The notes under the pieces: generated by a model
Databases searched by the model: none
What the model saw: only the letters and a program-made list of their open reading frames with translations
What the model was told of the DNA's origin: nothing
In this document: positions 1-64,000 of the stretch, piece by piece
How positions within the stretch are numbered: the first letter of the stretch is position 1
How the letters are laid out: each line of letters opens with the position of its first letter
Made by a program: the position numbers and the translations under genes
Origin: Clostridium sp.
Lineage (GTDB): Bacteria; Bacillota; Clostridia; Lachnospirales; Lachnospiraceae
DNA length: 64,000 bases
Assembly: GCA_023664385.1 (NCBI GenBank)
Contig: JAMPFU010000001.1
Location: 1-64,000, forward strand
Reading direction: 5' to 3'

Positions 1-40
1 GTGCTCTTTCCTTTATCTATTTATTTTTCCTACAAAAACT

Positions 41-250
41 TTACCCTAACCTTTTAGTGTATTCGGTTAAGGTTAGTCCTGTTTCCTCCTGAACCTCCCT
101 TAGGAGACATTCCGTTACCGTCTCACCCTGTTCGACATGTCCTCCGACTCCAATCCATTTTCCCTTATTAAAATCCTTATCCTTTTTGTTACGATAAAGC
201 ATAAGATAACAGCCCTCATGCTCTATGTAGCAAAGCGTTGTTTCTACCAT
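41..250 (-). pseudogene. Truncated Nudix hydrolase (MutT/8-oxo-dGTPase type)
   Basis: N-terminal half of a Nudix hydrolase, a family that cleaves nucleoside diphosphates linked to another group; the closest relatives by eye are MutT-like 8-oxo-dGTPases. Residues 36-58 hold the Nudix box (GGHVEQGET, then REVQEETGL), so the metal-binding REXXEE core is present. The frame stops at residue 69 just after the box, while family members usually run 130-170 residues, and a second in-frame stop follows seven codons later. The start is well supported by GGAGC six bases upstream. It follows the Snf2 helicase gene by 73 bp in the same direction. A C-terminal truncation or recent frameshift is likely; the downstream part lies outside the window, so a split gene cannot be excluded. 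Confidence 0.65.
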
Positions 251-323
251 AACTTGCTCCTAAATTCAAATTAAACAAAATTATTTATTATATCTGCCGA
301 TTTGTCAATAGCTGCTTTTAGTG

Positions 324-2462
324 TCAGAATGGATGAGCATCTCTCTTTACTCCATACATGTTAAGCTGTTTTTCCATTATCTCAGCAATATTTGAGCTGT
401 TTATTATGCTTTCTTCAACATGATCCGACTGTTTGGCGTATATGTCAAACAGCTCCTGCTTTCTGTATAAAATTTTCATTATCTCCTCATCAATGGTATT
501 CTCGGAAAGAAGCCTGTGAACGATTACATTTCTTGTCTGTCCCATTCTATACACTCTTGATACTGCCTGTTCCTCAATGGAAGGCTTAAACTGCGGCTCA
601 CATATGACAACCACACTTGCCGCCTGAATATTCATTCCCGTTCCGCCTGTCTGAATCTGACATACTAAAATTTTTTTATCAGCCCTGTTTGTAAACTCAT
701 CTATGATTGCCTGCCTTTCCTCTGATGAAACGGATCCGTATATAGGCTTGCACGCCAACGTGCCAAACATGTCCACTATAAAATGCACTGTATCCAAGAA
801 AAAAGAAAAAACAACAACCTTTCTGCCCTCATCAATTGCCTCCCCGCAAATGTCCATAAGTCGTTCCGCCTTTGTTGACCTTCTGTAGTCTCCCACGTTC
901 CACGACACCCTTCGGACCTCCATAAAGGTATCATACATAAGCGTTTTTATGTACCTTTCCCTTTCATAGCCGTTCATATCACACCAATCGGATATTTCAA
1001 GCTTTTCCGGCATCTCAGCCCACACATCGTCCCTGTCGCGTCTTAAATAGACCTCTGAAATTCTCTCCTTAAACTCCATAGGCTCATATATTCTGTCCAC
1101 ACCTTCAGCAATATTCAGTTCAGGCTTTAAGGAATTTAATAAAAAACACATTTCCCTTATCTTATTTTCCATAGGTGTTCCCGTCATATAAAGGGCATAT
1201 TCGGTTTTAGAAAGCAGCCGCCTTACGGCAGCCGTCCTGTCCGTATCGGGATTTTTGACATAATGCGCCTCGTCCACGACAAGCATATCAAGCCTTTTGT
1301 CAAATACATTGGAAAACGTCTTTGCAGTTTCATAATTTGTTACCGCAATTCCGCCATTTTCTATCCATTCAGCATATAAAGCTTCCTTTTTATCCCCATG
1401 AATTTTGAAAGCCCTAAGTCCGCTATGCTTTTGTATCTCCCTAACCCAATTGACAACAACGCTTAAGGGACATACAACCAAAAAACTTGTACCTCCCTTT
1501 GCCTGAAGGTGCGCCATTGCAGCAATTGCCTGAATTGTTTTTCCAAGTCCCATCTCGTCTCCAAGCAATACCCTTTTTTGACACAATATAAATTTTGCTC
1601 CAAAATACTGATATTTCCTAAGCTTTGTTTTTATCAAAGAAAAATCCGCACCAAAAGCATTTATTTTAGAAGCAATTTCCTTATTTTGACCGTATTCATC
1701 ATATTCGTAACCAAGCATTTCCTCAAGCAATGTATAATATGTAACGCTGTCCTTTGCAAAATCGCCAAGGGCAGTTGTCATATCTCCATGAAAGGTTGAC
1801 ATAATATAATTCCCCTGTTCAATGGCAAACTTAGTGATGTCATTTTCCAAAAAACAAACGCTGTCATTAAAGGAGGAAAGTAAATACTGCTTCTTTTTTT
1901 CAGAAGCTAACAGCAGATAAAGCCACGACTTTAGCCTTTTTCCATTTGTTATGAATACACGAATAAGCTCGCCGTATTTATCCCTAAATGTTTTTATGTC
2001 ACGGGTGAGATCTTCCGTTATCCTATATACATACAGTAAATGTATAAGCCTTTTATCTTTATCATTGCCATGTGGATTAAGCCTGATTTTAAATCTTTTC
2101 TCATACAGATTTTTTATCATAGCTGCATGATTTAATGCGGTGTCTGCGCTTTGCTTTCCCAATCCGTTTATTTTAATAAGCTGCTGCCTGCTGTAAGATA
2201 AAAGCTTATATACGTCATTTATCCCTGCTTTTTTTAATGCCGATATGCGAACACTGCTTTTATTAAAATTTATGTTCTCAATTGGTATTTTAGCAAGCTT
2301 ATCCTTTAAATACGACTCTTTTTTGCCGATGATAATTTCATTTATCTCAAATATAATTCCTTCGCCTATCAGTAAAGCGCTGTCTGTTAATTTTTTTAAA
2401 TGAATCAGCCTTGAAAGTAATTGTTTCATTGTTTTTTTATCAGGCATTATTTTTTCGCTCAT
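324..2462 (-). CDS. Snf2-family DNA-dependent ATPase/helicase with N-terminal HhH
   Basis: Superfamily 2 Swi2/Snf2-type ATPase of 712 residues that should translocate on double-stranded DNA. The two RecA-like lobes are clear: motif I DEMGLGKT (302-309), motif II DEAH (397-400), motif III TGTP (427-430), and motif VI around QAVSRVYRMGQT near residue 645. The N-terminal 290 residues are not a SWIM or HepA N-terminus that I recognise, but contain a helix-hairpin-helix-like stretch (INGLGKQSADTALNHA, roughly 97-113) that may bind DNA. It lies 20 bp after galE on the same strand, so it is probably transcribed with the galactose genes, although nothing links it to sugar use. Its role is unknown; genome maintenance or transcription-complex remodelling (RapA-like) are guesses. 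Confidence 0.9.
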   Translation of the reverse strand: MSEKIMPDKKTMKQLLSRLIHLKKLTDSALLIGEGIIFEINEIIIGKKESYLKDKLAKIPIENINFNKSSVRISALKKAGINDVYKLLSYSRQQLIKINGLGKQSADTALNHAAMIKNLYEKRFKIRLNPHGNDKDKRLIHLLYVYRITEDLTRDIKTFRDKYGELIRVFITNGKRLKSWLYLLLASEKKKQYLLSSFNDSVCFLENDITKFAIEQGNYIMSTFHGDMTTALGDFAKDSVTYYTLLEEMLGYEYDEYGQNKEIASKINAFGADFSLIKTKLRKYQYFGAKFILCQKRVLLGDEMGLGKTIQAIAAMAHLQAKGGTSFLVVCPLSVVVNWVREIQKHSGLRAFKIHGDKKEALYAEWIENGGIAVTNYETAKTFSNVFDKRLDMLVVDEAHYVKNPDTDRTAAVRRLLSKTEYALYMTGTPMENKIREMCFLLNSLKPELNIAEGVDRIYEPMEFKERISEVYLRRDRDDVWAEMPEKLEISDWCDMNGYERERYIKTLMYDTFMEVRRVSWNVGDYRRSTKAERLMDICGEAIDEGRKVVVFSFFLDTVHFIVDMFGTLACKPIYGSVSSEERQAIIDEFTNRADKKILVCQIQTGGTGMNIQAASVVVICEPQFKPSIEEQAVSRVYRMGQTRNVIVHRLLSENTIDEEIMKILYRKQELFDIYAKQSDHVEESIINSSNIAEIMEKQLNMYGVKRDAHPF

Positions 2463-2482
2463 AGCATCCCCATTAATAAATT

Positions 2483-3502
2483 TTAATTTTCTCCATATCC
2501 GTCAGGGTTCGCAGACTGCCATCTCCATGAATCCTCGCACATTTCCTCTATGCCGTACTCTGCCTCCCATCCAAGCTCTGTCTTGACAAGAGACGGGTCT
2601 GCATAACAGGCTGCTATATCCCCTGCACGCCTTGGCTTTATCTCATATGGAATTTCCTTTCCACATGCCTTTCCAAATGCCTTTATCACGTCAAGCACGC
2701 TGTAGCCCTTTCCCGTTCCAAGATTATAAACCTTTACGCCGGGATTTTCTTTCAGCTTGTCAATCGCCTTTACATGCCCCCTTGCAAGGTCAACGACATG
2801 AATATAATCTCTCACGCCTGTACCGTCCGGCGTGTCATAATCATTTCCGAAAACGCCTACCTGCTCAAGCTTTCCGATTGCCACCTGTGCGACATATGGA
2901 AGAAGATTGTTTGGAATGCCCTTAGGGTCCTCGCCAATCATTCCACTCTTATGCGCTCCTATCGGGTTAAAATATCTGAGCAGTATTACGTTCCACGCAC
3001 TGTCTGCCGTATTCAAATCCGTCAGAATTTGCTCAAGCATATGCTTCGTCCAGCCGTAAGGATTTGTACATACCCCCTTCGGACACTCCTCCGTAATGGG
3101 AATAAATGCAGGCTCTCCATAAACCGTTGCCGAGGAAGAAAAAATAATATTTTTGCAGCCGTTCTCCCTCATTGCCCTGCACAAATGAATGGTTCCACCG
3201 ATATTATTTTCATAGTATTCAAGCGGCTTTGCCACAGACTCTCCCACAGCCTTAAGACCAGCAAAATGAATGACAGCATCGGGCTTTTCCTTTGCAAATA
3301 CGCTGCTCATGGCATCGTAATCTCTTATGTCATTTTCATAAAAGGTTAAACCCTTTCCCGTTATTTCCTTTACCCTGTCCAAAGCCTTTTTGCTTGCGTT
3401 GTAAAGGTTATCGACTACTACAACCTCATATCCCTCATTCAGAAGCTCTACACATGTGTGACTTCCTATATATCCTGCCCCGCCTGTTACAAGTATTTTC
3501 AT
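2483..3502 (-). CDS. galE: UDP-glucose 4-epimerase
   Basis: Interconverts UDP-galactose and UDP-glucose in the Leloir pathway with tightly bound NAD. At 339 residues it has the normal length. The Rossmann signature GGAGYIGS spans residues 7-14, the SSS stretch is at 122-124, and the catalytic YxxxK pair is Tyr149/Lys153 (NPYGWTK). The start at 3502 has AAGGAGG eight bases upstream. It is separated from galT by 174 bp filled with hairpins, and the 5' leader carries the 18-base motif shared with spoIVB, efp and the hybrid kinase. It therefore may have its own post-transcriptional control although it lies in the same direction as galK-galT. The Snf2 gene follows after 20 bp. Confidence 0.97.
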
Positions 3503-3520
3503 ATTAAAATCCTCCTTTCT

Positions 3521-3538
3521 TTGAACGTCGCCGCATCC
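3521..3538 (-). promoter_or_regulatory. Shared pre-SD leader motif, galE copy
   Basis: Read toward galE this is GGATGCGGCGACGTTCAA, ending four bases before AAGGAGG. Matching motifs lie directly upstream of the SD of spoIVB (12484-12501), efp (26939-26957) and the hybrid kinase (61149-61166). The function is unknown; placement next to the SD suggests an effect on translation initiation or a repeat that inserts in a fixed orientation. Confidence 0.6.
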
Positions 3539-3664
3539 TAATTTTGCTTCGCAATATGCTCCGATTTACAAAGTAAATCGAGAACTCTGCGGCGGCACAG
3601 TGTCACGGCGACTGTGTCGCCGGACATACTGCATGTCAGGTTTTCATAGAAAACTTGACACAAT
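3522..3664. repeat. Array of consecutive hairpins between galT and galE
   Basis: Nearly the whole galT-galE gap is inverted repeat. Reading left to right: ATTTTGC-TTC-GCAATAT, CGATTTAC-AAA-GTAAATCG, an outer pairing of TCGCCGCA with TGCGGCGG, CGGCGAC-TGT-GTCGCCG, GACAT-ACTGC-ATGTC, and AGGTTTTC-ATA-GAAAACTT. It resembles the modular hairpin repeats at 12.5, 26.7 and 32.5 kb in style and in its GAAC end, though most modules differ in sequence. A mobile REP/MITE-like element or an mRNA-processing/stability block between two cistrons would both fit. Confidence 0.7.
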
Positions 3665-3676
3665 CTCCATAGAACT

Positions 3677-5272
3677 TTATGCCTCATTCACATAATCTAT
3701 AAAACGCATAAATGCCTTTTGCCCCTCCTCATCTCTCTTATACACGCCTGCACAGAGGAGAACCTTTTGAAATACATTTCCTATTTCAAGCTTGAGAATC
3801 TCCATGAGCTGCTCTTTCATAATAGTTTCGTCACGGGAATTATCACATACAACGCCCTTAAATGTATCGCCCAAACCCGCTCCATCAGTACAGACCTTTC
3901 CACATACAGCGTCACATTTATCCCGAAATGTATCGACCCATGCGGCATGCTTTGCAAGGTCAGGGTCAATGCTTAAATCACTGCCCGCAAAAATGGCGTC
4001 TGCAAGCTTTTCCAATTCACCCTTGAGCCTTGAAGGAAGCACTGCAAGACCCATAACCTCAATCAGCCCTATGTTCTCCTTCTTAATGTTGTGATATTCT
4101 TCCCAAGGGTGAAACAGTCCAAGAGGATGCTCCTTAGTGGTTATGTTATTTCTGAGAACAAGGTCAAGCTCGTATCTTCCTGCTTTCATGCGGGCAATCG
4201 GAGTGATTGTATTGTGCATTTCCCCATCGGTTTCGGCATAAATATATGCTGCCTCATCGGTGTACGCCCTCCAGCACCTTAGTATTTTATCTGCAAGCTC
4301 TATCACCCGTTCCCTGTCGAAAGAATTAAGCCTTATGACCGACATCGGCCATTTCACAATGCCTGCATCCACATCAGGAAACCCCTCAAAGCAGAGTGCA
4401 GTTTCAACAGGCGCCTTCTCCATTGCAAAGGTATAATTTCCACCCTGAAAATGATCGTGGGAAAGTATGGAGCCTCCTACAATCGGCAGGTCTGCGTTTG
4501 AACCCACAAAATAGTGTGGAAACAAATCAATAAAGTCAAACATTTTCACAAATGTATTTCTATCAACCCGCATTGGAACGTGCTCACCATTAAATACAAT
4601 GCAATGTTCATTGTAATAAACATACGGTGAATATTGGAATCCCCATCTGCATCCGTTAATCTCAATGGGAATAATTCTATGATTCTGCCTTGCAGGGTGG
4701 TCTATTCTTCCCGCATAGCCCTCATTTTCAATACATAACTGGCATTTTGGATATGAGGTAGATGTAACCGTTTTTGCAAGCGCAATCATCTTCGGGTCTT
4801 TCTCAGGCTTTGACAGATTTATTGTTATGTCCATTTCTCCGTACTCCGTATCTACAACCCATTTCATATCCCTTTTGATACGATATGTCCTTATATAATC
4901 TGACGCCTTGGAAAGCGCATAGTAATAATCGGTTGCGTCCTTTGGCGATATTTTGTATCTGTCCCAAAACTCCTTTATGATGCTGCTCGGTTTTTCCAGC
5001 AGCACGTTCATAATTCTTGTGTCAAACAAATCCTTAAGGACAACGGAATCCTCCTTGATTATTCCCTTTGAAAGCGCATAGTCAAGCATTTCCTTTAATG
5101 TATTTTCCAAATCCTCAGGCGTGTTTATTTCATCGACTGCTTCAGGCTCCTCATAAGCCTCAAGCCCAAGCTCCATAAGGAGCATGTTTGTTGTATATAT
5201 TTCATCCTCCGGCTTAATAAGCTTTTTTTCAAGCCCGTATTTTATTAACTTTTTTATACAGGAATTTATCAT
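3677..5272 (-). CDS. galT: UDP-glucose-hexose-1-phosphate uridylyltransferase, class II
   Basis: Transfers UMP between UDP-glucose and galactose-1-phosphate, the middle Leloir step. Its 531 residues and layout match the class II GalT of low-GC Gram-positives rather than the roughly 350-residue HIT-type GalT. Visible landmarks are PKCQLC (175-180), PYVYYNEH near 216-223, and the HDHFQGG motif (272-278) carrying the presumed uridylylated histidine region. The start at 5272 has AGGAGG close upstream, 14 bp after the galK stop, so galK and galT are translated from one message. A long hairpin-rich gap follows before galE. Confidence 0.96.
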   Translation of the reverse strand: MINSCIKKLIKYGLEKKLIKPEDEIYTTNMLLMELGLEAYEEPEAVDEINTPEDLENTLKEMLDYALSKGIIKEDSVVLKDLFDTRIMNVLLEKPSSIIKEFWDRYKISPKDATDYYYALSKASDYIRTYRIKRDMKWVVDTEYGEMDITINLSKPEKDPKMIALAKTVTSTSYPKCQLCIENEGYAGRIDHPARQNHRIIPIEINGCRWGFQYSPYVYYNEHCIVFNGEHVPMRVDRNTFVKMFDFIDLFPHYFVGSNADLPIVGGSILSHDHFQGGNYTFAMEKAPVETALCFEGFPDVDAGIVKWPMSVIRLNSFDRERVIELADKILRCWRAYTDEAAYIYAETDGEMHNTITPIARMKAGRYELDLVLRNNITTKEHPLGLFHPWEEYHNIKKENIGLIEVMGLAVLPSRLKGELEKLADAIFAGSDLSIDPDLAKHAAWVDTFRDKCDAVCGKVCTDGAGLGDTFKGVVCDNSRDETIMKEQLMEILKLEIGNVFQKVLLCAGVYKRDEEGQKAFMRFIDYVNEA

Positions 5273-5286
5273 GCCGTTTCAACCTC

Positions 5287-6570
5287 CTACACAACCTTTA
5301 TTCCACCATACGGTCTTATCTTAAGTACATGGCAGCTTCCCTCACCAAATATTTTTTCCATTGCCTTTTTATATTCCGGCACTGCATCGTTTTTGACAAA
5401 CGCCTGCATCGTGCCTGCAAAGCCGCCTCCATGGACACGGCTTGCTCCTTTGTCTCCCAAAACGCTTTCCGAAACAGCAAGCGCAATCGTTACATTTTGT
5501 GCAGTCAAATCATTGGGGCTATATATGTTCTGCAAATATTTTGCTGAAGAATTACCACTTTGTTCCAGCACCTCCAAAAAGCCTGCATAGTCTGAAGCAC
5601 GAAGCCTGCTGACAGCTTTATCCACACGGTTTTCTTCCGTATAAAAATGGATTGCCCGAAGCACTGCCCTGTCTGAAACCTTATCCCGAAGGACGGCTAT
5701 GTTTTTATAAAATTTTTCCTCCGGTACATCCCGAAGATAATCCTTTCCAAAATATTCTGCCACCTGACGCATTTCCTCAGGTATGGCAGCATAGTCAGGC
5801 GTAAGGTCAGCGTGTGAGCCTTTTGTGTCCACGATACAGAGACTAAGCCCAGCCTCCTCAAAATTACATTCAACCTTCTCCACTACAGGCTTTGTCGTAT
5901 TTGCGAAATCAATGTATACCATACCGCCAACGCTGCATGCCATCTGATCCATAAGCCCGCAAGGTTTTCCAAAATATTCATTTTCAGCATACTGTCCGAT
6001 TTTTGCAATGTCAACGGCTGAAACCGTCATGTCATTATATAGTCCTGATAGTATTGTTCCGATCAGGCTTTCAAAGGCTGCAGAGGAGGACATGCCGGCT
6101 CCCATAATCACGTCGCTTGTAACATATGCCTTAAAGCCGCCCAGCTTATAGCCCAAATTTTTTAAGCCTGCAAGCACGCCTCTTATGAGAGCAGTTGTAG
6201 TGTCCTTCTCACTTTCCCTTTTTGCAACATCAGTAACGTCTATTACCTCCATTGGAAAATCGCCTGACACAAGCCTTACTGCATTGTCCTCTGTTTTTGA
6301 TACTATGGCTATGGCATCAAGGTTAATCGAGGTCGCAAGAACAACACCATTTTGGTGGTCGGTATGATTTCCACACACCTCGCTTCTTCCAGGCGCACTG
6401 TATAGTTCAATTTCATTTTCCTCAGGGAAAAGCTTTGAGAAACTGTCAATGGCACTTACATACCGTTCACGGTTATACTTTACTCTGTCAGGTTCAACAT
6501 AAATGGATTTTATTCTGTCATCCATAGCTCCCTTCAATAAATCATGCCTTAATTTATCAATATTGTTCAT
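5287..6570 (-). CDS. galK: Galactokinase
   Basis: GHMP-family kinase that phosphorylates galactose to galactose-1-phosphate. At 427 residues it is slightly longer than the common 390 because of an N-terminal helix. It has the galactokinase signature GRSEVCGNHTDH (61-72), the ATP-binding loop GAGMSSSAAFE (157-167), the catalytic aspartate in GLMDQMAC (about 208) and the C-terminal GGGFAGT. The usual GRxNxIGEHTDY reads GRSEVCGNHTDH here, as in several Lachnospiraceae and Bifidobacterium enzymes. GGGAGGCAGG precedes the ATG. A possible extended -10 in the 77 bp gap after the beta-galactosidase gene could give it an internal promoter. Confidence 0.96.
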   Translation of the reverse strand: MNNIDKLRHDLLKGAMDDRIKSIYVEPDRVKYNRERYVSAIDSFSKLFPEENEIELYSAPGRSEVCGNHTDHQNGVVLATSINLDAIAIVSKTEDNAVRLVSGDFPMEVIDVTDVAKRESEKDTTTALIRGVLAGLKNLGYKLGGFKAYVTSDVIMGAGMSSSAAFESLIGTILSGLYNDMTVSAVDIAKIGQYAENEYFGKPCGLMDQMACSVGGMVYIDFANTTKPVVEKVECNFEEAGLSLCIVDTKGSHADLTPDYAAIPEEMRQVAEYFGKDYLRDVPEEKFYKNIAVLRDKVSDRAVLRAIHFYTEENRVDKAVSRLRASDYAGFLEVLEQSGNSSAKYLQNIYSPNDLTAQNVTIALAVSESVLGDKGASRVHGGGFAGTMQAFVKNDAVPEYKKAMEKIFGEGSCHVLKIRPYGGIKVV

Positions 6571-6602
6571 GTCCTGCCTCCCTTGGAATACTGTTTACGC
6601 AC

Positions 6603-6611
6603 ATTATACCA
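6603..6611 (-). promoter_or_regulatory. Possible extended -10 promoter before galK
   Basis: On the minus strand TGGTATAAT is a perfect extended -10 (TGnTATAAT) about 33 bases before the galK ATG. No good -35 lies at 17 bp (AATGAT), which is usual for extended -10 promoters. It would let galKT be expressed without lacS and the beta-galactosidase. Confidence 0.45.
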
Positions 6612-6647
6612 TATCTATACCAAAAATCATTCCAATTTATAAAAAAC

Positions 6648-8603
6648 TTACGTTTCCTCTACAATTTTACACTCAAAGGCTTCAAGCTCCATGCCGTCAA
6701 CCGTAATCTTTGACTGATTATGATTGATATACATTTTTATCCTCTGATTTTCGCTGCCCCGTTCCACAATCTCAACGCCTTCCTCAGATGGATGCATCTG
6801 TATATCATTTTCACGCATGGCAGTCTCCATAAGCAGCTTTAAAATTTTTTCCTCAAGACCACAGCCGATATAATAAACGCTTCCCTTTTCATATCTTTTT
6901 CTCGTAACGGCTGCATATCCCATATAAAACAAATCTCCGTATGAAAAAAGCATTTCTGCCGTCTCGTCATCTAAAATCATATCCCTGAATATTCCACCAT
7001 ATCCGTTTATTTTCTTATAATCGCCGTGTCCGATAACCGGAAATGCATCATACTCCTGGAGACTTTCTGTTTCCTCCACGGTTATTCCCGTAAGCTCATT
7101 ATAATTTACAGGTATCGTCTTTCCAAATGGAATATTGTTGTCCACATCCTTAATTGCACATCTGTAGGTGAGAACTGCCGTACCACCATTTTTTACAAAC
7201 GCCTTGAGTCTTTGTTCCATTTCAGGCTTTGTAATAATAAGCTGTGGCAGAATAACGATTTTATAGCCTGAAAGATCCCTGTCCCATGGTATGATGTCAA
7301 CCCCCACATTTACATCATAAAATGCCTTATAAAACTTCTGCATTTCTGCCTGCGGGTCAAGCAGCAGACTCTGCCTTTGTATACGGAAGGAGGCAAGGCT
7401 GTCATAATCATATACAATCGCAACATCATTTTTTATTTCAGCAGATAATTCAGCTTCATAGCCTGAGATGTTGTTAAAAAAATCCTGCACCTCATAAAAT
7501 CTTCTTCTCTTTACGTTATCCGCATCAATGACCCCATAACAAAACTGCTCTGCACCCTTTGTTGCTCCACGGTATCTGAAATACATAAGTCCGTCACAGC
7601 CATGCGCCATGCCCTGGTAGGACCACATTTTTGCCTGATTGGGTCTTGGAAGAAAGCCGGTAACATCATGTCCCTGCGCTCCCATAATTGCCTCGGTTAT
7701 CCAAAAATTTTCTCCCTTGAGTCCTCTTATATAATCAAGTCCAAATGCGATTTCATGTGGAGGAAGGGGCTCCTTTTGCCCTCCCCATACGGGATAATTA
7801 TTATAGGCAGTCTTATCAATGGAAGCAGCAACCCTTGAATAATCTACATGCTTTGTAAGTCCTCCGCCCGGAAAATCATGCATAACCACAGCATCAGGTG
7901 CTATTTCCTTAATGAGCTTTGCCTGAAAATCTATAAAGTCCACAATCAGCCTGCTTCTGAACCGTTCCCAATCAAGGCGAAGGGATGGATTGTGGGTCGT
8001 TATTGTCTCCATAGGCGTAGGTATCTCCTCAAAGGAATTGTATTCCTGCGACCAAAAGGTTGTACCATAGGTTTCATTTAATTTATCTATATCATCCTCA
8101 AATTTTTCTTTCAAAAATTCCTGAAAACGCTTCCTGCAATTCTCGCAAAAGCAGACATCGCTTCCCTCATGTCCAATCTCATTGTCTATCTGCCATGCAG
8201 CAATCGCCTTTTCCTCCTTATAATGCTCCACAAGCGCTCTCACAATTTTCTCAGAATATTTATACATATGAGGGCTGGAAAAACAGTAAACATGCCTTCC
8301 TCCAAAGGTTCTCTTTTTTCCTCCCTCATACTCTGAAAGTATGCTTGGGTGTTTTTTTGCAAGCCACGCAGGTATGGTTGCCGTCGGCGTTCCCATAATT
8401 ACCTTCAAGCCCCGCTTTTTTGCCTTTTCAATCACGTTATCAAAAAACGAAAAATCATAACATCCCTTTTCCTTCTCCATCAAATGCCATGAAAATTCCC
8501 CAATTCTGATTACGTTGCAGCCAAGCTCCACAATCGTATCTAAATCCTGCTCAAGCATGGCTATGTCCCACTGCTCCGGGTAATAATCTACTCCTAACAA
8601 CAT
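6648..8603 (-). CDS. Beta-galactosidase, glycoside hydrolase family 42
   Basis: Cytoplasmic GH42 enzyme of 651 residues that hydrolyses beta-galactosides; no signal peptide. The acid/base is Glu142 in AAWQIDNEIG and the nucleophile is Glu304 in WITEAIMG. Cys107 together with Cys151, Cys153 and Cys156 (CFCENC) matches the zinc site seen in many GH42 enzymes. The C-terminal part has the expected glutamine-amidotransferase-like trimerisation domain (around 390-600). AGGAGG precedes ATG at 8603. It lies 67 bp after the GPH symporter and 77 bp before galK, which fits uptake of lactose or a galacto-oligosaccharide, cleavage, then the Leloir pathway. GH42 enzymes often prefer plant galactan or galacto-oligosaccharides over lactose, so the natural substrate is open. 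Confidence 0.94.
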   Translation of the reverse strand: MLLGVDYYPEQWDIAMLEQDLDTIVELGCNVIRIGEFSWHLMEKEKGCYDFSFFDNVIEKAKKRGLKVIMGTPTATIPAWLAKKHPSILSEYEGGKKRTFGGRHVYCFSSPHMYKYSEKIVRALVEHYKEEKAIAAWQIDNEIGHEGSDVCFCENCRKRFQEFLKEKFEDDIDKLNETYGTTFWSQEYNSFEEIPTPMETITTHNPSLRLDWERFRSRLIVDFIDFQAKLIKEIAPDAVVMHDFPGGGLTKHVDYSRVAASIDKTAYNNYPVWGGQKEPLPPHEIAFGLDYIRGLKGENFWITEAIMGAQGHDVTGFLPRPNQAKMWSYQGMAHGCDGLMYFRYRGATKGAEQFCYGVIDADNVKRRRFYEVQDFFNNISGYEAELSAEIKNDVAIVYDYDSLASFRIQRQSLLLDPQAEMQKFYKAFYDVNVGVDIIPWDRDLSGYKIVILPQLIITKPEMEQRLKAFVKNGGTAVLTYRCAIKDVDNNIPFGKTIPVNYNELTGITVEETESLQEYDAFPVIGHGDYKKINGYGGIFRDMILDDETAEMLFSYGDLFYMGYAAVTRKRYEKGSVYYIGCGLEEKILKLLMETAMRENDIQMHPSEEGVEIVERGSENQRIKMYINHNQSKITVDGMELEAFECKIVEET

Positions 8604-8670
8604 CTGTTTATCCTCCTATTTTCATATGGTGTGGATTGCCTATATCCATAACATGACAACCTCTTTCCTT

Positions 8671-10071
8671 TTATGATTCCTTCTGTCTGTTAATGTCAGA
8701 CATGCTTCTGTTCAAATCTATTGTCTCCCTTACCTTTTTATAAAAGTCAGGCGTGAGCTTATATCCCTTGATATATATAAGGTAGCATAATGCTGAAAGC
8801 ACTGCAGGAATGAGGAACATGATTACCCGCATACCATTTTCTGCGCCTTGTGTCTGCTGGACATTTGCCTGATAGCCAATCAGAGTAAGACCCACACCGC
8901 TTAAAAAACCGCTAAAGGCTCCTGCAAACTTAACCACAAAGGTCTGCATGGAAAATAGTATGCTTTCATTTCTCGTTCCAAGCTTATACTCGCCATAGTC
9001 TACAACCTCAGAAAGTATTACCGTTATAAATACAAGCATAAAGCCGATTCCGATATTTACGATTGCACTGCACACGCCTACAGCCACAACATTTTTTGGT
9101 ATGAAATAGCCGAATATCCACAGAAGGGCAAAGCCGATAACAGGACAAAAGCTTGCAAAAAAGAAAGATATTTTTTTGCCGATTTTTTGTGACAAAAACG
9201 GAAGGACAGCCATCGACCCCATCTGCGCAAAGCCTGCCACGCCTGCATAGACAGGATAAAGCACTCCATTTCCCTCCTCAGCATAGGTGCGTTCTGCCAC
9301 ATATTTAAAATAGTAAAGGGCAAAGCTGTTTGAAAGCTGATACGCAATATTGAAGAAAAGGGCGATTCCAAGTATAATTTTTACCTGGTCGTTTTTGAAA
9401 AGCACATTTATCATTCCCTTAATGCTTGTCTTTTCCGCACTCGGCGTTACAACCTGCTCCTTACAGGTAAGACAGGTTACAATTGACGCCAAGATGAATA
9501 CAATTGAGATGATTGACGCTAAAATGGAAAAGCCTCTCACATCGTCCCCGCCGCCAAGCTTTGATACCATGATAAGACCGAAGGAGTTGATTACAAGCCA
9601 TGCAAGACTTGCAAATATACGTGGTATGGCAGATATCTGGCTTCTCTCATTTTCATCCTCGGTAAGTGCAGGAACAAGGGACCAATATGGTATGTCCATA
9701 ATTGTATATGTCATGCCCCACAGGATATAAAATACAGAGCACCATACAAGATACCCCTTCCCCTCAAGTCCATTGTCCAAAAACAAAAGCGCAAGAACAA
9801 CTGCGTTTAAAATTGTTCCAATTAAAATCCAAGGACGAAACTTCCCCCATCTCGTTCTTGTATTGTCAACAATCATTCCCATAAACGGGTCATTAAAAGC
9901 ATCCCAAATTCTCGCCACCATAAAAAGCGTTCCCACAAATGCAGGCGCCACGCTTCTGTAATCTGTCAGGTACATCATCAGGTATGTACCCACGATAGCA
10001 TAGACTGCATCCTTTCCAAATGCTCCGATACCGAAGCAGATTTTTGAAACCCAGCTTAACTTTTTTGTCAT
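8671..10071 (-). CDS. GPH-family sugar:cation symporter (LacS/MelB-like)
   Basis: A 466-residue inner-membrane transporter of the glycoside-pentoside-hexuronide:cation symporter family, with about twelve hydrophobic segments. The N-terminus (FGIGAFGKDAVYAIVGTYLMMYLTD) and the conserved R-W-G-K-F-R-P-W loop after helix 2-3 are typical. It lacks the C-terminal IIA domain of Streptococcus LacS, so it is not controlled by HPr phosphorylation through that domain. It is first in the lactose/galactose block. GGAGG precedes ATG at 10071, and only 35 bp separate that start from a strong hairpin (10107-10153). Either the promoter overlaps the hairpin or the gene is reached by read-through. Confidence 0.9.
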   Translation of the reverse strand: MTKKLSWVSKICFGIGAFGKDAVYAIVGTYLMMYLTDYRSVAPAFVGTLFMVARIWDAFNDPFMGMIVDNTRTRWGKFRPWILIGTILNAVVLALLFLDNGLEGKGYLVWCSVFYILWGMTYTIMDIPYWSLVPALTEDENERSQISAIPRIFASLAWLVINSFGLIMVSKLGGGDDVRGFSILASIISIVFILASIVTCLTCKEQVVTPSAEKTSIKGMINVLFKNDQVKIILGIALFFNIAYQLSNSFALYYFKYVAERTYAEEGNGVLYPVYAGVAGFAQMGSMAVLPFLSQKIGKKISFFFASFCPVIGFALLWIFGYFIPKNVVAVGVCSAIVNIGIGFMLVFITVILSEVVDYGEYKLGTRNESILFSMQTFVVKFAGAFSGFLSGVGLTLIGYQANVQQTQGAENGMRVIMFLIPAVLSALCYLIYIKGYKLTPDFYKKVRETIDLNRSMSDINRQKES

Positions 10072-10106
10072 AGATTTCCCTCCTGTTTTTTAATTTCCTA
10101 TAAAAT

Positions 10107-10153
10107 AAAAAAATCATCTCCTTTACTTATTATGTAAAAGAGATGATTTTTTT
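10107..10153 (-). terminator. Strong bidirectional terminator between the amidase gene and lacS
   Basis: A 20 bp stem (AAAAAAATCATCTC plus inner CTTTAC pairing with GTAAAAG plus AGATGATTTTTTT) with a 7-base loop TTATTAT and T-runs on both strands. It closes the upstream amidase transcript. Because it ends about 35 bases before the lacS start codon it could also act as an attenuator for the sugar operon. Confidence 0.85.
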
Positions 10154-10204
10154 ATTAGTGTTTTTAAATTTTATTTTTATCTATATTTCATGCATCATTA
10201 AAAT

Positions 10205-11179
10205 CTAGTTCTGATGCTTTATCTGTGTTTCGCAGATAAGCGGATATGTCACAAGCTCCCTGCTGTCGATGTTTTCATTGTACATAGATACGGCTGTAAT
10301 CATGCTGTTATTATAGGTTGTGTAGTAATAGATGCCATAGTCAACATTGCAGCAGCAGGAATAAATTGTCCGCTCATATTTACCCTCACCCATACATACA
10401 CAGCCGTTTTGCTGTTCAACGGAGCCAAGTATATGAAAAAATTGGCTTATGCTCTCACCCTCTCCTTCGCCGCATATGGAATTTAGCTTGGTAAAGGCGA
10501 CCTTCACAAATCTTGACATGGAGGATAAATCACCCGGCAGACCGATACCACCCATGCCCCTGCTGTACTGGGTAAGGGTAATTTTATCAGAAAATCTGTT
10601 TTCAATCTGCTCTGACGTGACGCTTAGATAATTGCTTAAATTTACAAGCTGTATGTTAAAGGACGGGCTGTTCGTAAGCACTCCCATAGGATTATCGTAT
10701 ATCTTTAAGCCATCCTTTTCACTTTCTACGGTTATGGACGCTTCCTTGTCAGCAATCATCCAGTGCAGTGTTCCATTTGGCAGGCTTTCATCGAACTGCT
10801 CATCCGTAATATTTATTTTTTCGAGAAGCTTTCTTGCCTCAGCCACAGTTTCACACTGACAGACAATCCATGGAATAAACTCAAAGGTAGCGATATTATC
10901 CTTCCCCTCCTGTACCTTATTGTAATGTGCATATTCAGGGAAATTGAGGGATGCCATGCTCAGCCCTTTTTCGTTTGTCGCTTCGTAATAAAGAGGATAG
11001 TCTTTTACGACATATGCCATTCCAATCATGGAATAATGCTGTTTTATTTCAGGCATCCTCCTGAATTTAAAAGGAAAATTTCTTGGTGTGATTGTGACTG
11101 TTTCATTATAGGAATACTCCAAATCAAAGTTACGTCCAAAATAATGGTCTTTCGTTGTGTAGGTGATAGCTGTACACAT
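10205..11179 (-). CDS. Choloylglycine hydrolase-family (Ntn) amidase, bile salt hydrolase or penicillin V acylase-like
   Basis: Linear-amide C-N hydrolase of 324 residues. The start at 11179 is chosen over an in-frame codon 30 residues upstream because family members expose Cys2 as nucleophile (MCTAIT) and AAGGAGG lies eight bases before this ATG. Other family residues are present: Arg16 and Asp19 (FGRNFD), Asn in EATNEKGLS, Asn in VLTNSPSFNIQL, and Arg in MSRFVKVAF. Homologues in gut Firmicutes deconjugate bile salts; others cleave penicillin V or N-acyl signals, so the substrate is not proven. There is no signal peptide, so it is cytoplasmic. It sits alone between spoIVB and the lactose genes where spo0A would be expected, and ends at a strong terminator. 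Confidence 0.9.
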   Translation of the reverse strand: MCTAITYTTKDHYFGRNFDLEYSYNETVTITPRNFPFKFRRMPEIKQHYSMIGMAYVVKDYPLYYEATNEKGLSMASLNFPEYAHYNKVQEGKDNIATFEFIPWIVCQCETVAEARKLLEKINITDEQFDESLPNGTLHWMIADKEASITVESEKDGLKIYDNPMGVLTNSPSFNIQLVNLSNYLSVTSEQIENRFSDKITLTQYSRGMGGIGLPGDLSSMSRFVKVAFTKLNSICGEGEGESISQFFHILGSVEQQNGCVCMGEGKYERTIYSCCCNVDYGIYYYTTYNNSMITAVSMYNENIDSRELVTYPLICETQIKHQN

Positions 11180-11217
11180 GATGATTCCTCCTTTATATTT
11201 TACTTTTAGCCGTCTTA

Positions 11218-11271
11218 TAGGGCTGTCGTATATTATACTATAAATACTCCTAGTGCGACAGTCCCCCATGT
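11218..11271. repeat. Imperfect inverted repeat between spoIVB and the amidase gene
   Basis: GGGCTGTCG on the left pairs with CGACAGTCCC on the right around a 28-base loop. The arms resemble those of the terminator at 54398-54470 (GGCTGTCGCAG / CTGCGACAGCC), so this may be a related element. No T-run follows on the minus strand. The loop holds TATAAT in the direction of the amidase gene, possibly its -10. Confidence 0.5.
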
Positions 11272-11275
11272 GGTA

Positions 11276-12463
11276 TTATTCTATCATGTCTTCAACAAAT
11301 GTTCCATAGCCTCGTGTGGAATCTCTCAAAAAAACATGTGTTACCGCTCCAACAAGCTTTCCGTCCTGTATAATTGGCGTTCCGCTCATGCCCTGCACAA
11401 TTCCACTTGTAAGATTTAAAAGCTCGGGATCCTTAATTTTTATTTCCAGTCCCTTACTCTGACTGCTCTCGCAGATATCTATCCCCGTAATTTCCACATC
11501 ATAATATTTCGGTTCACCCGATACAGAAGATAAAAGCAGCGCAGAGCCTAAATGTGTTTCAGATTTCCTTCCTATGGGCATCCATTCACCTGAGGAAATA
11601 TAATCTCCCGCATTTTTAGTCATATAACCTTTTATGCCATAGGTTGTGTTATCATTCACCCTGCCGATTACATTTTTTGAAGAATAATCAATGAGCCCCT
11701 CCAGCCTTCCGGGACTTTGCCCGTCTGTCCGTACAATATTTATAATCTGCGTGTTATAGATTGCTCCGTCTCCTACTACTAAAAGCTCTCCTGTATCATT
11801 GTCATTGATACTGTGACCCAAAGCGCCAAATCCATTTTCATCAATATAAGTAAGCGTTCCAATACCTGAAATGTCATCCTTTACCCAAAGTCCAAGCATA
11901 TATTTGTCATTAACAGAAAGCACAGGCGTTACGCTTACATCCATACTTTGTCCCTTTCTCTTTATGCTTATCATAACCTCACTGCTTCCGTATTTGTCAA
12001 CATTACTGATTAATTCTTCTTTGTCGTTTACCTTCATTCCATTTATGGCAGTAATGTAATCTCCGCTCTCTATCAGGTTCATGCATGGACAGCAGCTCTC
12101 GCCTGTTTTTGTTTTTACCTCGCCCGTACCAATAACCATTACGCCATCCGTTTTTACATAAATGCCGATTGGCTTACCTGATGGCATTACCATATGGACT
12201 GTTTCCGTCTTTTCTGAGGCTGCCGTTGTATTTTCATTTTCGGCAGACTGTCCAAGAACCGTTTTCTCTGTCTGCCCCTCCTGAAGCAAATCCGCCTCAA
12301 CGCCGGTTTCATGTGCATACAGCTTTTCCGCCGCTTCTCCATTACCGCTTACCGCCAATTTATTTGTAAATGAATTTATATCATGAAAGACAGTTACACA
12401 TATTAAACAGCATACTACAGCTAACATGGCGCATAACATCTGCCTGTACGCTTTAATACTCAT
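11276..12463 (-). CDS. spoIVB: SpoIVB serine peptidase (S55), sigma-K checkpoint protease
   Basis: A forespore-made peptidase that cleaves SpoIVFA in the intermembrane space and so starts pro-sigma-K processing. The 395 residues begin with a membrane anchor (about 8-27), then a linker, a PDZ domain (about 95-180) and the S55 protease domain with His217 (ALGHSI) and Ser360 (GMSGTP). AAGGAGG precedes the ATG. The leader contains a hairpin repeat and the shared pre-SD motif. It is separated from recN by a terminator and so forms its own unit, as expected for a sporulation-only gene. In Bacillus and most Clostridia spo0A follows directly; here an amidase gene does. Confidence 0.95.
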   Translation of the reverse strand: MSIKAYRQMLCAMLAVVCCLICVTVFHDINSFTNKLAVSGNGEAAEKLYAHETGVEADLLQEGQTEKTVLGQSAENENTTAASEKTETVHMVMPSGKPIGIYVKTDGVMVIGTGEVKTKTGESCCPCMNLIESGDYITAINGMKVNDKEELISNVDKYGSSEVMISIKRKGQSMDVSVTPVLSVNDKYMLGLWVKDDISGIGTLTYIDENGFGALGHSINDNDTGELLVVGDGAIYNTQIINIVRTDGQSPGRLEGLIDYSSKNVIGRVNDNTTYGIKGYMTKNAGDYISSGEWMPIGRKSETHLGSALLLSSVSGEPKYYDVEITGIDICESSQSKGLEIKIKDPELLNLTSGIVQGMSGTPIIQDGKLVGAVTHVFLRDSTRGYGTFVEDMIE

Positions 12464-12482
12464 TGTAAATACCTCCTTTTCT

Positions 12483-12591
12483 TTTGAACATCAGCCATTC
12501 CAAGAACAAAGCGTCTTCGACGCTGTAGTTCGAATCTTAGCAGGATTTTTAATCCTGCCTTATAAGGAAGTTCGGAGAACTTTCTTATAAA
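12483..12591. repeat. Dispersed hairpin repeat, spoIVB copy
   Basis: Begins with TTTGAACATC, then GAACAAAGCGTC-TTC-GACGCT, then a module at 12532-12590 with GCAGGATT-TTT-AATCCTGC and TTATAAGGAAGTTC-GGA-GAACTTTCTTATAA. The 60 bases 12531-12590 match 32541-32600 at 59 positions. It occupies the spoIVB leader. The copy at 32.5 kb interrupts a gene, so this is a mobile or formerly mobile element. Confidence 0.85.
12484..12501 (-). promoter_or_regulatory. Shared pre-SD leader motif, spoIVB copy
   Basis: Read toward spoIVB: GGAATGGCTGATGTTCAA, followed six bases later by AAGGAGG. Here the motif is also the outer end of the hairpin repeat, which links the leader motif with the dispersed repeat family. 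Confidence 0.6.
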
Positions 12592-12593
12592 GT

Positions 12594-12628
12594 AAAAAAA
12601 ATAAGAGTACATGCTGACATGTACTCTT
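12594..12628 (-). terminator. Rho-independent terminator of the asp23-recN operon
   Basis: Perfect 11 bp stem AAGAGTACATG / CATGTACTCTT with loop CTGA on the plus strand, followed in the minus direction by A then eight T. It lies 28 bp after the recN stop and separates recN from spoIVB. Confidence 0.92.
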
Positions 12629-12655
12629 AGTATCAAATATTTTCGGTTTATATAA

Positions 12656-14344
12656 TCAGTATATTTTTGTTTTATCTGCCAAATCTTTCATTTCCTGTGC
12701 GTTTGCAAGTGCTGTTTTCGTTACCTCGGCACCACCCAAAAGCCTTGCAATTTCGTGGATTTCTTCCTCACTGTCAAGCTTCCTTATTTTGGTTGTTGTT
12801 TTATTTTTTTCCACGCTTTTTTCAATTATGTAATGCGAGTCTGCCATGGAAGCAATCTGTGGCAGATGGGTAATACAGATGACCTGATGCTTCCTTCCTA
12901 TAATGGAAAGCTTTTTAGCAACGCTCTGTGCAGTTTTACCACTTATTCCCACATCAATCTCATCAAAAACGAGCGTAGGCGTATCATCCTCATATGCAAT
13001 ACAGGATTTCAGGGCAAGCATGACTCTTGAAAGCTCTCCACCTGACGCCACCTCATAAAGAGGTCTTGCAGCCTCGCCAATATTGGTAGAAATCATAAAA
13101 TGTGCCTCGTCAGCTCCGTTTGCCGTAAATTTATCCAAAGCATGAAAGCTCATGTCAAATTCAACCGAGGAAAAATTAAGCTCGCTTAAAGCCTCCTTAA
13201 TCATGCCACAAAGTCTTTTTGCAGTGCTTTTCCTTATATCCGTAAGCCGTTTGCATTTTTCCTCAAGGTCCTTTTTTACTTTTTCAAGCTCACCGTTTCG
13301 CTTCTCCATGTACTGCTCATAGGATACAAGCTTTTCATGCTTCTCCCTAAAAGCTTCAAGGGCAGAAAGGATATCCGGTATGGTTTTTCCGTATTTTGCC
13401 TTTAAGGAATTGATTAAATTAAGCCGCTCCTCAACCTCTGCAAAATTTTCGGCATTATATTCCATATTCTGCATATAATCGGATAATTCCCTGTTAAAAT
13501 CATTCAGCATGGAATCAATATCGGTTAAAATTTCACTTGCAGGCGCAAGGTCACCATCAAGCTCAACCAGTCTTTTCATCTGCAAAATCGCCCTTCCTAT
13601 GGAATTTGCAAACGAAGCGCTCTCCTCATATCCGGTTATTTTGTATATCTCGTCGGCAGTGCCAAGTATCTCCTTTAAATTAACCGATTTCCGATACGCA
13701 AGCTCAAGCACGTCATCTTCCCCTGCAACAAGCTTTGCTGCAGAAATTTCATCAATCTGATATTTCAGAAAATCCATCTGCTTATTTTTTTCAGCCTCAT
13801 CCATGGAATTTTCTTCTATTTCTTTTAAAATGGATTTATATTTTTCAAATTCTGCTTCCACTAATTTTTTGGCATCGGCAATTTCAGCTCCACCAAATCT
13901 GTCAAGAATTTCCATATGCTTATTTGGTTTTAAAAGCGTCTGCTGCTCATGCTGTGCATGAAGGTCAATCAGGATTGCCGCTGCTTCCTTTAATTTTGCG
14001 GCAGTAATGGTGGCATCATTTATTCGGTTTATTGTTCTTCCTGCGTTGTTTATCCTTCTTGAAATAATAAGCTCATCGTTCTCATCAGGATAAATTTCCA
14101 TATCCTCTAAAAGCTCCCTGATACGTGGATTATCAATTGAAAATGTAAGCTCAACCAAGCCATCCTTTTCCTCGTCCCGAAGAAGCTCCCTTGAGAATTT
14201 TCCTCCCATGCATATGCCGAGGGAACCGATTATAATTGATTTTCCTGCTCCTGTTTCACCCGTCAAAATGTTAAGGTTATCGCCGAAGCTTATATCTATA
14301 TCGTCTATCAAAACTATATTTTTTATGTGTAAATTTAATAACAT
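12656..14344 (-). CDS. recN: DNA repair protein RecN
   Basis: SMC-like ATPase recruited early to double-strand breaks. At 562 residues it is normal length. It has the Walker A GETGAGKS (29-36), a long central coiled coil (about 155-370), the ABC signature SGGELSRVMLALKS and Walker B VFDEIDVGISG near residues 460-490, and the HAQHEQQ element near 128. GGGAG precedes the ATG with nine-base spacing, overlapping the end of argR. The argR-recN pairing is conserved across Bacillus and Clostridia. It is the last gene of the operon. I see no LexA box at this gene, unlike the repair pair at 57 kb. Confidence 0.97.
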   Translation of the reverse strand: MLLNLHIKNIVLIDDIDISFGDNLNILTGETGAGKSIIIGSLGICMGGKFSRELLRDEEKDGLVELTFSIDNPRIRELLEDMEIYPDENDELIISRRINNAGRTINRINDATITAAKLKEAAAILIDLHAQHEQQTLLKPNKHMEILDRFGGAEIADAKKLVEAEFEKYKSILKEIEENSMDEAEKNKQMDFLKYQIDEISAAKLVAGEDDVLELAYRKSVNLKEILGTADEIYKITGYEESASFANSIGRAILQMKRLVELDGDLAPASEILTDIDSMLNDFNRELSDYMQNMEYNAENFAEVEERLNLINSLKAKYGKTIPDILSALEAFREKHEKLVSYEQYMEKRNGELEKVKKDLEEKCKRLTDIRKSTAKRLCGMIKEALSELNFSSVEFDMSFHALDKFTANGADEAHFMISTNIGEAARPLYEVASGGELSRVMLALKSCIAYEDDTPTLVFDEIDVGISGKTAQSVAKKLSIIGRKHQVICITHLPQIASMADSHYIIEKSVEKNKTTTKIRKLDSEEEIHEIARLLGGAEVTKTALANAQEMKDLADKTKIY

Positions 14345-14781
14345 TTTTTTATACTCCCAATTATCTCATCTGCTCTATGAGGGTCCTTGATTGCAATAAA
14401 CAAAGTGTCATCACCTGCAATACAGCCCATAATATCATCATCGTGCAGGCTGTCTATTGCCGTTCCCACAGCCATCGCCATTCCCGCCGTGGTTCTTATG
14501 ACGATAAGATTTCCTGCACAGTCAATTGATATTATATAATTTTCAAGCATATGCCTGTATTTCGCTGCCGACTGCTCAAGGCGGCTATTATCAAGCACAT
14601 ACTTATGCCTGTTTCCCTCATAGGAAACCTTGGTAATGTTAAGCTCCCTTATATCCCTTGATACCGTTGCCTGCGTCGTGTCAAAGCCGCTGTCAATTAA
14701 ATATTTAAGCAGGCTCTCCTGGGTGTCAATCTCATTTTCAGTTATGATTTTCACAATTGCACTCTGCCTTTGCTCCTTCAA
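14335..14781 (-). CDS. argR: Arginine repressor/activator ArgR (AhrC)
   Basis: A 148-residue regulator of arginine metabolism: N-terminal winged helix (about 1-70, with ATQATVSRDIREL as the recognition helix) and C-terminal arginine-binding hexamerisation domain (GTIAGDDTLFI-like motif, here GCIAGDDTLFIAIKD). The start is a TTG at 14781 with AGGAGG nine bases upstream. It overlaps recN and follows nadK by 4 bp, so the three are co-transcribed. Its targets are not in this window. Confidence 0.95.
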   Translation of the reverse strand: MKEQRQSAIVKIITENEIDTQESLLKYLIDSGFDTTQATVSRDIRELNITKVSYEGNRHKYVLDNSRLEQSAAKYRHMLENYIISIDCAGNLIVIRTTAGMAMAVGTAIDSLHDDDIMGCIAGDDTLFIAIKDPHRADEIIGSIKKCY

Positions 14782-14785
14782 AATA

Positions 14786-15613
14786 TCAACCTCCTATTTT
14801 GTCCCGAAGCACACTGTAAAAATTCACATCATGCACCTTGATCAGCCGAACGGTACGCAGGGAAATACATGCCGATACAACGTCACCTGCCCCAAGGTCT
14901 ATGCTGTTTCCACCGTCAAAGGATACAATAGCCTCCGTTTCCTGCGTTTTTCTCTTTTTCGCAATCTCAATTTTTATCTTATCCGTGCTGTCAAACACAA
15001 CACTTTTTGTGGTAAGAGAATGCGGCGAAATCGGCGTTACAACAATCACTCTTGCCCTTGGACTTACGATAGGTCCTCCTGCGGACAGATTGTAGCCTGT
15101 TGACCCTGTCGGCGTGGAAACAATAACACCATCCGCCTCGTAGGTATCAAGAAGCTGTCCGTTCACGTATACATTGAGTCCGATTACACGTGAAAAACCC
15201 GCTCTCGTAATTACAATATCATTTAGCGAATGGAAGGTTTTATTACCAACAGTTCCTTCAATCATCATACGGTTTTCAATTATGTACTTGTCTTCTAACA
15301 GCATATCCAGTGCATCAAATACGCCTGTCTCCTCAACCTCTGTCAAAAAGCCAAGTGTTCCAAGATTTATTCCTATAAGGGGTATGTCATAAACGCCGAT
15401 ACCCCGGGTGGCTCTAAGCATTGTACCGTCTCCGCCTAAAACAATTGCAGCATCTGCTCCCTTTACAAGCTCGTCCATAGCACCATTATCAAGAACGGCA
15501 TCACAAACGAGGGATGACTTTGCACCCTTGCTGCTTAAATATTCGGTTATTTTTTTTGAAAGGATAAGTCCCTCGTCCTTGTCCGTATTTGTAAATATTA
15601 TAAATTTATTCAT
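14786..15613 (-). CDS. nadK: NAD kinase
   Basis: Phosphorylates NAD to NADP. The 275 residues show the diagnostic GGDGT (60-64), the ND dinucleotide in FHSLNDIVITR, and the TGSTGYNLSAGGP loop. AAAGGAT precedes ATG at 15613. It lies between tlyA and argR, a gene order seen in Clostridia. Bacillus lacks nadK at this site, so this is a clostridial variant of the conserved cluster. Confidence 0.96.
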   Translation of the reverse strand: MNKFIIFTNTDKDEGLILSKKITEYLSSKGAKSSLVCDAVLDNGAMDELVKGADAAIVLGGDGTMLRATRGIGVYDIPLIGINLGTLGFLTEVEETGVFDALDMLLEDKYIIENRMMIEGTVGNKTFHSLNDIVITRAGFSRVIGLNVYVNGQLLDTYEADGVIVSTPTGSTGYNLSAGGPIVSPRARVIVVTPISPHSLTTKSVVFDSTDKIKIEIAKKRKTQETEAIVSFDGGNSIDLGAGDVVSACISLRTVRLIKVHDVNFYSVLRDKIGG

Positions 15614-15668
15614 AAATTTTATCCTTTATGGTATTGTGCATGGAAACACAAAATTTTAATCATTGCTA

Positions 15669-16499
15669 TTATATGTCTAACGCATCATGGGAGCTTTCAA
15701 CTACCCTGTCTATATCAACATGTCCATATTTTGCAGATAAACCTAAATCATCTTCATTTTTTGAAAGATATAAAAGATATTCAATATTTCCCTCAGGTCC
15801 CTTAACGGGAGAAAAATCCAGCATAAGCGGATACAGATCTATGGTTTTCGCATAAGCCGTCACCATTTCTATAACCTCCTTATGAACCTCCTTATCCCTG
15901 ACAACGCCCTTTTTTCCAACCTTTTCACGTCCCGCCTCAAACTGCGGCTTTATGAGGCAGACAATCTTCCCCTGATTTCCAAGGATATTTTTTACGGGAA
16001 GCAGAACCTTTTTCAGCGATATAAAGGAAACGTCAATTGAGGAAAAATCCACAAGTTCGCCTATATCCTCAGGAGTAACGTATCTTATGTTTGTTTTTTC
16101 CATGCATACGACCCTGTCATCGTTTCTAAGTCCCCAGTCAAGCTGACCGTGTCCCACATCAATTGCGTAAACACGTGCCGCCCCGTTTTGCAGCATACAA
16201 TCCGTAAAACCTCCTGTGGATGCACCAACGTCCATGCATATCTGTTTCTTGAGACTTATGTTAAATTCCTGCATGGCTTTTTCAAGCTTAAGACCGCCTC
16301 TGCTTACATATTTCAGTGTGTTTCCCCTTACCTCAATATTAGCATTTACAGGAAATGCCGCACCTGCCTTGTCCTCCCTGCTGCCATCAACATATACGAT
16401 TCCTGACATAATGACTGCCTTTGCCTTTTCCCTTGAGGGTGCAATTCCCTTTTCCACAAGCAGCACGTCAAGTCTTTCTCTTTTTATCTTTTCCTGCAT
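15669..16499 (-). CDS. tlyA: TlyA-family rRNA 2'-O-methyltransferase (YqxC)
   Basis: A 276-residue protein with an N-terminal S4 RNA-binding domain (about 7-66) and an FtsJ-like SAM-binding methyltransferase domain (DVGASTGGFTDCMLQNGA near 90-107). Homologues methylate cytidines of 16S and 23S rRNA in Mycobacterium; in Firmicutes the activity is less certain. The ATG overlaps the end of dxs by 16 bp, with AAGGAG inside dxs. The same neighbour order (ispA-dxs-tlyA-argR-recN) occurs in B. subtilis. Confidence 0.93.
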   Translation of the reverse strand: MQEKIKRERLDVLLVEKGIAPSREKAKAVIMSGIVYVDGSREDKAGAAFPVNANIEVRGNTLKYVSRGGLKLEKAMQEFNISLKKQICMDVGASTGGFTDCMLQNGAARVYAIDVGHGQLDWGLRNDDRVVCMEKTNIRYVTPEDIGELVDFSSIDVSFISLKKVLLPVKNILGNQGKIVCLIKPQFEAGREKVGKKGVVRDKEVHKEVIEMVTAYAKTIDLYPLMLDFSPVKGPEGNIEYLLYLSKNEDDLGLSAKYGHVDIDRVVESSHDALDI

Positions 16500-18370
16500 T
16501 CGTCAAGACACTCCTTAATCCTGCCATATACCGACACCGCATCTATATTAAGCTTATTTCTAAGCTCGTTTATTGTTCCCTGTTCAACAAAAGCCTGATT
16601 AATTCCACAATTTATATGAACAAAATTTTCCTGCAGGCATATCTTATTTTTTATGATTTCATTGTCGACCATCTCGCCATATCCGCCCCTGATGATGTTT
16701 TCCTCCATCGTCACAAGGATATGGTGATTTTGGCATATGTTAGTTAAAAGCTCCGTATCCACATGGGAAATAAACCTTGCATTGATAAATGTAGGCGTAA
16801 GACCGTCCTTCTCAAGCATATCAACAACCTTGGCAGCTTCCTCATTCATATTGCCGCATGCAAAAATTGCGATATCCGTTCCCCTTTTTATTACCTCACT
16901 TTTTCCAAGTGTTATCGGCTCCGAAAATTCAGACAGACCCTTATATGCGGCACCTCTTGCATACTTTATTGCAACAGGTCCGTCATACCCATATGCAAAA
17001 TTCATCATTTGGGTAAGCTCATATCTGTTTTTGGGCGCCATGACAACCATATTCGGCATATGCGACAAAAAAGAAATATCATAGATTCCCTGATGGGTTT
17101 CCCCATCCTGCCCTACAATGCCTGAACGGTCTATGGCAAAAATAACATGTAACCCCTGAAGGCACACATCATGCAATATCTGGTCGTAGGCTCTCTGTAA
17201 AAATGATGAATATATGGCTACAACAGGAATCATTCCAGCCGAAGCAAGCCCTGCCGCAAATGTAACTGCATGCTGCTCTGCAATTCCAACATCAAACATT
17301 CTGTCAGGATACTTTTCCTGAAATTTATGAAGCCCTGTCCCAATTGACATTGCCGCGGTGACTGCCACTAAGTTTTCATGCAGTTCCCCAAGTTCAACCA
17401 TGTGGTTTGCAAAAATATCAGTATAGGTCTTGCACTGTTTTTTCTCAAGCACCCTTCCCGTTTCCTTATCAAATGCAGATATTCCATGAAAATAGTCAGG
17501 ATGCCGTTCCGCATAACGGTAGCCCTTTCCCTTTTTCGTTATAACATGTATGATAATCGGCTTATTTAACCGAAATGCCTTTTTAAAGGTGGAAACCATT
17601 GCATTTATATCGTGTCCGTCTATGGGACCCACGTAGGTTATTCCAAGCTCCTCAAAAAAGCTGCCCGGAACAAGCAGGTGTTTTATGGCATCCTTGGTAC
17701 GCTTTATTTTTTTTGCCGCCCACTCGCCCGTCTCTGTGGACAAAAGGCTGTTCTCAACGCCAACCTTGAAATCATTGTAGGCAGCACCCACACGAATATT
17801 GTTTAAATATTTCGACATTCCGCCCACATTCTTATCTATGGACATTTCATTGTCATTTAAAACAATAACACAGCCTGTTTTTGTCTGTGCCAGACAGTTC
17901 ATTGCCTCATACGCCATGCCGCCGGTCAGGGAGCCGTCGCCTATAACAGCAGCGACCTTTTCATTTCCTCCCTTCAGATCACGTGCAACTGCAAAGCCCA
18001 TAGCCGCCGATATGCTTGTGGAGCTGTGCCCTGTGTTAAACACATCACAGTCACTCTCCCTTGTTTTAGGAAATCCACTCATTCCGCCATATTTCCTGAG
18101 CATGTCAAACTCTTTTTTTCTTCCCGTTAAAATTTTGTGGGTATAAGATTGATGCCCCACATCAAAAATAAGCTTATCCTCAGGAAAATTCATGGCAAGA
18201 TGAAGTGCCATGGTAAGCTCAACACAGCCGAGATTAGATGCAAGATGCCCGCCGTTTTTGCTGACCTTATCAATCAGAAACTGCCTAATCTCATATGCAA
18301 GCCTGTCATAATCCTCCCTGTTTATGTTCTTTATGTCGTTTTCATGGTTTATTTTATTTAACAATTCCAT
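16484..18370 (-). CDS. dxs: 1-Deoxy-D-xylulose-5-phosphate synthase
   Basis: Thiamine-diphosphate enzyme for the first step of the MEP isoprenoid pathway. The 628 residues are typical. Motifs: DVGHQSYTHKILTGR near 70-84, the ThDP motif GDGSLTGGMAYEAMN near 143-157, and RSGIVGQDGETHQGIYD in the C-terminal half. Its ATG is 2 bp from the ispA stop, with only a weak upstream SD, so it is probably translated by coupling. With ispA it supplies prenyl diphosphates. Confidence 0.97.
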   Translation of the reverse strand: MELLNKINHENDIKNINREDYDRLAYEIRQFLIDKVSKNGGHLASNLGCVELTMALHLAMNFPEDKLIFDVGHQSYTHKILTGRKKEFDMLRKYGGMSGFPKTRESDCDVFNTGHSSTSISAAMGFAVARDLKGGNEKVAAVIGDGSLTGGMAYEAMNCLAQTKTGCVIVLNDNEMSIDKNVGGMSKYLNNIRVGAAYNDFKVGVENSLLSTETGEWAAKKIKRTKDAIKHLLVPGSFFEELGITYVGPIDGHDINAMVSTFKKAFRLNKPIIIHVITKKGKGYRYAERHPDYFHGISAFDKETGRVLEKKQCKTYTDIFANHMVELGELHENLVAVTAAMSIGTGLHKFQEKYPDRMFDVGIAEQHAVTFAAGLASAGMIPVVAIYSSFLQRAYDQILHDVCLQGLHVIFAIDRSGIVGQDGETHQGIYDISFLSHMPNMVVMAPKNRYELTQMMNFAYGYDGPVAIKYARGAAYKGLSEFSEPITLGKSEVIKRGTDIAIFACGNMNEEAAKVVDMLEKDGLTPTFINARFISHVDTELLTNICQNHHILVTMEENIIRGGYGEMVDNEIIKNKICLQENFVHINCGINQAFVEQGTINELRNKLNIDAVSVYGRIKECLDECRKR

Positions 18371-18372
18371 TT

Positions 18373-19257
18373 TTATTTATCTCTGTTTATCAGCCTTTTA
18401 ATAAGCCTAACAAGCTCCCTCTTTACATCCTCATTTTTTACGGAAAGACTGTCTATAAGCCTTGCGGCATGTTCCGATAATTCGGCAACATATGCCGTTG
18501 ATTTTTCCATTCCGTGGAGCGTTACATATGTAGTCTTTTCGTTTTTTTCATCACTATTTACAGGCTTTCCAAGTAATGCCTCATCTCCAACAATATCAAG
18601 AATATCGTCCTGAACCTGAAAGGCAATTCCAACATTTCTCGCCGCCTGCTCTAAAAGGAGTACCTCCTCCTTACCGGCACCGCCCAAAACAGCCCCGACC
18701 ATCATGGCACATTCAATCAACGCAGAGGTTTTATTGATATAAATAAATTCAAGCTCAGCATCACTTAATTGTTTGCCGGATTTCGTTACATCAAGGGTCT
18801 GTCCGCCTATCATTCCATAAATTCCAGGCTTTGATGCAAGATAACTATATGCCTGCTCAACTGCACTGTCAGCAGGTCTTATTGTAAATGCCTTCGCCGC
18901 CGTTTCATAGGCGTAGTTTAAAAGCCCGTCTCCCGCAAGTATGGCAATGTCCTCACCAAATCTGACATGCACGGTAGGTTTTCCACGCCTTAACGCATCA
19001 TTGTCAAGTGCAGGGAGGTCATCATGTATCAGGGAATATGTGTGTATCATCTCTATGGCCGCCATGAAAACATGCAGTGCCTCGTCATCCCTGTCATCAT
19101 ACATATCGTGACACATCTGCATCATCATGGGTCTTAGCCTTTTTCCTCCTGCATTTACTGCATAACCCATGGCTTCCATGACCTTTGCCTGATACCCCTT
19201 TGCAGTCGGAATATATTTGAATATTATTTTTTCTATATCCTTAGCGTCATACTTCAT
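18373..19257 (-). CDS. ispA: Farnesyl/geranyl diphosphate synthase
   Basis: Prenyl chain elongation enzyme of 294 residues. The two aspartate-rich motifs are IHDDLPALDND (first DDxxxxD) and QDDILDIVGD (second). It condenses IPP and DMAPP/GPP to make FPP, a precursor for undecaprenyl phosphate and menaquinone. The start overlaps xseB by 11 bp, and dxs follows after 2 bp; this xseB-ispA-dxs order is widely conserved. Confidence 0.96.
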   Translation of the reverse strand: MKYDAKDIEKIIFKYIPTAKGYQAKVMEAMGYAVNAGGKRLRPMMMQMCHDMYDDRDDEALHVFMAAIEMIHTYSLIHDDLPALDNDALRRGKPTVHVRFGEDIAILAGDGLLNYAYETAAKAFTIRPADSAVEQAYSYLASKPGIYGMIGGQTLDVTKSGKQLSDAELEFIYINKTSALIECAMMVGAVLGGAGKEEVLLLEQAARNVGIAFQVQDDILDIVGDEALLGKPVNSDEKNEKTTYVTLHGMEKSTAYVAELSEHAARLIDSLSVKNEDVKRELVRLIKRLINRDK

Positions 19258-19435
19258 TTAAAATCTGTATCTCCTTCTCAACACCCTCAAGATTTTCCTT
19301 GCAGGCATTTACAAGCTTAACACCCTCTCCATACAGCTTGAGGGCTTCGTCAAGACTTGTCCCCTCAGCCTCAAGGCTTTTATTTATCTCGGCAAGACGC
19401 TCAAAGGCGTCCTCAATGACAAACTTATCATCCAT
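19247..19435 (-). CDS. xseB: Exodeoxyribonuclease VII small subunit
   Basis: A 62-residue, mostly helical subunit matching the XseB family (LAEINKSLEAEGTSLDEALKLYGEGVKL). It binds XseA to form the single-strand-specific nuclease ExoVII. It lies 25 bp after xseA and overlaps ispA, so translation is coupled. Confidence 0.94.
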   Translation of the reverse strand: MDDKFVIEDAFERLAEINKSLEAEGTSLDEALKLYGEGVKLVNACKENLEGVEKEIQILNEV

Positions 19436-19460
19436 AACATGTACTCCTTACCCATAATTT

Positions 19461-20666
19461 TTAAAGTGGATTAACCTTTGTAACCCTTGCAGAAATCACT
19501 CCGTCATGCAGCGTAAGCTTTATATCCTGTCCCTTGCTCACACCCCCTGCACTAAGGACAGGCTTACCATCTGCCTCAACATAACCAAAGCCTCCCACAA
19601 GCTTTGCCGTAGGGGAAAGTCCATTCAGCCGCTCTGTATATATGGCAAGCATATGCTTCCTGTCATCAAGCTTTTTTTGCATAGCGCCCGCCAGCCTATC
19701 ATACAGCTCTGACAAATACTGGTTTTTCTGTTTCAGCCTTGCCACTGGGCTTAATATTTCAAGCCTTGACATAAGCCCCTCCAGTTTAAGCGATGCCACA
19801 TGAAGCTTATTTGACATATGTGCATTTAGACTGTCCCAAAGACTGCTTAAACCGTTAAGCGTACTGATAACATCAGGGACTGCAAGCTCACATGCCGCCG
19901 ATGGTGTGGGCGCACGCAGATCTGCCGCATAGTCCGTAAGCGTTATGTCAACTTCATGTCCTGTACCTGAAATAATAGGAGTTTCAGCCTCGTATATCGC
20001 CCTTACAACCTTTTCCTCATTAAACGCCCATAAATCCTCTATGGAGCCGCCGCCACGTCCTACAATAATCGTGTCAACACCCATGGCATCAAGTGTTTTT
20101 ATTCCTGCAACGATAGTGTCTGCCGCACCCTCTCCCTGAACCTTTGCAGGGTAAAGAATAAGCTGCACATACGGATTTCTCCTTCTTGCAACATTTTTGA
20201 TGTCCTGGATTGCCGCGCCCGTTTTAGCCGTAACAACACCAATTCTTTTTGGATATTTGGGAATTGGCTTTTTTAAATCAGGGTCAAAAAGTCCTTCGTC
20301 ATTCAGTCTGTATTTCAACCGTTCAAATTCCTCGTAGAGCTTCCCTACGCCGTCCAATGTAATTTTGTTTGCATAGAGCTGGTACTTACCGTCACGCTCA
20401 TACACGCTTATACTTCCTGACACAATAACGGACTGTCCCTCAGCAAGCTTGAAGGATAGTCCATTTGCAACATTCCCTTTAAACATAACCGCAGGAAGTG
20501 AACCTGACTCATCTTTTAGTGAAAAATAAATGTGCCCCAGGCTATGATACTTACAGTTTGAAACCTCACCCTTTATGGTGATGCTCTTAAGCATATAGTC
20601 CTGGGTTATTATATTTTTGATGTAATTATTTACCTGACTGACGCTAAAAATCTTCAAGCTATTCAT
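19461..20666 (-). CDS. xseA: Exodeoxyribonuclease VII large subunit
   Basis: About 401 residues: N-terminal OB fold (about 1-100, with HIYFSLKDESGSLPAVMFKGN), the catalytic core with KTGAAIQDI and GRGGGSIEDLWAFNEE, and a C-terminal coiled coil. The start is uncertain. An ATG at 20666 overlaps the nusB stop, with AAAGGTGG immediately adjacent. A TTG at 20657 has the same SD at a better nine-base spacing and would give the family-typical MKIFSVSQVNNYIKN beginning. An upstream ATG at 20687 has no SD. Confidence 0.95.
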   Translation of the reverse strand: MNSLKIFSVSQVNNYIKNIITQDYMLKSITIKGEVSNCKYHSLGHIYFSLKDESGSLPAVMFKGNVANGLSFKLAEGQSVIVSGSISVYERDGKYQLYANKITLDGVGKLYEEFERLKYRLNDEGLFDPDLKKPIPKYPKRIGVVTAKTGAAIQDIKNVARRRNPYVQLILYPAKVQGEGAADTIVAGIKTLDAMGVDTIIVGRGGGSIEDLWAFNEEKVVRAIYEAETPIISGTGHEVDITLTDYAADLRAPTPSAACELAVPDVISTLNGLSSLWDSLNAHMSNKLHVASLKLEGLMSRLEILSPVARLKQKNQYLSELYDRLAGAMQKKLDDRKHMLAIYTERLNGLSPTAKLVGGFGYVEADGKPVLSAGGVSKGQDIKLTLHDGVISARVTKVNPL

Positions 20667-21057
20667 CCACCTTTGCAAGCAATGCATTTACAAAGCTTTT
20701 TGCATCATCATTGCAATATATCTTTGCAAGCTCAACCGCTTCATTTATTGCCACCCTAAAAGGCACATCCTCGTCGTACTTCATCTCGTATACGGCAAGT
20801 CTTAAAATTGCAAGCTCGGCTTTTCCAATTCGCTCAATATTCCACCTGGATGAAACCTCTGATATTGTCTTGTCAAGCTCGCCGACACAGTCTATAATTT
20901 TTCTTGTCTTAGCTACAATATAGTCTCTGTCCTCATCGCCAAGCCCGTCAAGTCCGTCTATGGAATAACCAATCTGCTCCTCCATCTCATCCACAGAATT
21001 AAATTCAAGCTTAAACAGTATACGAAAAATGTTCTCTCTCTGTTTTCTCCTAGTCAT
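20659..21057 (-). CDS. nusB: Transcription antitermination factor NusB
   Basis: A 132-residue all-helical protein that binds boxA RNA with NusE/S10 in rRNA antitermination. MTRRKQRENIFRILFKLEF is a standard NusB N-terminus. I place the start at 21057, where GGAGAAAG lies upstream, rather than an in-frame codon 11 residues earlier. It overlaps the end of the Asp23 gene, and xseA overlaps its stop. asp23 (yqhY)-nusB-xseA matches B. subtilis except that folD is absent. Confidence 0.95.
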   Translation of the reverse strand: MTRRKQRENIFRILFKLEFNSVDEMEEQIGYSIDGLDGLGDEDRDYIVAKTRKIIDCVGELDKTISEVSSRWNIERIGKAELAILRLAVYEMKYDEDVPFRVAINEAVELAKIYCNDDAKSFVNALLAKVDE

Positions 21058-21058
21058 T

Positions 21059-21436
21059 TTATTCTTTCTCCAGCTTAATCCCCGACACAACTACATTTAC
21101 GGAGCCAACCGCAAGTCCTGTCATGCTTTCTATCGCCTGTTTTACCTTAATCTGCACATTTTCAGATACGGTTTTTATGCTGTTGCCATACTCAAGCTCA
21201 AGTGAAAGGTCTACATCAACCGTTCCCTCGATAATGTCAACCTTAACTCCCTTTGCAAGATTTTTCTTACCAAGCTTCGCAACAAGCTCCTTGGAAATAT
21301 TACCTGTCAGCTTTGACACTCCCTTTACCTCTATAGCCGCTATACCCGCTATGGATGCAACCACATCATCAGCAATACTGACCTTTCCAATTTTATTTTC
21401 TGTTTCTTCTATTACTCCATCCTTTATTTCACCCAC
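21059..21436 (-). CDS. Asp23/Gls24-family protein (YqhY-like)
   Basis: A small Asp23/Gls24 envelope-stress protein, about 125 residues (IADDVVASIAGIAAIEVKGVSKLTG; VDLSLELEYGNSI). In B. subtilis the yqhY homologue tunes acetyl-CoA carboxylase and sits between accC and nusB; here accBC are absent. I prefer a GTG start at 21436 because GGAGG lies eight bases before it; an ATG at 21451 would add five residues but leaves AAGGA directly against the codon. It is first in the operon, behind a good promoter at 21472-21500. Confidence 0.88.
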   Translation of the reverse strand: MGEIKDGVIEETENKIGKVSIADDVVASIAGIAAIEVKGVSKLTGNISKELVAKLGKKNLAKGVKVDIIEGTVDVDLSLELEYGNSIKTVSENVQIKVKQAIESMTGLAVGSVNVVVSGIKLEKE

Positions 21437-21471
21437 AAAGCATGCCTCCATTCCTTAATTTAGATGAAGTA

Positions 21472-21500
21472 ATTATACCCAATATTTGTAAAATTTGCAA
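21472..21500 (-). promoter_or_regulatory. Sigma-A-type promoter of the asp23-nusB-xseAB-ispA-dxs-tlyA-nadK-argR-recN operon
   Basis: On the minus strand TTGCAA, a 17 bp spacer, then TATAAT. The -10 ends about 36 bases upstream of the preferred GTG of the Asp23 gene. It lies between spoIIIAH and the Asp23 gene and so separates housekeeping genes from the sporulation operon. Confidence 0.8.
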
Positions 21501-21546
21501 CATATAGCATTATTTATTAGACCAAACAAAAAACGGATTCATTTTC

Positions 21547-22170
21547 TTATTGGGAAACAGTTGTAATAATAATCTGGTCAACGCTGCATCCCGTCTTTCT
21601 CACAACCGTATCTTCAATACGTGCCCGGTCAGTGTCGGTCAGGCTTTCCGCACAGACGATTACGTCCACATTGTCATTTGAAATGGACACAATGGCATTC
21701 TTATATCCGTTTACGTCAAGCAGTATTTCTGCCTCCGACTCCTTCTCCATATCCTCAGTCAGCTTCACATATGCATCCGTTGCAGAGGCAACAGCCGCTT
21801 CGTCCATGCCGTCGTTATTTATTATGTCAAGATAATATTCCTTTGCCTTAGAGCGCACCTGTTCCCTGTTAAGCTTTGAATTAATAAGGCTGTTTGTGGC
21901 AGTGTCAGCAGATGTAAGCACAGCCTCCCCTATTTCATCCTGCTCAGAGTTAAGCTCTATGTTTTCCTCCGCCTCCATGTCGTATGTAGTGATTTCACCG
22001 ACAGCTTCGTCTACATCCGTTTCCGCAAACGCTGACTGCGTTTTGTCATCGTCCTTGTCACTGTTGGCAAGGTCAAGCGAATTGCCTGAAAAATTAATAT
22101 AACCTGCAACGCCAAGCAGCACTGTTAATGCCGCAATAATGATCTGATTTTTCTTTATTGATTTTTTCAT
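21547..22170 (-). CDS. spoIIIAH: Stage III sporulation protein AH
   Basis: A 207-residue mother-cell membrane protein whose C-terminal ring-forming domain binds forespore SpoIIQ across the intermembrane space to form the feeding channel. It has one N-terminal transmembrane segment (KNQIIIAALTVLLGVAGYINF), an acidic linker (about 30-95), and a YscJ/FliF-like domain (about 100-205, ending VVRKTGCSVDQIIITTV). GTAGGAGGG precedes the ATG. It is the last gene of the spoIIIA operon. Confidence 0.95.
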   Translation of the reverse strand: MKKSIKKNQIIIAALTVLLGVAGYINFSGNSLDLANSDKDDDKTQSAFAETDVDEAVGEITTYDMEAEENIELNSEQDEIGEAVLTSADTATNSLINSKLNREQVRSKAKEYYLDIINNDGMDEAAVASATDAYVKLTEDMEKESEAEILLDVNGYKNAIVSISNDNVDVIVCAESLTDTDRARIEDTVVRKTGCSVDQIIITTVSQ

Positions 22171-22181
22171 ATACCCTCCTA

Positions 22182-22595
22182 CTATTTTTTAATTATTACC
22201 GCCACCTTATGGGCAGGCAAATCAAAAAGAGCCGAAACAGCGTAGGTAATGTCAGACACTGCCTGCTGCCCGTCAACATTGGCAACTATAAGAATACCGT
22301 CTATCACTACCCTTTTGTCAGTCTGTCCATACATATCCACAGACCCTGTGTCCTCAGATATATGTACCATAACCTCCATAGTTCCCTCCCCATATGAGTT
22401 TTCCAAAATACTGTCCAGCCTCTGCTCATAGTATTCGGCATAGGACTGATAGCTGTCCCGGGCAGCATCCGGCTCCCCATCGTCCGACTTATCCTTTACG
22501 GGCATACATACGACAAGCAGCAAAACGCCTACAAGTATTATGGTTATTATCTTATCTGTTTTTAAATCCTTTATTTTTTTTAAATCAATCCCCAT
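22182..22595 (-). CDS. spoIIIAG: Stage III sporulation protein AG
   Basis: A 137-residue ring protein of the SpoIIIA-SpoIIQ complex: one transmembrane segment (IITIILVGVLLLVVCMPV, about 18-35), then a short ring-building domain (EVMVHISEDTGSVDMYGQTD and VIDGILIVANV). It is shorter than B. subtilis SpoIIIAG (229 residues), which has a longer insertion. It follows spoIIIAF by 4 bp. Confidence 0.92.
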   Translation of the reverse strand: MGIDLKKIKDLKTDKIITIILVGVLLLVVCMPVKDKSDDGEPDAARDSYQSYAEYYEQRLDSILENSYGEGTMEVMVHISEDTGSVDMYGQTDKRVVIDGILIVANVDGQQAVSDITYAVSALFDLPAHKVAVIIKK

Positions 22596-22599
22596 TACA

Positions 22600-23073
22600 T
22601 CACCGTCTTACTATATTTATACTATCAACATCCACATAATAGACTTCAAATATATAATTTTTTATTATATTCACTTCCGTTTCGTTCAAGCTGCCTTTTA
22701 TGTAAAGCGTTACGCTTATGGGCTTTTTATCCTGATTTGTTATTACGGCAGCATCTTCTATGTCATATCCCATAGCTTCAAGTGACGTAATGATTGTCGT
22801 TTTCACTCCCATATCATAATAATCATACATAGTATCCCTGTCCTTAAAAATGCTTTTATCCTGCATATAGCTTTCCATGCCGTATGCAAGGCGCTCCAAA
22901 TCCTCCGTATTAAATTTCAAAAGAAATGACAACGGCCGTACCATAATAATTACGATAAGAAGCCCTGCAAAAAATGATATATATTTTCTGTAATTTCCTG
23001 ACGGCGCCATATTAAGCACAAGCCCCGACATAATAAGATAAAGAACAAGACTTTTCATCCACCCATATAACAT
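22600..23073 (-). CDS. spoIIIAF: Stage III sporulation protein AF
   Basis: About 157 residues with two N-terminal transmembrane segments (WMKSLVLYLIMSGLVLNM and YISFFAGLLIVIIMV) and a soluble C-terminal domain, as in SpoIIIAF. I use the ATG at 23073 because AGGAGG lies seven bases upstream; the in-frame codon 16 residues earlier is inside spoIIIAE and has no SD. Confidence 0.92.
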   Translation of the reverse strand: MLYGWMKSLVLYLIMSGLVLNMAPSGNYRKYISFFAGLLIVIIMVRPLSFLLKFNTEDLERLAYGMESYMQDKSIFKDRDTMYDYYDMGVKTTIITSLEAMGYDIEDAAVITNQDKKPISVTLYIKGSLNETEVNIIKNYIFEVYYVDVDSINIVRR

Positions 23074-23083
23074 GACAGACCTC

Positions 23084-24493
23084 CTATCCGCTGCTTGCAT
23101 ACGCCATAATTGCCACAACAAGCATAAAAAGCGCCACTGAGCTTCCTATTGCCTTAAGTAAAAGCGACATGCCCGAAGCAAGCGTTTCTATTCCATTTAC
23201 ATACCGTTTTTCGCCGATTGGCTGCAGCATTGCCGAGGTTACCCGTATCAGCATCATAATGATAAAGGTTTTTAGTACAGGTGCAAGGGCTATTATTCCG
23301 AGTATGAGAATGCCTGCAATTCCGATGCTGTTTTTTATCACGACCCCAGCCTTTAAAAACGTGCCTGTGATTAAGGCTCCCATTCCTCCGCCCGGAATCG
23401 CTGACACAATTTTATTTATCGTATTTTTTCCAAGTGCATCAAGCTGAGGCTCAAGCAGGCTTTTTATAATGCTAAGCCCTACAACAAAAACAACGATTGT
23501 TTTCAGCATCCATATTACAATGTTCCGGACAAGGGTGCAGAGCTTTGAAAGGCTGTCCTCCTTATTCAGATTATTTACAAGGGAAACGATCACATAAAAT
23601 TTAATCATCGGAAGCACAACGCCCGAAATGACAATCTGCACAAGCCATATGCCGACCATGATAAGCTCGTACATTCCCGCAGACGAAACCGGATTGCCCA
23701 CAAAATTCATGGACAGGGCATAAACCGGAATTACAATTTTTACAAAAGAAATGATGCTGTCTATAGCATCCTCTACCATATCAAGACTGATAAGAAAGGA
23801 CGAAAGTAAAATAGACGTTATAATTAAATATGTAACATAAAAGCCCTGCTCACTTACAAAGCTTCCGTTAAAGCTGCCTGAAAGCTTCACAAAAACCGAG
23901 CCAATCAAAACGATAATAATAAGCTGAATAATAAGCTGTTTATTTACAAGTATATCCTCAACGGTTATTTTTTTTATTATTTTCCATACACTCTGTTTTA
24001 CATAGTTAAAATCATTATTTTTAATTCCTGAAAATATGGCGTTGAAGCTTATATCCTCCATTCCCATACGGTTAATGCCATGCTGCACCTCATTCAGTCC
24101 AATCTCGTTGTATATATCCATATACAGCTCGTCCGTAATAACAAATTCTATATTGCTTTCATTTGTTTTACTCTTGTTTTCATTACTTTCATCTGTATCG
24201 CTTTCATTTATTTTACTCTTGTTTTCATTACTTTCATTTGTATCAATTTCATATACATGACCTGCATATATCCTGCTGCCATCTATATTGCTCGCATTTG
24301 CATCATTTTTATCTGTATTACTTGCATTTACACTATTTTTATCTTCATCTGCGCTGAAATTATCATCCGTTTCTCTGCATACCTTTGTTTCTGCATAGCT
24401 TGTACAACTATTATACTGAAATAAAACTGCAATGCAGGCAGTTAAAAAAGCAACCTTACCGATATTTTGCAAGCCAGACATAATCCACCTCAT
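23084..24493 (-). CDS. spoIIIAE: Stage III sporulation protein AE, with Asn/Ser-rich insertion
   Basis: A polytopic mother-cell membrane protein of 469 residues and a core component of the SpoIIIA channel. After a signal-like hydrophobic N-terminus (about 10-28) there is a low-complexity stretch (about 45-115) with two near-identical 15-residue units containing ESNENKSK and shorter DKN-NASN repeats, before the normal SpoIIIAE domain (SFNAIFSGIKNNDFN onward) with six to eight transmembrane helices. B. subtilis SpoIIIAE (399 residues) lacks this. The ATG overlaps the spoIIIAD stop (TAATG). A second ATG at 24481 with AGGTGG close upstream is possible. Confidence 0.93.
   Translation of the reverse strand: MRWIMSGLQNIGKVAFLTACIAVLFQYNSCTSYAETKVCRETDDNFSADEDKNSVNASNTDKNDANASNIDGSRIYAGHVYEIDTNESNENKSKINESDTDESNENKSKTNESNIEFVITDELYMDIYNEIGLNEVQHGINRMGMEDISFNAIFSGIKNNDFNYVKQSVWKIIKKITVEDILVNKQLIIQLIIIVLIGSVFVKLSGSFNGSFVSEQGFYVTYLIITSILLSSFLISLDMVEDAIDSIISFVKIVIPVYALSMNFVGNPVSSAGMYELIMVGIWLVQIVISGVVLPMIKFYVIVSLVNNLNKEDSLSKLCTLVRNIVIWMLKTIVVFVVGLSIIKSLLEPQLDALGKNTINKIVSAIPGGGMGALITGTFLKAGVVIKNSIGIAGILILGIIALAPVLKTFIIMMLIRVTSAMLQPIGEKRYVNGIETLASGMSLLLKAIGSSVALFMLVVAIMAYASSG
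24155..24343 (-). repeat. 45 bp tandem repeat and related low-complexity coding repeats in spoIIIAE
   Basis: About two copies of a 45 bp unit (24155-24241) encode ESNENKSK-type repeats, preceded by degenerate DKN-NASN units (24287-24343). Both remain in frame. Likely a slippage-prone tract in the extracytoplasmic N-terminal linker. Confidence 0.8.
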
Positions 24494-24873
24494 TACAATT
24501 CCAATATAGTTTCTATCACCTGCATAAGTACAGGAAGCGCCACCATAAGCATTGTAAGCTTACCCAAAAGCTCTATCTGTGAGGAAACCGCACTGTAGCC
24601 TGCATCTTTGCTTATGCCGGCGGCAAATTCACATATATAGGCAATCCCCACAAGCTTAAGCAAAATAATCACATATGTATATTCTATTTTTATGTATGCG
24701 GCAAGCTGCTTTAATGTATCAATTATCGTTCCGATTCTTACCACACTGAGAGAAATGATAACAATGCACACGGCAAGAGAAATCATGCTGCTCATTTCCG
24801 GATTTCTTGATTTCAGACTTAGGGAAAGTATAACTGCAATAATAACAAATGCCATAATAGCTCCAAGCGTCAT
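24493..24873 (-). CDS. spoIIIAD: Stage III sporulation protein AD
   Basis: A 126-residue membrane protein with about four transmembrane segments, matching SpoIIIAD (MTLGAIMAFVIIAVILSLSL; GYSAVSSQIELLGKLTMLMVALPVLMQV). I choose ATG 24873, where AAAGGGTG sits at a good distance; a GTG three codons upstream is an alternative. It starts 13 bp after the spoIIIAC stop. Confidence 0.92.
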   Translation of the reverse strand: MTLGAIMAFVIIAVILSLSLKSRNPEMSSMISLAVCIVIISLSVVRIGTIIDTLKQLAAYIKIEYTYVIILLKLVGIAYICEFAAGISKDAGYSAVSSQIELLGKLTMLMVALPVLMQVIETILEL

Positions 24874-24885
24874 ATATATCACCCT

Positions 24886-25080
24886 TTAAAAATCAAACAG
24901 CTTGTTAATATTTGCAAACAGCTCATAAACATACGGTATAATCCACGACAGAACTATAATAAGACCGGCAAGGCTGACAAGATAAGCCTGATCATCTCTG
25001 CCTGAATGCTTCAAAACCTGATTGAGCAATGAAACTATAATGCCTACTGCACCTATCTTAAAAATAATTTCAATAGTCAT
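24886..25080 (-). CDS. spoIIIAC: Stage III sporulation protein AC
   Basis: A 64-residue protein with two transmembrane segments, the normal length for SpoIIIAC (IIFKIGAVGIIVSLLNQVLKHSGRDDQAYL). GGAGG precedes the ATG. Part of the SpoIIIA channel base. Confidence 0.94.
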   Translation of the reverse strand: MTIEIIFKIGAVGIIVSLLNQVLKHSGRDDQAYLVSLAGLIIVLSWIIPYVYELFANINKLFDF

Positions 25081-25092
25081 ATATCCTCCAAC

Positions 25093-25626
25093 CTATACAA
25101 GCATTATAACAATCATCAGTCCACCCAGCACGCCAAATACAACCGATATTCTCATATGGCTTACAAGCTTCTCATCAGCATATTTTATTATTTTAGAAAG
25201 ATTTTCCTTTTCAAGCTCCAAGGTCATCTGCTGTGTCTGTATATCAAGATACCCAAATGCCTGTCCAAGAGATTTTAAAACCACCATGTCTCCTCTTTTA
25301 AGCTTTGTATTTTCCCTGAGAAAGATAAGGGAAGCACACCAGCTTTCGTAAAAGGATTCCGGTTTTCTCTCATCGTCCTCAAGGGTAAGCTCATTTCCCA
25401 AATCCTCAAGCCATTTTCTAAAAGGTTGTCCACATTTTGCTGCCACCAAAAGACATGCCTCGCTTAATACGGCATGTCTATATGTTATTTCCCCCTCAAG
25501 ATAGCTTACAATTCTTTGAAGCTCCCTAAGCTGCGCCGTCCGTTTTTTCATGTCAAACGCGAATTTGAGACCCAGCATCAACCCACCTGCGGCAATAAAT
25601 ACACTGCCCGCTAATTTGCAATACAA
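25093..25626 (-). CDS. spoIIIAB: Stage III sporulation protein AB
   Basis: A 177-residue protein similar to type II/IV secretion GspF-like components, with an N-terminal membrane segment, a helical middle (RTAQLRELQRIVSYLEGEITYRHAVLSEA) and a C-terminal membrane segment (ISVVFGVLGGLMIVIML). The start is a TTG at 25626 overlapping spoIIIAA, with no convincing SD, so translational coupling is likely and the exact start is uncertain. Confidence 0.9.
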   Translation of the reverse strand: MYCKLAGSVFIAAGGLMLGLKFAFDMKKRTAQLRELQRIVSYLEGEITYRHAVLSEACLLVAAKCGQPFRKWLEDLGNELTLEDDERKPESFYESWCASLIFLRENTKLKRGDMVVLKSLGQAFGYLDIQTQQMTLELEKENLSKIIKYADEKLVSHMRISVVFGVLGGLMIVIMLV

Positions 25627-26570
25627 AGCGAATGTATGTATAATTCATTGCCCCTTTCATCAAATATGTTCTCGATTGTTCCTGTGTTCTTGCCGCCCAA
25701 AACGATATACCTGTCAAATACCCTTTCTTCTATCAGCTTCCTAAGAGCAGGCCTTGTTCTTATATCGTCCACGGAATCACCGTGAATTGTAGCCAAAATT
25801 GCACATCCACAGTTTATAACATAGGATATTGCATCTATATCCTCCCTGCTCCCTATTTCATCAACGGCTATTACCTTGGGATTCATGGACCTGAGCATCA
25901 TAAGCATGCCCTCAGCCTTCGGGCAGCCGTCTAAAATATCCGTCCGAAGTCCCACGTCATTTTGGGGGACGCCCATATAACACGCACCTATTTCCGAACG
26001 CTCATCAACAACACCCACATTCATCCCCCGTAAGCAGCCGTTTCCATCCGAAATGCATCTTACAATATCTCTAAGTAATGTTGTTTTTCCCTGCCCCGGA
26101 GGCGATATGATTAAAGTATGTAATACTCTGCCATCCCTGATTAAATACGGCAGTACATGTTCTGCACACCCTTTTATCTGATGGGACGCCCTAATGTTTA
26201 TAAACGAAATATGCTTCACGCTCTTAACTCTCCCATTATCCAATACGACCTGACCTGCTAAGCCTACCCTGTGACCTCCCCGAACGGTAATAAATCCCTG
26301 TCTTACTTCATCCTCATAAGCATATAGCGAATAATCGGACACGTAATCAATCGTTGCTCTTATGTCTGCGCCTGTGACCCTGTATGCCCGCTTTTGGTCC
26401 TGCGTCATACCGCCATATTCACACACAAAATATTCTCCATGAGAAAACATAAGAATCAAAGGCTCATTTATGCGAAGCCTCAGTTCAATGAGCTTTTCGT
26501 AATTTATATTTGACTGTTCGAGCAGACCTTTGATATTTTGCGACAATAATCTGCATATAGTATTCTTCAA
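25611..26570 (-). CDS. spoIIIAA: Stage III sporulation protein AA, secretion-type ATPase
   Basis: A 319-residue AAA/GspE-like ATPase thought to energise the SpoIIIA-SpoIIQ channel. Walker A SPPGQGKTTLL (about 151-161), Walker B-like VIAVDEIGSREDIDAI, and ATIHGDS. The start is a TTG at 26570 with GGGGTGAGA upstream. It is first in the operon, behind a sigma-E-like promoter. Confidence 0.95.
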   Translation of the reverse strand: MKNTICRLLSQNIKGLLEQSNINYEKLIELRLRINEPLILMFSHGEYFVCEYGGMTQDQKRAYRVTGADIRATIDYVSDYSLYAYEDEVRQGFITVRGGHRVGLAGQVVLDNGRVKSVKHISFINIRASHQIKGCAEHVLPYLIRDGRVLHTLIISPPGQGKTTLLRDIVRCISDGNGCLRGMNVGVVDERSEIGACYMGVPQNDVGLRTDILDGCPKAEGMLMMLRSMNPKVIAVDEIGSREDIDAISYVINCGCAILATIHGDSVDDIRTRPALRKLIEERVFDRYIVLGGKNTGTIENIFDERGNELYIHSLCIAN

Positions 26571-26589
26571 AGTCTCACCCCTTAATAGT

Positions 26590-26618
26590 ATTTATATGCC
26601 TGTAATATAAAAATATGA
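26590..26618 (-). promoter_or_regulatory. Probable sigma-E promoter of the spoIIIA operon
   Basis: On the minus strand TCATATT (-35), a 13 bp spacer and CATATAAAT (-10), close to the Bacillus sigma-E consensus (KMATATT, 13-15 bp, CATACAHT). It ends 19 bases before the TTG start. spoIIIA is a sigma-E operon in B. subtilis. Confidence 0.65.
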
Positions 26619-26681
26619 ATCTTATTTTATATTATAAAATTTAGATGCTTGCGAAACTCTGCTTTTGCAGGCAGCATTGTA

Positions 26682-26752
26682 GAACAAAGTGCTTTCATCA
26701 CTCTTTATTCTGCCACAACTTTAATGGCACTTTGGGCGAATCTTAGCAGGAT
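26682..26752. repeat. Dispersed hairpin repeat, partial copy before efp
   Basis: GAACAAAGTGCT and then GGCACTTTGGGCGAATCTTAGCAGG closely match 32487-32552, including the stem AAAGTGC / GCACTTT. The copy stops after GCAGG and lacks the two following hairpins present at 12.5 and 32.5 kb. Confidence 0.75.
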
Positions 26753-26809
26753 AGAACTTCAACTTTTGAAACTATTAGGTAAAATAACTGACGGGAAATC
26801 TCAGTTAGA

Positions 26810-26844
26810 AAATGTCAGTTCGTAAATGTCAAGGGTAAATGTCA
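26810..26844 (+). repeat. Three direct repeats AAATGTCA upstream of the efp -10
   Basis: Copies at 26810-26817, 26824-26831 and 26837-26844, spaced 14 and 13 bp. They lie just upstream of where a -35 for the TATAAT at 26876 would be, so they could bind a regulator; this is inference only. Confidence 0.5.
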
Positions 26845-26938
26845 AGTGAAAAAATAGTTGAAAAATCATACAGATTATAATAAAATAAGTCCATATGTGA
26901 TTTAATTGTGACGTTATCGCTTTGGCAAAGCCAAAATT

Positions 26939-26957
26939 CCAATGTGGTGATGTTCAA
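26939..26957 (+). promoter_or_regulatory. Shared pre-SD leader motif, efp copy
   Basis: CCAATGTGGTGATGTTCAA lies five bases before AAGGAGG of efp. It is the only plus-strand member; its orientation relative to the gene is the same as in the three minus-strand genes. Confidence 0.6.
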
Positions 26958-26974
26958 ATTTAAGGAGGAAAATT

Positions 26975-27532
26975 ATGATATCAGCAGGAGATTTTAGAAA
27001 CGGCGTTACTATTGAGCTTGACGGTAACGTATATCAGATTATTGAATTTCAGCACGTAAAGCCTGGCAAGGGTGCCGCTTTCGTAAGAACAAAGCTTAAA
27101 AATATAAAGAACGGCGGCGTGGTTGAAAAAACCTTCCGTCCTACTGAAAAATGTCCTAAGGCACATATTGACAGAAAGGACATGCAGTACTTATATTCTG
27201 ACGGTGAGCTTTTCCATTTCATGGATGTGGAAACATACGACCAAATAGCATTAAATGCAGATGTAATTGGAGATTCCCTTAAATTCGTTAAGGAAAACGA
27301 AATGTGTAAAATCAACTCCCACAACGGAAACGTATTTGCAGTTGAACCACCTTTGTTTGTTGAGCTTCTCATTACTGAGTGTGAGCCAGGCGTAAAGGGT
27401 GACACTGCTACCGGCGCTACAAAGCCTTGTACGGTTGAAACAGGAGCTACATTAAATGTACCGCTCTTTGTCAATCAGGGTGATACAATCAAGATTGATA
27501 CCAGAACAGGCGAATACCTTTCAAGAGCATAA
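26975..27532 (+). CDS. efp: Translation elongation factor P
   Basis: A 185-residue, three-domain (KOW, OB, OB) factor that relieves ribosome stalling at polyproline. The tip lysine is Lys32 in [10 protein letters not shown], the position modified in Bacillus by 5-aminopentanol. AAGGAGG precedes the ATG. efp next to spoIIIA is conserved in Firmicutes, but here the two are divergent rather than co-directional as in B. subtilis. It is followed by a terminator. The leader carries the shared pre-SD motif. Confidence 0.97.
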
Positions 27533-27611
27533 GAAATCGTCATGGGGTTTTCACCTTAAACCCGCATAATAATGTAAATTTATTTTTATCTGTCAGCTAC
27601 AGATATGCTTC

Positions 27612-27656
27612 AATTGCCGTCTAACTATTACAACGTATTTAGACGGCAATTTTTAA
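27612..27656 (+). terminator. Rho-independent terminator of efp
   Basis: 13 bp perfect stem AATTGCCGTCTAA / TTAGACGGCAATT with a 14-base loop, followed by a short T-run, 80 bp after efp. Confidence 0.88.
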
Positions 27657-27724
27657 TGCCATTTTGTCTGAAATAATCGTTTTTTACTATACAATTCCAC
27701 ATTTTGCCATTGAAGATACAACAG

Positions 27725-28702
27725 CTAAACTGTCATGTACTGCTCCTTGTAGGCTTCATATACAAGCTCTGCATCATAACCAGGGGCATAGGGTTCAGCA
27801 GCTTTGCATATTTCTGATATAACCTCTATATCCTCCTCTAACTCATCAGCAATAATATCAACCTCTTTTGATTTTCTTAATTTACAGCAAATTTGTGTAA
27901 TAAGAGTTTTAAATTTCCCTTCAACCAAAGCCACTTGAACTGCCTGCGTAACTGCCTGTTTAACCGCAGCTTGAACTGCCTGCTGTTTTTCTTCCTCAAA
28001 TAATCTTCCTACCTGTGTCATGCTTATCCACTCCCTTACATAATTGCTGGTTTTTCTGTCTATTACCTTGTCGGTAAAAACAAGGGTTCCCGAAAGCAGA
28101 AATACCATTTTTTCTACATCTGTTACATGCTTCGCCAAATCTATTGAAGCATCAATTGCTTTTCTTTTTTCCTCCATCGTTTTATATGTCAGTGGAAGAA
28201 TGATAAATTCCATCAATTCCTCATCCGTAAGCGTCTCTTTGTTCTGTATTTTTTCCGTAAGTCGTTTCTTTATTTCTTCCGAATTTAGCTCTGATAAGAA
28301 AGCTTCCTCAATATTCAAACGGAATGCCCCTGTATCATATACGTCCTTAGTTTCTACCCTGCTCACGTCTGCCGTATATATGACTATCATTCTGATTTGT
28401 ATGTTATAGATGCCCTGCCGTCTGTACCGTTCCAAAACCCTTGTAATATAAGATATGTATTTTATCTTATTTTCTGCCTTGTACTCGCTTTCATAATCGA
28501 CAATGGCAACCGTTCCGTCCTCCAACAAAAACAGGTTGTCGATACGAAGCTCGTTTGCCGTTATCTCAGGCAGGTTTGTCGGCAGAACCTGAACGATTTT
28601 AGGTATGTCAAGTCCGTATGCCTTGAATGATTTTTCTTTCAGGTTTTCAGCAAAGACCTTACTTATAATGTCTTTGTTTTGATATGCAATGTCATTTCCC
28701 AA
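27725..28702 (-). CDS. Rpn-type PD-(D/E)XK recombination-promoting nuclease / putative transposase
   Basis: About 325 residues, matching the Rpn (YhgA-like, transposase_31/PD-(D/E)XK) family: RIDNLFLLEDGTVAIVDYESEYK holds the D...ExE-type nuclease core, and the C-terminal half is a helical tail (LFEEEKQQAVQAAVKQAV). Family members such as E. coli RpnA promote RecA-independent recombination. The start is best placed at a TTG (28702), seven bases after AAAGGAGG; an upstream TTG at 28744 lacks an SD. A second copy at 31953-33009, in the same orientation, is broken. Homology continues about 190 bp upstream of the start, so the whole unit was duplicated. Confidence 0.82.
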   Translation of the reverse strand: MGNDIAYQNKDIISKVFAENLKEKSFKAYGLDIPKIVQVLPTNLPEITANELRIDNLFLLEDGTVAIVDYESEYKAENKIKYISYITRVLERYRRQGIYNIQIRMIVIYTADVSRVETKDVYDTGAFRLNIEEAFLSELNSEEIKKRLTEKIQNKETLTDEELMEFIILPLTYKTMEEKRKAIDASIDLAKHVTDVEKMVFLLSGTLVFTDKVIDRKTSNYVREWISMTQVGRLFEEEKQQAVQAAVKQAVTQAVQVALVEGKFKTLITQICCKLRKSKEVDIIADELEEDIEVISEICKAAEPYAPGYDAELVYEAYKEQYMTV

Positions 28703-28744
28703 TAGGTTTCCTCCTTTAACTACGTGTCGCAAGAGGTTACCCAA

Positions 28745-29047
28745 AGCAATCTATACAGCATCCTTCTCAAATACGGACAACCCCTCTGCTTAAATTGTAA
28801 TGTAATGAACTCAAAGCATCGAAGTTCCGAATTTTTCTGATTTTTTGAATGGGATTTAAAACCCCAAAACAGAATAGAAAGACTTATGCTTTAATGAGAT
28901 GATAACATAAGATTGTATATATTGCAATATATTTTTGTAAACAAAATCTGAAAACAAAAGAAAGCTTCACAAATAGCGAACAAACTATTATACTATAACA
29001 AATACTTGTAACTAACTACGATAAGCATTGAAAGAAACGAGGTCAGT
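28745..29047. other. Intergenic region upstream of the Rpn gene and GNAT gene (303 bp)
   Basis: Bases 28703-28894 are the upstream part of the duplicated Rpn unit and match 33010-33197 closely. The rest is AT-rich and holds the GNAT promoter. No further ORF is supported. Confidence 0.7.
28966..28994 (+). promoter_or_regulatory. Promoter of the GNAT gene
   Basis: TTCACA, 17 bp spacer, TATACT; one mismatch to consensus in each box. It lies 54 bp before the ATG. Confidence 0.7.
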
Positions 29048-29482
29048 ATGATTAGAGAAATAGCAAAAAACGATTTAGACGGTTTATTAAAATTGTACAT
29101 GCAATTGCACGATAACCCTATGCCGAAAAAGACAGATGCGCTTTTACGGATTTGGGACAATATTCTTCAGGATAAAAATCATCATGTAATTGTTGCAGAA
29201 GAAGATGGAGAAATAGTATCTTCCTGTGTCTGCGTCATCATTCCCAATCTGACCCACAACCAACAGCCATACGCTTTTGTTGAAAATGTAATAACCGATG
29301 AAGCATACAGAAAAAAAGGACTGGCAACACAATGCCTGAATTTCGCAAAAGAGCTTGCCATAAAAGAAAATTGCTATAAAATAATGCTACTTACAGGCTC
29401 TAAGAAAGAAAGCACATTGAATTTTTACCAAAAGGCAGGCTACAACAGTCAAGACAAGACAGCATTTATTCAATGGATATAA
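29048..29482 (+). CDS. GNAT-family N-acetyltransferase
   Basis: A 144-residue single-domain acetyltransferase. The acetyl-CoA-binding motif A is YRKKGLATQCLNFA (R/Q-x-x-G-x-A type, about 95-108), with the preceding beta-strand AFVENVITDEAY. The C-terminal YQKAGYNSQDK is also typical. The substrate cannot be told. It opens the plus-strand accessory block between the two Rpn copies. Confidence 0.9.
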   Translation: MIREIAKNDLDGLLKLYMQLHDNPMPKKTDALLRIWDNILQDKNHHVIVAEEDGEIVSSCVCVIIPNLTHNQQPYAFVENVITDEAYRKKGLATQCLNFAKELAIKENCYKIMLLTGSKKESTLNFYQKAGYNSQDKTAFIQWI

Positions 29483-29540
29483 CGCACATTTCTCATCGAT
29501 GATACATTTTCCTTTATTTGTCTCATTTTTGTCCCTCCTA

Positions 29541-29569
29541 TTGCCAACAGGTATTTTGGGCGATATAAT
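29541..29569 (+). promoter_or_regulatory. Promoter of the small membrane protein/hydrolase operon
   Basis: TTGCCA, 17 bp, TATAAT. The -10 lies inside the dyad CGATATAATTGTATCG (29561-29576) and a second palindrome TATCATTATGATA follows at 29589-29601, so a repressor could act here. Confidence 0.7.
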
Positions 29570-29645
29570 TGTATCGTTGAAACAAATGTATCATTATGAT
29601 AACACATAGAAACTATATATTTTGAGAAAGGATGGGTATACGGAA

Positions 29646-29780
29646 ATGACACTTACACAAAAACGAATCATTATTTTACTAGTAGTCATGATAGTCGCAT
29701 TTGTCCTTGGACGACTTGCCATGCGTGCATTTATGAATCTAATGTTGGGCGGTACGCTGTTTGGAGGGAATTTCCTATGA
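29646..29780 (+). CDS. Small membrane protein, 44 residues
   Basis: Starts MTLTQKRIIILL; a single hydrophobic helix (about 8-22: IIILLVVMIVAFVLG) is followed by RLAMRAFMNLMLGGTLFGGNFL. AAAGGATGGG lies upstream at a slightly long distance. Its stop overlaps the next start as ATGA, which implies translational coupling to the membrane-anchored hydrolase. No family is recognised. Overlap, promoter placement and SD support it as a real gene. Confidence 0.6.
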   Translation: MTLTQKRIIILLVVMIVAFVLGRLAMRAFMNLMLGGTLFGGNFL

Positions 29781-30778
29781 GAAAGCAAAAAAGTACAACC
29801 AAAAAACCTAAGAAAAGAGGCAGAATCATGTGGACGTTTATATACATTACAGCATTTATTATTTCCTTTGGCATAGGTATTGCCAGCAAAACGATGCCAC
29901 GCTCATGGGCGAAGGATTACACTGTTGAGTGGAATGATTCTGTCGGCACAGTATATAAGGATATTTCCTACGGAACAGCAGAATCAAATAAATTTGACCT
30001 CTATGTTCCTGCTGATAATTCAAAGAAAAATTACGGACTTATTGTGTATCTTCACGCAGGCGGATTTACAACTGGCGATAAAGCAGACGATAGAGAAACG
30101 CTTGAGTGGCTTTGTTCTAAGGGCTATGTGGCAGTAGGAATTAACTATACCCTGCGTGATGAAGCACACCCTGAAACAAGCGTTTACTCCCAATCCATAG
30201 AAATTAAAGAAAGTATACCAGTTGTGATTGCCGAAGCGGAAAAGCTTGGGTATCACATTGATGAAATGGCAATCTCAGGCGGATCGGCAGGTCACTGTCT
30301 GGCAATGCTTTATGCCTATCGTGATGCGAAAACTTCGCCGGTTCCTGTAAAAATGGTATTCGGTGCCGTCGGTCCCTCCTGCTTTTATCCCGAAGACTGG
30401 GGATGCTACGGTCTTGACCAAAATACTGCCGAAAGTAAGGAAGCAGCGGCAGGACTGTTTGGCATTATGGCAGGCAAAGAGATTTCTGTCAGCATGTTCG
30501 GTACTCCTGCATATGATGAAGCAATGAAGGATATTTCTGCTCTTTTGTGGGTAGATGACAACTCAGTTCCGTCACTTATGGCCTATGGCAAACATGACCG
30601 GGTACAGGGATTTAACGGCTCCGTCCGTCTTGACAAAGCCCTGACTGCGCACAACATTCCCCACGATTATATTGTTTGTGAACATTCAGGGCACGGCTTA
30701 CAAAACGATGATAAGGAGTTTCACTTATATTATCAAAAGATAGAGGAATATCTCGACAAATATATGCCTGTGAAATGA
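29777..30778 (+). CDS. Membrane-anchored alpha/beta hydrolase (esterase/lipase-like)
   Basis: A 333-residue alpha/beta-fold hydrolase. A basic N-terminus and one transmembrane segment (about 18-35, IMWTFIYITAFIISFGIGI) place the enzyme outside the membrane. The oxyanion-hole region is YLHAGGF, the nucleophile elbow is SGGSAGH, the acid is probably Asp in YGKHDRVQGF, and the histidine is in EHSGHGL. This resembles the hormone-sensitive-lipase/BD-FAE group. Its start overlaps the small membrane protein gene. Substrate unknown. Confidence 0.88.
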   Translation: MRKQKSTTKKPKKRGRIMWTFIYITAFIISFGIGIASKTMPRSWAKDYTVEWNDSVGTVYKDISYGTAESNKFDLYVPADNSKKNYGLIVYLHAGGFTTGDKADDRETLEWLCSKGYVAVGINYTLRDEAHPETSVYSQSIEIKESIPVVIAEAEKLGYHIDEMAISGGSAGHCLAMLYAYRDAKTSPVPVKMVFGAVGPSCFYPEDWGCYGLDQNTAESKEAAAGLFGIMAGKEISVSMFGTPAYDEAMKDISALLWVDDNSVPSLMAYGKHDRVQGFNGSVRLDKALTAHNIPHDYIVCEHSGHGLQNDDKEFHLYYQKIEEYLDKYMPVK

Positions 30779-30810
30779 AGAAATTTGTTTGAATCATTTA
30801 CAGCTATTAT

Positions 30811-30870
30811 AAATGGGGCTGTACGGAACGACTGTACCATTTGCTTCAGTCATTCTATACTGCCCCATTT
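30811..30870. terminator. Probable bidirectional terminator between the hydrolase and the 92-residue gene
   Basis: AAATGGGGC pairs with GCCCCATTT around a 42-base loop that holds its own TGTACGG / TGTACCA pairing. It overlaps the end of the convergent minus-strand gene. Confidence 0.6.
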
Positions 30871-31133
30871 TCCAACTCACACAAATAATCGTAAATCTGT
30901 TTTATCAGACTGTCTGCGGCTGCATAACATTCTGCATCCTTATAAAACGGCATGATAAATATGCCTGACCAGCAATCATACGACACAATAATGCCATGCC
31001 TTTTCAACTGATTTCCAAACTTCTTTTCTAAAATCGTTTCTATATTACTAATCTCTGCACTCTCAAGCTTTAAATTTTCACATGATAAATGCCCTTCTGT
31101 AATTGTTGTCAAAATCCAGTTATTTTTCTTCAT
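30855..31133 (-). CDS. Hypothetical protein, 92 residues
   Basis: No family recognised. Predicted cytoplasmic, mixed alpha/beta, with the text KKFGNQLKRHGIIVSYDCWSG in the middle and a helical C-terminus. It lies 34 bp after the Asp/Trp-rich protein in the same direction. The start is modestly supported. Confidence 0.55.
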   Translation of the reverse strand: MKKNNWILTTITEGHLSCENLKLESAEISNIETILEKKFGNQLKRHGIIVSYDCWSGIFIMPFYKDAECYAAADSLIKQIYDYLCELENGAV

Positions 31134-31167
31134 ATTGACAGCCTTTCATCATTTTATTGCTGTTTTC

Positions 31168-31914
31168 CTACCAGTCTGAATCCCAGTCATCATAGCTGTC
31201 ATCCCAGTCATTGTCCCAATCGTCGTCCCAGTCGTCATCCCAATCATCATAATCATTGTCGTAATCGTTATCATCATCCCAATCATAATAACCTGAATCC
31301 TGAAAATTCACTATATCATACGAATCATAATAACTGATTGACTCATAATAATCCCGATAATTGTCCATCAACTCGCTATCGACATAATCCGTATAGTACC
31401 ATGCATCATTATAATCATCATAATAATAAAAGTCATCATCCTGGTAATAATAATATGTATCATTATAAAGGTAATATCCTGAGCTTGGTCTCCTGTTATC
31501 CCTCACAATTACAAATGCAGTCACCACTAAAACCATAATGATAAAAATTGCTGTAAAAGTTGCAAAACAACCCAAAAAGTGGCTACCTGCCCTTTTTCGG
31601 TGGCTATAATTATTTTGCTCAGGTGCATAGCTTGGATAATTGTTTCCCTGATTTTGTTGTTCTATGCGCTCCTGCATTTTCATGTAAAGCTCATTTACTG
31701 CATATGCCTGGTCGTAGCCCTCATATCTTACTGACCGTGTACCGTCTGCCTTATTCTTATAAACAATAAACTTACCGGTTTCTTCCTCTTTATAAATTCC
31801 ATATGCCTTTGCTCCCCTGTAATCCGTCCCAATATAAGTACGCATATCATCAAGAGGCAGGTTATTATCCTCCGCCCACATTCTAAGCTCATCAATCGTT
31901 TTTGGATATGTCAT
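31168..31914 (-). CDS. Membrane protein with Asp/Tyr/Trp-rich C-terminal tail
   Basis: 248 residues. The cytoplasmic N-terminal part (about 1-105) is a soluble domain (TIDELRMWAEDNNLPLDDMRTYIGTDYRGAKAYGIYKEEETGKFIVYKNKADGTRSVRYEG read as consecutive segments), typical of small Lachnospiraceae proteins of unknown function. One transmembrane segment follows (about 113-135), then about 110 extracellular residues composed almost only of D, Y, W, N and S, ending in repeats such as WDDDWDDDWDNDWDD. GAGGA precedes the ATG. Function unknown; a metal-binding or surface-interaction tail is a guess. Confidence 0.75.
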   Translation of the reverse strand: MTYPKTIDELRMWAEDNNLPLDDMRTYIGTDYRGAKAYGIYKEEETGKFIVYKNKADGTRSVRYEGYDQAYAVNELYMKMQERIEQQNQGNNYPSYAPEQNNYSHRKRAGSHFLGCFATFTAIFIIMVLVVTAFVIVRDNRRPSSGYYLYNDTYYYYQDDDFYYYDDYNDAWYYTDYVDSELMDNYRDYYESISYYDSYDIVNFQDSGYYDWDDDNDYDNDYDDWDDDWDDDWDNDWDDSYDDWDSDW

Positions 31915-31952
31915 AGTTTTATTCCTCGTTCTTTTCGTTTAATAATTACAGA

Positions 31953-33009
31953 CTAAACCGCCATATATTGCTTCTTATATGCTTCATATACAAGCTCCTC
32001 ATTGTAATCAGGGGCATAGGCTTCTGCCACTTCACATATTTCTGATATAACCTCTATGTCTTCCTCTAATTCATCGGCTATAACATCTATTTCTTTTGAT
32101 TTTCTTAATTTGCGGCAAATCAATGTAATAAGCGTTTTAAATTTTCCTTCACCAAATGCCACCTTAACTGCCTGTTGTTTTTCTTCCTCAAATAATCTTC
32201 CTACCTGTGTCATTCTAATCCACTCCCTTACATCATTGCTGGTTTTTCTGTCTATTACCTTGTCAGTGAAAACAAGAGTTCCCGAAAGCAGAAATACCAT
32301 CTTTTTTACGTCAGTTACCTGCTTCGCCAAATCTATTGAAGCATCAATTGCTTTTCTTTTTTCCTCAATCGTTTTGTATGTCAGAGGAAGAATGATAAAT
32401 TCCATCAATTTCTCGTCCGTAAGTGTCTCATTGTTCTGTATTTTTTCTGTAAGACGCTTCCTTATTTCTTCCGAATTTAGCTCTGCGAACAAAGTGCCTT
32501 CTGACTCTTTATGTTGCCACAACGTTAATGGCACTTTGGACGAATCCTAGCAGGATTTTTAATCCTGCCTTATAAGGAAGTTCGGAGAACTTTCTTATAA
32601 ACAAGAAAGCTTCCTCAATATTCAAACGGAATGCCCCTGTATCATATACCTCCTCGGTTTGCACCCTGCTCACGTCTGCCGTATATATGACTATCATTCT
32701 GATTTGTATGTTATAGATGCCTTCCCGCCTGTACCGTTCCAAAACCCTTGTAATATATGATATGTATTTTATCTTATTTTCCACCTTATACTCGCTTTCG
32801 TAATCGACAATGGCAACCGTTCCGTCCTCTAACAAAAACAGATTGTCGATACGAAGCTCGTTTGCCGTTATTTCAGGCAGGTTTGTCGGCAGAACCTAAA
32901 CAATTTTAGGTATGTCAAGTCCATATGCCTTAAATGATTTTTCCTTCAGGTTTTCGGCAAATATTTTGCTTATAATGTCTTTGTTTTGGTATGCAATGTC
33001 CTTCCCCAA
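31953..33009 (-). pseudogene. Broken second copy of the Rpn-type nuclease gene
   Basis: Closely matches the intact gene at 27725-28702. Two lesions are visible. A TAG (32896-32898) replaces the glutamine codon in KIVQVLP, and a 117-base hairpin repeat (32486-32602) splits the gene between AFL and ELNSEE, so that neither half can make a full protein. A C-terminal stretch (QAAVKQAVTQAVQ in the intact copy) is also shortened. The equivalent TTG start with AAAGGAGG is at 33009. Confidence 0.88.
32486..32602. repeat. Dispersed hairpin repeat inserted in the Rpn pseudogene
   Basis: The intact gene reads CTCTGATAAGAAAGC here; this copy reads CTCTG, then 117 extra bases, then AAGAAAGC. The insert has three stems: AAAGTGCC / GGCACTTT, GCAGGATT-TTT-AATCCTGC (32550-32568), and TTATAAGGAAGTTC-GGA-GAACTTTCTTATAA (32570-32600). 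Bases 32541-32600 match 12531-12590 at 59 of 60 positions. No clear target-site duplication is seen. Confidence 0.9.
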
Positions 33010-33505
33010 TAGGTTTCCTCCTTTAACTACATGTCGCAAGAGGTTACCCAAAGCAATCTATACAGCATCCTTCTCAAATACAGACAACCTCTCTGCTTAA
33101 ATTGTAATGTAATGAACTCAAAGCATCGACGTTCCGAATTTTCTGATTTTTTGATGAGGCTTATGCCCCAAAACAGCATAGAAAGATTTATGCTTTAGGG
33201 AAATATTAGCACAATAGCGTATATAATGCAAGGCGTTTTTTACAATATACAATTATACAATTATTATTTCAAAAACATCTTTTTTAAGAACGCATACACT
33301 GGACAAACGCGAATTCATTTATCCGATTTGTCATTACTGTCTTAAAGCATAGAAAACTGACCTCCACTCGTTAGATTTTTGGTCTAGCTTTTGGAGGTCA
33401 GTTCATTCATTGGCTGGGTGGTATTTCTATCCTAGATGCGAGGTCAACCCACCCTTGTGGACAGTTGTTCCTTTGCGTAGTATCTTTCTTTTTGCATATT
33501 ATAGT
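33010..33505. other. Non-coding region between the Rpn pseudogene and the surface protein gene (496 bp)
   Basis: 33010-33197 duplicates the upstream region of the intact Rpn gene. After an AT-rich spacer come two hairpins (33355-33403, and GGGTGG / CCACCC around 33415-33453). No ORF is supported. Confidence 0.7.
33348..33403 (-). terminator. Terminator of the surface protein gene
   Basis: 11 bp perfect stem AACTGACCTCC / GGAGGTCAGTT with a 27-base loop, followed in the minus direction by TTTTC. It lies about 100 bp past the stop of the surface protein; a second hairpin (GGGTGG / CCACCC) sits between. Confidence 0.65.
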
Positions 33506-35833
33506 TTACTTGTTATCTCTCTTTATCTTCTTAGTACAGATTACTGCCAAAACAGCTGATACAAGCATCAAGATAAACACAACTGCTACAGGTGTTGTAT
33601 CTCCCGTATTTGGTGACGCTGCCTGTTTTGTGTTGTCAGCAGCTTTTACTGGTGTTACAGCTGCATCAGGTACATTGGTTTTAGTTGGTTCAACCGTACT
33701 AGGCGTATCATTCTTAGGCGGTTCAAGGGCTGTTCCCTCCCCTGCATCCTCGTATATAAGCGTGTAGAATGAAAACTTACCTGTGGTAAATGTTACCGTA
33801 TTTGGATTGTCGTCCAAGTCAGGCAATTCCTCTGCTATGCCGTCATGCAATCTTATAATAGAGAATTTCCTGTTGGCAGCCTGAAATTCCTTTGGCACAT
33901 CAATTGTCATTATTATTTCTTTATCAAGCTGATTCACGTTGCCCGATATAATTCCGTCAATGAATTTTACGATATTCATATCAAGAATTACGGCAATTTT
34001 CCGTTTCTTTGCGACTGCCTTTATTGTTTCAAGTTCGCTTTGTTCAACATCTGCCTCCGACAATGCCGCAACAATAAGGTCCACCTTTAAGTGCTTGCCG
34101 CTTTTTATCTCTGCTTCTGTAAATGCTGAGTTGATAAGCTCGTCATAGGCTTCATCGTCAAGCTTTATGTCGGGTGCTGTTTCGTCTGCTTTGTCGATAG
34201 AAACGGCAGGCATATCACCGAAAGGCATGAAAAAGCATCTGTATGTACAGTTATTGTCATCATTTCTATAACTATCAGAATAATCACTGACCCCTATCGT
34301 AAAATCTATAGGCTGAAGCTTTCCATCATCATCCGGCGACAGTGTACAATTCACTTTATATGTTACAGTTTCCCCCGCCTTAATGAAACTCCACTCTTCC
34401 ATGGGGTTTAATCTAGTGCGAACATAATAGCCCATATGGTCACGACAACAATCATTAACAATATTTTTTCCATTCGCATCTATTATCTGCATACCTTTGC
34501 TATGAACAAAATCCAAAACATCATCATTACGAACTACAACATTATACTGATGCTCAGCATCTTGTGGTAAGCCCAAAACCGTTCTTGCCCAACGAGACGT
34601 TATTTCTTCAAGTAATAGGTCATAATCATTATGATTGCTTATTTGTATATAAAAATTTGCCTCGGCTTCGGCAGTAAGATAATTGCCATCATGGTAAACA
34701 TTTATATCAACATTATCAAGGACTCCTTCACAATTTTCCTTTATATCATAATTGCTGTTTTCTATGTTTATTACACGGTTATACCCTAAGTAAAAGACAT
34801 CTGTTTTACTGTATGATGCCACGACCTTACCATTTGCATCATCTAACCTTACATATTCTGCATATATACGCATTGAAAATTTACCCTCAAGTTCCGAAGG
34901 CACAGTACATCTAATGAAATAAAATGCATCTGTTGTCGGAGCAACCAAAACGCTTTCATCTGTTAATACGCTTTCATTATTGTACCCCAAATATCCTGTT
35001 GTATCATTTGTAATGTTATAAGTATCGCTGTCAGGATTTTTCCCTGCACTAACAGAAATCGGTATGTTATATTCATTGCCCTTTTCATCTATTACATAAC
35101 CTTTCAGGCAAGCTAAATAAACATTAAATTCATTGTCATTTTGTACACGCCCACGAATAGTATACTCCATATTTAATGGTTGTGAGTTCACACTCGCTGA
35201 CCGAGCCCAAAAACGAAACTCAACATTCTCCAACTTTTCAACCTCTGCCCCCACAAGCAGTTCTTCCTCTGATGTGTCCTCGTCAAGCAGTTCCACAGTA
35301 GTTTCATTATCTTTTGCCATTTCTTCCGTTGCTTCTTCGTCAGACAGCACCATGTCCTCGTCACGCTTTTTGGCAGGTACCTCGCCATCCTCAAGCCCTC
35401 CTGCTGTGTCCATGTCAGTGTCAAAATTCACATCACTCTTTTCATCAGATGCCTCGCCATCCTCAAGCTTTCCTGCTGTGTCCGTATCTGCATCAATATC
35501 CGTTATACCGTCCTCGTTCTTCTGTCCATTTTTTTCATTACCCAAATCCTCAGTACTTGATTTTTCAGAGGAACTTCCATTGTCTAATACAGCAACAGCA
35601 TTTGTTGCTTCTGAATTTTCCACATCAACAACCATTTCCGTAGTTGTCACTTGTTCCAAAGCAGCTACATCCGTATCTGTTGCTCCCTCCGTCAATCTAT
35701 CTTCCACATCATTATTTACCTGCATATCGTTCTGTACGTTTTCATCGCTTGCACTGCTTGATATATAGCTGGCTCCCACTGTTGCAACCATCAGTATGGT
35801 ACAAAGCATAAAACTAATTATTTTTCTTTTCAT
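33506..35833 (-). CDS. Cell-wall-anchored surface protein (SPNTGD sorting signal)
   Basis: 775 residues. It has a signal peptide (about 1-29, MKRKIISFMLCTILMVATVGASY), an acidic low-complexity region (about 30-195) with two similar units (DTDTAGKLEDGEASDEK and DTDMDTAGGLEDGEVPAKK), a large domain of unknown family (about 200-690), a Thr/Pro-rich stretch, then SPNTGD, a hydrophobic segment and KKIKRDNK. The end matches the variant LPXTG signals of Lachnospiraceae (SPxTGD, NPxTGD), so a class B/D-like sortase should anchor it; none is in the window. AGGAGG precedes the ATG, inside a short upstream ORF. Its promoter is overlapped by two dyads next to a divergent XRE gene. Adhesin or surface enzyme cannot be told. 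Confidence 0.85.
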   Translation of the reverse strand: MKRKIISFMLCTILMVATVGASYISSSASDENVQNDMQVNNDVEDRLTEGATDTDVAALEQVTTTEMVVDVENSEATNAVAVLDNGSSSEKSSTEDLGNEKNGQKNEDGITDIDADTDTAGKLEDGEASDEKSDVNFDTDMDTAGGLEDGEVPAKKRDEDMVLSDEEATEEMAKDNETTVELLDEDTSEEELLVGAEVEKLENVEFRFWARSASVNSQPLNMEYTIRGRVQNDNEFNVYLACLKGYVIDEKGNEYNIPISVSAGKNPDSDTYNITNDTTGYLGYNNESVLTDESVLVAPTTDAFYFIRCTVPSELEGKFSMRIYAEYVRLDDANGKVVASYSKTDVFYLGYNRVINIENSNYDIKENCEGVLDNVDINVYHDGNYLTAEAEANFYIQISNHNDYDLLLEEITSRWARTVLGLPQDAEHQYNVVVRNDDVLDFVHSKGMQIIDANGKNIVNDCCRDHMGYYVRTRLNPMEEWSFIKAGETVTYKVNCTLSPDDDGKLQPIDFTIGVSDYSDSYRNDDNNCTYRCFFMPFGDMPAVSIDKADETAPDIKLDDEAYDELINSAFTEAEIKSGKHLKVDLIVAALSEADVEQSELETIKAVAKKRKIAVILDMNIVKFIDGIISGNVNQLDKEIIMTIDVPKEFQAANRKFSIIRLHDGIAEELPDLDDNPNTVTFTTGKFSFYTLIYEDAGEGTALEPPKNDTPSTVEPTKTNVPDAAVTPVKAADNTKQAASPNTGDTTPVAVVFILMLVSAVLAVICTKKIKRDNK

Positions 35834-35874
35834 TACTCAAAACCTCCTAATAAAATGTATACGGCTTTCCTCAT
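35833..35874 (-). CDS. Possible 13-residue leader peptide upstream of the surface protein
   Basis: ATG at 35874 has GGAGG at good spacing and encodes MRKAVYILLGGFE, whose stop overlaps the surface protein start (TAATG). The SD of the surface protein lies inside this ORF, so its translation would be coupled. A real peptide is not proven. Confidence 0.45.
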   Translation of the reverse strand: MRKAVYILLGGFE

Positions 35875-35906
35875 AATTTCCTCCATTATTCATTTTTCAT
35901 GGAAAA

Positions 35907-35935
35907 AGTATAAAACATTTTGTTTTATAAGTCAA
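35907..35935 (-). promoter_or_regulatory. Sigma-A-type promoter of the surface protein gene
   Basis: On the minus strand TTGACT, 17 bp spacer, TATACT, followed by a leader of about 75 bases with the short ORF. One AACA-N3-TGTT dyad fills the spacer and a second lies just upstream of the -35. Confidence 0.8.
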
Positions 35936-35949
35936 TATAACAAATTGTT
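35914..35949. promoter_or_regulatory. Paired operator-like dyads AACA-N3-TGTT
   Basis: AACATTTTGTT (35914-35924) and AACAAATTGTT (35939-35949), centres 25 bp apart, between the surface protein and the divergent XRE gene. The second also overlaps the likely promoter of the XRE gene. Probable binding sites of that regulator, implying repression of the surface gene and autoregulation. Confidence 0.65.
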
Positions 35950-35984
35950 TTACATATACTTTTCTTAAAAAGGGGTATTGTCCA

Positions 35985-36212
35985 ATGTATAACAGAATAC
36001 GTGATTTAAGGGAAGATAATGATTTATTACAGGTAGATATAGCAGATTATTTGAAATGTTCGCAGGTTTGTTATTCTTATTATGAGATAGGAAAAAGAGA
36101 CATTCCTACTGACGTATTAATAAAGTTAGCCAATTACTACAATACGAGCGTGGATTATCTGCTTGGTCTTACAAGCATAAAAGAACCTTATCCACGCTCC
36201 CATAAGCATTAG
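35985..36212 (+). CDS. XRE-family transcriptional regulator
   Basis: 75 residues, almost entirely a Cro/C1-type helix-turn-helix (RIRDLREDNDLLQVDIADYLKCSQVCYSYYEIGKRDIPTDVLIKLANYYNTSVDYLLGL as successive helices). AAAAGGGG lies before the ATG. It is divergent from the surface protein gene with two dyads between, so it most likely controls that gene. Confidence 0.88.
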   Translation: MYNRIRDLREDNDLLQVDIADYLKCSQVCYSYYEIGKRDIPTDVLIKLANYYNTSVDYLLGLTSIKEPYPRSHKH

Positions 36213-36234
36213 CATTACAAGCCATATTTCACAA

Positions 36235-36687
36235 TTAATTCGAGGATGCCCGTTTTATTCCCATAAACTCCTTTATGGCGCAGTATTTATCTGCAAAGCA
36301 CACCAAGACAGCCTCCTTCGATTTTGGCAGATGTGTGATGTTGAGCGGCCACATATGGCTGTAAATAATATTTTTCTCCATAGACGATAAGGAATACAAC
36401 GACATTGCATTTTTAAGTGCAGTTTCCGCATGCTTAAAGCCATGCCTGTAAGCACTTACCTCGCCGCTCTTTGTATCATATAGAAAATAATCATGCAACA
36501 TTGCACCTCTTGCCAGTGCCGCTTCATTTATATTCAATCTCAGCTTCTTTGATATTTTGTAGCTTGTTATGGCAACATTTCTGCTGTGGTCAAACCTCGT
36601 TGTAACACGGTGCTGTTTAAAGCTTTTTAGTATGGATAAATTCTCATCATTTTGCAGTCCATCCAGCACATCATAAAATTTTTTCAC
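36235..36687 (-). CDS. HD-domain phosphohydrolase
   Basis: 150 residues with an HD domain: TRFDHSRNVA supplies the first His, and GAMLHDYFLYD supplies the HD pair (about 70-80). Small stand-alone HD proteins of this type are metal-dependent phosphohydrolases, often annotated as phosphohydrolase/YedJ-like; the substrate is unknown. GAGGG precedes the ATG. It is monocistronic and convergent with the XRE gene. Confidence 0.85.
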   Translation of the reverse strand: MKKFYDVLDGLQNDENLSILKSFKQHRVTTRFDHSRNVAITSYKISKKLRLNINEAALARGAMLHDYFLYDTKSGEVSAYRHGFKHAETALKNAMSLYSLSSMEKNIIYSHMWPLNITHLPKSKEAVLVCFADKYCAIKEFMGIKRASSN

Positions 36688-36894
36688 ATTATGCCCTCAC
36701 TCTCATAACCATTAAAAGATACAACTATTATAACAGCAGCCTGTCCATTTTACCATAGGAAATATTATTCATTTTTTTCAAAAAAACATTTTTTGGTTTT
36801 TGTGGATATACTTTATAATTATATGGATAATTCTTACAATTTGTGGTAAAGTAATCTGTGGTTAATTTTTATTATTTTACAAGAGGACACATGA

Positions 36895-38256
36895 ATGAAA
36901 AAAACACTGCGTTTTAGATTTGCATTATTGATAGGAAAAGCCGCATACAGAACGGGAAAGCTTCTTAAAATGAACGCCAGCCATTTTCCGGGAAGGCTTG
37001 CCATAAATTTGTGTCCTGATTTTTTGGGAAGAATAGACAAACCCGAAAAAATTATATGTGTCACGGGAACAAACGGAAAAACAACTGCCTGCAACATGAT
37101 ATTGGACGTGCTTTCCGATTGCAGCTATGATGTACTAAACAATAAGGCAGGCTCTAACCTGAATGCAGGCATTGCTACGTCGCTGCTGTCCCATGCAACC
37201 CTTGGCGGCAAGGTAAAACAGAAGCTTGCCCTTTTTGAGGTGGACGAGCGCAGCTCCAAATTGATTTATCCGTTTATTCATCCTGACTATGCAGTATGCA
37301 CAAACCTTTTCAGGGATTCCCTACAGAGAAATGCGCATACGGAATATATATTTAATCTAATCTCAGACCATATTCCAAAGGACACGCACATGATTTTAAA
37401 CGCTGATGATGTCATAAGCGCAGGGCTTGCCCCTGATAATGAAAGAACCTGCTATTCTATCGCCCACATGGAAACTGACCATGATGGGGATATAAATATT
37501 ATAAACGATGCAAGGATATGTCCAAAATGCTATCATCTGCTGAAATACAATTATATAAAATACCATCATATCGGAAATGCATACTGCCCTAATTGTGGTT
37601 TTACATCACCCGAAAGCGATTATGCCGCCCTGCCTGATTTTGATGCAGGGACCATTACCGTTAAGCACGGCGGGGCTGACGAGACATATCCGCTTATTAC
37701 GGACAGCATTTTTAACACATATAATCAGGTTACGGCAATTGCACTTCTAAGGGAGCTTGGGCTTTCCCCGGAGGAAATTTCCTCCTCCTTTGCCAAGGTA
37801 AAGGTGCTTGAAACGAGATACTCAAGCAAAAAGGCAAAGGGTGTTGAGGTGATTACCCACCTTTCCAAGGGCTTTAATCCGATAGCCTGCTCATGCGTAT
37901 TTGAGTTTGTAAGCAGACAGCAGGGCGAAAAAGAGGTTATACTGATGCTGGGTGACATTTACGGTCATTCCCACTCTCCTGAAATTGTTACATGGATGTA
38001 TGACGCTGATTTTGAATATCTCAATCAGCCTGACATAAACCACCTTATCGTATGCGGCGAACGGTGCGAGGATTATAAGCTGAGGCTTCTTCTTGCAGGT
38101 GTTTCTGAGGACAAAATAACATGCGTTCCCGATGAAACAAAGGCGCATGAATATTTGAGACTTGACAAAACCGAAAAAGTATTTATACTTCATCAAGTGT
38201 ATGCAACTAATGCCGCAGCCGCTGCACAAAATAAGATTATTGACAGACTTACGTAA
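36895..38256 (+). CDS. MurT-like Mur ligase (lipid II isoglutaminyl synthase type)
   Basis: 453 residues with the MurT layout: Mur ligase middle domain with P-loop VTGTNGKTT (56-64), an inserted zinc ribbon of four cysteines (209, 212, 231, 234: CPKC and CPNC), and the C-terminal DUF1727 domain (YDADFEYLNQPDINHLIVCGER from about 369). In S. aureus MurT activates D-isoglutamate of lipid II and GatD supplies ammonia. A conserved Asp before the VSW motif, which I believe is the MurT member of the catalytic triad, reads Ile364 here (IVTW). GAGGA precedes the ATG, and gatD-like follows 13 bp on. Confidence 0.9.
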   Translation: MKKTLRFRFALLIGKAAYRTGKLLKMNASHFPGRLAINLCPDFLGRIDKPEKIICVTGTNGKTTACNMILDVLSDCSYDVLNNKAGSNLNAGIATSLLSHATLGGKVKQKLALFEVDERSSKLIYPFIHPDYAVCTNLFRDSLQRNAHTEYIFNLISDHIPKDTHMILNADDVISAGLAPDNERTCYSIAHMETDHDGDINIINDARICPKCYHLLKYNYIKYHHIGNAYCPNCGFTSPESDYAALPDFDAGTITVKHGGADETYPLITDSIFNTYNQVTAIALLRELGLSPEEISSSFAKVKVLETRYSSKKAKGVEVITHLSKGFNPIACSCVFEFVSRQQGEKEVILMLGDIYGHSHSPEIVTWMYDADFEYLNQPDINHLIVCGERCEDYKLRLLLAGVSEDKITCVPDETKAHEYLRLDKTEKVFILHQVYATNAAAAAQNKIIDRLT

Positions 38257-38269
38257 GGAGGCATAGGAT

Positions 38270-38986
38270 ATGGCGGAAAATATAATCATTGAAACACTTT
38301 ATCCTGAATTTGCCAACTTATTCGGCGATTTGATGAATACGGGATATTTAAAAAAATGTATTCCTGACGGAACATTTATAGATACAAGCCTTTTTGATAC
38401 GCCTGCATTTGTAAGTCAGGATGTGTCAATGGTTTTCATGGGTGCCATGTCGGAAAAGCAGCAGGAGCTTGTCATCAATGCTCTCACACCCTACAAGGAG
38501 CGCATAACTGAGCTTATCGACAAGGGCTGTATCTTTCTTATGACGGGAAATGCCATGGAAATATTTGGTACTTATATTGAAAACGAAGATAAAAGCCGCG
38601 TCGACTGCCTTGGCTTATTTAACACATATGCCAAGCGGTTTATGTTTAACAGGCACAATTCCTATATATTAGGAGAATTTCAGGATATGAAGCTTTTAGG
38701 CTTTAAATCCCAATTCAGCCACTCCTACGGCGACAACTCTGACTGCTATTTTTATAAGGCAACGACAGGGTGTGGCATCAACCCTGACGCAGTGCTTGAG
38801 GGACTTAGGAAAAACAACTTTTACGGAACATACACCATCGGTCCGTTCCTGATATCAAACCCTCTGTTTGTAAAATATCTTATGAAGCTTATGGGGATTG
38901 AAAATCCAAGGCTTGCATTTGAAGATACAATTATGAGTGCCTATGACAGCAGGCTGAAACAATTTGAGACATTTAAGCCGCACTGA
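38270..38986 (+). CDS. GatD-like amidotransferase subunit lacking catalytic Cys and His
   Basis: 238 residues, recognisable as the GatD (CobB/CobQ-like class I glutamine amidotransferase) partner of MurT by position and by the stretches LTPYKERITELIDKGCIF, LGLFNTYAKR and GTYTIGPFLISNPLF. The nucleophile elbow that reads ICGGYQ-like in GatD is MTGNAM here, with Thr92 at the Cys position. The conserved HGP is IGP, with Ile190 at the His position. The protein therefore should not hydrolyse glutamine. AAGGAGG precedes the ATG. The open frame is intact, so this is a maintained, repurposed protein rather than a pseudogene. Confidence 0.85.
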   Translation: MAENIIIETLYPEFANLFGDLMNTGYLKKCIPDGTFIDTSLFDTPAFVSQDVSMVFMGAMSEKQQELVINALTPYKERITELIDKGCIFLMTGNAMEIFGTYIENEDKSRVDCLGLFNTYAKRFMFNRHNSYILGEFQDMKLLGFKSQFSHSYGDNSDCYFYKATTGCGINPDAVLEGLRKNNFYGTYTIGPFLISNPLFVKYLMKLMGIENPRLAFEDTIMSAYDSRLKQFETFKPH

Positions 38987-39047
38987 AAAAACGGACATAC
39001 AACACATGGTAAATGAAATATAAATGTTAGGAAAAGAGGTAACAGCT

Positions 39048-40289
39048 ATGGAAATGAAAGAGGTTTTTGAAACATACGAATCCAATGTACGTTCATATTG
39101 CAGAAGCTTCCCTGAGGTATTTGCAAAGGCAAAGGGTTCCATTATCACTGACGTAAACGGAAAGGAATATATAGACTTTTTCTGTGGCGCAGGAGCCGTA
39201 AACTACGGTCACAACAACGATTACATCAAGGGGAAACTAATCGAATACCTTGAAAATGACGGTTTCCTTCATGCCCTTGACATGATGACGGATGCAAAGG
39301 CAGGCTTTATTGACACATTTCAAAATAAAGTGCTGAAGCCAAGAGGACTTGACTATAAAATTATGTTTCCTGCCCCTACAGGCACAAATGCCATAGAGGC
39401 AGCACTTAAGCTTGCAAGAAAGGTTACAAAACGCACAAATATATGGTGCCTCATGGGCTGTTTCCATGGCATGACACTCGGGGCGCTTTCACTGACTACC
39501 GACAGAACTGACAGACAGGGTGCAGGACTTCCCCTTACAAATGTCACCCACATTCCTGCTCCGTATATGTTTGAGGAATTAGATACGCTGAACTATATGG
39601 AAACACTTATGGAGGACGACCATTCAGGCGTTGACAAGCCTGCCGCATTTATAATTGAAACCGTACAGGCAGAAGGTGGCATATATGTTTTCAGCAACGA
39701 GTGGCTTCAGGGCGTAAGGGCATTTTGTGATAAATACGACATTCTTCTCATTATTGACGATATACAGGTCGGCTGTGCACGTACAGGCACATTCTTCTCC
39801 TTTGAAAGAGCCGGTATTCAGCCTGACATCCTTGTTATGTCAAAATCAATCGGCGGCTATGGGCTTCCGTTTGCCGTTACCCTCTTTAAGCCTGAGCTTG
39901 ATATATGGCTTCCGGGCGAGCATAATGGAACCTTCAGGGGAAACCAGCTTGCAATGGTTGCCGCAAAGGCAGGGCTTGAGTTTATGCTTGACAATAACAT
40001 TGAAGCAGAGGCAAAGCGCAAGGAGACTATAATACGTGACTTCCTTGAAAAAAATGTTGCCCGTGACGGAGTTAAAATTCGCGGTATCGGCTGTATCTTT
40101 GGAATTGATGTGGGAACGGGTGAAAAGGCGTCAGCAATTTCAAGAGCATGCTTTAACAGAGGACTTATTATTGAGCTTGCAGGCAGAGACAACAGCGTTG
40201 TGAAGCCAATGCCTGCCCTTACCATACCTGATGACACACTTATGAAGGGACTTCAGATTATTAAAGAGGCTGTAGACGAGGTAATGTAA
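39048..40289 (+). CDS. Class III aminotransferase, diaminobutyrate-2-oxoglutarate type (EctB-like)
   Basis: 413 residues of a fold-type I, PLP-dependent class III aminotransferase. It resembles EctB/Dat: FETYESNVRSYCRSFP at the N-terminus, FFCGAGAVNYGHNND, PTGTNAIEAALKLARK, and the PLP lysine in MSKSIGGYGLPFAV. Such enzymes interconvert aspartate semialdehyde and L-2,4-diaminobutyrate with glutamate/2-oxoglutarate. ATG 39048 follows AAAGAGG by eight bases; an in-frame ATG at 39024 is less likely. It lies 61 bp after the GatD-like gene. No ectA, ectC or siderophore genes are nearby, so the diamine probably feeds the MurT-like ligase or another local use. Confidence 0.88.
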   Translation: MEMKEVFETYESNVRSYCRSFPEVFAKAKGSIITDVNGKEYIDFFCGAGAVNYGHNNDYIKGKLIEYLENDGFLHALDMMTDAKAGFIDTFQNKVLKPRGLDYKIMFPAPTGTNAIEAALKLARKVTKRTNIWCLMGCFHGMTLGALSLTTDRTDRQGAGLPLTNVTHIPAPYMFEELDTLNYMETLMEDDHSGVDKPAAFIIETVQAEGGIYVFSNEWLQGVRAFCDKYDILLIIDDIQVGCARTGTFFSFERAGIQPDILVMSKSIGGYGLPFAVTLFKPELDIWLPGEHNGTFRGNQLAMVAAKAGLEFMLDNNIEAEAKRKETIIRDFLEKNVARDGVKIRGIGCIFGIDVGTGEKASAISRACFNRGLIIELAGRDNSVVKPMPALTIPDDTLMKGLQIIKEAVDEVM

Positions 40290-40298
40290 CTTAAAGAA

Positions 40299-40367
40299 GG
40301 GCAATTCCCTGAACTCGTACACAGCCATGCAGCCAAGTGGTATGTGTACGAGTTCAAGGGACTGCCC
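40299..40367. terminator. Long stem-loop between convergent genes
   Basis: 24-base arms (40299-40322 and 40344-40367) pair with only a few mismatches: GGGCA...GAACTCGTACAC against GTGTACGAGTTC...TGCCC. No T-run follows, so it may stop transcription with help from Rho, or protect 3' ends of both convergent messages. Confidence 0.65.
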
Positions 40368-40371
40368 ATCT

Positions 40372-42030
40372 CTACTGTCCCTCTATATACTCCCTCGCAT
40401 ATTCCATCAAGTAATCCTCGCCAGCCTCGAACATGGAGGCAACCGCCTTCTCATCAAACGGCACCTTCACGTCTAATGGAATTGTCGCTTGCCTTGATGC
40501 ATCTGTATCAATGTATATGGTGCCATCCTCCCTAAGCGTAGGCACCGATGAAAACTGCAAGGCTCCTTTTTCAAACGTCACGCCTTTTATCGCCTGCCCT
40601 GAGCAGTTTGAGGACGTAAAGCCCATAATCGTCACATTATCATAAATGCTCATGATATCAGCAAAATGGTCGCCCGCACTTACTGTGCCTGCGCTTACCA
40701 AAATTACAATCTGTCCGTCGCCCCACACACTTTCCCCTTCATATGCAATTTCATTTCCAGGAACATACCTTCCTGTCGCCTCATCATACTGATAACATTT
40801 TTCCTTCTCGTCCCACACGCTGTCATATGCATACTGGTGTTCTCCCTCCGGTGCAAGAAGCTCTGCAATGGCAAGAATAAAATTAGGGTCGCCGCCGCCA
40901 TTGTTCCTCAAATCAATTATAATATTTTTTATGCCCTTTTCCTGAAAGGCAAGCATATTTTCCCTTACTTCTTCCTTCATGGCGCTGAAGTTTCCTGTCG
41001 TTGAGGAATTGGTATCATACATCATAAGCGTTAAACGCAGGATACAGGTATCGTCACTAAGCTCATGCCATGTCACATTGTCGGCTTTTATTCCGTCTGC
41101 CAGTATGCTCATTGTCCTTTCAAGCCTATCAGCATATGCCCCAAGCTTTTCGGCACTCACGCTATGCTCTGTCCCGTCCTCGCCTATAAACTTTATTGTA
41201 ACACTATCACCGCCTGCTCCTGCGGCAAAAACGGCTCTATAGAAATCTTCGGTTTCCTTGACAGGATTGTATGGCATACCGTCATAATAACCGATTTCAA
41301 CATCATTGATAACCGCCTCTACATTCCTGCCGTCCCACTCGGTTATAACCGTACCGTTTCTGATACCCGCATTGTAAATGTCACTGTCTTTTTCCACATT
41401 TACTGCAACTGTTTTTCCGTCAGAGCGTGTCATAAGAGAAAGTCCGTAATCATTTCCGTACATAATCTCGTGCGCCTTCTCTAAAACATCCCTATCATTC
41501 AGCGAATATGCCACATGCCCGTCATGGAAATTACAGCAGAATTTTGTCCACAAAATATAATTCTCCACGGCATCATGCTTTTTTTCCACCTCCTTGAACT
41601 GTGGTTCATACTCCTCATAAAGCGCATCCCAATCAATGCCCTTGTGCTCTGCAAGACAATAATGCTCCTGCATTGCATCAAAGCCCTCCTTAAATTCCTG
41701 AAGGTAGTTTGGCGCTCTATATCCTTTATATAAATTACATACTAAAATGCTTGGAATAATGAGCAGCACCGCAATTGCAGACGCCAGCCTGCGCATTTTA
41801 GCTTCTTCCCTTGAAAAACCAATCAAAAGAACAATGACTGCTATATAAACGCTTAACAGTGATATTTCCTCACCTGTAAATGCAATGAATGCCATACACA
41901 CAATCAATGGAACAACATACAAAAGCTTCCATTTCGTACTTTTCACCTTATCCGCATAATCTGCAAGGAAGTAAAGCCCAATGGAAAAAGCAAGCTCTAT
42001 CAATATCAAATACAAATCACTTTTTATCAT
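40372..42030 (-). CDS. Membrane-bound S41-family peptidase (tricorn/CtpA-like)
   Basis: 552 residues: four N-terminal transmembrane segments (about 5-100), a helical region, a PDZ-like stretch (ADGIK.. and VEKDSDIYNAGIRNGTVITEWDGRNVEAV near 210-245), then the S41 protease domain with IIDLRNNGGGDPNF and the nucleophile serine in VSAGTVSAGDHFA (about 475). The active site should lie outside the membrane. AGGAGG precedes the ATG. It is last in a probable operon with the ABC exporter; related arrangements occur near peptide export or immunity systems. Confidence 0.85.
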   Translation of the reverse strand: MIKSDLYLILIELAFSIGLYFLADYADKVKSTKWKLLYVVPLIVCMAFIAFTGEEISLLSVYIAVIVLLIGFSREEAKMRRLASAIAVLLIIPSILVCNLYKGYRAPNYLQEFKEGFDAMQEHYCLAEHKGIDWDALYEEYEPQFKEVEKKHDAVENYILWTKFCCNFHDGHVAYSLNDRDVLEKAHEIMYGNDYGLSLMTRSDGKTVAVNVEKDSDIYNAGIRNGTVITEWDGRNVEAVINDVEIGYYDGMPYNPVKETEDFYRAVFAAGAGGDSVTIKFIGEDGTEHSVSAEKLGAYADRLERTMSILADGIKADNVTWHELSDDTCILRLTLMMYDTNSSTTGNFSAMKEEVRENMLAFQEKGIKNIIIDLRNNGGGDPNFILAIAELLAPEGEHQYAYDSVWDEKEKCYQYDEATGRYVPGNEIAYEGESVWGDGQIVILVSAGTVSAGDHFADIMSIYDNVTIMGFTSSNCSGQAIKGVTFEKGALQFSSVPTLREDGTIYIDTDASRQATIPLDVKVPFDEKAVASMFEAGEDYLMEYAREYIEGQ

Positions 42031-42041
42031 TTCATTACCTC

Positions 42042-42824
42042 CTAATTCATATCATCCTTCGCAAAAAATTTATATCCCAGCCATAAGAACAAGCTGCCAA
42101 TCCCAATTGATGATACCACAACGGATGCAATATCGCCAGCGGATAATGTGGCATCATAAATCATTATCATATCAGTCGTGTTACCAAGGGAATATGTATA
42201 CCACGATTCAAAGCTTCCAAGCTTATTAAAACAAGTCACTCCCAAAAAGACGGAGTCGCCATTTAGCATCCCTTCGGAAATAAGCTGTGCAAGCATAAAT
42301 ACCATATATCCCCCTGCCATTGTTATATATGGATTTTTCACTACATAGGTCAGAAAAACAAATTCACATATTATCCGCATGACAACAAGCATGGCAAGTC
42401 CAAACCGAAGCAGCACCTCGCCTACGGCAAGCTCCGTTCCCCAGCCATATCCCACACTTCCAAAAATGATAGGCAGGATAGCCAAAATCGCCGTACCGAT
42501 TGTTCCTACAATAATACTGACAATGGCACGTGCAAAATACACCTGCCTTCTTGTATGTCCCGACATAAGCTCATAGTTTGACGTCTTATCTATAAAGTCT
42601 CCGCCACAAACATAGCCTGTAAATACAATGGCAAAGATAACGGCAGTAGAAAGCATATCTACACTCATGTCTGCAATGTATTTGCCGGCAGACATTTTAT
42701 AATTCTCGTAATCAAGCTCACCAAAGTACATGATCAAATTCATAAATGCTATTGCGATAAAAATAAGAAAGCTAAACTTTGTTTTACGGATTTGATATAG
42801 CTGTGCCTTTATTATATGCTTCAA
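42042..42824 (-). CDS. ABC-2 type transporter permease (second)
   Basis: 260 residues with six hydrophobic segments. The N-terminal IIKAQLYQIRKTKF is similar to the start of the next permease upstream, pointing to gene duplication. The start is a TTG at 42824 with GGGAGG eight bases upstream. It forms an exporter with the ATPase and the other permease, reminiscent of LanE/LanG or BcrB. Confidence 0.85.
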   Translation of the reverse strand: MKHIIKAQLYQIRKTKFSFLIFIAIAFMNLIMYFGELDYENYKMSAGKYIADMSVDMLSTAVIFAIVFTGYVCGGDFIDKTSNYELMSGHTRRQVYFARAIVSIIVGTIGTAILAILPIIFGSVGYGWGTELAVGEVLLRFGLAMLVVMRIICEFVFLTYVVKNPYITMAGGYMVFMLAQLISEGMLNGDSVFLGVTCFNKLGSFESWYTYSLGNTTDMIMIYDATLSAGDIASVVVSSIGIGSLFLWLGYKFFAKDDMN

Positions 42825-42837
42825 TTCATTTCCCTCC

Positions 42838-43620
42838 CTACATATCCCTTTTCTTAAATATTCTATAGCTGATTAAAACATAGACTGCCCCGACAACAAG
42901 TGATATGATAACCGAGCCTTTAAGCAGTGACGCATCAATCGTTCCATCATAGACGGTTACCATTTCATCGCCGATAAGCCGAGGGATTGAATTTGAAAAT
43001 TCTGATAATGCCACAAGATTTGGAAATGCAAATATACTGCCAGTATTAATATCCAATACTTCCTTAATAAGCATAAGCGGAAAAAGCGAACCCATTACCA
43101 GCATATATCCAAGGACGATTCCCGCATTGCTGTTTTTTGCCAATACTGTTATAAAAACAATCACACAAATCCACCTTATATACGGACAAAGCATAACTGC
43201 AAATCTTATAACAAAATCATTCACATTTAAGCTGTAACCCCAGCCATTTATTATTGTAAAGAAAATAAGAGGAATGACTGCCACAATTACTGACGAAATA
43301 ATTGTCCATGCAAATGCGACAAGCAGCCTTCCAAAAAACACCTGTGCCCTTGAGTGTCCTGACAACATCTCATAATTAATTGTTTTGTCGTTCATATCCC
43401 ATCCGATTATTCTTGTGACAATAATAAGTGAAATAATCAAAAAAACAAAGGGAAGCATCGAAAACATGCTTACTGCATACAGGCTGCCCGTCATATAATC
43501 AAGTCCCGCATCGTCAAGGAAAAGCTCGGCAACAGGAAGAAGCAGGGAAACAAGCAGTCCATATATGATAAGGTTATCTCCCTTAATTTGATAATTCTGT
43601 GCTTTCATTATGTTCCACAT
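42838..43620 (-). CDS. ABC-2 type transporter permease (first)
   Basis: About 260 residues, six transmembrane segments. ATG 43620 is chosen because AGGTGA lies five bases upstream; a GTG at 43629 is an alternative. It overlaps the ATPase gene. The pattern of one ATPase and two paralogous permeases is that of lantibiotic immunity exporters (LanFEG). Confidence 0.86.
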   Translation of the reverse strand: MWNIMKAQNYQIKGDNLIIYGLLVSLLLPVAELFLDDAGLDYMTGSLYAVSMFSMLPFVFLIISLIIVTRIIGWDMNDKTINYEMLSGHSRAQVFFGRLLVAFAWTIISSVIVAVIPLIFFTIINGWGYSLNVNDFVIRFAVMLCPYIRWICVIVFITVLAKNSNAGIVLGYMLVMGSLFPLMLIKEVLDINTGSIFAFPNLVALSEFSNSIPRLIGDEMVTVYDGTIDASLLKGSVIISLVVGAVYVLISYRIFKKRDM

Positions 43621-44533
43621 TCTGCTCACCTACCATATCCATATAATATTTTTCCAAATTAGCTTCATTAACATTAAGGGTTATTGGAACAACGCCTCCC
43701 TCATATAGGGCCTTCGATACAGTTACAAGATTATCCATCTGCTCGTATAGACGTATGCTTCCGTCCTCCTCTATGTCATAATCTGACGCATTTAGTTTTT
43801 CCTGCAATATCACAATTGCCCGCTCATCATTATCCGTGTGAATATGATAATATTCCTTGCAAAGCTTTTTCAGCTCGTCTGCGGAAACCGACTGAATCAG
43901 CTCGCCGTGATGAATAAAAATGTAATCTGTACAAAGAAGCGACAGCTCGCTTAAAATATGGGAGGAAATGACTATCGTTATATGCTCCTCCCGATTAAGC
44001 TTGAGGAGAAGCTCCCTGATTTCAACAATTCCCTCAGGGTCAAGTCCGTTTATAGGCTCATCCATAACCATGATTTCAGGCTTTGAGAGAAGGGCTATGG
44101 CTATTCCAAGCCTCTGTCTCATTCCAAGGGAAAAGTTTTTAACGTGCTTTTTTCCTGTATTTTCAAGTCCTACGATTTTTAGAACCTCGTCTATTCTTTT
44201 TTTGTCAGGAATCCCCTTTTGTATTCTCTGCTTTTCAAGATTCTGCCTTGCCGTCATTTTCTCCTTTGCATAAGGGGTTTCAATCATAAAGCTCATGCGG
44301 CTTCTCGCCTTTGCAAGTCCATTTTCATCACTGCTGCCAAAAATATTCATATCGCCCTCCGTAGGCAAAACAAGTCCTCCCAGCAGCTTCATTATCGTTG
44401 TCTTACCTGCGCCGTTTGGTCCTATAAGACCACAAATCATACCCTCCTTAATCTGAAAGGACACGTCATTTACTACCGTCTGCTTCATGTATTGCTTTTT
44501 CAGTTTTTTTACTTCAATTAATGTGTCCGGCAT
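43583..44533 (-). CDS. ABC transporter ATP-binding protein (BcrA/LanF-like)
   Basis: 316 residues: Walker A GPNGAGKTT (about 37-45), signature LGMRQRLGIAIAL, Walker B IMVMDEPINGLDP, and a C-terminal extension (about 220-316) as in BcrA-type ATPases that energise export of peptides or antibiotics. AAAGGAGG precedes the ATG. It is first of four genes (ATPase, permease, permease, S41 peptidase). No biosynthesis or two-component gene lies adjacent; the nearest two-component pair is 6 kb away. Confidence 0.92.
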   Translation of the reverse strand: MPDTLIEVKKLKKQYMKQTVVNDVSFQIKEGMICGLIGPNGAGKTTIMKLLGGLVLPTEGDMNIFGSSDENGLAKARSRMSFMIETPYAKEKMTARQNLEKQRIQKGIPDKKRIDEVLKIVGLENTGKKHVKNFSLGMRQRLGIAIALLSKPEIMVMDEPINGLDPEGIVEIRELLLKLNREEHITIVISSHILSELSLLCTDYIFIHHGELIQSVSADELKKLCKEYYHIHTDNDERAIVILQEKLNASDYDIEEDGSIRLYEQMDNLVTVSKALYEGGVVPITLNVNEANLEKYYMDMVGEQNVEHNESTELSN

Positions 44534-44704
44534 TTTTATCCTCCTTTAAGGTATTTTTACCAGTTTTCTTTCATTCTGAATATATAATAAAAAAGAAATA
44601 TAAAGAATTTCTTAAATAATTTATTTTTTTATTTTCTATATGCCCTGATGCTGTGATACTTATTTTGTTATTGTGATAAATCGTTCTTTCTGACGTACAT
44701 TCTC

Positions 44705-44732
44705 TTGTTTGATACATTTTTTGTCGTATAAT
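44705..44732 (+). promoter_or_regulatory. Promoter of the PemK/MazF-like gene
   Basis: TTGTTT, 16 bp, TATAAT; the -10 ends 35 bp before the ATG. Confidence 0.6.
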
Positions 44733-44767
44733 GGTAGAAAATATTTTTTGCAATTGGAGATAATTAT

Positions 44768-45358
44768 ATGAGAGAATTAAGTAATGAAAAACTTAAAAAT
44801 CAATTAGATAAACTATATAAAAATCTTATCAAACTAAAAAGACTTGATATTGAAAATAATTATTGTACAAATTTGTTGTCTTGGTTTGATGAAGTTATAT
44901 TAAAAAATATTGCAATCTTTAAAAGTAAAAAATCTGAAACAGAAATGGACCAAGAATTATTTAAAAAACCAAGACAACATGTTTATTGGATAGATTTTGG
45001 AAGAAATATCGGAAGTGAATTTAGAGATTTACATTTTGCTGTTGTAATATATGAATCTAAATATACTGCCTTGGTCGTTCCATTAACTTCTAAAAAAGAA
45101 TATGATCCACAATGGATAGATGAAAACAAAAATACAATTGTAGATTTAGGTATTATTGATGGTTTTCCAGAAGAAAGCAAAGAATGTTATGCTTGTACTT
45201 TCATGATGCAATCTGTAAGCAAAAAAAGGCTATCTAAATATGAGAATTCAAAAAAAGGTTACTTTGATATAAAACTTACAAATGAACAAATGAAGCAAAT
45301 TTGTAATAATTTATCACAAAGCGCATATAATAGCATTGAAAAAGGAAAACAAGATTGA
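44768..45358 (+). CDS. PemK/MazF-like protein, orphan
   Basis: 196 residues. A helical, Lys-rich N-terminus (about 1-65) precedes a PemK/MazF-type SH3-like core: RQHVYWIDFGRNIGSEFRDLHFAVVIYESKYTALVVPLTSK (segments of about 75-118) followed by IVDLGIIDGF and the late strand TFMMQSVSKKRLSKY. These are typical of mRNA endoribonuclease toxins. No antitoxin gene lies on either side, and I found no tandem repeats upstream that would suggest a type III RNA antitoxin. The DNA is clearly more AT-rich than its neighbours, with many AAA, ATA and TTA codons, which suggests recent transfer. The extra N-terminal region could act as a built-in antitoxin or targeting domain. Confidence 0.75.
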   Translation: MRELSNEKLKNQLDKLYKNLIKLKRLDIENNYCTNLLSWFDEVILKNIAIFKSKKSETEMDQELFKKPRQHVYWIDFGRNIGSEFRDLHFAVVIYESKYTALVVPLTSKKEYDPQWIDENKNTIVDLGIIDGFPEESKECYACTFMMQSVSKKRLSKYENSKKGYFDIKLTNEQMKQICNNLSQSAYNSIEKGKQD

Positions 45359-45609
45359 CACAAAGAATAAATCGTGATAAAGTTAAGTAGTCGAAAGACA
45401 GTGAATTGATATGTTGGGGTTAGTATTTACCCAATGCTGATTGGCGTAAGCCAGTGAATTATAAAAGAAATTTCTTTTTGGGCAGTTACCATTTGTAACT
45501 GCTCTTTTTCTATGTAATTCGCACTTTTATTATACAAAAATCCAATTCATTACTGATGATTGCATCGGTTACGCCAATTACAATTAAGAGTATATCAAAA
45601 CAAGATTGA
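45346..45609 (+). repeat. 13-base direct repeats flanking the segment after the PemK-like gene
   Basis: AAAACAAGATTGA occurs at 45346-45358, covering the toxin stop codon, and again at 45597-45609. The 238 bases between contain only hairpins. This may mark an insertion or the edges of a transferred cassette. Confidence 0.5.
45478..45511 (+). terminator. Terminator downstream of the PemK-like gene
   Basis: GCAGTTAC / GTAACTGC with a five-base loop, followed by TCTTTTTC. It lies 120 bp after the stop; the gap holds further small hairpins, including TTGGG / CCCAA and TGGC-GTAA-GCCA. Confidence 0.8.
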
Positions 45610-45635
45610 TGCAACGAAAGCTTCTACAGCACCAC

Positions 45636-47441
45636 CTACTCAAACAGCTTTATATACTCCACCAGCAAATTACTGTACCTGCTTTCATAAATACACTTCC
45701 TTGCCAGCTCAATATCATCCGTAATAATGTTATCCACATTAAGCTCTGCCATTTTCGTAATGCTTTCCTTTGTATTGACCGTCCACACATAAAGCTGCTT
45801 TCCCTCCCTGTGGACGCTGGAAATAAGACTCGGCGTGGCATTCGTTGCCTCCACGCTAAAATGATCTGCCGCCTCAAGCTTATTTATGTCCCCGTAGGCA
45901 AGGCTCATAACGTAAACGGTCGTGATTGCGCTGTCATATTCCTTCACGTTTTCCAGCACCTCGTAAACCTGTGACGTAATGACGCAGTTTTCTTCAATGC
46001 CCGCAGCCTTCACCACGTCTACCACGCATTTTTCAAAATCGGTTTCATGTCCTGTGGGCTTTAGCTCTATATTAAGCTTTATGTTATTTTCCTCGGCAAA
46101 CGCTACAACCTGTGAGAGGAGCGGGATTTTTTCTCCTGCAAATGCACTGTCAAAAAAGCTTCCTGCATCTAATTTTGATATTTCCTCATAGGTAAGCTCC
46201 CATGTATTTGCATCAACGCCTGTCGTCCTCTTAAAATTTGTATCGTGCATGACTATAATCTGTCCATCCTTGCTTTGCTGGACGTCAAGCTCTATCCAGT
46301 CAGCGCCCATCTCCTTTGCACCCTCAAATGCCGCCATCGTATTTTCAGGATAAAATGCAGAGGCGCCCCTGTGTGCCGTAACCTCCATTGTGCGTACATA
46401 CTCAATATTTGGATTTAATTTTCCCGAGCATAAGAAAAATCCAAGCGTAAGCCCAAGGACAACAACAACGCAGCCCAAAATAACATTGCAGAAATGTATA
46501 AAACGCATACGGTTTTCGCTTACATTATATTCAGGGGCAGCGCTGTGAATTATGTATTCTCCTGCCGTCTCCTTATGCCGATAATACAGAACGCTGATAC
46601 AGCCATAGCTGATAGGTATGGAAAGCCCTGCAAAAATACAAAAGGAAAAAATAATTATCATCCATATGGCAGTAGTGCCAAACCACTTCAGTATAAATGC
46701 GCCTGAAAATATTTTGCCAACAAATGATGCAATTATGATTGAAATACAGACAAACAAAATATATGTAACAACAAAAACAAGCTGTGTGAGCAGCATAGAT
46801 AAGAAATCTCTGAATCTTCTCTTTTTGATAAGGCTGCCGCTCTTTCTTCTTGCCTCCTTAAAGCTGCACCCCTCAAGTGTAAAATAGTGGAAGGCGTACA
46901 TCCACCGCATCATAAGAATTGTTATTACAAGCATTGCCAAAGCAAACAACACTGACAATGCCGCATTTTTTTCTATATGGTTCATAATAAACTCAGGGAT
47001 TGATATAGTTGACAAAAGCCCCGACGCCATTCCGATATTTGCAAGCGGCATAAACAAAAGCACCACAATGACAAGCATAAAATTTTTAGGCTTCCATGCC
47101 CGAAATGCATTTTTTACGGAAAACTTAACAACCTGTTGAAGATGCACCTTATTTTCCCGTGCCGATTGGTCAAGAATAAATATAACAGCGCTTATATCAA
47201 TCATTGCGCCTACCGTTGCAACAACAAACACAAGCAAAAGTGCAAGAATTGTAAAGGGATTTAGGAGAAAGCTGCCTATATTTTCAAGAGTAAGGTAATA
47301 GTAGCCTCTTGCCCGCATGATAAGGTCAAAAAGACCCCATATAAGCGGTACAAAAATAATCGCAGAGGCAAGCTTATAAATAAGCTCAAAGCCTACAAGT
47401 GTTTTCCAGTTACAAGCAATTAATTTTCTAATTTCCTTCAT
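45636..47441 (-). CDS. Membrane glycerophosphodiester phosphodiesterase
   Basis: 601 residues: an N-terminal membrane domain of about eight segments (about 1-330, the GPDPase_memb type) fused to a GDPD catalytic domain (about 350-590) with TAHRGASAFYPENTMAAF, the ELDVQQSKDGQIIVMHD metal and catalytic residues, and LNIELKP. It hydrolyses glycerophosphodiesters to glycerol-3-phosphate and alcohol, or may act on lipoteichoic acid; the active site faces out in such fusions. It lies 89 bp after a small acidic protein gene on the same strand. Confidence 0.92.
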   Translation of the reverse strand: MKEIRKLIACNWKTLVGFELIYKLASAIIFVPLIWGLFDLIMRARGYYYLTLENIGSFLLNPFTILALLLVFVVATVGAMIDISAVIFILDQSARENKVHLQQVVKFSVKNAFRAWKPKNFMLVIVVLLFMPLANIGMASGLLSTISIPEFIMNHIEKNAALSVLFALAMLVITILMMRWMYAFHYFTLEGCSFKEARRKSGSLIKKRRFRDFLSMLLTQLVFVVTYILFVCISIIIASFVGKIFSGAFILKWFGTTAIWMIIIFSFCIFAGLSIPISYGCISVLYYRHKETAGEYIIHSAAPEYNVSENRMRFIHFCNVILGCVVVVLGLTLGFFLCSGKLNPNIEYVRTMEVTAHRGASAFYPENTMAAFEGAKEMGADWIELDVQQSKDGQIIVMHDTNFKRTTGVDANTWELTYEEISKLDAGSFFDSAFAGEKIPLLSQVVAFAEENNIKLNIELKPTGHETDFEKCVVDVVKAAGIEENCVITSQVYEVLENVKEYDSAITTVYVMSLAYGDINKLEAADHFSVEATNATPSLISSVHREGKQLYVWTVNTKESITKMAELNVDNIITDDIELARKCIYESRYSNLLVEYIKLFE

Positions 47442-47530
47442 ACCTCAATTCCCCATCTGAAAATTTTTCTAATGTCTTGTTGCTTAACGGCAATATCAAT
47501 ATGACCTGAATATAAAAATCCAATATTTAT

Positions 47531-47890
47531 TTAAAAATCACAATCCTCATTTACAATAACCGATTTTATCCCCGATACCTTATTAAGCGCCTTTAAAATA
47601 CCCTTTATTGCAGTGTCCTCATTATCAGGGTCTGCGCCTCCCAAATCAAGATAAATAGTTACCTTGTCATCTTCATTTGATACGTCAAAATATCCCAAGT
47701 CTTCTTCCTCATCAAAGGAATTGAAAAAATCTGATACCGCCTTATCAACTTCCGCAAATTTTTCATCCGTAACACCATCTAAAAAATAAACACTGTAATT
47801 AAAGTTCTCGCCATCTGCACCAGCCATATGCACCTCAAAATAAAGCCCTAGCTTGTCAAACCCCATTATGTCATCAAATTCGTATTCCAT
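47531..47890 (-). CDS. Hypothetical acidic protein, 119 residues
   Basis: No family recognised. Very acidic (many D/E, for example FFNSFDEEEDLGYFDVSNEDDKV) with an alternating beta-strand pattern; cytoplasmic, no membrane segment. GAAGGGAG precedes the ATG and a promoter lies at 47951-47980. It is probably co-transcribed with the glycerophosphodiesterase. Confidence 0.65.
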   Translation of the reverse strand: MEYEFDDIMGFDKLGLYFEVHMAGADGENFNYSVYFLDGVTDEKFAEVDKAVSDFFNSFDEEEDLGYFDVSNEDDKVTIYLDLGGADPDNEDTAIKGILKALNKVSGIKSVIVNEDCDF

Positions 47891-47950
47891 ATTTAACTCC
47901 CTTCAAATCTAAGATAATTAGGTAATATCAAAAGATACCTTTTGGGGCAT

Positions 47951-47980
47951 ATTATACAACAAAGTATACTATAAAAGCAA
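47951..47980 (-). promoter_or_regulatory. Promoter of the acidic protein/glycerophosphodiesterase genes
   Basis: On the minus strand TTGCTT, 18 bp, TATAAT, about 60 bases before the ATG of the acidic protein. Confidence 0.6.
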
Positions 47981-47988
47981 TTAAAATA

Positions 47989-49272
47989 CTAAATGCTTCG
48001 CCTGACTGCCATTGAAATCATAAATGTAGTAAGCTCTGCCGCCGGAAATGCAAGCCATACCCCGTATATGCCCATAAATTTTGAGAGCACAACCGCAAAA
48101 AACACAATTGCAACGATTCCTCTCATCAAAGAGATAATAAAACACTCCTTCGCACTGCCTATCGCCCCAAAAAATCCTGCTCTTACAATATTTGCGGCTG
48201 CAATTAAAAATCCAAGACTGTAAAGTCTGAGTCCCGCTGCTGCATAACCTGCCATTTGCGCTGACCCTTCACTGTTAAATACAGCTACAATGCCATCTGC
48301 AAATATCCAGCAGACAAAGACAAGCAGGGCTGATATTATCATTCCAATCTGTAAGGAATGTCTGCAAATTCTTTTCTTTGCGTCCTCATCGCCTGCGCCG
48401 CCCGCCTCGCTTGCCATAGGCTGTAACCCTTGTGAAATTCCATTAAAAACAGCGATGCCGACAATTGAAATATTCGCCACAACACCATATGCGGCAACGC
48501 CTATATTCCCAGCAATTTTTAGCAGCACAAAATTAAATGTAAGCGTTGTCACTCCTCCTGAAATCTCACCCACAAAGGCTGATATGCCAAGCTGACATGC
48601 CAAAATAAGCTTTTGGGCTGAGGGTAATTTTTTCACAAGCCGTATTGTATTTTTCTCTGAGCAATAATGAAGCAAACACACTGCCATGCTGACAATCGGG
48701 GAAATTCCTGTTGCCAGGGCAGCCCCCGATATTCCCATGTTCATTGGAAACATGAAAATATAATCAAAAATGATATTAAATATGCTGCTTGACAGCGTAG
48801 CCGCCATGGCAATACCCGGATTGTTATCATTTCTCACGAAAGCCGTCATTGTATAATTCAACATAAATGCAGGCGCAAACAAAAGCGCAATTCTCATATA
48901 TGAAATGCCAGTTTTCAATATATTGTCATCAGCACCCATAAGCCTTAGCACATTTCCCGGTGCAAATATGCCGATTGCCACAAAAAACAGACTGAGCAGC
49001 AATGTACATACAAAGGAATTGGAAAAATACACATCATAGTCCTCTTTTCCAAGGGATTTATCGAGACTGTATCTGGTGGCAGAGCCAATCCCAATCATAG
49101 ATCCGACGGCATACATAATTGCATAGACGGGAAGCGCCATATTTAATGCAGTAATTCCATCTGCCCCTGCCGCAACGGAAATAAAAAATGTGTCCGCCAA
49201 AACATATAAAGAAATGCCAAGCATTGCAAATACACTTGGAACTATAAATTTTCTCAGCTTCTTTTCTATCAT
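47989..49272 (-). CDS. MATE-family efflux transporter
   Basis: About 427 residues with twelve transmembrane segments in two MatE halves (FIVPSVFAMLGISLYVLADTFFI at the start; repeated NAVFNIIFDYIF-like motif SSIFNIIFDYIFMFPMNMGISGAALATGI in parts). It belongs to the DinF/NorM-like cation-drug antiporters. I start at ATG 49272; an in-frame codon 16 residues upstream falls in the structured leader. The upstream 190 bases can form stable hairpins, suggesting riboregulation. Confidence 0.9.
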   Translation of the reverse strand: MIEKKLRKFIVPSVFAMLGISLYVLADTFFISVAAGADGITALNMALPVYAIMYAVGSMIGIGSATRYSLDKSLGKEDYDVYFSNSFVCTLLLSLFFVAIGIFAPGNVLRLMGADDNILKTGISYMRIALLFAPAFMLNYTMTAFVRNDNNPGIAMAATLSSSIFNIIFDYIFMFPMNMGISGAALATGISPIVSMAVCLLHYCSEKNTIRLVKKLPSAQKLILACQLGISAFVGEISGGVTTLTFNFVLLKIAGNIGVAAYGVVANISIVGIAVFNGISQGLQPMASEAGGAGDEDAKKRICRHSLQIGMIISALLVFVCWIFADGIVAVFNSEGSAQMAGYAAAGLRLYSLGFLIAAANIVRAGFFGAIGSAKECFIISLMRGIVAIVFFAVVLSKFMGIYGVWLAFPAAELTTFMISMAVRRSI

Positions 49273-49302
49273 TTCTCCAAAATCCTTTCTGCATGAAAGA
49301 AA

Positions 49303-49440
49303 ATGCATCCGCATATACATCTTCTAAGACCTAACGATGTATAAACGAATGCATCTGCACTCACTACCCGGTGGCAGTCCATATAAAGCTGTTATTTATT
49401 CCTTTTTAACAGCAGTCTGCGTTTCTAAAACCTAACCATA
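49303..49440 (-). promoter_or_regulatory. Structured leader of the MATE gene, riboswitch candidate
   Basis: In the minus direction: GGTTAGGTTTTAGAAAC, a hairpin GCTGTTA / TAACAGC (49388-49413), a CCACCGGGTAGTG segment, and an 18 bp stem (49304-49321 with 49336-49353) whose loop repeats GTTAGGTCTTAGAA. MATE exporters are often preceded by riboswitches; I cannot match this to a known class. Confidence 0.5.
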
Positions 49441-49478
49441 ATATTAACATTGCCGAAAGCTTTTATCAATTACTTTTT

Positions 49479-50174
49479 TCAATTTCTTCCGCTAATTTCT
49501 TCCGCTAAGAGCTTACGCTGTCTTCTTTCGTGGGCAAGCCCCTCCTGAATTACCTCCATCCGCTTAAATATGTCTGCAATAACATCTGCTTCATCCTCTG
49601 CACGTTCCTCGTCACCCTTTGCCATTCTCGCCTTAATATCCTTGGCAAATATGGTCTTAAATATGACACGTACCGCAGGCTGGATAAAAAAGAGCTGCGT
49701 AAAGAATGCAAATGGGAAATTGTAGCATACAAGCTTAAGCCATGTTGCAAGCAGGCCTATTATGGAAAATCCCGCATAGTACGGATAATACAAAAATGCG
49801 GCAATAAGGCTCATTGCAGGGCACATAAGACCGACCGTAGCACATATGATTGCACTCTCAAAAATCATAGGGTGATTTTTTCTCGGGTCAAATATTCTTG
49901 AAGCAAGCTTAAAGGATAATGGACTTCCCATGATTACCTCAAGTATGTAGGCAAGGCAGAATTCAGTTAAAACTACCGACCAAACCGGAACAAAGCTTCC
50001 AAGCATATAGACGCCGCCCTGGCTGTTGATTGCCCTGATTACAGACGTTTCATTATTTACGGACATAAGCGTTGCCCCATTTACAATATAAAGACTGTAA
50101 AACACATAGGCATGCACCGTAATCACAACTGTAATAAGTGCAAAAATCATTCTTTGAAATTGGTTTCTTGGCAT
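49479..50174 (-). CDS. DUF2798-family membrane protein
   Basis: 231 residues with about four to five membrane segments: MPRNQFQRMIFALITVVITVHAYVFYSLYIVNG split over segments is a typical DUF2798 start. The C-terminal tail (about 180-231) is charged and probably a cytoplasmic coiled coil (IADIFKRMEVIQEGL). ATG 50174 follows GGAGA; an in-frame codon 28 residues upstream lies in a terminator hairpin. Function unknown. Confidence 0.82.
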   Translation of the reverse strand: MPRNQFQRMIFALITVVITVHAYVFYSLYIVNGATLMSVNNETSVIRAINSQGGVYMLGSFVPVWSVVLTEFCLAYILEVIMGSPLSFKLASRIFDPRKNHPMIFESAIICATVGLMCPAMSLIAAFLYYPYYAGFSIIGLLATWLKLVCYNFPFAFFTQLFFIQPAVRVIFKTIFAKDIKARMAKGDEERAEDEADVIADIFKRMEVIQEGLAHERRQRKLLAEEISGRN

Positions 50175-50196
50175 AATATTCTCCTCTCTTTCCCAA

Positions 50197-50267
50197 CAAA
50201 AAACACACGCCACACCAAGTAACCATGTACCGTAATCAGATTTACATGCCCTTGGCAAAACGTGTGT
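50197..50267 (-). terminator. Terminator after the histidine kinase gene
   Basis: ACACACG / CGTGTGT closing stem, inner CCAAG / CTTGG and CATGTA / TACATG stems, then six T in the minus direction. It ends about 20 bases before the DUF2798 start, so it could also attenuate that gene. Confidence 0.7.
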
Positions 50268-50322
50268 CGTTAGTTAATTTATTTCATACCGCAGGATATT
50301 TTATCATCTTACCCTAAAAATT

Positions 50323-51249
50323 TCAAAGCGAAATTTTAAAAAGCATGTGTATACTCAGCCTGCCCCCTGTCTCCTCGGCAAAAACTATCGCTCCCTGCTT
50401 TTCGGCGAGAAGCCGCACAATATAAAGTCCAAGCCCTGCCCCCTGACCTGTTCTCGCCCTGCTTCCCCTATAGGTTCTGTCAAATAAATGCGTCACGTCA
50501 ATGCTGGCGTCCTCTGAAAGCTTATTTGAAAATGATATGTCGCAAAGCATCTTGTTGTCCTTTTCCTTTAATTCCATTGCAATAACAAACTCCTGCTCTG
50601 CATACTTTAAAACATTTCCAAGAAGATTTCCAAGCATGCGGGTAAGCATTTGTTCATCTGCCAAAAGCATCACGCTTTTTTCAGGCAGCCTTATATCAGG
50701 CTCTAAATTGTGTTCACGGATGACGGCTTCATGGTCTGCAATAAACTGCATAATAATGTTTGTTCCGTTTACCTCCTTCATCTGCATGACTTGACCGTCG
50801 CTTTCCAAAAGGGACATTTCAAAAAAATCATCCACCATGCATTTGAGCATGTCAGCCTTATCCATGCATGTATTAATATAATTTCTGTCCTTTTCCGTAA
50901 GGGTATCATTTTCCAAAAGGAGCTGCAAATTTCCCTTTATAACCGTAAGCGGCGTCCTAAGATCATGGGCGATATCCGATACGGACTGCTTCAGCCTCGT
51001 TTCAGACCGTTCAGCCTCAAGCTTGAGCTTTTTTTGATAGTCAAGATTGTCATTTATCTGTGAGGACAGCTCTGTCAAATCCCTGTCGAAAAGGCTTACT
51101 GTAAGCTGCCTGTTATACGACATGGCTTTTGTCTCCCCAAGCTCTCTTTTTATATTTTTCATCTCACCCTTTAAATGAATCAGGTATATGACAAGAAAAA
51201 CGCAAAGAAGGAACAGCAGTATGCATAAGAAAAACCAAAGCCTCACCAT
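50323..51249 (-). CDS. Sensor histidine kinase
   Basis: About 308 residues: one N-terminal transmembrane segment (VRLWFFLCILLFLLCVFLVIYLI), no sizeable sensor domain, then HisKA with HDLRTPLTVIKGN (phospho-His near 103) and HATPase_c with NLLGNVLKYA and GAGLGLYIVRLLAEKQG. The lack of an external sensor suggests it senses through the membrane or a partner such as the co-transcribed DUF4153 protein. ATG 51249 overlaps the regulator stop (TAATG), with AAGGAGG upstream. Confidence 0.93.
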   Translation of the reverse strand: MVRLWFFLCILLFLLCVFLVIYLIHLKGEMKNIKRELGETKAMSYNRQLTVSLFDRDLTELSSQINDNLDYQKKLKLEAERSETRLKQSVSDIAHDLRTPLTVIKGNLQLLLENDTLTEKDRNYINTCMDKADMLKCMVDDFFEMSLLESDGQVMQMKEVNGTNIIMQFIADHEAVIREHNLEPDIRLPEKSVMLLADEQMLTRMLGNLLGNVLKYAEQEFVIAMELKEKDNKMLCDISFSNKLSEDASIDVTHLFDRTYRGSRARTGQGAGLGLYIVRLLAEKQGAIVFAEETGGRLSIHMLFKISL

Positions 51250-51950
51250 TATTCCTCCTTCATACGGTACCCGATTCCCCATACCGTTTCAATATAATCA
51301 TGCCCCGTTGCCTTTTTAAGCTTGCCTCTTAAATTGCTCACATGGACATTGATTGTATTATCCTCATAATAATATACGTCATTCCAAACCGACTCATAAA
51401 GATTAGCCTTTGTAAATGTTTTCGTTGGCTGCTCCATAAGAAGCCTCAAAATATGAAGCTCCTTCGATGTAAGGCTTATGTTTTTACCCTGATATTCCAC
51501 ACGGTTTTCCTCAATAAAAAATATAAGCCTGCCTACGGAAACAGACCGTCCGCTGCCATTTTCACTGTTCTTTACGTCCCTTGCCACACTTCTTCTCAGC
51601 ACGACCTCTATACGCACAAGCACCTCATTTAAGTCAAAGGGCTTGAGAATATAATCATCTGCTCCCATTCTAAGCACCTCAAGCCTTGTATCCATGCCCG
51701 ACTTTGCCGAAAGGCATATGACAGGCGTGTCTGCACGCTCCCTAAGCTCCTTGATAAGGCTGTCTCCACTCTTGTAGGGAAGCATCAAATCCATAAGGAT
51801 AATGTCATATTCATGATTCTTTATAAAATCGGACGCCTGCCGTCCGTCATATGCACACATAACCTCATACCCATGCTCCGTAAGAAACTCAGTCAGCATC
51901 ATGCTTATATCCCTGTTGTCCTCCACAATAAGCAGCTTCTTTTTATCCAT
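51249..51950 (-). CDS. OmpR/PhoB-family response regulator
   Basis: 233 residues: receiver domain (about 4-115) with EDN acidic pocket, Asp in ILMDLMLPYKSGD (about 53) and Lys in ILKPFDL (about 102), then a winged-helix DNA-binding domain (about 135-230, LTSKELHILRLLMEQPTKTFTKANLYE). It pairs with the downstream kinase and follows the DUF4153 gene by 17 bp. Confidence 0.95.
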   Translation of the reverse strand: MDKKKLLIVEDNRDISMMLTEFLTEHGYEVMCAYDGRQASDFIKNHEYDIILMDLMLPYKSGDSLIKELRERADTPVICLSAKSGMDTRLEVLRMGADDYILKPFDLNEVLVRIEVVLRRSVARDVKNSENGSGRSVSVGRLIFFIEENRVEYQGKNISLTSKELHILRLLMEQPTKTFTKANLYESVWNDVYYYEDNTINVHVSNLRGKLKKATGHDYIETVWGIGYRMKEE

Positions 51951-51967
51951 AAAAATTAACCTTTCTG

Positions 51968-53527
51968 CTAATCATACCTTTCTGCATATACATGTGCCCT
52001 GTATCTTGATAGGTTAAATGACCTTACGCCGTCAAATATGCCATACTCATGAGAAACATCATGGAAATACGAACGGAAATACGTATCATATTGTGTATGC
52101 TCTGAGGCTTCGCTTTCATATACCTCCTCTGCAAAGGCATACATTGCAGGGGCAGCATCACAGGACATATTATTTACTAAATATTGTAAATCAAAATCAT
52201 AGGACTGTACAGTATGAATATTGATTCTGGATATATTATATTTTGCAATCATATAATCCGGGTGCGCAAAGGATAAGGTTATATACAATACCGAAGTAAC
52301 TGCGATAAAATATCTCATAAGCTTAAAATCAGGCTTATAAATGCTTACAATTACCCCTGTAAGCAAAGCAGCAATCAAAAGCAGCATAAAAAGCGCAAGC
52401 ACACGAAGATATGTAAGTCTGTGGTATGCTATAATATACATAAAAAGCCTGCTTGCCGAGGAAGCAATCATAATATAAGTACAGCCGCACATGATTGTAA
52501 GAACAATTTTAAGTGTCTGATGCTTTGCAAATATGGTATTGCATACAAATACAAGGAAGAGATTTAGGGCAGCAACAAAAAGAATCTGATTAAAGCCCTC
52601 CCTTGCATACGAAGAATAGGAATACCCTTCAGGCAGCATGCGCTCTCTCATAAAAAGACTTAAAATCTGAATGCCGGAAAACAAAAGGTACACTGTGGTA
52701 AGTACGCTGCAAAAGGTAATTCCAATTACGGAATTGAGTTTTTTATCAGGCAGCTCATATTGTGCGACGCGACGAACAGACAGCCTGCTCATAAGCCCGT
52801 AAACAAGCAGCAGCACACAGACTATAAGAATAATACAACCGATAAAATCCCACGTTATGCTCGTATTATCAAAAACCTTGCCAAAAAAATTGAAAAAAGA
52901 ATAGTCTATCACTTTGTCGAAAATCACATCTGCGTATGCTAAATTCAGCACTACAACGAGAAACACCGGTATTACACATACAATTCCAATGGCGACATAC
53001 TTCACATTTTTGTTTATTTTTATTGTATGATTGCCAGCCTCCCTATATCTTTTCCCGTCATAGAAAAACATATGAAACTGAACCAAAGGCACAAGTATAG
53101 CTTCAAGCATTGCCAATAAATATTTTACTACACTCCAGCCCGCCTCATCACAGAAAAATCTGATAAGCGCCGCCATTGTGAGCAGCATAATTCCACAATA
53201 GTTACAGACAATAAGAAACATATCCGATGTCATAAATACGGAAATTCCAAGTAAGATGATACCTGCAAAATACGGTATCAGCCTTTTTGTCTTTTCCTTC
53301 CCTAATGTTATATCCTCAGAAAGCCTTGGCAGAACAAACCACAGATATACAACCGTAGCAATTGTAAATACAGGCGTCATAATACCGGTCAGGTTTTTAT
53401 AAAGACAGATACCATAAACAATGGCATATATAATTGTAGGCAACCCAAGCACTTTAAATCGTAAAGCAGATTTTTCACTTTCTGTTTCATCATCCTTTAT
53501 TTCATAAAAAATCATATTATCATCCAT
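51968..53527 (-). CDS. DUF4153/DUF4173-family multi-pass membrane protein
   Basis: About 519 residues with roughly twelve transmembrane segments, followed by a short periplasmic-type C-terminal domain (SYDFDLQYLVNNMSCDAAPAM; YFRSYFHDVSHEYGIF). This matches DUF4153/DUF4173 proteins, often encoded beside two-component systems. ATG 53527 overlaps the HTH stop, with GAGGAGG upstream. Function unknown; it may be the sensor input for the kinase. Confidence 0.82.
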   Translation of the reverse strand: MDDNMIFYEIKDDETESEKSALRFKVLGLPTIIYAIVYGICLYKNLTGIMTPVFTIATVVYLWFVLPRLSEDITLGKEKTKRLIPYFAGIILLGISVFMTSDMFLIVCNYCGIMLLTMAALIRFFCDEAGWSVVKYLLAMLEAILVPLVQFHMFFYDGKRYREAGNHTIKINKNVKYVAIGIVCVIPVFLVVVLNLAYADVIFDKVIDYSFFNFFGKVFDNTSITWDFIGCIILIVCVLLLVYGLMSRLSVRRVAQYELPDKKLNSVIGITFCSVLTTVYLLFSGIQILSLFMRERMLPEGYSYSSYAREGFNQILFVAALNLFLVFVCNTIFAKHQTLKIVLTIMCGCTYIMIASSASRLFMYIIAYHRLTYLRVLALFMLLLIAALLTGVIVSIYKPDFKLMRYFIAVTSVLYITLSFAHPDYMIAKYNISRINIHTVQSYDFDLQYLVNNMSCDAAPAMYAFAEEVYESEASEHTQYDTYFRSYFHDVSHEYGIFDGVRSFNLSRYRAHVYAERYD

Positions 53528-53750
53528 TTTCTTCGCCCTCCTCTTTGTCAGGTACATACGTTATAATATCGCCAGGCTGACAGTCCAGTGCCCTGCATAT
53601 AGCCTCAAGGGTTGAAAATCTGACAGCCTTTGCCTTGTTATTTTTTAATATGGATAAATTGGCAAGCGTTATGTCAACTTCTTTTGCAAGCTCAGACAAG
53701 CTTTTTTTCCTTTGTGCCATAACAACATCAAGATTAATTATTATCGCCAT
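53520..53750 (-). CDS. YozG-type XRE regulator
   Basis: 76 residues of Cro/C1 helix-turn-helix (KKSLSELAKEVDITLANLSILKNNKAKAVRFSTLEAICRALDCQPGDII as consecutive helices), the YozG/HTH_26 subgroup that is nearly always next to a DUF2975 gene, as here. GGGAGG precedes the ATG, 12 bp after the DUF2975 stop. Confidence 0.92.
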   Translation of the reverse strand: MAIIINLDVVMAQRKKSLSELAKEVDITLANLSILKNNKAKAVRFSTLEAICRALDCQPGDIITYVPDKEEGEENG

Positions 53751-53762
53751 TTGCGCGCCTCC

Positions 53763-54212
53763 CTATATTGTAAAGTCGTTTTCCTGCTTATATTCCACAG
53801 CCCTTGCAAAGACAATGGCTAACACTCTGGAAAAAAGCCCTGCTACAAGAAATACAATCACGATAATAAATACGGCAGGCGTAAAATAAAGAGGACATCT
53901 TAAAAGTGATACAAGCATAATAGCAAAGCTGTATAAGCCCATACGATTCAGGCTTTTTACATTTTCCTCCACAAAGCAGTCATCCCGAAGCACAGTGTCA
54001 AAAATGCATCTAAGCTCCCTTAAAATAAGCACTGCGAAAACCCCCGAGATAAAAAAGATAATGAGAAGCTGCGTATAATACGTTTCAAAAAAATCATTGT
54101 ATTTTCCATAAAACTTAAAGCTTACCGGAAGCGTCAAGGTAACAATGATACCTCCAAAAAACATAATATCAAGCAGAAGCTTTGTTACCCTTGTAATTTT
54201 ACTGTCCTTCAT
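53763..54212 (-). CDS. DUF2975-family membrane protein (YoaS-like)
   Basis: 149 residues with four transmembrane segments. The linker RELRCIFDTVLRDDCFVEENVKSLNRMG is characteristic of DUF2975. GGAGG precedes the ATG. First gene of a five-gene operon: DUF2975, HTH, DUF4153, response regulator, kinase. Function unknown. Confidence 0.88.
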   Translation of the reverse strand: MKDSKITRVTKLLLDIMFFGGIIVTLTLPVSFKFYGKYNDFFETYYTQLLIIFFISGVFAVLILRELRCIFDTVLRDDCFVEENVKSLNRMGLYSFAIMLVSLLRCPLYFTPAVFIIVIVFLVAGLFSRVLAIVFARAVEYKQENDFTI

Positions 54213-54269
54213 AATATCCTCCTTTCAAATCCTGCATTTTAATTCAACCTATTAGATATATCTGAAAGG

Positions 54270-54298
54270 ATAATACTACCAATTACATTGAATGTCAA
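54270..54298 (-). promoter_or_regulatory. Consensus promoter of the DUF2975-HTH-DUF4153-two-component operon
   Basis: On the minus strand TTGACA, 17 bp, TATTAT. An 11-base dyad ACATTCAATGT (54285-54295 on the other strand) overlaps the -35 and spacer and could be the operator of the HTH protein. AT-rich direct repeats lie further upstream. Confidence 0.8.
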
Positions 54299-54369
54299 TA
54301 TATTTTTATTGTTTTTCGATAAATTTTTATTGATAAAGATAAATTTGAATTTTTAAACCTGCCAAAAAA

Positions 54370-54394
54370 GAACGGTTGGAGAACTTTCTTATAA
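54370..54394. repeat. Fragment of the dispersed hairpin repeat
   Basis: GGAGAACTTTCTTATAAA matches the right end of the repeat at 12.5 and 32.5 kb; the left arm is degraded. Confidence 0.5.
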
Positions 54395-54397
54395 AAC

Positions 54398-54470
54398 CAA
54401 AAAGAAAGAGGCTGTCGCAGATAGACAACTATGTGCCTTAAAGCCTTACTGCGACAGCCCCTTTTTATTT
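54398..54470. terminator. Bidirectional terminator after the HD-GYP gene
   Basis: 11 bp perfect stem GGCTGTCGCAG / CTGCGACAGCC around a 28-base loop, with T-rich tails on both strands (CTTTTTATTT on plus, CTCTTTCTTTTT on minus). Confidence 0.82.
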
Positions 54471-54499
54471 GATAAGAAAATTATTCATTTATGTATCTT

Positions 54500-55612
54500 C
54501 TACAGTGGTGCATCAGCGTCATTTTCCACTGTATAATCAGTGTAATTAAATGCCTCCGATGACTCAAATAAAATATCTCTTGCCCTGTCAAAGCAATCCA
54601 ATATCTTAGGCGAAAATACCCCACACTCACCGTCATGTATCATCCTTACCGCAACGTCAGCAGCATAAGGCGTCTTGTAAACTCTCTTGCTTACCAGTGC
54701 GTCATAAACATCTACGATTGATACAACCTGCGCCCATATTGGAATGTCCTCGCCTGCAAGTCCGTCAGGATAACCATTTCCGTCATATCTCTCATGGTGA
54801 TACCTGCATATATCATAGCAATAACGATAAAAATCGCTGTCCTCCTGCCTGAATTTCTCAAGAATTTCACAGCCATAAATCGTATGCTTTTTCATTTCTT
54901 CAAATTCTTCCTTTGTAAGCTTGCCCGGCTTAAGCAATATGCTGTCAGGAATTGCAATCTTGCCTATGTCATGCAATGCAGATGCATTTACCATAAGGTC
55001 AATCTGGTCCTTTGTAAGCTCATATTCTGGATAGTACGCCTTAAGATAATTCAGGAATATACGCGTAAAAAACTTAACACGCTTAATATGCTCCCCTGAT
55101 TCAAGGCTTCGAAACTCAACAACAGAGCTTAAAGCATTAACCAAAAATTCATTGCTTTTTTCCAGCTTCTCCCTGCTTGCAATCAACTGTTTCGTACGCT
55201 TCTCAAGCTTCTTCTCCATATGAATCCTGCTCTCAAAAAGCTCCAATATGTTCATGGCACGACGTAAAATAACCTTCGCCGCAAAAGGCTTGTAAATGAT
55301 GTCAGAAGCTCCGTATTCATATGCCTTCATATCCGTTTCATCTGTTGCTTCCCCGGTAATCATTATAACGGGAATGGTTTTCATATACCCTTTATCATTC
55401 ATATGCTTCATTACTTCAAGACCTGTTCTCTTGGGCATAATCAAATCAAGAAACAGCATTGAAATTTCATCATGTTGTTCATCAAGAATTTTAATTGTCT
55501 GTTCTCCATCCTTGGCTTCAAGGACGTGAAACTGCTTATCGAAAATCTGCTTCAATAGCTCACGGTTAAGCTCTGCATCATCTGCTATAAGAATCGTTTT
55601 CTTCTCATCCAT
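54500..55612 (-). CDS. Response regulator with HD-GYP c-di-GMP phosphodiesterase domain
   Basis: About 370 residues: receiver domain (about 5-120) with DDAE, Asp in MLFLDLIMPKRTG and Lys in IYKPFAA; a short coiled coil; then HD-GYP (about 165-350) with HDIGKIAIPD, HHERYDGNGYPDGL containing the GYP triad, and a late HD-type metal site. It should hydrolyse cyclic di-GMP, perhaps on phosphorylation by an unlinked kinase. ATG 55612 is chosen because the promoter (55659-55688) lies inside the longer possible frame and AGGAG is at nine bases. Confidence 0.93.
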   Translation of the reverse strand: MDEKKTILIADDAELNRELLKQIFDKQFHVLEAKDGEQTIKILDEQHDEISMLFLDLIMPKRTGLEVMKHMNDKGYMKTIPVIMITGEATDETDMKAYEYGASDIIYKPFAAKVILRRAMNILELFESRIHMEKKLEKRTKQLIASREKLEKSNEFLVNALSSVVEFRSLESGEHIKRVKFFTRIFLNYLKAYYPEYELTKDQIDLMVNASALHDIGKIAIPDSILLKPGKLTKEEFEEMKKHTIYGCEILEKFRQEDSDFYRYCYDICRYHHERYDGNGYPDGLAGEDIPIWAQVVSIVDVYDALVSKRVYKTPYAADVAVRMIHDGECGVFSPKILDCFDRARDILFESSEAFNYTDYTVENDADAPL

Positions 55613-55658
55613 GTTACCCTGCTCCTTCTTTTTTTTTAAGATCTTAAAATATGTCCTT

Positions 55659-55688
55659 ATTATAATGTCAACATATGGCATTATTCAA
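55659..55688 (-). promoter_or_regulatory. Promoter of the HD-GYP gene
   Basis: On the minus strand TTGAAT, 18 bp, TATAAT. A 16-base palindrome TTTTAAGATCTTAAAA (55634-55649) lies between this promoter and the SD. Confidence 0.65.
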
Positions 55689-55737
55689 GTGTTTTTTGAA
55701 AAAAGATGGCATAAAATAAAGAAAAAACACTAAAAAA

Positions 55738-56502
55738 CTAATCCTTAAATTCCACCGCATGCTTTCTCATCCAGATTGGGAACATATTGCGCTGGCAAGC
55801 CCTGTTTTCCCGTTCCTTAATGCCTATGGACTGAAAGAAGGTTCTCCACAGCCCCGTATACGCATCCTCAAACTCCTCACTGCGGCTTAATACATCAAAT
55901 TCCTGTTCTGTAAGATACATGATATAAGACTCCTCATCCTTCGGATGCACAACGGCAAGCCGTCTGTTATCATCCACAATGACAAAGTGCTCCGAGGGCA
56001 TCCTGTCAGCAAAATGCTCCGCCACTATTGTAACAACATTATTTTTAGGCTCAATATGACAAACATAAGCCTTATCCTCCAAGGAGGTAAATCTTGCAAA
56101 CTCCTTAAAAAAGTGGCTCTCATTTCCAATTCTTCTCTTAAGCTCCAAAATGCGCATAACCTGAGGATTTGCATACATGGAGCATACCTTCGCTCCAACC
56201 GCAAAGCCCACCCTGAGAAAATTATATATCGCCTGCAATGCATCCTCCTCGACAGAAAGTGATGCGTAATACACTAAAAAATAAGCCTGATTTGATATTG
56301 ATTTTTTTATGGAACGTATCACCTTTTCCGTTTTCTCCCTATCTGCATCAACATGTGTATACTCATCGAAAAAAGACTGCTGCCATACCGGCTCTCTCAC
56401 AAGCCTTATATTGTCATGTCCTTCTTTTATTGCACAGCTCCACGCATCATAAATACACGTGAGCATATCCTCAAATCTGTCCTCACAGCAAAATATCTTC
56501 AT
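55738..56502 (-). CDS. TIGR03915-family putative DNA repair protein (DUF4130)
   Basis: 254 residues matching TIGR03915: CCEDRFEDMLTCIYDAW near the start, FLRVGFAVG in the middle, and MPSEHFVIVDDNRRLAVVHP with the conserved C-terminal MPIWMRK-like end (MFPIWMRKHAVEF). These proteins are always paired with the TIGR03916 radical SAM protein, encoded 3 bp upstream here. Biochemistry is not established; the pair is thought to act in DNA metabolism. The SOS-type promoter upstream supports that. Confidence 0.88.
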   Translation of the reverse strand: MKIFCCEDRFEDMLTCIYDAWSCAIKEGHDNIRLVREPVWQQSFFDEYTHVDADREKTEKVIRSIKKSISNQAYFLVYYASLSVEEDALQAIYNFLRVGFAVGAKVCSMYANPQVMRILELKRRIGNESHFFKEFARFTSLEDKAYVCHIEPKNNVVTIVAEHFADRMPSEHFVIVDDNRRLAVVHPKDEESYIMYLTEQEFDVLSRSEEFEDAYTGLWRTFFQSIGIKERENRACQRNMFPIWMRKHAVEFKD

Positions 56503-56505
56503 ATG

Positions 56506-57939
56506 CTATCCTATCCCAAAATCGGCAAGAGACATCTGATTGTAAGTCTTATTCTGATTATTTATCTTCCAGTTATCCCTTCCGTTTGTATCAATAAGCT
56601 GTCTTGTAATGTATTGCTCCTCTATAGGCGTATTATAAAGCCTGTGCCCGTTGCAGGTTATGAAATAATGCGCACGTTTTAATACTACACCCATTTTTTT
56701 CAGATTATTAAAATCAAGCGTACCGTATCTTCTTCCATAAATAATTCTCCCTGCGGACCTTGGACCGATACCCGGAATTCTTAAAAGCAGGTCGTATGGC
56801 GCACGCTGAACCTCCACAGGGAAATATTCGAGATGCCTGAGTGCCCAATCACATTTTGGGTCAAGGAGCTCATTAAAATTTGGTTTTTCCTCGGATAAAA
56901 GCTCATTTGCCTGAAAGCCGTAATATCTAAGCAGCCAATCAGCCTGATATAATCTGTGTTCCCGAAGCAGCGGTGGTGGCGTATGTATAGCAGGCAAGTT
57001 GGCATCCTCATTGAGCGGTATATAGGCTGAATAAAAAACACGTTTAAGGTCATAGCTCTGATAAAGCTTCTCCGTCGTCTTAATAAGCGTATAGTCACTC
57101 TCTTCAGTAGCACCTATAATCATCTGTGTACTCTGCCCTGCCGGTGCAAAGCTTCTCTTAAGCCCTCCCCCATCTGACGGCACAAGGGCATTTTTAACCG
57201 CAGCCTCAGTTATGCCTTCCTGCCTTTCTATGCCCTGCCTGCTTTGGAAAATGCTGTTGGAAAGATACAGATTCCCCCTGCTTCTCTCCATCCTTGCGTC
57301 CTTCCCTATGGCAACTCTGTGTGCCTTAATCGTATCACTTACCTTACCCATCGGCTCAAGTATGGTCTTAAAGCTTTTGTTCGGGGCGAGCTTCGACAAG
57401 CTTTCTGCTGTGGGAAGCTCAAGATTAACGCTTATCCTGTCGGCAAGATACCCTGCCGTTGCAAGCAGCTCATCTGCCGCTCCCGGAATTGTTTTCACAT
57501 GAATATATCCGTTAAAATGATACTTATTTCTAAGCAGCAAAAGCGTCTCGCACATTTTTTCCATTGTGTAGGTGGGATTTTTAAGAACACCCGAGCTTAA
57601 AAAAAGCCCCTCGATATAGTTTCTCTTATAAAACTCAACCGTAAGTCCACAAATCTCCTCAGGGGTAAATGTAGCTCTCGGAATATCGTTGGAGGCTCTG
57701 TTAATACAATACCTGCAATCATAAACACAATGGTTCGTCATAAGAATCTTGAGTAGTGAAATACATCTGCCGTCTGCAGCAAAGCTGTGACATATTCCAC
57801 ATGCCTTTGTATTCCCAAGAAATCCTTTCTTTCCTTTTCTGTCGGAACCGCTTGATGTACATGCAACGTCATACTTTGCCGCATCTGCCAGTATATTTAA
57901 TTTTTCCTCTGTCGTATGATCTGCTATAATCTCATTCAT
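56506..57939 (-). CDS. TIGR03916-family radical SAM protein, putative DNA modification/repair
   Basis: About 477 residues: a Cys-rich N-terminus (CGICHSFAADGRC), the radical SAM cluster motif CVYDCRYC (about 71-78, CX3CX2C), and a C-terminal helix-hairpin-helix (LLRIPGIGPRSAGRIIYGRR, about 390-410) that should bind DNA. The start is ATG 57939, because a promoter and LexA-like box occupy the upstream bases and would fall inside a longer frame beginning at 57978. There is no SD, which fits the -10 lying only 6 bases before the ATG (leaderless message). It forms a pair with the TIGR03915 gene. Confidence 0.9.
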   Translation of the reverse strand: MNEIIADHTTEEKLNILADAAKYDVACTSSGSDRKGKKGFLGNTKACGICHSFAADGRCISLLKILMTNHCVYDCRYCINRASNDIPRATFTPEEICGLTVEFYKRNYIEGLFLSSGVLKNPTYTMEKMCETLLLLRNKYHFNGYIHVKTIPGAADELLATAGYLADRISVNLELPTAESLSKLAPNKSFKTILEPMGKVSDTIKAHRVAIGKDARMERSRGNLYLSNSIFQSRQGIERQEGITEAAVKNALVPSDGGGLKRSFAPAGQSTQMIIGATEESDYTLIKTTEKLYQSYDLKRVFYSAYIPLNEDANLPAIHTPPPLLREHRLYQADWLLRYYGFQANELLSEEKPNFNELLDPKCDWALRHLEYFPVEVQRAPYDLLLRIPGIGPRSAGRIIYGRRYGTLDFNNLKKMGVVLKRAHYFITCNGHRLYNTPIEEQYITRQLIDTNGRDNWKINNQNKTYNQMSLADFGIG

Positions 57940-57945
57940 AAGACT

Positions 57946-57974
57946 ATTATACGAACATTTGTTCTCATTTGCAA
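57946..57974 (-). promoter_or_regulatory. SOS promoter with LexA box for the TIGR03916-TIGR03915 genes
   Basis: On the minus strand TTGCAA, 17 bp, TATAAT. The spacer contains AGAACAAATGTTCG (57952-57965), a close match to the Gram-positive LexA/DinR box CGAACRNRYGTTYG. LexA would cover the spacer between the -35 and -10. The predicted transcript starts at or next to the ATG. Confidence 0.85.
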
Positions 57975-58053
57975 GCATTATTTATTTTTTATAAATTTTT
58001 TTATTCAAAAGATACGTTTTGCAATTACCGAATTATGTATGATTGTGTGGCAA

Positions 58054-61000
58054 TTACACCCACTTATTTAACGTGTCCATAAGCTGCTGGAAATTTATCG
58101 GCTTGGAAACATGCTGGTTCATTCCCGCATTTTTTGCCGCCTGTATGTCCTCGTTAAAGGCATTTGCCGTCATGGCAACAATCGGCACTCGCATTGTATA
58201 TTCCCTTGGCAGGGAGCGTATGGCTCTTGCTGCGTCATATCCGTTCATGACAGGCATCTGTATATCCATAAATATGATGTCGTAGTAATCATCTTCAATT
58301 GCAGTCATAATATCAAGGGCTTCTTTTCCATTTTTCGCATGGTCAACCTCAAGTCCTGCCATTTTAAGTATCTCCATTGCTATCTCTGTATTTAATTCAT
58401 TGTCCTCAACAAGCAACGCCCTTTTTCCACTAAAGTCATTCCTTATAATGCTTTCGAGCGTCTTTTTATCTTCCTCCCGCATCTCGCATTTCATAAGCGT
58501 TGAGAATACATATGCCATTCTTGATTTAAACAACGGCTTTGATATAAATGCGTTTGCGCCTGCCGCCCTTGCCTCAAGCTCAATATCCGACCAGTCATAT
58601 GTAGATATAATAATGATAGGAACGTCCTTCCCCACACGCTTCCTGATCTGCCTTGTCGTTTCTATGCCATCCATATCAGGCATTTTCCAATCTAAGATAA
58701 CGGCAAAATAATCATCATCATTTTCATGTCTTTGCACAACCTGTTCAACAGCCTCCTTACCCGAAAGCACCCATTCACCCTTCATTCCAAGCTCGGAAAG
58801 CACCATGCATGCCATCTCACAGGCAATATCATCATCATCTGCCACAAGTATCGGCAGATCAATAAATTCCTTATATGAAAAATTTTCATTATCATCTTGG
58901 AGCTTGAGTATGACCGTAACGGTTATTCTCGTTCCCTCATCGACTCTGCTTTCAAGCTTAATGCTTCCATTCATCATCTCAACAACATTTTTTGTGATTG
59001 CCATTCCAAGTCCCGTACCCTGTATTTTATTGATACGTGAATCCTCAGCCCTTGTGAAAGGCTCAAAGAAATGCTTTTGAAATTCCTCATCCATTCCGAT
59101 TCCGTTATCTGAAAAAACAAATTCATAGCACCCGAGATTCGGTTTATTAATCGGTTTTTCTGAAATGATAAGCTCTATTTTTCCACCATCAGGCGTGTAC
59201 TTTACAGCATTGCTCATAAGATTTGTAAATACCTGCTCCAAACGCTGACTGTCGCCGATAACCCTTTCATGGGAAATTCCCTTTATCGTTACTTTAAGCT
59301 CATGCCCCTTTGCATCTATCTGCGGCTTCATCATCGTAAGCAGATGGTCAACAACATCCGGAATTGAAAATGCATCATCGTTTAAGCTGAGCTTGCCTGA
59401 TTCAATTTTGCTCATGTCAAGCACCTCATTGATAAGTCCGAGAAGATGCTTGCTTGATACGGTAATTTTAGCCAGGCAGTCAGCAACACGCTCCTTGTTA
59501 TCTATATTTGTGGCAGCGATTGCAGTCATTCCTATAATGGCATTCATCGGCGTTCTTATGTCATGGCTCATATTTGCAAGGAAGTTTGTTTTTGCCAAAT
59601 TAGCTTTTGTTGCCGACTCATAAGCCGCCATAAGCGCCTCCTGCTGTACAAACTCACGCTGCTTTTGTTCATCAATATACTGTGCTGTAACAAGCGCCTG
59701 ATATGTCCTGCCGTCATCATAACGCCTCACGGCAATAAAGCTAATTCTTACCCACCTTTTTCTTACGCTCAGGCAATCGAAATTGACGACACGATTATTC
59801 TGAAGCCTGTCACAAAGGGTGCTTATGTCCGTAAACTTCAAAAGCTCCTTGCGAAAGTCCGCCTCAATTTCAGTTTCAGCCACCTCGGCAAATGCCTCCG
59901 TTATGCTTCTTCCCAAATAAAAATAATTGCCAAAATTACCGACATCAATTGTCTCTGCAATCGTTCCTGTTTCCAAATCTATAAGAATATTGCAAAAATA
60001 TATATTGCCGATTGCACTTATAATTGCAATTTTTTCCAATTCAGATTCAAGGGTTGCCTGAAGCTCCTCATTTAATGCAGTAAGCTCCTCCTTCGCCTGC
60101 AAAATCTCTTTGACACGGCTTTCCTCACGTTTTTTATCCTCAGTGATATCCTCCGCTATGATAACTGCATAAATGTGTCCTGTCAGCTCATCCTCCGACA
60201 AAAGCGCCGAAACTCTGGAATATCTGTCCGTAACAGAGCTGTAATATTCAGTTACAACATTCGTCTTTCCCTGCTCATACTGCTCTCTAAGGCCTTCGCA
60301 GGAAAAAACATCCGCATTTTCCCTGTTTAATATTTTAATCTTATACTTTGCAATATAAATTTTATTCAGCACATCAAAGCTTACAGGCAGATTAAGCTCT
60401 AACTCCGTTATGATATCAATGCCATGTCCTGACCGAAACCTATCGTATATGATGCCCTCCGTCAAATCAAAGGAATAACAATATTCACAATTGCTTGAAA
60501 GTGCGTCACGATACCTTTTCTTTTCCTGTGACAATCTGAAATTCTGTTTTTCGATTTCCTTTCTTTCCACAAACACATTCTTCCTGACACCGATAAATGA
60601 GCCAAGCGCAGCCAGACAATCTATAATCAATTTTGTAAATTCATCAGGCGCATTGTCAGCACCCAAAAAGCCAATCATTTTATTTTCGGACATAATAGGC
60701 GCAAGAATAATGTTCCTTACATTCCGTTTTACAAGCAGCTCATACACTTCCTGCTGGGAATTTTTTATATTCTCCACATCGTCAACATGAATGCAATTGC
60801 CACTCCCCAGCTCCTCCAGCCATTGCACTATAATCTTTGACGACAGGCTTCCAAACTCATCACGCTTGACACCTAAGCCTTCCTCGCGCCACTCATAAGT
60901 TTTGGCATAGTGGTCGTCATATTCCTCAAAAATATACATTCTCCCGACCTTTAAATACGAGCCAATATTGGCAAGCATATTATTCATTGCAAGGTCAAAA

Positions 61001-61131
61001 TCTTTTTCTGCCGTAAGCCTTGTAATCTCCTCCAAAATAATTTTAGAGGCATCAATTTCCTTATTCAGCACGGATAATTTCTTTTCTTCAGACACATCTG
61101 CTAAAACACCATTGTTATCAACATTTTTCAT
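58054..61131 (-). CDS. Hybrid histidine kinase: GAF, PAS, kinase, two receiver domains
   Basis: About 1025 residues, no clear transmembrane segment, so cytoplasmic. Order: GAF domain (about 20-180, LAPIMSENKMIGFLG), PAS-like regions (about 200-330 and 370-500), coiled coil, HisKA with FLANMSHDIRTPMNAIIG (about 525-590), HATPase_c with NLMSNAVKYTPDGG and GTGLGMAITKNVVEMM (about 635-750), receiver 1 with Asp in ILDWKMPDMDG (about 765-885) and receiver 2 with Asp in IIFMDIQMPVMNGY (about 905-1025). No HPt domain is seen, so a separate phosphotransferase or output is needed. ATG 61131 has AGGAGG upstream; the leader carries the shared pre-SD motif. Confidence 0.92.
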   Translation of the reverse strand: MKNVDNNGVLADVSEEKKLSVLNKEIDASKIILEEITRLTAEKDFDLAMNNMLANIGSYLKVGRMYIFEEYDDHYAKTYEWREEGLGVKRDEFGSLSSKIIVQWLEELGSGNCIHVDDVENIKNSQQEVYELLVKRNVRNIILAPIMSENKMIGFLGADNAPDEFTKLIIDCLAALGSFIGVRKNVFVERKEIEKQNFRLSQEKKRYRDALSSNCEYCYSFDLTEGIIYDRFRSGHGIDIITELELNLPVSFDVLNKIYIAKYKIKILNRENADVFSCEGLREQYEQGKTNVVTEYYSSVTDRYSRVSALLSEDELTGHIYAVIIAEDITEDKKREESRVKEILQAKEELTALNEELQATLESELEKIAIISAIGNIYFCNILIDLETGTIAETIDVGNFGNYFYLGRSITEAFAEVAETEIEADFRKELLKFTDISTLCDRLQNNRVVNFDCLSVRKRWVRISFIAVRRYDDGRTYQALVTAQYIDEQKQREFVQQEALMAAYESATKANLAKTNFLANMSHDIRTPMNAIIGMTAIAATNIDNKERVADCLAKITVSSKHLLGLINEVLDMSKIESGKLSLNDDAFSIPDVVDHLLTMMKPQIDAKGHELKVTIKGISHERVIGDSQRLEQVFTNLMSNAVKYTPDGGKIELIISEKPINKPNLGCYEFVFSDNGIGMDEEFQKHFFEPFTRAEDSRINKIQGTGLGMAITKNVVEMMNGSIKLESRVDEGTRITVTVILKLQDDNENFSYKEFIDLPILVADDDDIACEMACMVLSELGMKGEWVLSGKEAVEQVVQRHENDDDYFAVILDWKMPDMDGIETTRQIRKRVGKDVPIIIISTYDWSDIELEARAAGANAFISKPLFKSRMAYVFSTLMKCEMREEDKKTLESIIRNDFSGKRALLVEDNELNTEIAMEILKMAGLEVDHAKNGKEALDIMTAIEDDYYDIIFMDIQMPVMNGYDAARAIRSLPREYTMRVPIVAMTANAFNEDIQAAKNAGMNQHVSKPINFQQLMDTLNKWV

Positions 61132-61148
61132 AACAGATCCTCCTATTC

Positions 61149-61166
61149 TTGAACATCGCCGCATCC
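61149..61166 (-). promoter_or_regulatory. Shared pre-SD leader motif, hybrid kinase copy
   Basis: Read toward the gene: GGATGCGGCGATGTTCAA, five bases before AGGAGG. It is almost identical to the galE copy (one difference in 18). Here AACATC just upstream can pair with GATGTT of the motif. Confidence 0.6.
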
Positions 61167-61209
61167 TAAAGATGTTATTTTTCTCATTGAAAAGTCTCTC
61201 GCCCGAAAA

Positions 61210-62289
61210 TTAGCTCTGCTCCTGCATCTTGCTTAGCTTTGCTGCCTGGTCGGCAGCAATGCAGGCATCTATAATTTCCTGTATCTCGCCATTCATAATC
61301 TTATCAAGCTTATACAATGTAAGTCCAATTCTATGGTCGGTAACACGTCCCTGTGGAAAATTGTAGGTACGGATTTTTTCCGAACGGTCGCCTGTTCCAA
61401 TCTGGCTTTTTCTAAGGTCTGCCTCCTCGTCATGCCGCTTCTGCATCTCAAGATCCAAAAGCTTTGCACGAAGAAGCGCAAATGCCTTCGCCTTGTTTTG
61501 AAGCTGTGACTTCTCGGTTTGGCTATACACCACAATGCCGGTTGGATAATGGGTAAGTCTTACGGCAGAATCCGTTGTATTGACACACTGTCCTCCGTTT
61601 CCTGACGCCCTCATAACATCTATCCTGTAATCCTTTTCAGGTATATCTATCTCGTCAATTTCCTCCGCCTCAGGAAGAACGGCAACACTTGCCGTTGACG
61701 TGTGGATGCGTCCACCCGATTCCGTCTCAGGCACACGCTGGACACGATGTACACCGCTTTCATATTTGAGTACAGAGTATGCCCCCTGTCCCGTTACCAT
61801 AAATGTAACCGACTTCATACCGCCAATTCCAATTTCCTCAACGCTTGCAAGCTCACATTTCCATCGTCTGCCCTCAGCATAATGGACATACATACGGTAA
61901 AGCTCCGCCGCAAAAAGCGCCGCCTCATCTCCTCCTGCGCCTGCACGTATCTCCACAATAACATTCTTATCATCGTTCGGATCCTTCGGAAGAAGCAATA
62001 TCTTCAAGGCATTTTCACACGCCTCAAGCTCCTCCTTTGCAGCGTTAAGCTCCTCCTTCGCAAGCTCGCGAAGCTCCTCGTCGCTTTCCTCGTCAAGCAT
62101 TGTAAGGCTGTCATCGATTGTCTGCTTTGCAGCCTTATACTCGTTATACTTATCCACAATCGGCGCAAGCTCACTCTGCTCCTTCATAAGTCTTCTGAAT
62201 TTATCCTGGTCGCTTACAACAGCAGGGTCGCTTAACAAATTCTGAAGCTCCTCAAGCCTTGCAACCAAATCCTCCAATTTATCAAACAT
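61210..62289 (-). CDS. prfA: Peptide chain release factor 1
   Basis: 359 residues, normal for RF1. The GGQ that triggers peptidyl-tRNA hydrolysis lies in [18 protein letters not shown], and the domain 2 anticodon-like region has [24 protein letters not shown] 62289 follows GGAGG; an in-frame codon 12 residues upstream lacks support. Next to prmC, which methylates the GGQ glutamine, as in most bacteria. Confidence 0.97.
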
Positions 62290-62336
62290 TGATTTATCCT
62301 CCAAATTTATACTTACAATACACAAAATATATTCGT

Positions 62337-63242
62337 CTACAGCCTAAACTTGTCCCTCATATATGCCGAAACAACTCTGTCAAGTCCCGCATAATCTCGG
62401 GTAAGCTCTATATCACTATATCCGTTATCTACAAGGAGACTGTAAACTGCATCGTACTGATTATAACCGATTTCACATATAAAACATCCGTTTTCACTTA
62501 AATAATTCCTCGCTTCTTTTATTATTCTTCTGTAGAAATAAAGTCCATCCTCCATGCCGTCAAGCGCAAGTCTCGGCTCAAAGCGGCTTACCTCCTCCAT
62601 AAGCGCATCTATGTCACTGCTTTTTATGTATGGTGGATTTGTCATAATCATATCATATAAAGCCCCACTAGTTTTTTCTGTTGCAGCATCAACCTCCGAG
62701 GAAGCTCTATATTCAAACATATCACTTTTTATTATATCACAGCTTATGTCATGTAAAAAGCTATTATTCTCAGATAATTGGACGGCATAAGGAGATAGGT
62801 CAACAAGCGTCAGCCTGTCATCAAAATTTCCCCTTTTCCTTCTTTCCAAAATATAGCTGATTCCGATACAGCCCGTACCGCAGCACATATCAAGCACATT
62901 ACAGGTCCTCTTATCCACCGTAGCCCTTAAAGCCTGCTCAACTAAAAGCTCTGTTTCCGGGCGGGGTATCAGCACATGCTCAGAAACAGTAAACGTATAA
63001 CCCATAAAATCCTGCGTTCCTATTATATACTGACAGGGATAATGCGTCCCCCTTTTTTCAATCAGCCCATTATAGGCACTGACTGCCTCATCCTCCAAAT
63101 TTTTATCAAGCTCCATAAAAAGCCTTGTGTAATCCATGCCAAGAACGTGCATTGCAAGAAGCCTTGCATCCCCCTCTGCATTTTCTATGCCACAGGCTTT
63201 CAGCCTGTCTGTTCCGTTTTTCAGCATATCTCTTAGAAGCAT
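62337..63242 (-). CDS. prmC: Release factor glutamine N5-methyltransferase
   Basis: 301 residues: N-terminal helical domain (about 1-75), then a SAM-dependent methyltransferase with [15 protein letters not shown] (motif I) and the catalytic NPPY in [14 protein letters not shown]. It methylates Gln of the GGQ motif of RF1/RF2. AGGAG precedes the ATG, and prfA follows after 47 bp. Confidence 0.96.
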
Positions 63243-63276
63243 CTATACAATCTCCTGCCTATTCGTAAGCTTGCAG

Positions 63277-64000
63277 CTACTGGTCCTGTGAATTTAATTC
63301 CGCAAGATAGTTCCTCCAGTCAAGCACGCCCTCCACAGATTTTATCGCCACCTCAACCATATCTGCCTCGGGCTCCTTTGTCGTAAGCCTCTGCACCCAC
63401 AGTCCCGGCTTGCTAAGAAGATTTGCCACAAGCGACTCGCTTCTGCCTGCAAACCTTATAAACTCATAGGAAATTCCCGCAATTAACGGAACGAGCAGCA
63501 CTCTGTAAAGCAGCCTTAACGCCAAGGTATCTGTATCGATACACATAAATACAAGTATACTCACAATCATAACAATAAACAGAAAGCTTGTCCCACATCT
63601 CTTGTGAAAGCGTGTATGCTTCATAACATTTTCCACGGTTAAAGCATCTCCATGCTCAAGACAGTTTATACACTTATGCTCCGCCCCATGATACATATAT
63701 GTCCTTTTTATTTCCTTCATACGGGAAATAAGCACAACATATATCATAAAAATGATAAGCCTGATGATTCCTTCAATCAGACCAAGGGCAAAATGATTTT
63801 TTATGAATTTATCCAGCAGTGACGCCAAAAAAGCAGGAAGAAGCATAAAAAGCCCCACAGCTAAAACAATGGAAACGGCTACCGTACCGAACATCCATAA
63901 ATTATCCGAGCTGTCCTTGTCAGCGTTCTCTTTCCCTGCTTTTTTCGTATCAGCTTTTTCTTCCTCTATATCTTTCTTTTTTTTCTTTTCGGCTTCCGGC
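63277..64000 (-). CDS. DUF1385-family membrane protein (partial, 5' end outside the window)
   Basis: The frame stays open to the window edge, giving 241 visible residues. The visible part has a charged linker (KKKKKDIEEEKADTKKAG) then several transmembrane segments and the DUF1385 core with MYHGAEHKCINCLEHGD and RFHKRCGTSFLFIVMIVS, a Cys/His-rich motif. An internal ATG at 63894 is not the likely start, since family members have about 100 more N-terminal residues. DUF1385-prmC-prfA (often behind rpmE) is a conserved Firmicutes order. Function unknown. Confidence 0.9.
   Translation of the reverse strand, partial: PEAEKKKKKDIEEEKADTKKAGKENADKDSSDNLWMFGTVAVSIVLAVGLFMLLPAFLASLLDKFIKNHFALGLIEGIIRLIIFMIYVVLISRMKEIKRTYMYHGAEHKCINCLEHGDALTVENVMKHTRFHKRCGTSFLFIVMIVSILVFMCIDTDTLALRLLYRVLLVPLIAGISYEFIRFAGRSESLVANLLSKPGLWVQRLTTKEPEADMVEVAIKSVEGVLDWRNYLAELNSQDQ

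Follow-up and report, generated by a model that had tools for sequence, protein, structure and literature searches.

Results

The window is a 64,000-nucleotide stretch of a Clostridium sp. contig (JAMPFU010000001.1), and it contains three open reading frames in tandem that encode a MurT-like ligase, a GatD-like protein, and an EctB-type aminotransferase, just as the original prediction had placed them (Table 1). The MurT-like protein matched the MurT_C and Mur_ligase_M domains in a profile search (85.5 and 39.3 bits, respectively). The best NCBIfam matches of the pair were the MurT and GatD models, but the scores fell far below the equivalog cut-offs, at 194 and 176 bits against 800 for the MurT-like protein and at 51 against 400 and 40 against 450 for the GatD-like protein. 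The third protein passed the curated cut-off of TIGR02407 (574.2 bits against 552.2), and its top PDB matches were the diaminobutyrate transaminases 9s1q, 9s1p, and 6rl5, in support of the predicted EctB/Dat-like assignment. Family membership suggests that its product is L-2,4-diaminobutyrate. Neither ectoine nor siderophore genes were found among the family-searched genes that flank the locus within the window, in agreement with the earlier claim, and a role for EctB in either pathway was rejected on that basis. A racemase gene was likewise not found beside the three genes. Scans of the window for promoter-like sites (19 versus 10.1 expected) and terminator-like sites (4 versus 3.4 expected) were not informative.

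Table 1. Positions of the three genes and of their diagnostic residues in the window
Feature	Position	Strand	Evidence
MurT-like Mur ligase, 453 aa, triad-less subclade I	36895..38256	+	Open reading frame, domain profiles, tree
ATP-binding loop TGTNGKTT, MurT residues 57-64	37063..37086	+	Invariant in 14 subclade-I representatives
Zinc ribbon, MurT Cys209/212/231/234	37519..37596	+	Residue conservation
Glu363-Ile364 of MurT-like protein; Ile364 at position of S. aureus MurT Asp349	37981..37986	+	Alignment
GatD-like protein, 238 aa, lacking the Cys nucleophile and the catalytic His	38270..38986	+	Open reading frame, profiles, alignments
Gly93 of GatD-like protein, aligned to catalytic Cys94 of S. 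aureus GatD	38546..38548	+	HMMER, MAFFT
Ile190 of GatD-like protein, aligned to catalytic His189 of S. aureus GatD	38837..38839	+	Alignments
EctB-type L-2,4-diaminobutyrate:2-oxoglutarate aminotransferase, 421 aa	39024..40289	+	TIGR02407 above cut-off; PDB matches

The glutaminase triad of Staphylococcus aureus consists of GatD C94, GatD H189, and MurT D349, as given in an excerpt of PMC6113224 and as the prediction had stated. All three positions are changed in the window pair. The predicted loss of the GatD nucleophile stood, but its assignment to Thr92 was off by one, as both HMMER and MAFFT aligned Cys94 to Gly93. The replacements of the catalytic His by Ile190 and of the MurT Asp by Ile364 fell where they had been expected, and the adjacent Glu363 is conserved in 48 of 50 subclade-I rows. 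Moreover, the P-loop and all four zinc-ribbon cysteines are present, and the ligase motifs are thus intact as claimed. Among 50 subclade-I MurT rows, the P-loop Lys and Glu115 are found in every one and all four zinc cysteines in at least 49; of the 52 corresponding GatD rows, that of L079 is a fragment and one from L180 is an unrelated amidotransferase.

Loss of the triad might be explained by a canonical second pair, which the prediction had named as evidence against itself, but the only other MurT-GatD pair in the genome likewise lacks Cys and His. Nor is the loss a quirk of one species, as triad-less pairs were found in relatives and in a class panel and group together by phylogeny. In a FastTree of 149 MurT rows, from which one further MurT-like row each of L174 and L196 was left out, the 90 rows with triad-less partners formed one clade with a support of 100 and three subclades. 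In an IQ-TREE of 76 rows, chosen to remove near-copies and some long branches, a single change divided the 51 rows of subclades I to III from 22 canonical rows, with 3 rows of family f67 left uncounted. The class panel held 212 genomes with MurT, 103 of them without a residue check, and the G264 locus was also left out of residue checks. A GatD-like frame was not found at the examined loci of three genomes (G336, G323, and G553) or at the second MurT locus of G434. A set of 20 regions included a 100-base filler from a genome that lacks MurT, which was discarded. Finally, triad-less and canonical pairs occurred together in 0 of 33 relatives and in 1 of 45 class-panel carriers (G520).

The dN/dS ratios were 0.05 to 0.08 for the MurT-like gene, 0.06 to 0.10 for the GatD-like gene, and 0.02 to 0.07 for ectB, after one more distant comparison that was saturated had been dropped. 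The three genes stay together in six close relatives, and the arrangement is therefore beyond chance. Purifying selection and the new conserved residues rule out a decayed pair and, with the single large clade, support the earlier view that the pair was repurposed.

The proposed link to the aminotransferase was also supported. Of 33 relatives whose pair lacks the triad, 21 encoded EctB, and in 13 of these, on four separate branches, the gene was directly downstream of the pair; none of 13 relatives whose pair is canonical encoded EctB. Neighbors in relatives were clustered, and a minority of them were family-searched. In the genus of the window, 24 of 26 carrier genomes encoded either EctB (16) or an adjacent ornithine-racemase-like (Orr-like) protein (8) versus 0 of 11 noncarriers (Fisher P of 9e-8, with genomes counted as independent despite their relatedness). 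An Orr-family gene was found in 13 of 14 subclade-II genomes versus 63 of 391 class-panel genomes overall (P of 2e-10), and, like all of these co-occurrence counts, the comparison is not independent of phylogeny. Outside subclade II, 24 of 31 class-panel carriers had neither EctB nor an Orr-family gene, and Orr-family genes also accompanied canonical pairs (G128 and G539). We note that EctB in three genomes (G253, G390, and G090) adjoins very large proteins that resemble NRPS/PKS enzymes by size and opening residues only, and these genomes yielded no triad-less pair. The genes in the vicinity of EctB in G033 include some that resemble GlmS and MurA by opening residues only.

In a type B wall, a diamino acid is attached to the α-carboxyl of D-Glu. 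One triad-less subclade includes Eubacterium limosum (G572, ATCC 8486) and Acetobacterium woodii (G282, the RnfB of which is identical over 333 residues to PDB 9eri_B, an entry that presumably derives from A. woodii). We take both species to have type B walls, such that triad-less carriers include organisms of that wall type. In both, one MnmA-like gene lies between the pair and GlmM, and neither genome yielded a further MurT; the E. limosum pair is at about 3786570 to 3788690 of G572:C1. For the genus Eubacterium, B2-alpha is listed in the table of a review, parts of which also date the chemical catalogue of type B cross-linking to the 1970s.

The single MurE found in the window genome carries DNPR, the meso-diaminopimelate (meso-DAP) motif. 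MurE was found in 40 genomes, and of the 30 read, 25 had DNPR, G147 had QDPR, and DNPA was restricted to E. limosum, A. woodii, G375, and G395. DNPR was also present in five of the nine subclade-II carriers with MurE read (G247, G538, G013, G018, and G027). Thus, the majority of the carriers inspected do not fit the classical type B pattern. In three carriers (G452, G469, and G555), EctB is preceded by a MurE that has EDPS or EDPG in place of DNPR, and the EctB product plausibly enters peptidoglycan there. In Clavibacter, D-diaminobutyrate forms the bridge from D-Glu to D-Ala, according to an excerpt of PMC9603630. The only Microbacteriaceae record found in the plasmid collection, a Leifsonia plasmid, encodes a pair of the canonical kind, in which Cys, His, and Asp are all present. 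Thus, there is no clear sign that the triad-less rule holds for type B actinobacteria, and the one case available contradicts such an extension.

Discussion

How a MurT-GatD pair might function without a glutaminase is suggested by what was lost and what was kept. None of the three triad residues remains, yet the ligase core is retained, which argues for a ligase of altered amine specificity, and with the conservation, the clade, and the gene linkage we infer that the pair probably still activates D-Glu of lipid II but uses a diamino acid rather than glutamine-derived ammonia. The complex would activate the α-carboxyl of D-Glu in the peptidoglycan precursor with ATP, as MurT does. Ammonia from glutamine would no longer reach the ligase, and a diamino acid would serve as the nucleophile instead. 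In the lineage of the window, the amine may be 2,4-diaminobutyrate, which the neighboring EctB would make from aspartate semialdehyde. For sister lineages, the probable amine is D-ornithine or a comparable D-diamino acid supplied by the ornithine-racemase-like enzyme. GatD may persist as a structural subunit that possibly also binds substrate, its pocket having been rebuilt. Counting against a diamino-acid ligase are the DNPR motif of the window MurE, the many carriers with neither EctB nor Orr, the Orr-family genes beside canonical pairs, the canonical Leifsonia pair, and the lack of an adjacent racemase.

MurT might instead amidate lipid II with free ammonium, in which case GatD would be only structural and the EctB or Orr neighbors incidental. 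The fully retained core, the carriers that lack both neighbors, and the near exclusion of triad-less by canonical pairs, expected if one replaces the other for isoglutamine, are all consistent with ammonium use. The tight linkage to diamino-acid genes in the genus and to Orr in subclade II argues otherwise, however, and in S. aureus, GatD C94S abolished and MurT D349N severely reduced amidation in vitro (excerpt of PMC6113224). We therefore consider direct use of ammonium unlikely. Alternatively, EctB could feed diaminobutyrate to stem position 3 via MurE while the triad-less MurT adds another amine, such as glycine, cadaverine, putrescine, or a D-amino acid, to D-Glu. The MurE-EctB tandems with an altered motif fit such a route, and polyamines on D-Glu are reported for Veillonella and Selenomonas in part of PMC12826042. 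In the window genome, however, MurE is of the DNPR kind and EctB adjoins MurT-GatD rather than MurE, and the route seems a rather poor prospect.

Perhaps the acceptor lies outside peptidoglycan, and the target of the ligase is a glutamyl group carried by a different polymer or by a natural product. EctB genes beside the NRPS/PKS-like giants would be in keeping with this, but the genomes concerned are those in which no triad-less pair was found. Moreover, carriers have GlmM and GlmS near the pair or MurE before EctB, and EctB of G033 has cell wall-like neighbors; such an acceptor is improbable. Least credible of all is a noncatalytic pseudoenzyme pair, whether degenerate or regulatory, which the lost triad alone might suggest and which purifying selection and the conserved P-loop Lys, Glu115, and zinc cysteines of subclade I make highly improbable.

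If the pair is a diamino-acid ligase, its consequence may differ with the wall. In Eubacterium and Acetobacterium, where position 3 would offer no usable diamino acid, the attached diamino acid would link positions 2 and 4 as the type B bridge. For the organism of the window, which has a meso-DAP-motif MurE, the attached residue might serve as a substituent or provide an additional site of cross-linking. We speculate, at somewhat less than even confidence, that glutaminase-less MurT-GatD installs the type B diamino acid on D-Glu in Clostridia and has spread among Lachnospiraceae with a meso-DAP MurE, giving common gut bacteria an undescribed hybrid wall with DAP at position 3 and diaminobutyrate or ornithine on the D-Glu of position 2. 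Among the best literature matches listed, no publication named a type B diamino-acid ligase, and in one public record, of Vescimonas fastidiosa, genes of this clade bear no labels beyond "Mur ligase family protein" and "hypothetical protein." Judged by eye, the pair of V. fastidiosa MM35 lacks the triad. A whole Mur ligase clade becomes a directly testable candidate for the type B ligase, in culturable acetogens, and the relatives point to an extensive family that would decorate the bacterial wall with diamino acids rather than ammonia. Because known innate ligands include the D-Glu of position 2, expectations for host-sensed gut muropeptides would change if the proposal is true.

The window pair shares with MurT-GatD of S. 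aureus and Streptococcus pneumoniae a two-gene architecture, the Mur ligase middle and MurT_C domains, the zinc ribbon, the P-loop, and the GatD signatures. It differs from that isoglutaminyl synthase in lacking the catalytic Cys, His, and MurT Asp, in scoring below the equivalog cut-offs, and in the linkage of its family to EctB- or Orr-like genes. Type B bridge formation offers a second likeness, in that two known acetogens, from a family in which type B walls occur, carry a triad-less pair, whereas the window's own MurE is of the meso-DAP kind. Selenomonas has a lipid intermediate:diamine transferase activity that would place an amine on the D-Glu α-carboxyl of a meso-DAP wall. The attachment site is the one proposed here, but the Selenomonas amine is cadaverine or putrescine. 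Finally, the window EctB passes the ectB cut-off like the EctB/DAT aminotransferases but is coupled to a Mur ligase.

RESULTS

The MurT-like and GatD-like proteins of the operon retain a ligase core but lack the glutaminase triad. When they are aligned to the Staphylococcus aureus proteins, Ile190 stands at GatD His189 and Ile364 at MurT Asp349, as the original prediction had it. The predicted loss of the nucleophilic cysteine also held, but Gly93, not Thr92 as proposed, aligns with Cys94. In S. aureus, GatD C94S abolishes activity and MurT D349N reduces it severely (PMC6113224). The P-loop and the four zinc cysteines of the MurT-like protein are intact, as had been expected, and so is Glu115, at the position of S. 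aureus Glu108. Moreover, pairwise dN/dS among close relatives was 0.06 to 0.10 for the GatD-like gene, 0.05 to 0.08 for the MurT-like gene, and 0.02 to 0.07 for the EctB gene (one more distant, saturated comparison was dropped). Pfam and NCBIfam models match both pair members well under equivalog cutoffs, with the GatD-like protein scoring 22.3 bits against Pfam GATase_3, below its cutoff of 27. The EctB-like protein clears the curated ectB cutoff and, among PDB entries, matches diaminobutyrate transaminases best. The original prediction had been staked on there being no complete MurT-GatD elsewhere, and none was found: the 3.17-Mb genome containing the window encodes exactly one further MurT_C protein, and its GatD likewise lacks Cys and His.

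Features of the window and loci in compared genomes
Feature	Position	Strand	Remarks
MurT-like gene	36895-38256	+	open frame
GatD-like gene	38270-38986	+	starts 13 bases after MurT-like gene
EctB-like gene	39024-40289	+	starts 37 bases after GatD-like gene
Acidic 775-residue protein	33506-35833	-	no Pfam match; signal-like start; C-terminal PNTGD motif, hydrophobic segment, basic residues; resembles sortase substrate
Small HD-domain protein	36235-36687	-	divergent to operon; present in some close relatives
S41 peptidase, two ABC-2 permeases, ABC ATPase	40372-44533	-	adjacency to operon conserved in closest relatives
Protein with PemK/MazF-like domain	44768-45358		
Second triad-less pair of window's genome	G000:C8 about 54676-56818 (L034 8677-10819)	-	
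Two triad-less pairs, genome G147	L047 1605-5958		divergent, back to back
Natural MurT-like/GatD-like one-chain fusion	L041 7719-9869		717 residues; useful for structure work
Natural MurT-like/GatD-like one-chain fusion	L053 3614-5794		727 residues; useful for structure work
Leifsonia shinshuensis plasmid pair	L288 6004-8953		metal-transport genes on plasmid; M15 peptidase flagged vanY-like adjoins pair

Triad-less pairs are widespread. MurT is present in 46 of 195 relatives, of which 13 have a canonical Cys/His/Asp pair, 33 have a pair without Cys and His, and none was seen with both; this tally does not include G052, whose sole GatD sequence is a fragment at the end of a contig. A class panel of 391 genomes had MurT in 212, and residues were read in all but 103 of these. 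The 30 best-scoring loci all had GatD Cys and His and MurT Asp, and 17 of 19 mid-scoring loci (18 genomes) had Cys, the exceptions being a second copy in G209 (L277, outside the main clade; Gly at the Cys position, His kept) and G244 (Cys motif not found by pattern search). Among 58 low-scoring genomes, 43 had a pair belonging to the triad-less clade, 5 a canonical pair (G520, which has both kinds, G450, G431, G218, and G535), and 5 a pair of family f67; G207 and G196 were partial, and 4 gave no answer. With G000 (the window's genome) and G026, carriers of triad-less pairs in the panel numbered 45. In 14 well-known control genomes, the MurT_C search was positive in 2, that for EctB in 0, and that for the ornithine racemase family (Orr) in 1.

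FastTree analysis of 149 MurT rows, of which 145 could be assigned a GatD state (both Cys and His present in 48, at least one missing in 97), placed 90 triad-less rows in a single clade with support of 100. Seven other defective rows fell elsewhere: five f67 rows (L140, L141, L142, L146, and L148; MurT Asp kept, no Cys or His), G207 (L144; Cys to Ser, His and Asp kept), and G196 (His kept). By IQ-TREE on 76 selected rows, one change separates subclades I to III from canonical rows, with three f67 rows uncounted, and each subclade forms one side of a branch (support of 97, 100, and 97). Subclade I, the window's, has conserved residues of its own: MurT Glu363 in 48 of 50 rows and, across 52 GatD rows that include one fragment and one unrelated row, Asn94 in 49 and Glu or Asp97 in 50.

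Linkage to EctB, the L-2,4-diaminobutyrate (DAB) aminotransferase type, was as predicted. EctB was found in 25 of the 195 relatives: 21 of the 33 triad-less relatives versus 0 of the 13 canonical ones, the remainder being G052 and three genomes without MurT (G090, G097, and G177). In 13 of the 33, spread over four separate branches, EctB is the gene immediately downstream of the pair; on one branch it adjoins a natural MurT-GatD fusion (G017). An alanine-racemase-kind gene comes next in the cluster in G035, G025, and G010 (family search in G035 only); that of G035 scores above the alr cutoff and thus may be a plain alanine racemase. In the window's genus, eight genomes without EctB carry an Orr-like racemase adjoining the pair, encoded in seven of them on the opposite strand, that scores 235 to 396 bits against the Orr profile, below the cutoff of 480; the window's organism has no racemase beside its pair. 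EctB or the Orr-like gene was present in 24 of 26 genus carriers versus 0 of 11 noncarriers, several of them incomplete (P = 9e-8, uncorrected for relatedness), and the carriers with neither are G005 and the 64%-complete G029. A search of 80 genomes for Orr gave nine positives, the eight genus genomes and G128, which has a canonical pair. Across the class panel, an Orr-family gene occurred in 13 of 14 subclade II genomes versus 63 of 391 overall, and EctB occurred in 9 of 391, 6 of them carriers. In the noncarriers G253 and G390, very large proteins, NRPS/PKS-like by look, adjoin EctB. Such proteins lie beside EctB-type genes at loci L252, L253, and L104, perhaps for a separate use of DAB.

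The second pair of the window's genome is followed by a PF14397 ATP-grasp gene, an order common to six relatives. Genes of that family also adjoin EctB in G012 and in the noncarrier G540, and an ATP-grasp gene, judged by likeness of its opening residues, does likewise in G026 and G032. These neighbors hint at an additional step.

In some carriers, EctB or the pair lies near cell wall genes. In carriers G452, G469, and G555, MurE precedes EctB and has the motif EDPS or EDPG in place of DNPR. Eubacterium limosum ATCC 8486 (G572) and Acetobacterium woodii (G282) have one MurT each, triad-less, with one MnmA-like gene between the pair and GlmM, and in A. woodii GlmS comes after GlmM. RnfB of G282 matches PDB 9eri_B, which we take to come from A. 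woodii, without a difference over 333 residues. At the species level, type B walls are reported for these organisms by Schleifer and Kandler and by Kandler and Schoberth. At the genus level, Eubacterium is given wall type B2-alpha in a review (PMC11382707), and in Clavibacter, D-DAB joins D-Glu to D-Ala (PMC9603630). The MurE motif of the window's organism is DNPR, the meso-DAP kind; among 30 MurE proteins read, the motif was DNPR in 25, DNPA in 4, and QDPR in 1.

DISCUSSION

Canonical MurT activates the alpha-carboxyl of D-Glu, and GatD feeds it ammonia. The simplest change would keep the same acyl phosphate and use a new nucleophile, which we propose because the glutaminase has been lost and the neighboring genes encode a racemase or a source of a diamino acid. 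Alternatively, free ammonia may be the nucleophile of the triad-less ligase. Several observations weigh against a diamino acid: both EctB and Orr are missing from 24 of the 31 carriers in the class panel that fall outside subclade II, 5 of 9 subclade II carriers read have a DNPR MurE, and Orr-family genes also accompany canonical pairs (G128 and G539). Moreover, Microbacteriaceae, the family of Leifsonia, have type B walls, and the L. shinshuensis plasmid pair, the sole one found in that family, is canonical as read by eye.

Members of the triad-less family in Vescimonas fastidiosa carry only the annotations "Mur ligase family protein" and "hypothetical protein." Among the papers listed in searches linking MurT or GatD to type B walls, diaminobutyric acid, ornithine racemase, or related subjects, no title or abstract opening assigned the pair this role. 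If a diamino acid is indeed the nucleophile, the outcome in the window's organism, given its meso-DAP-type MurE, would be a wall that contains DAP and carries diaminobutyrate on D-Glu, unlike the textbook type B wall. The walls of Veillonella and Selenomonas contain meso-DAP. Polyamines are attached to D-Glu in both genera (PMC12826042) and provide a precedent for an amine on D-Glu.
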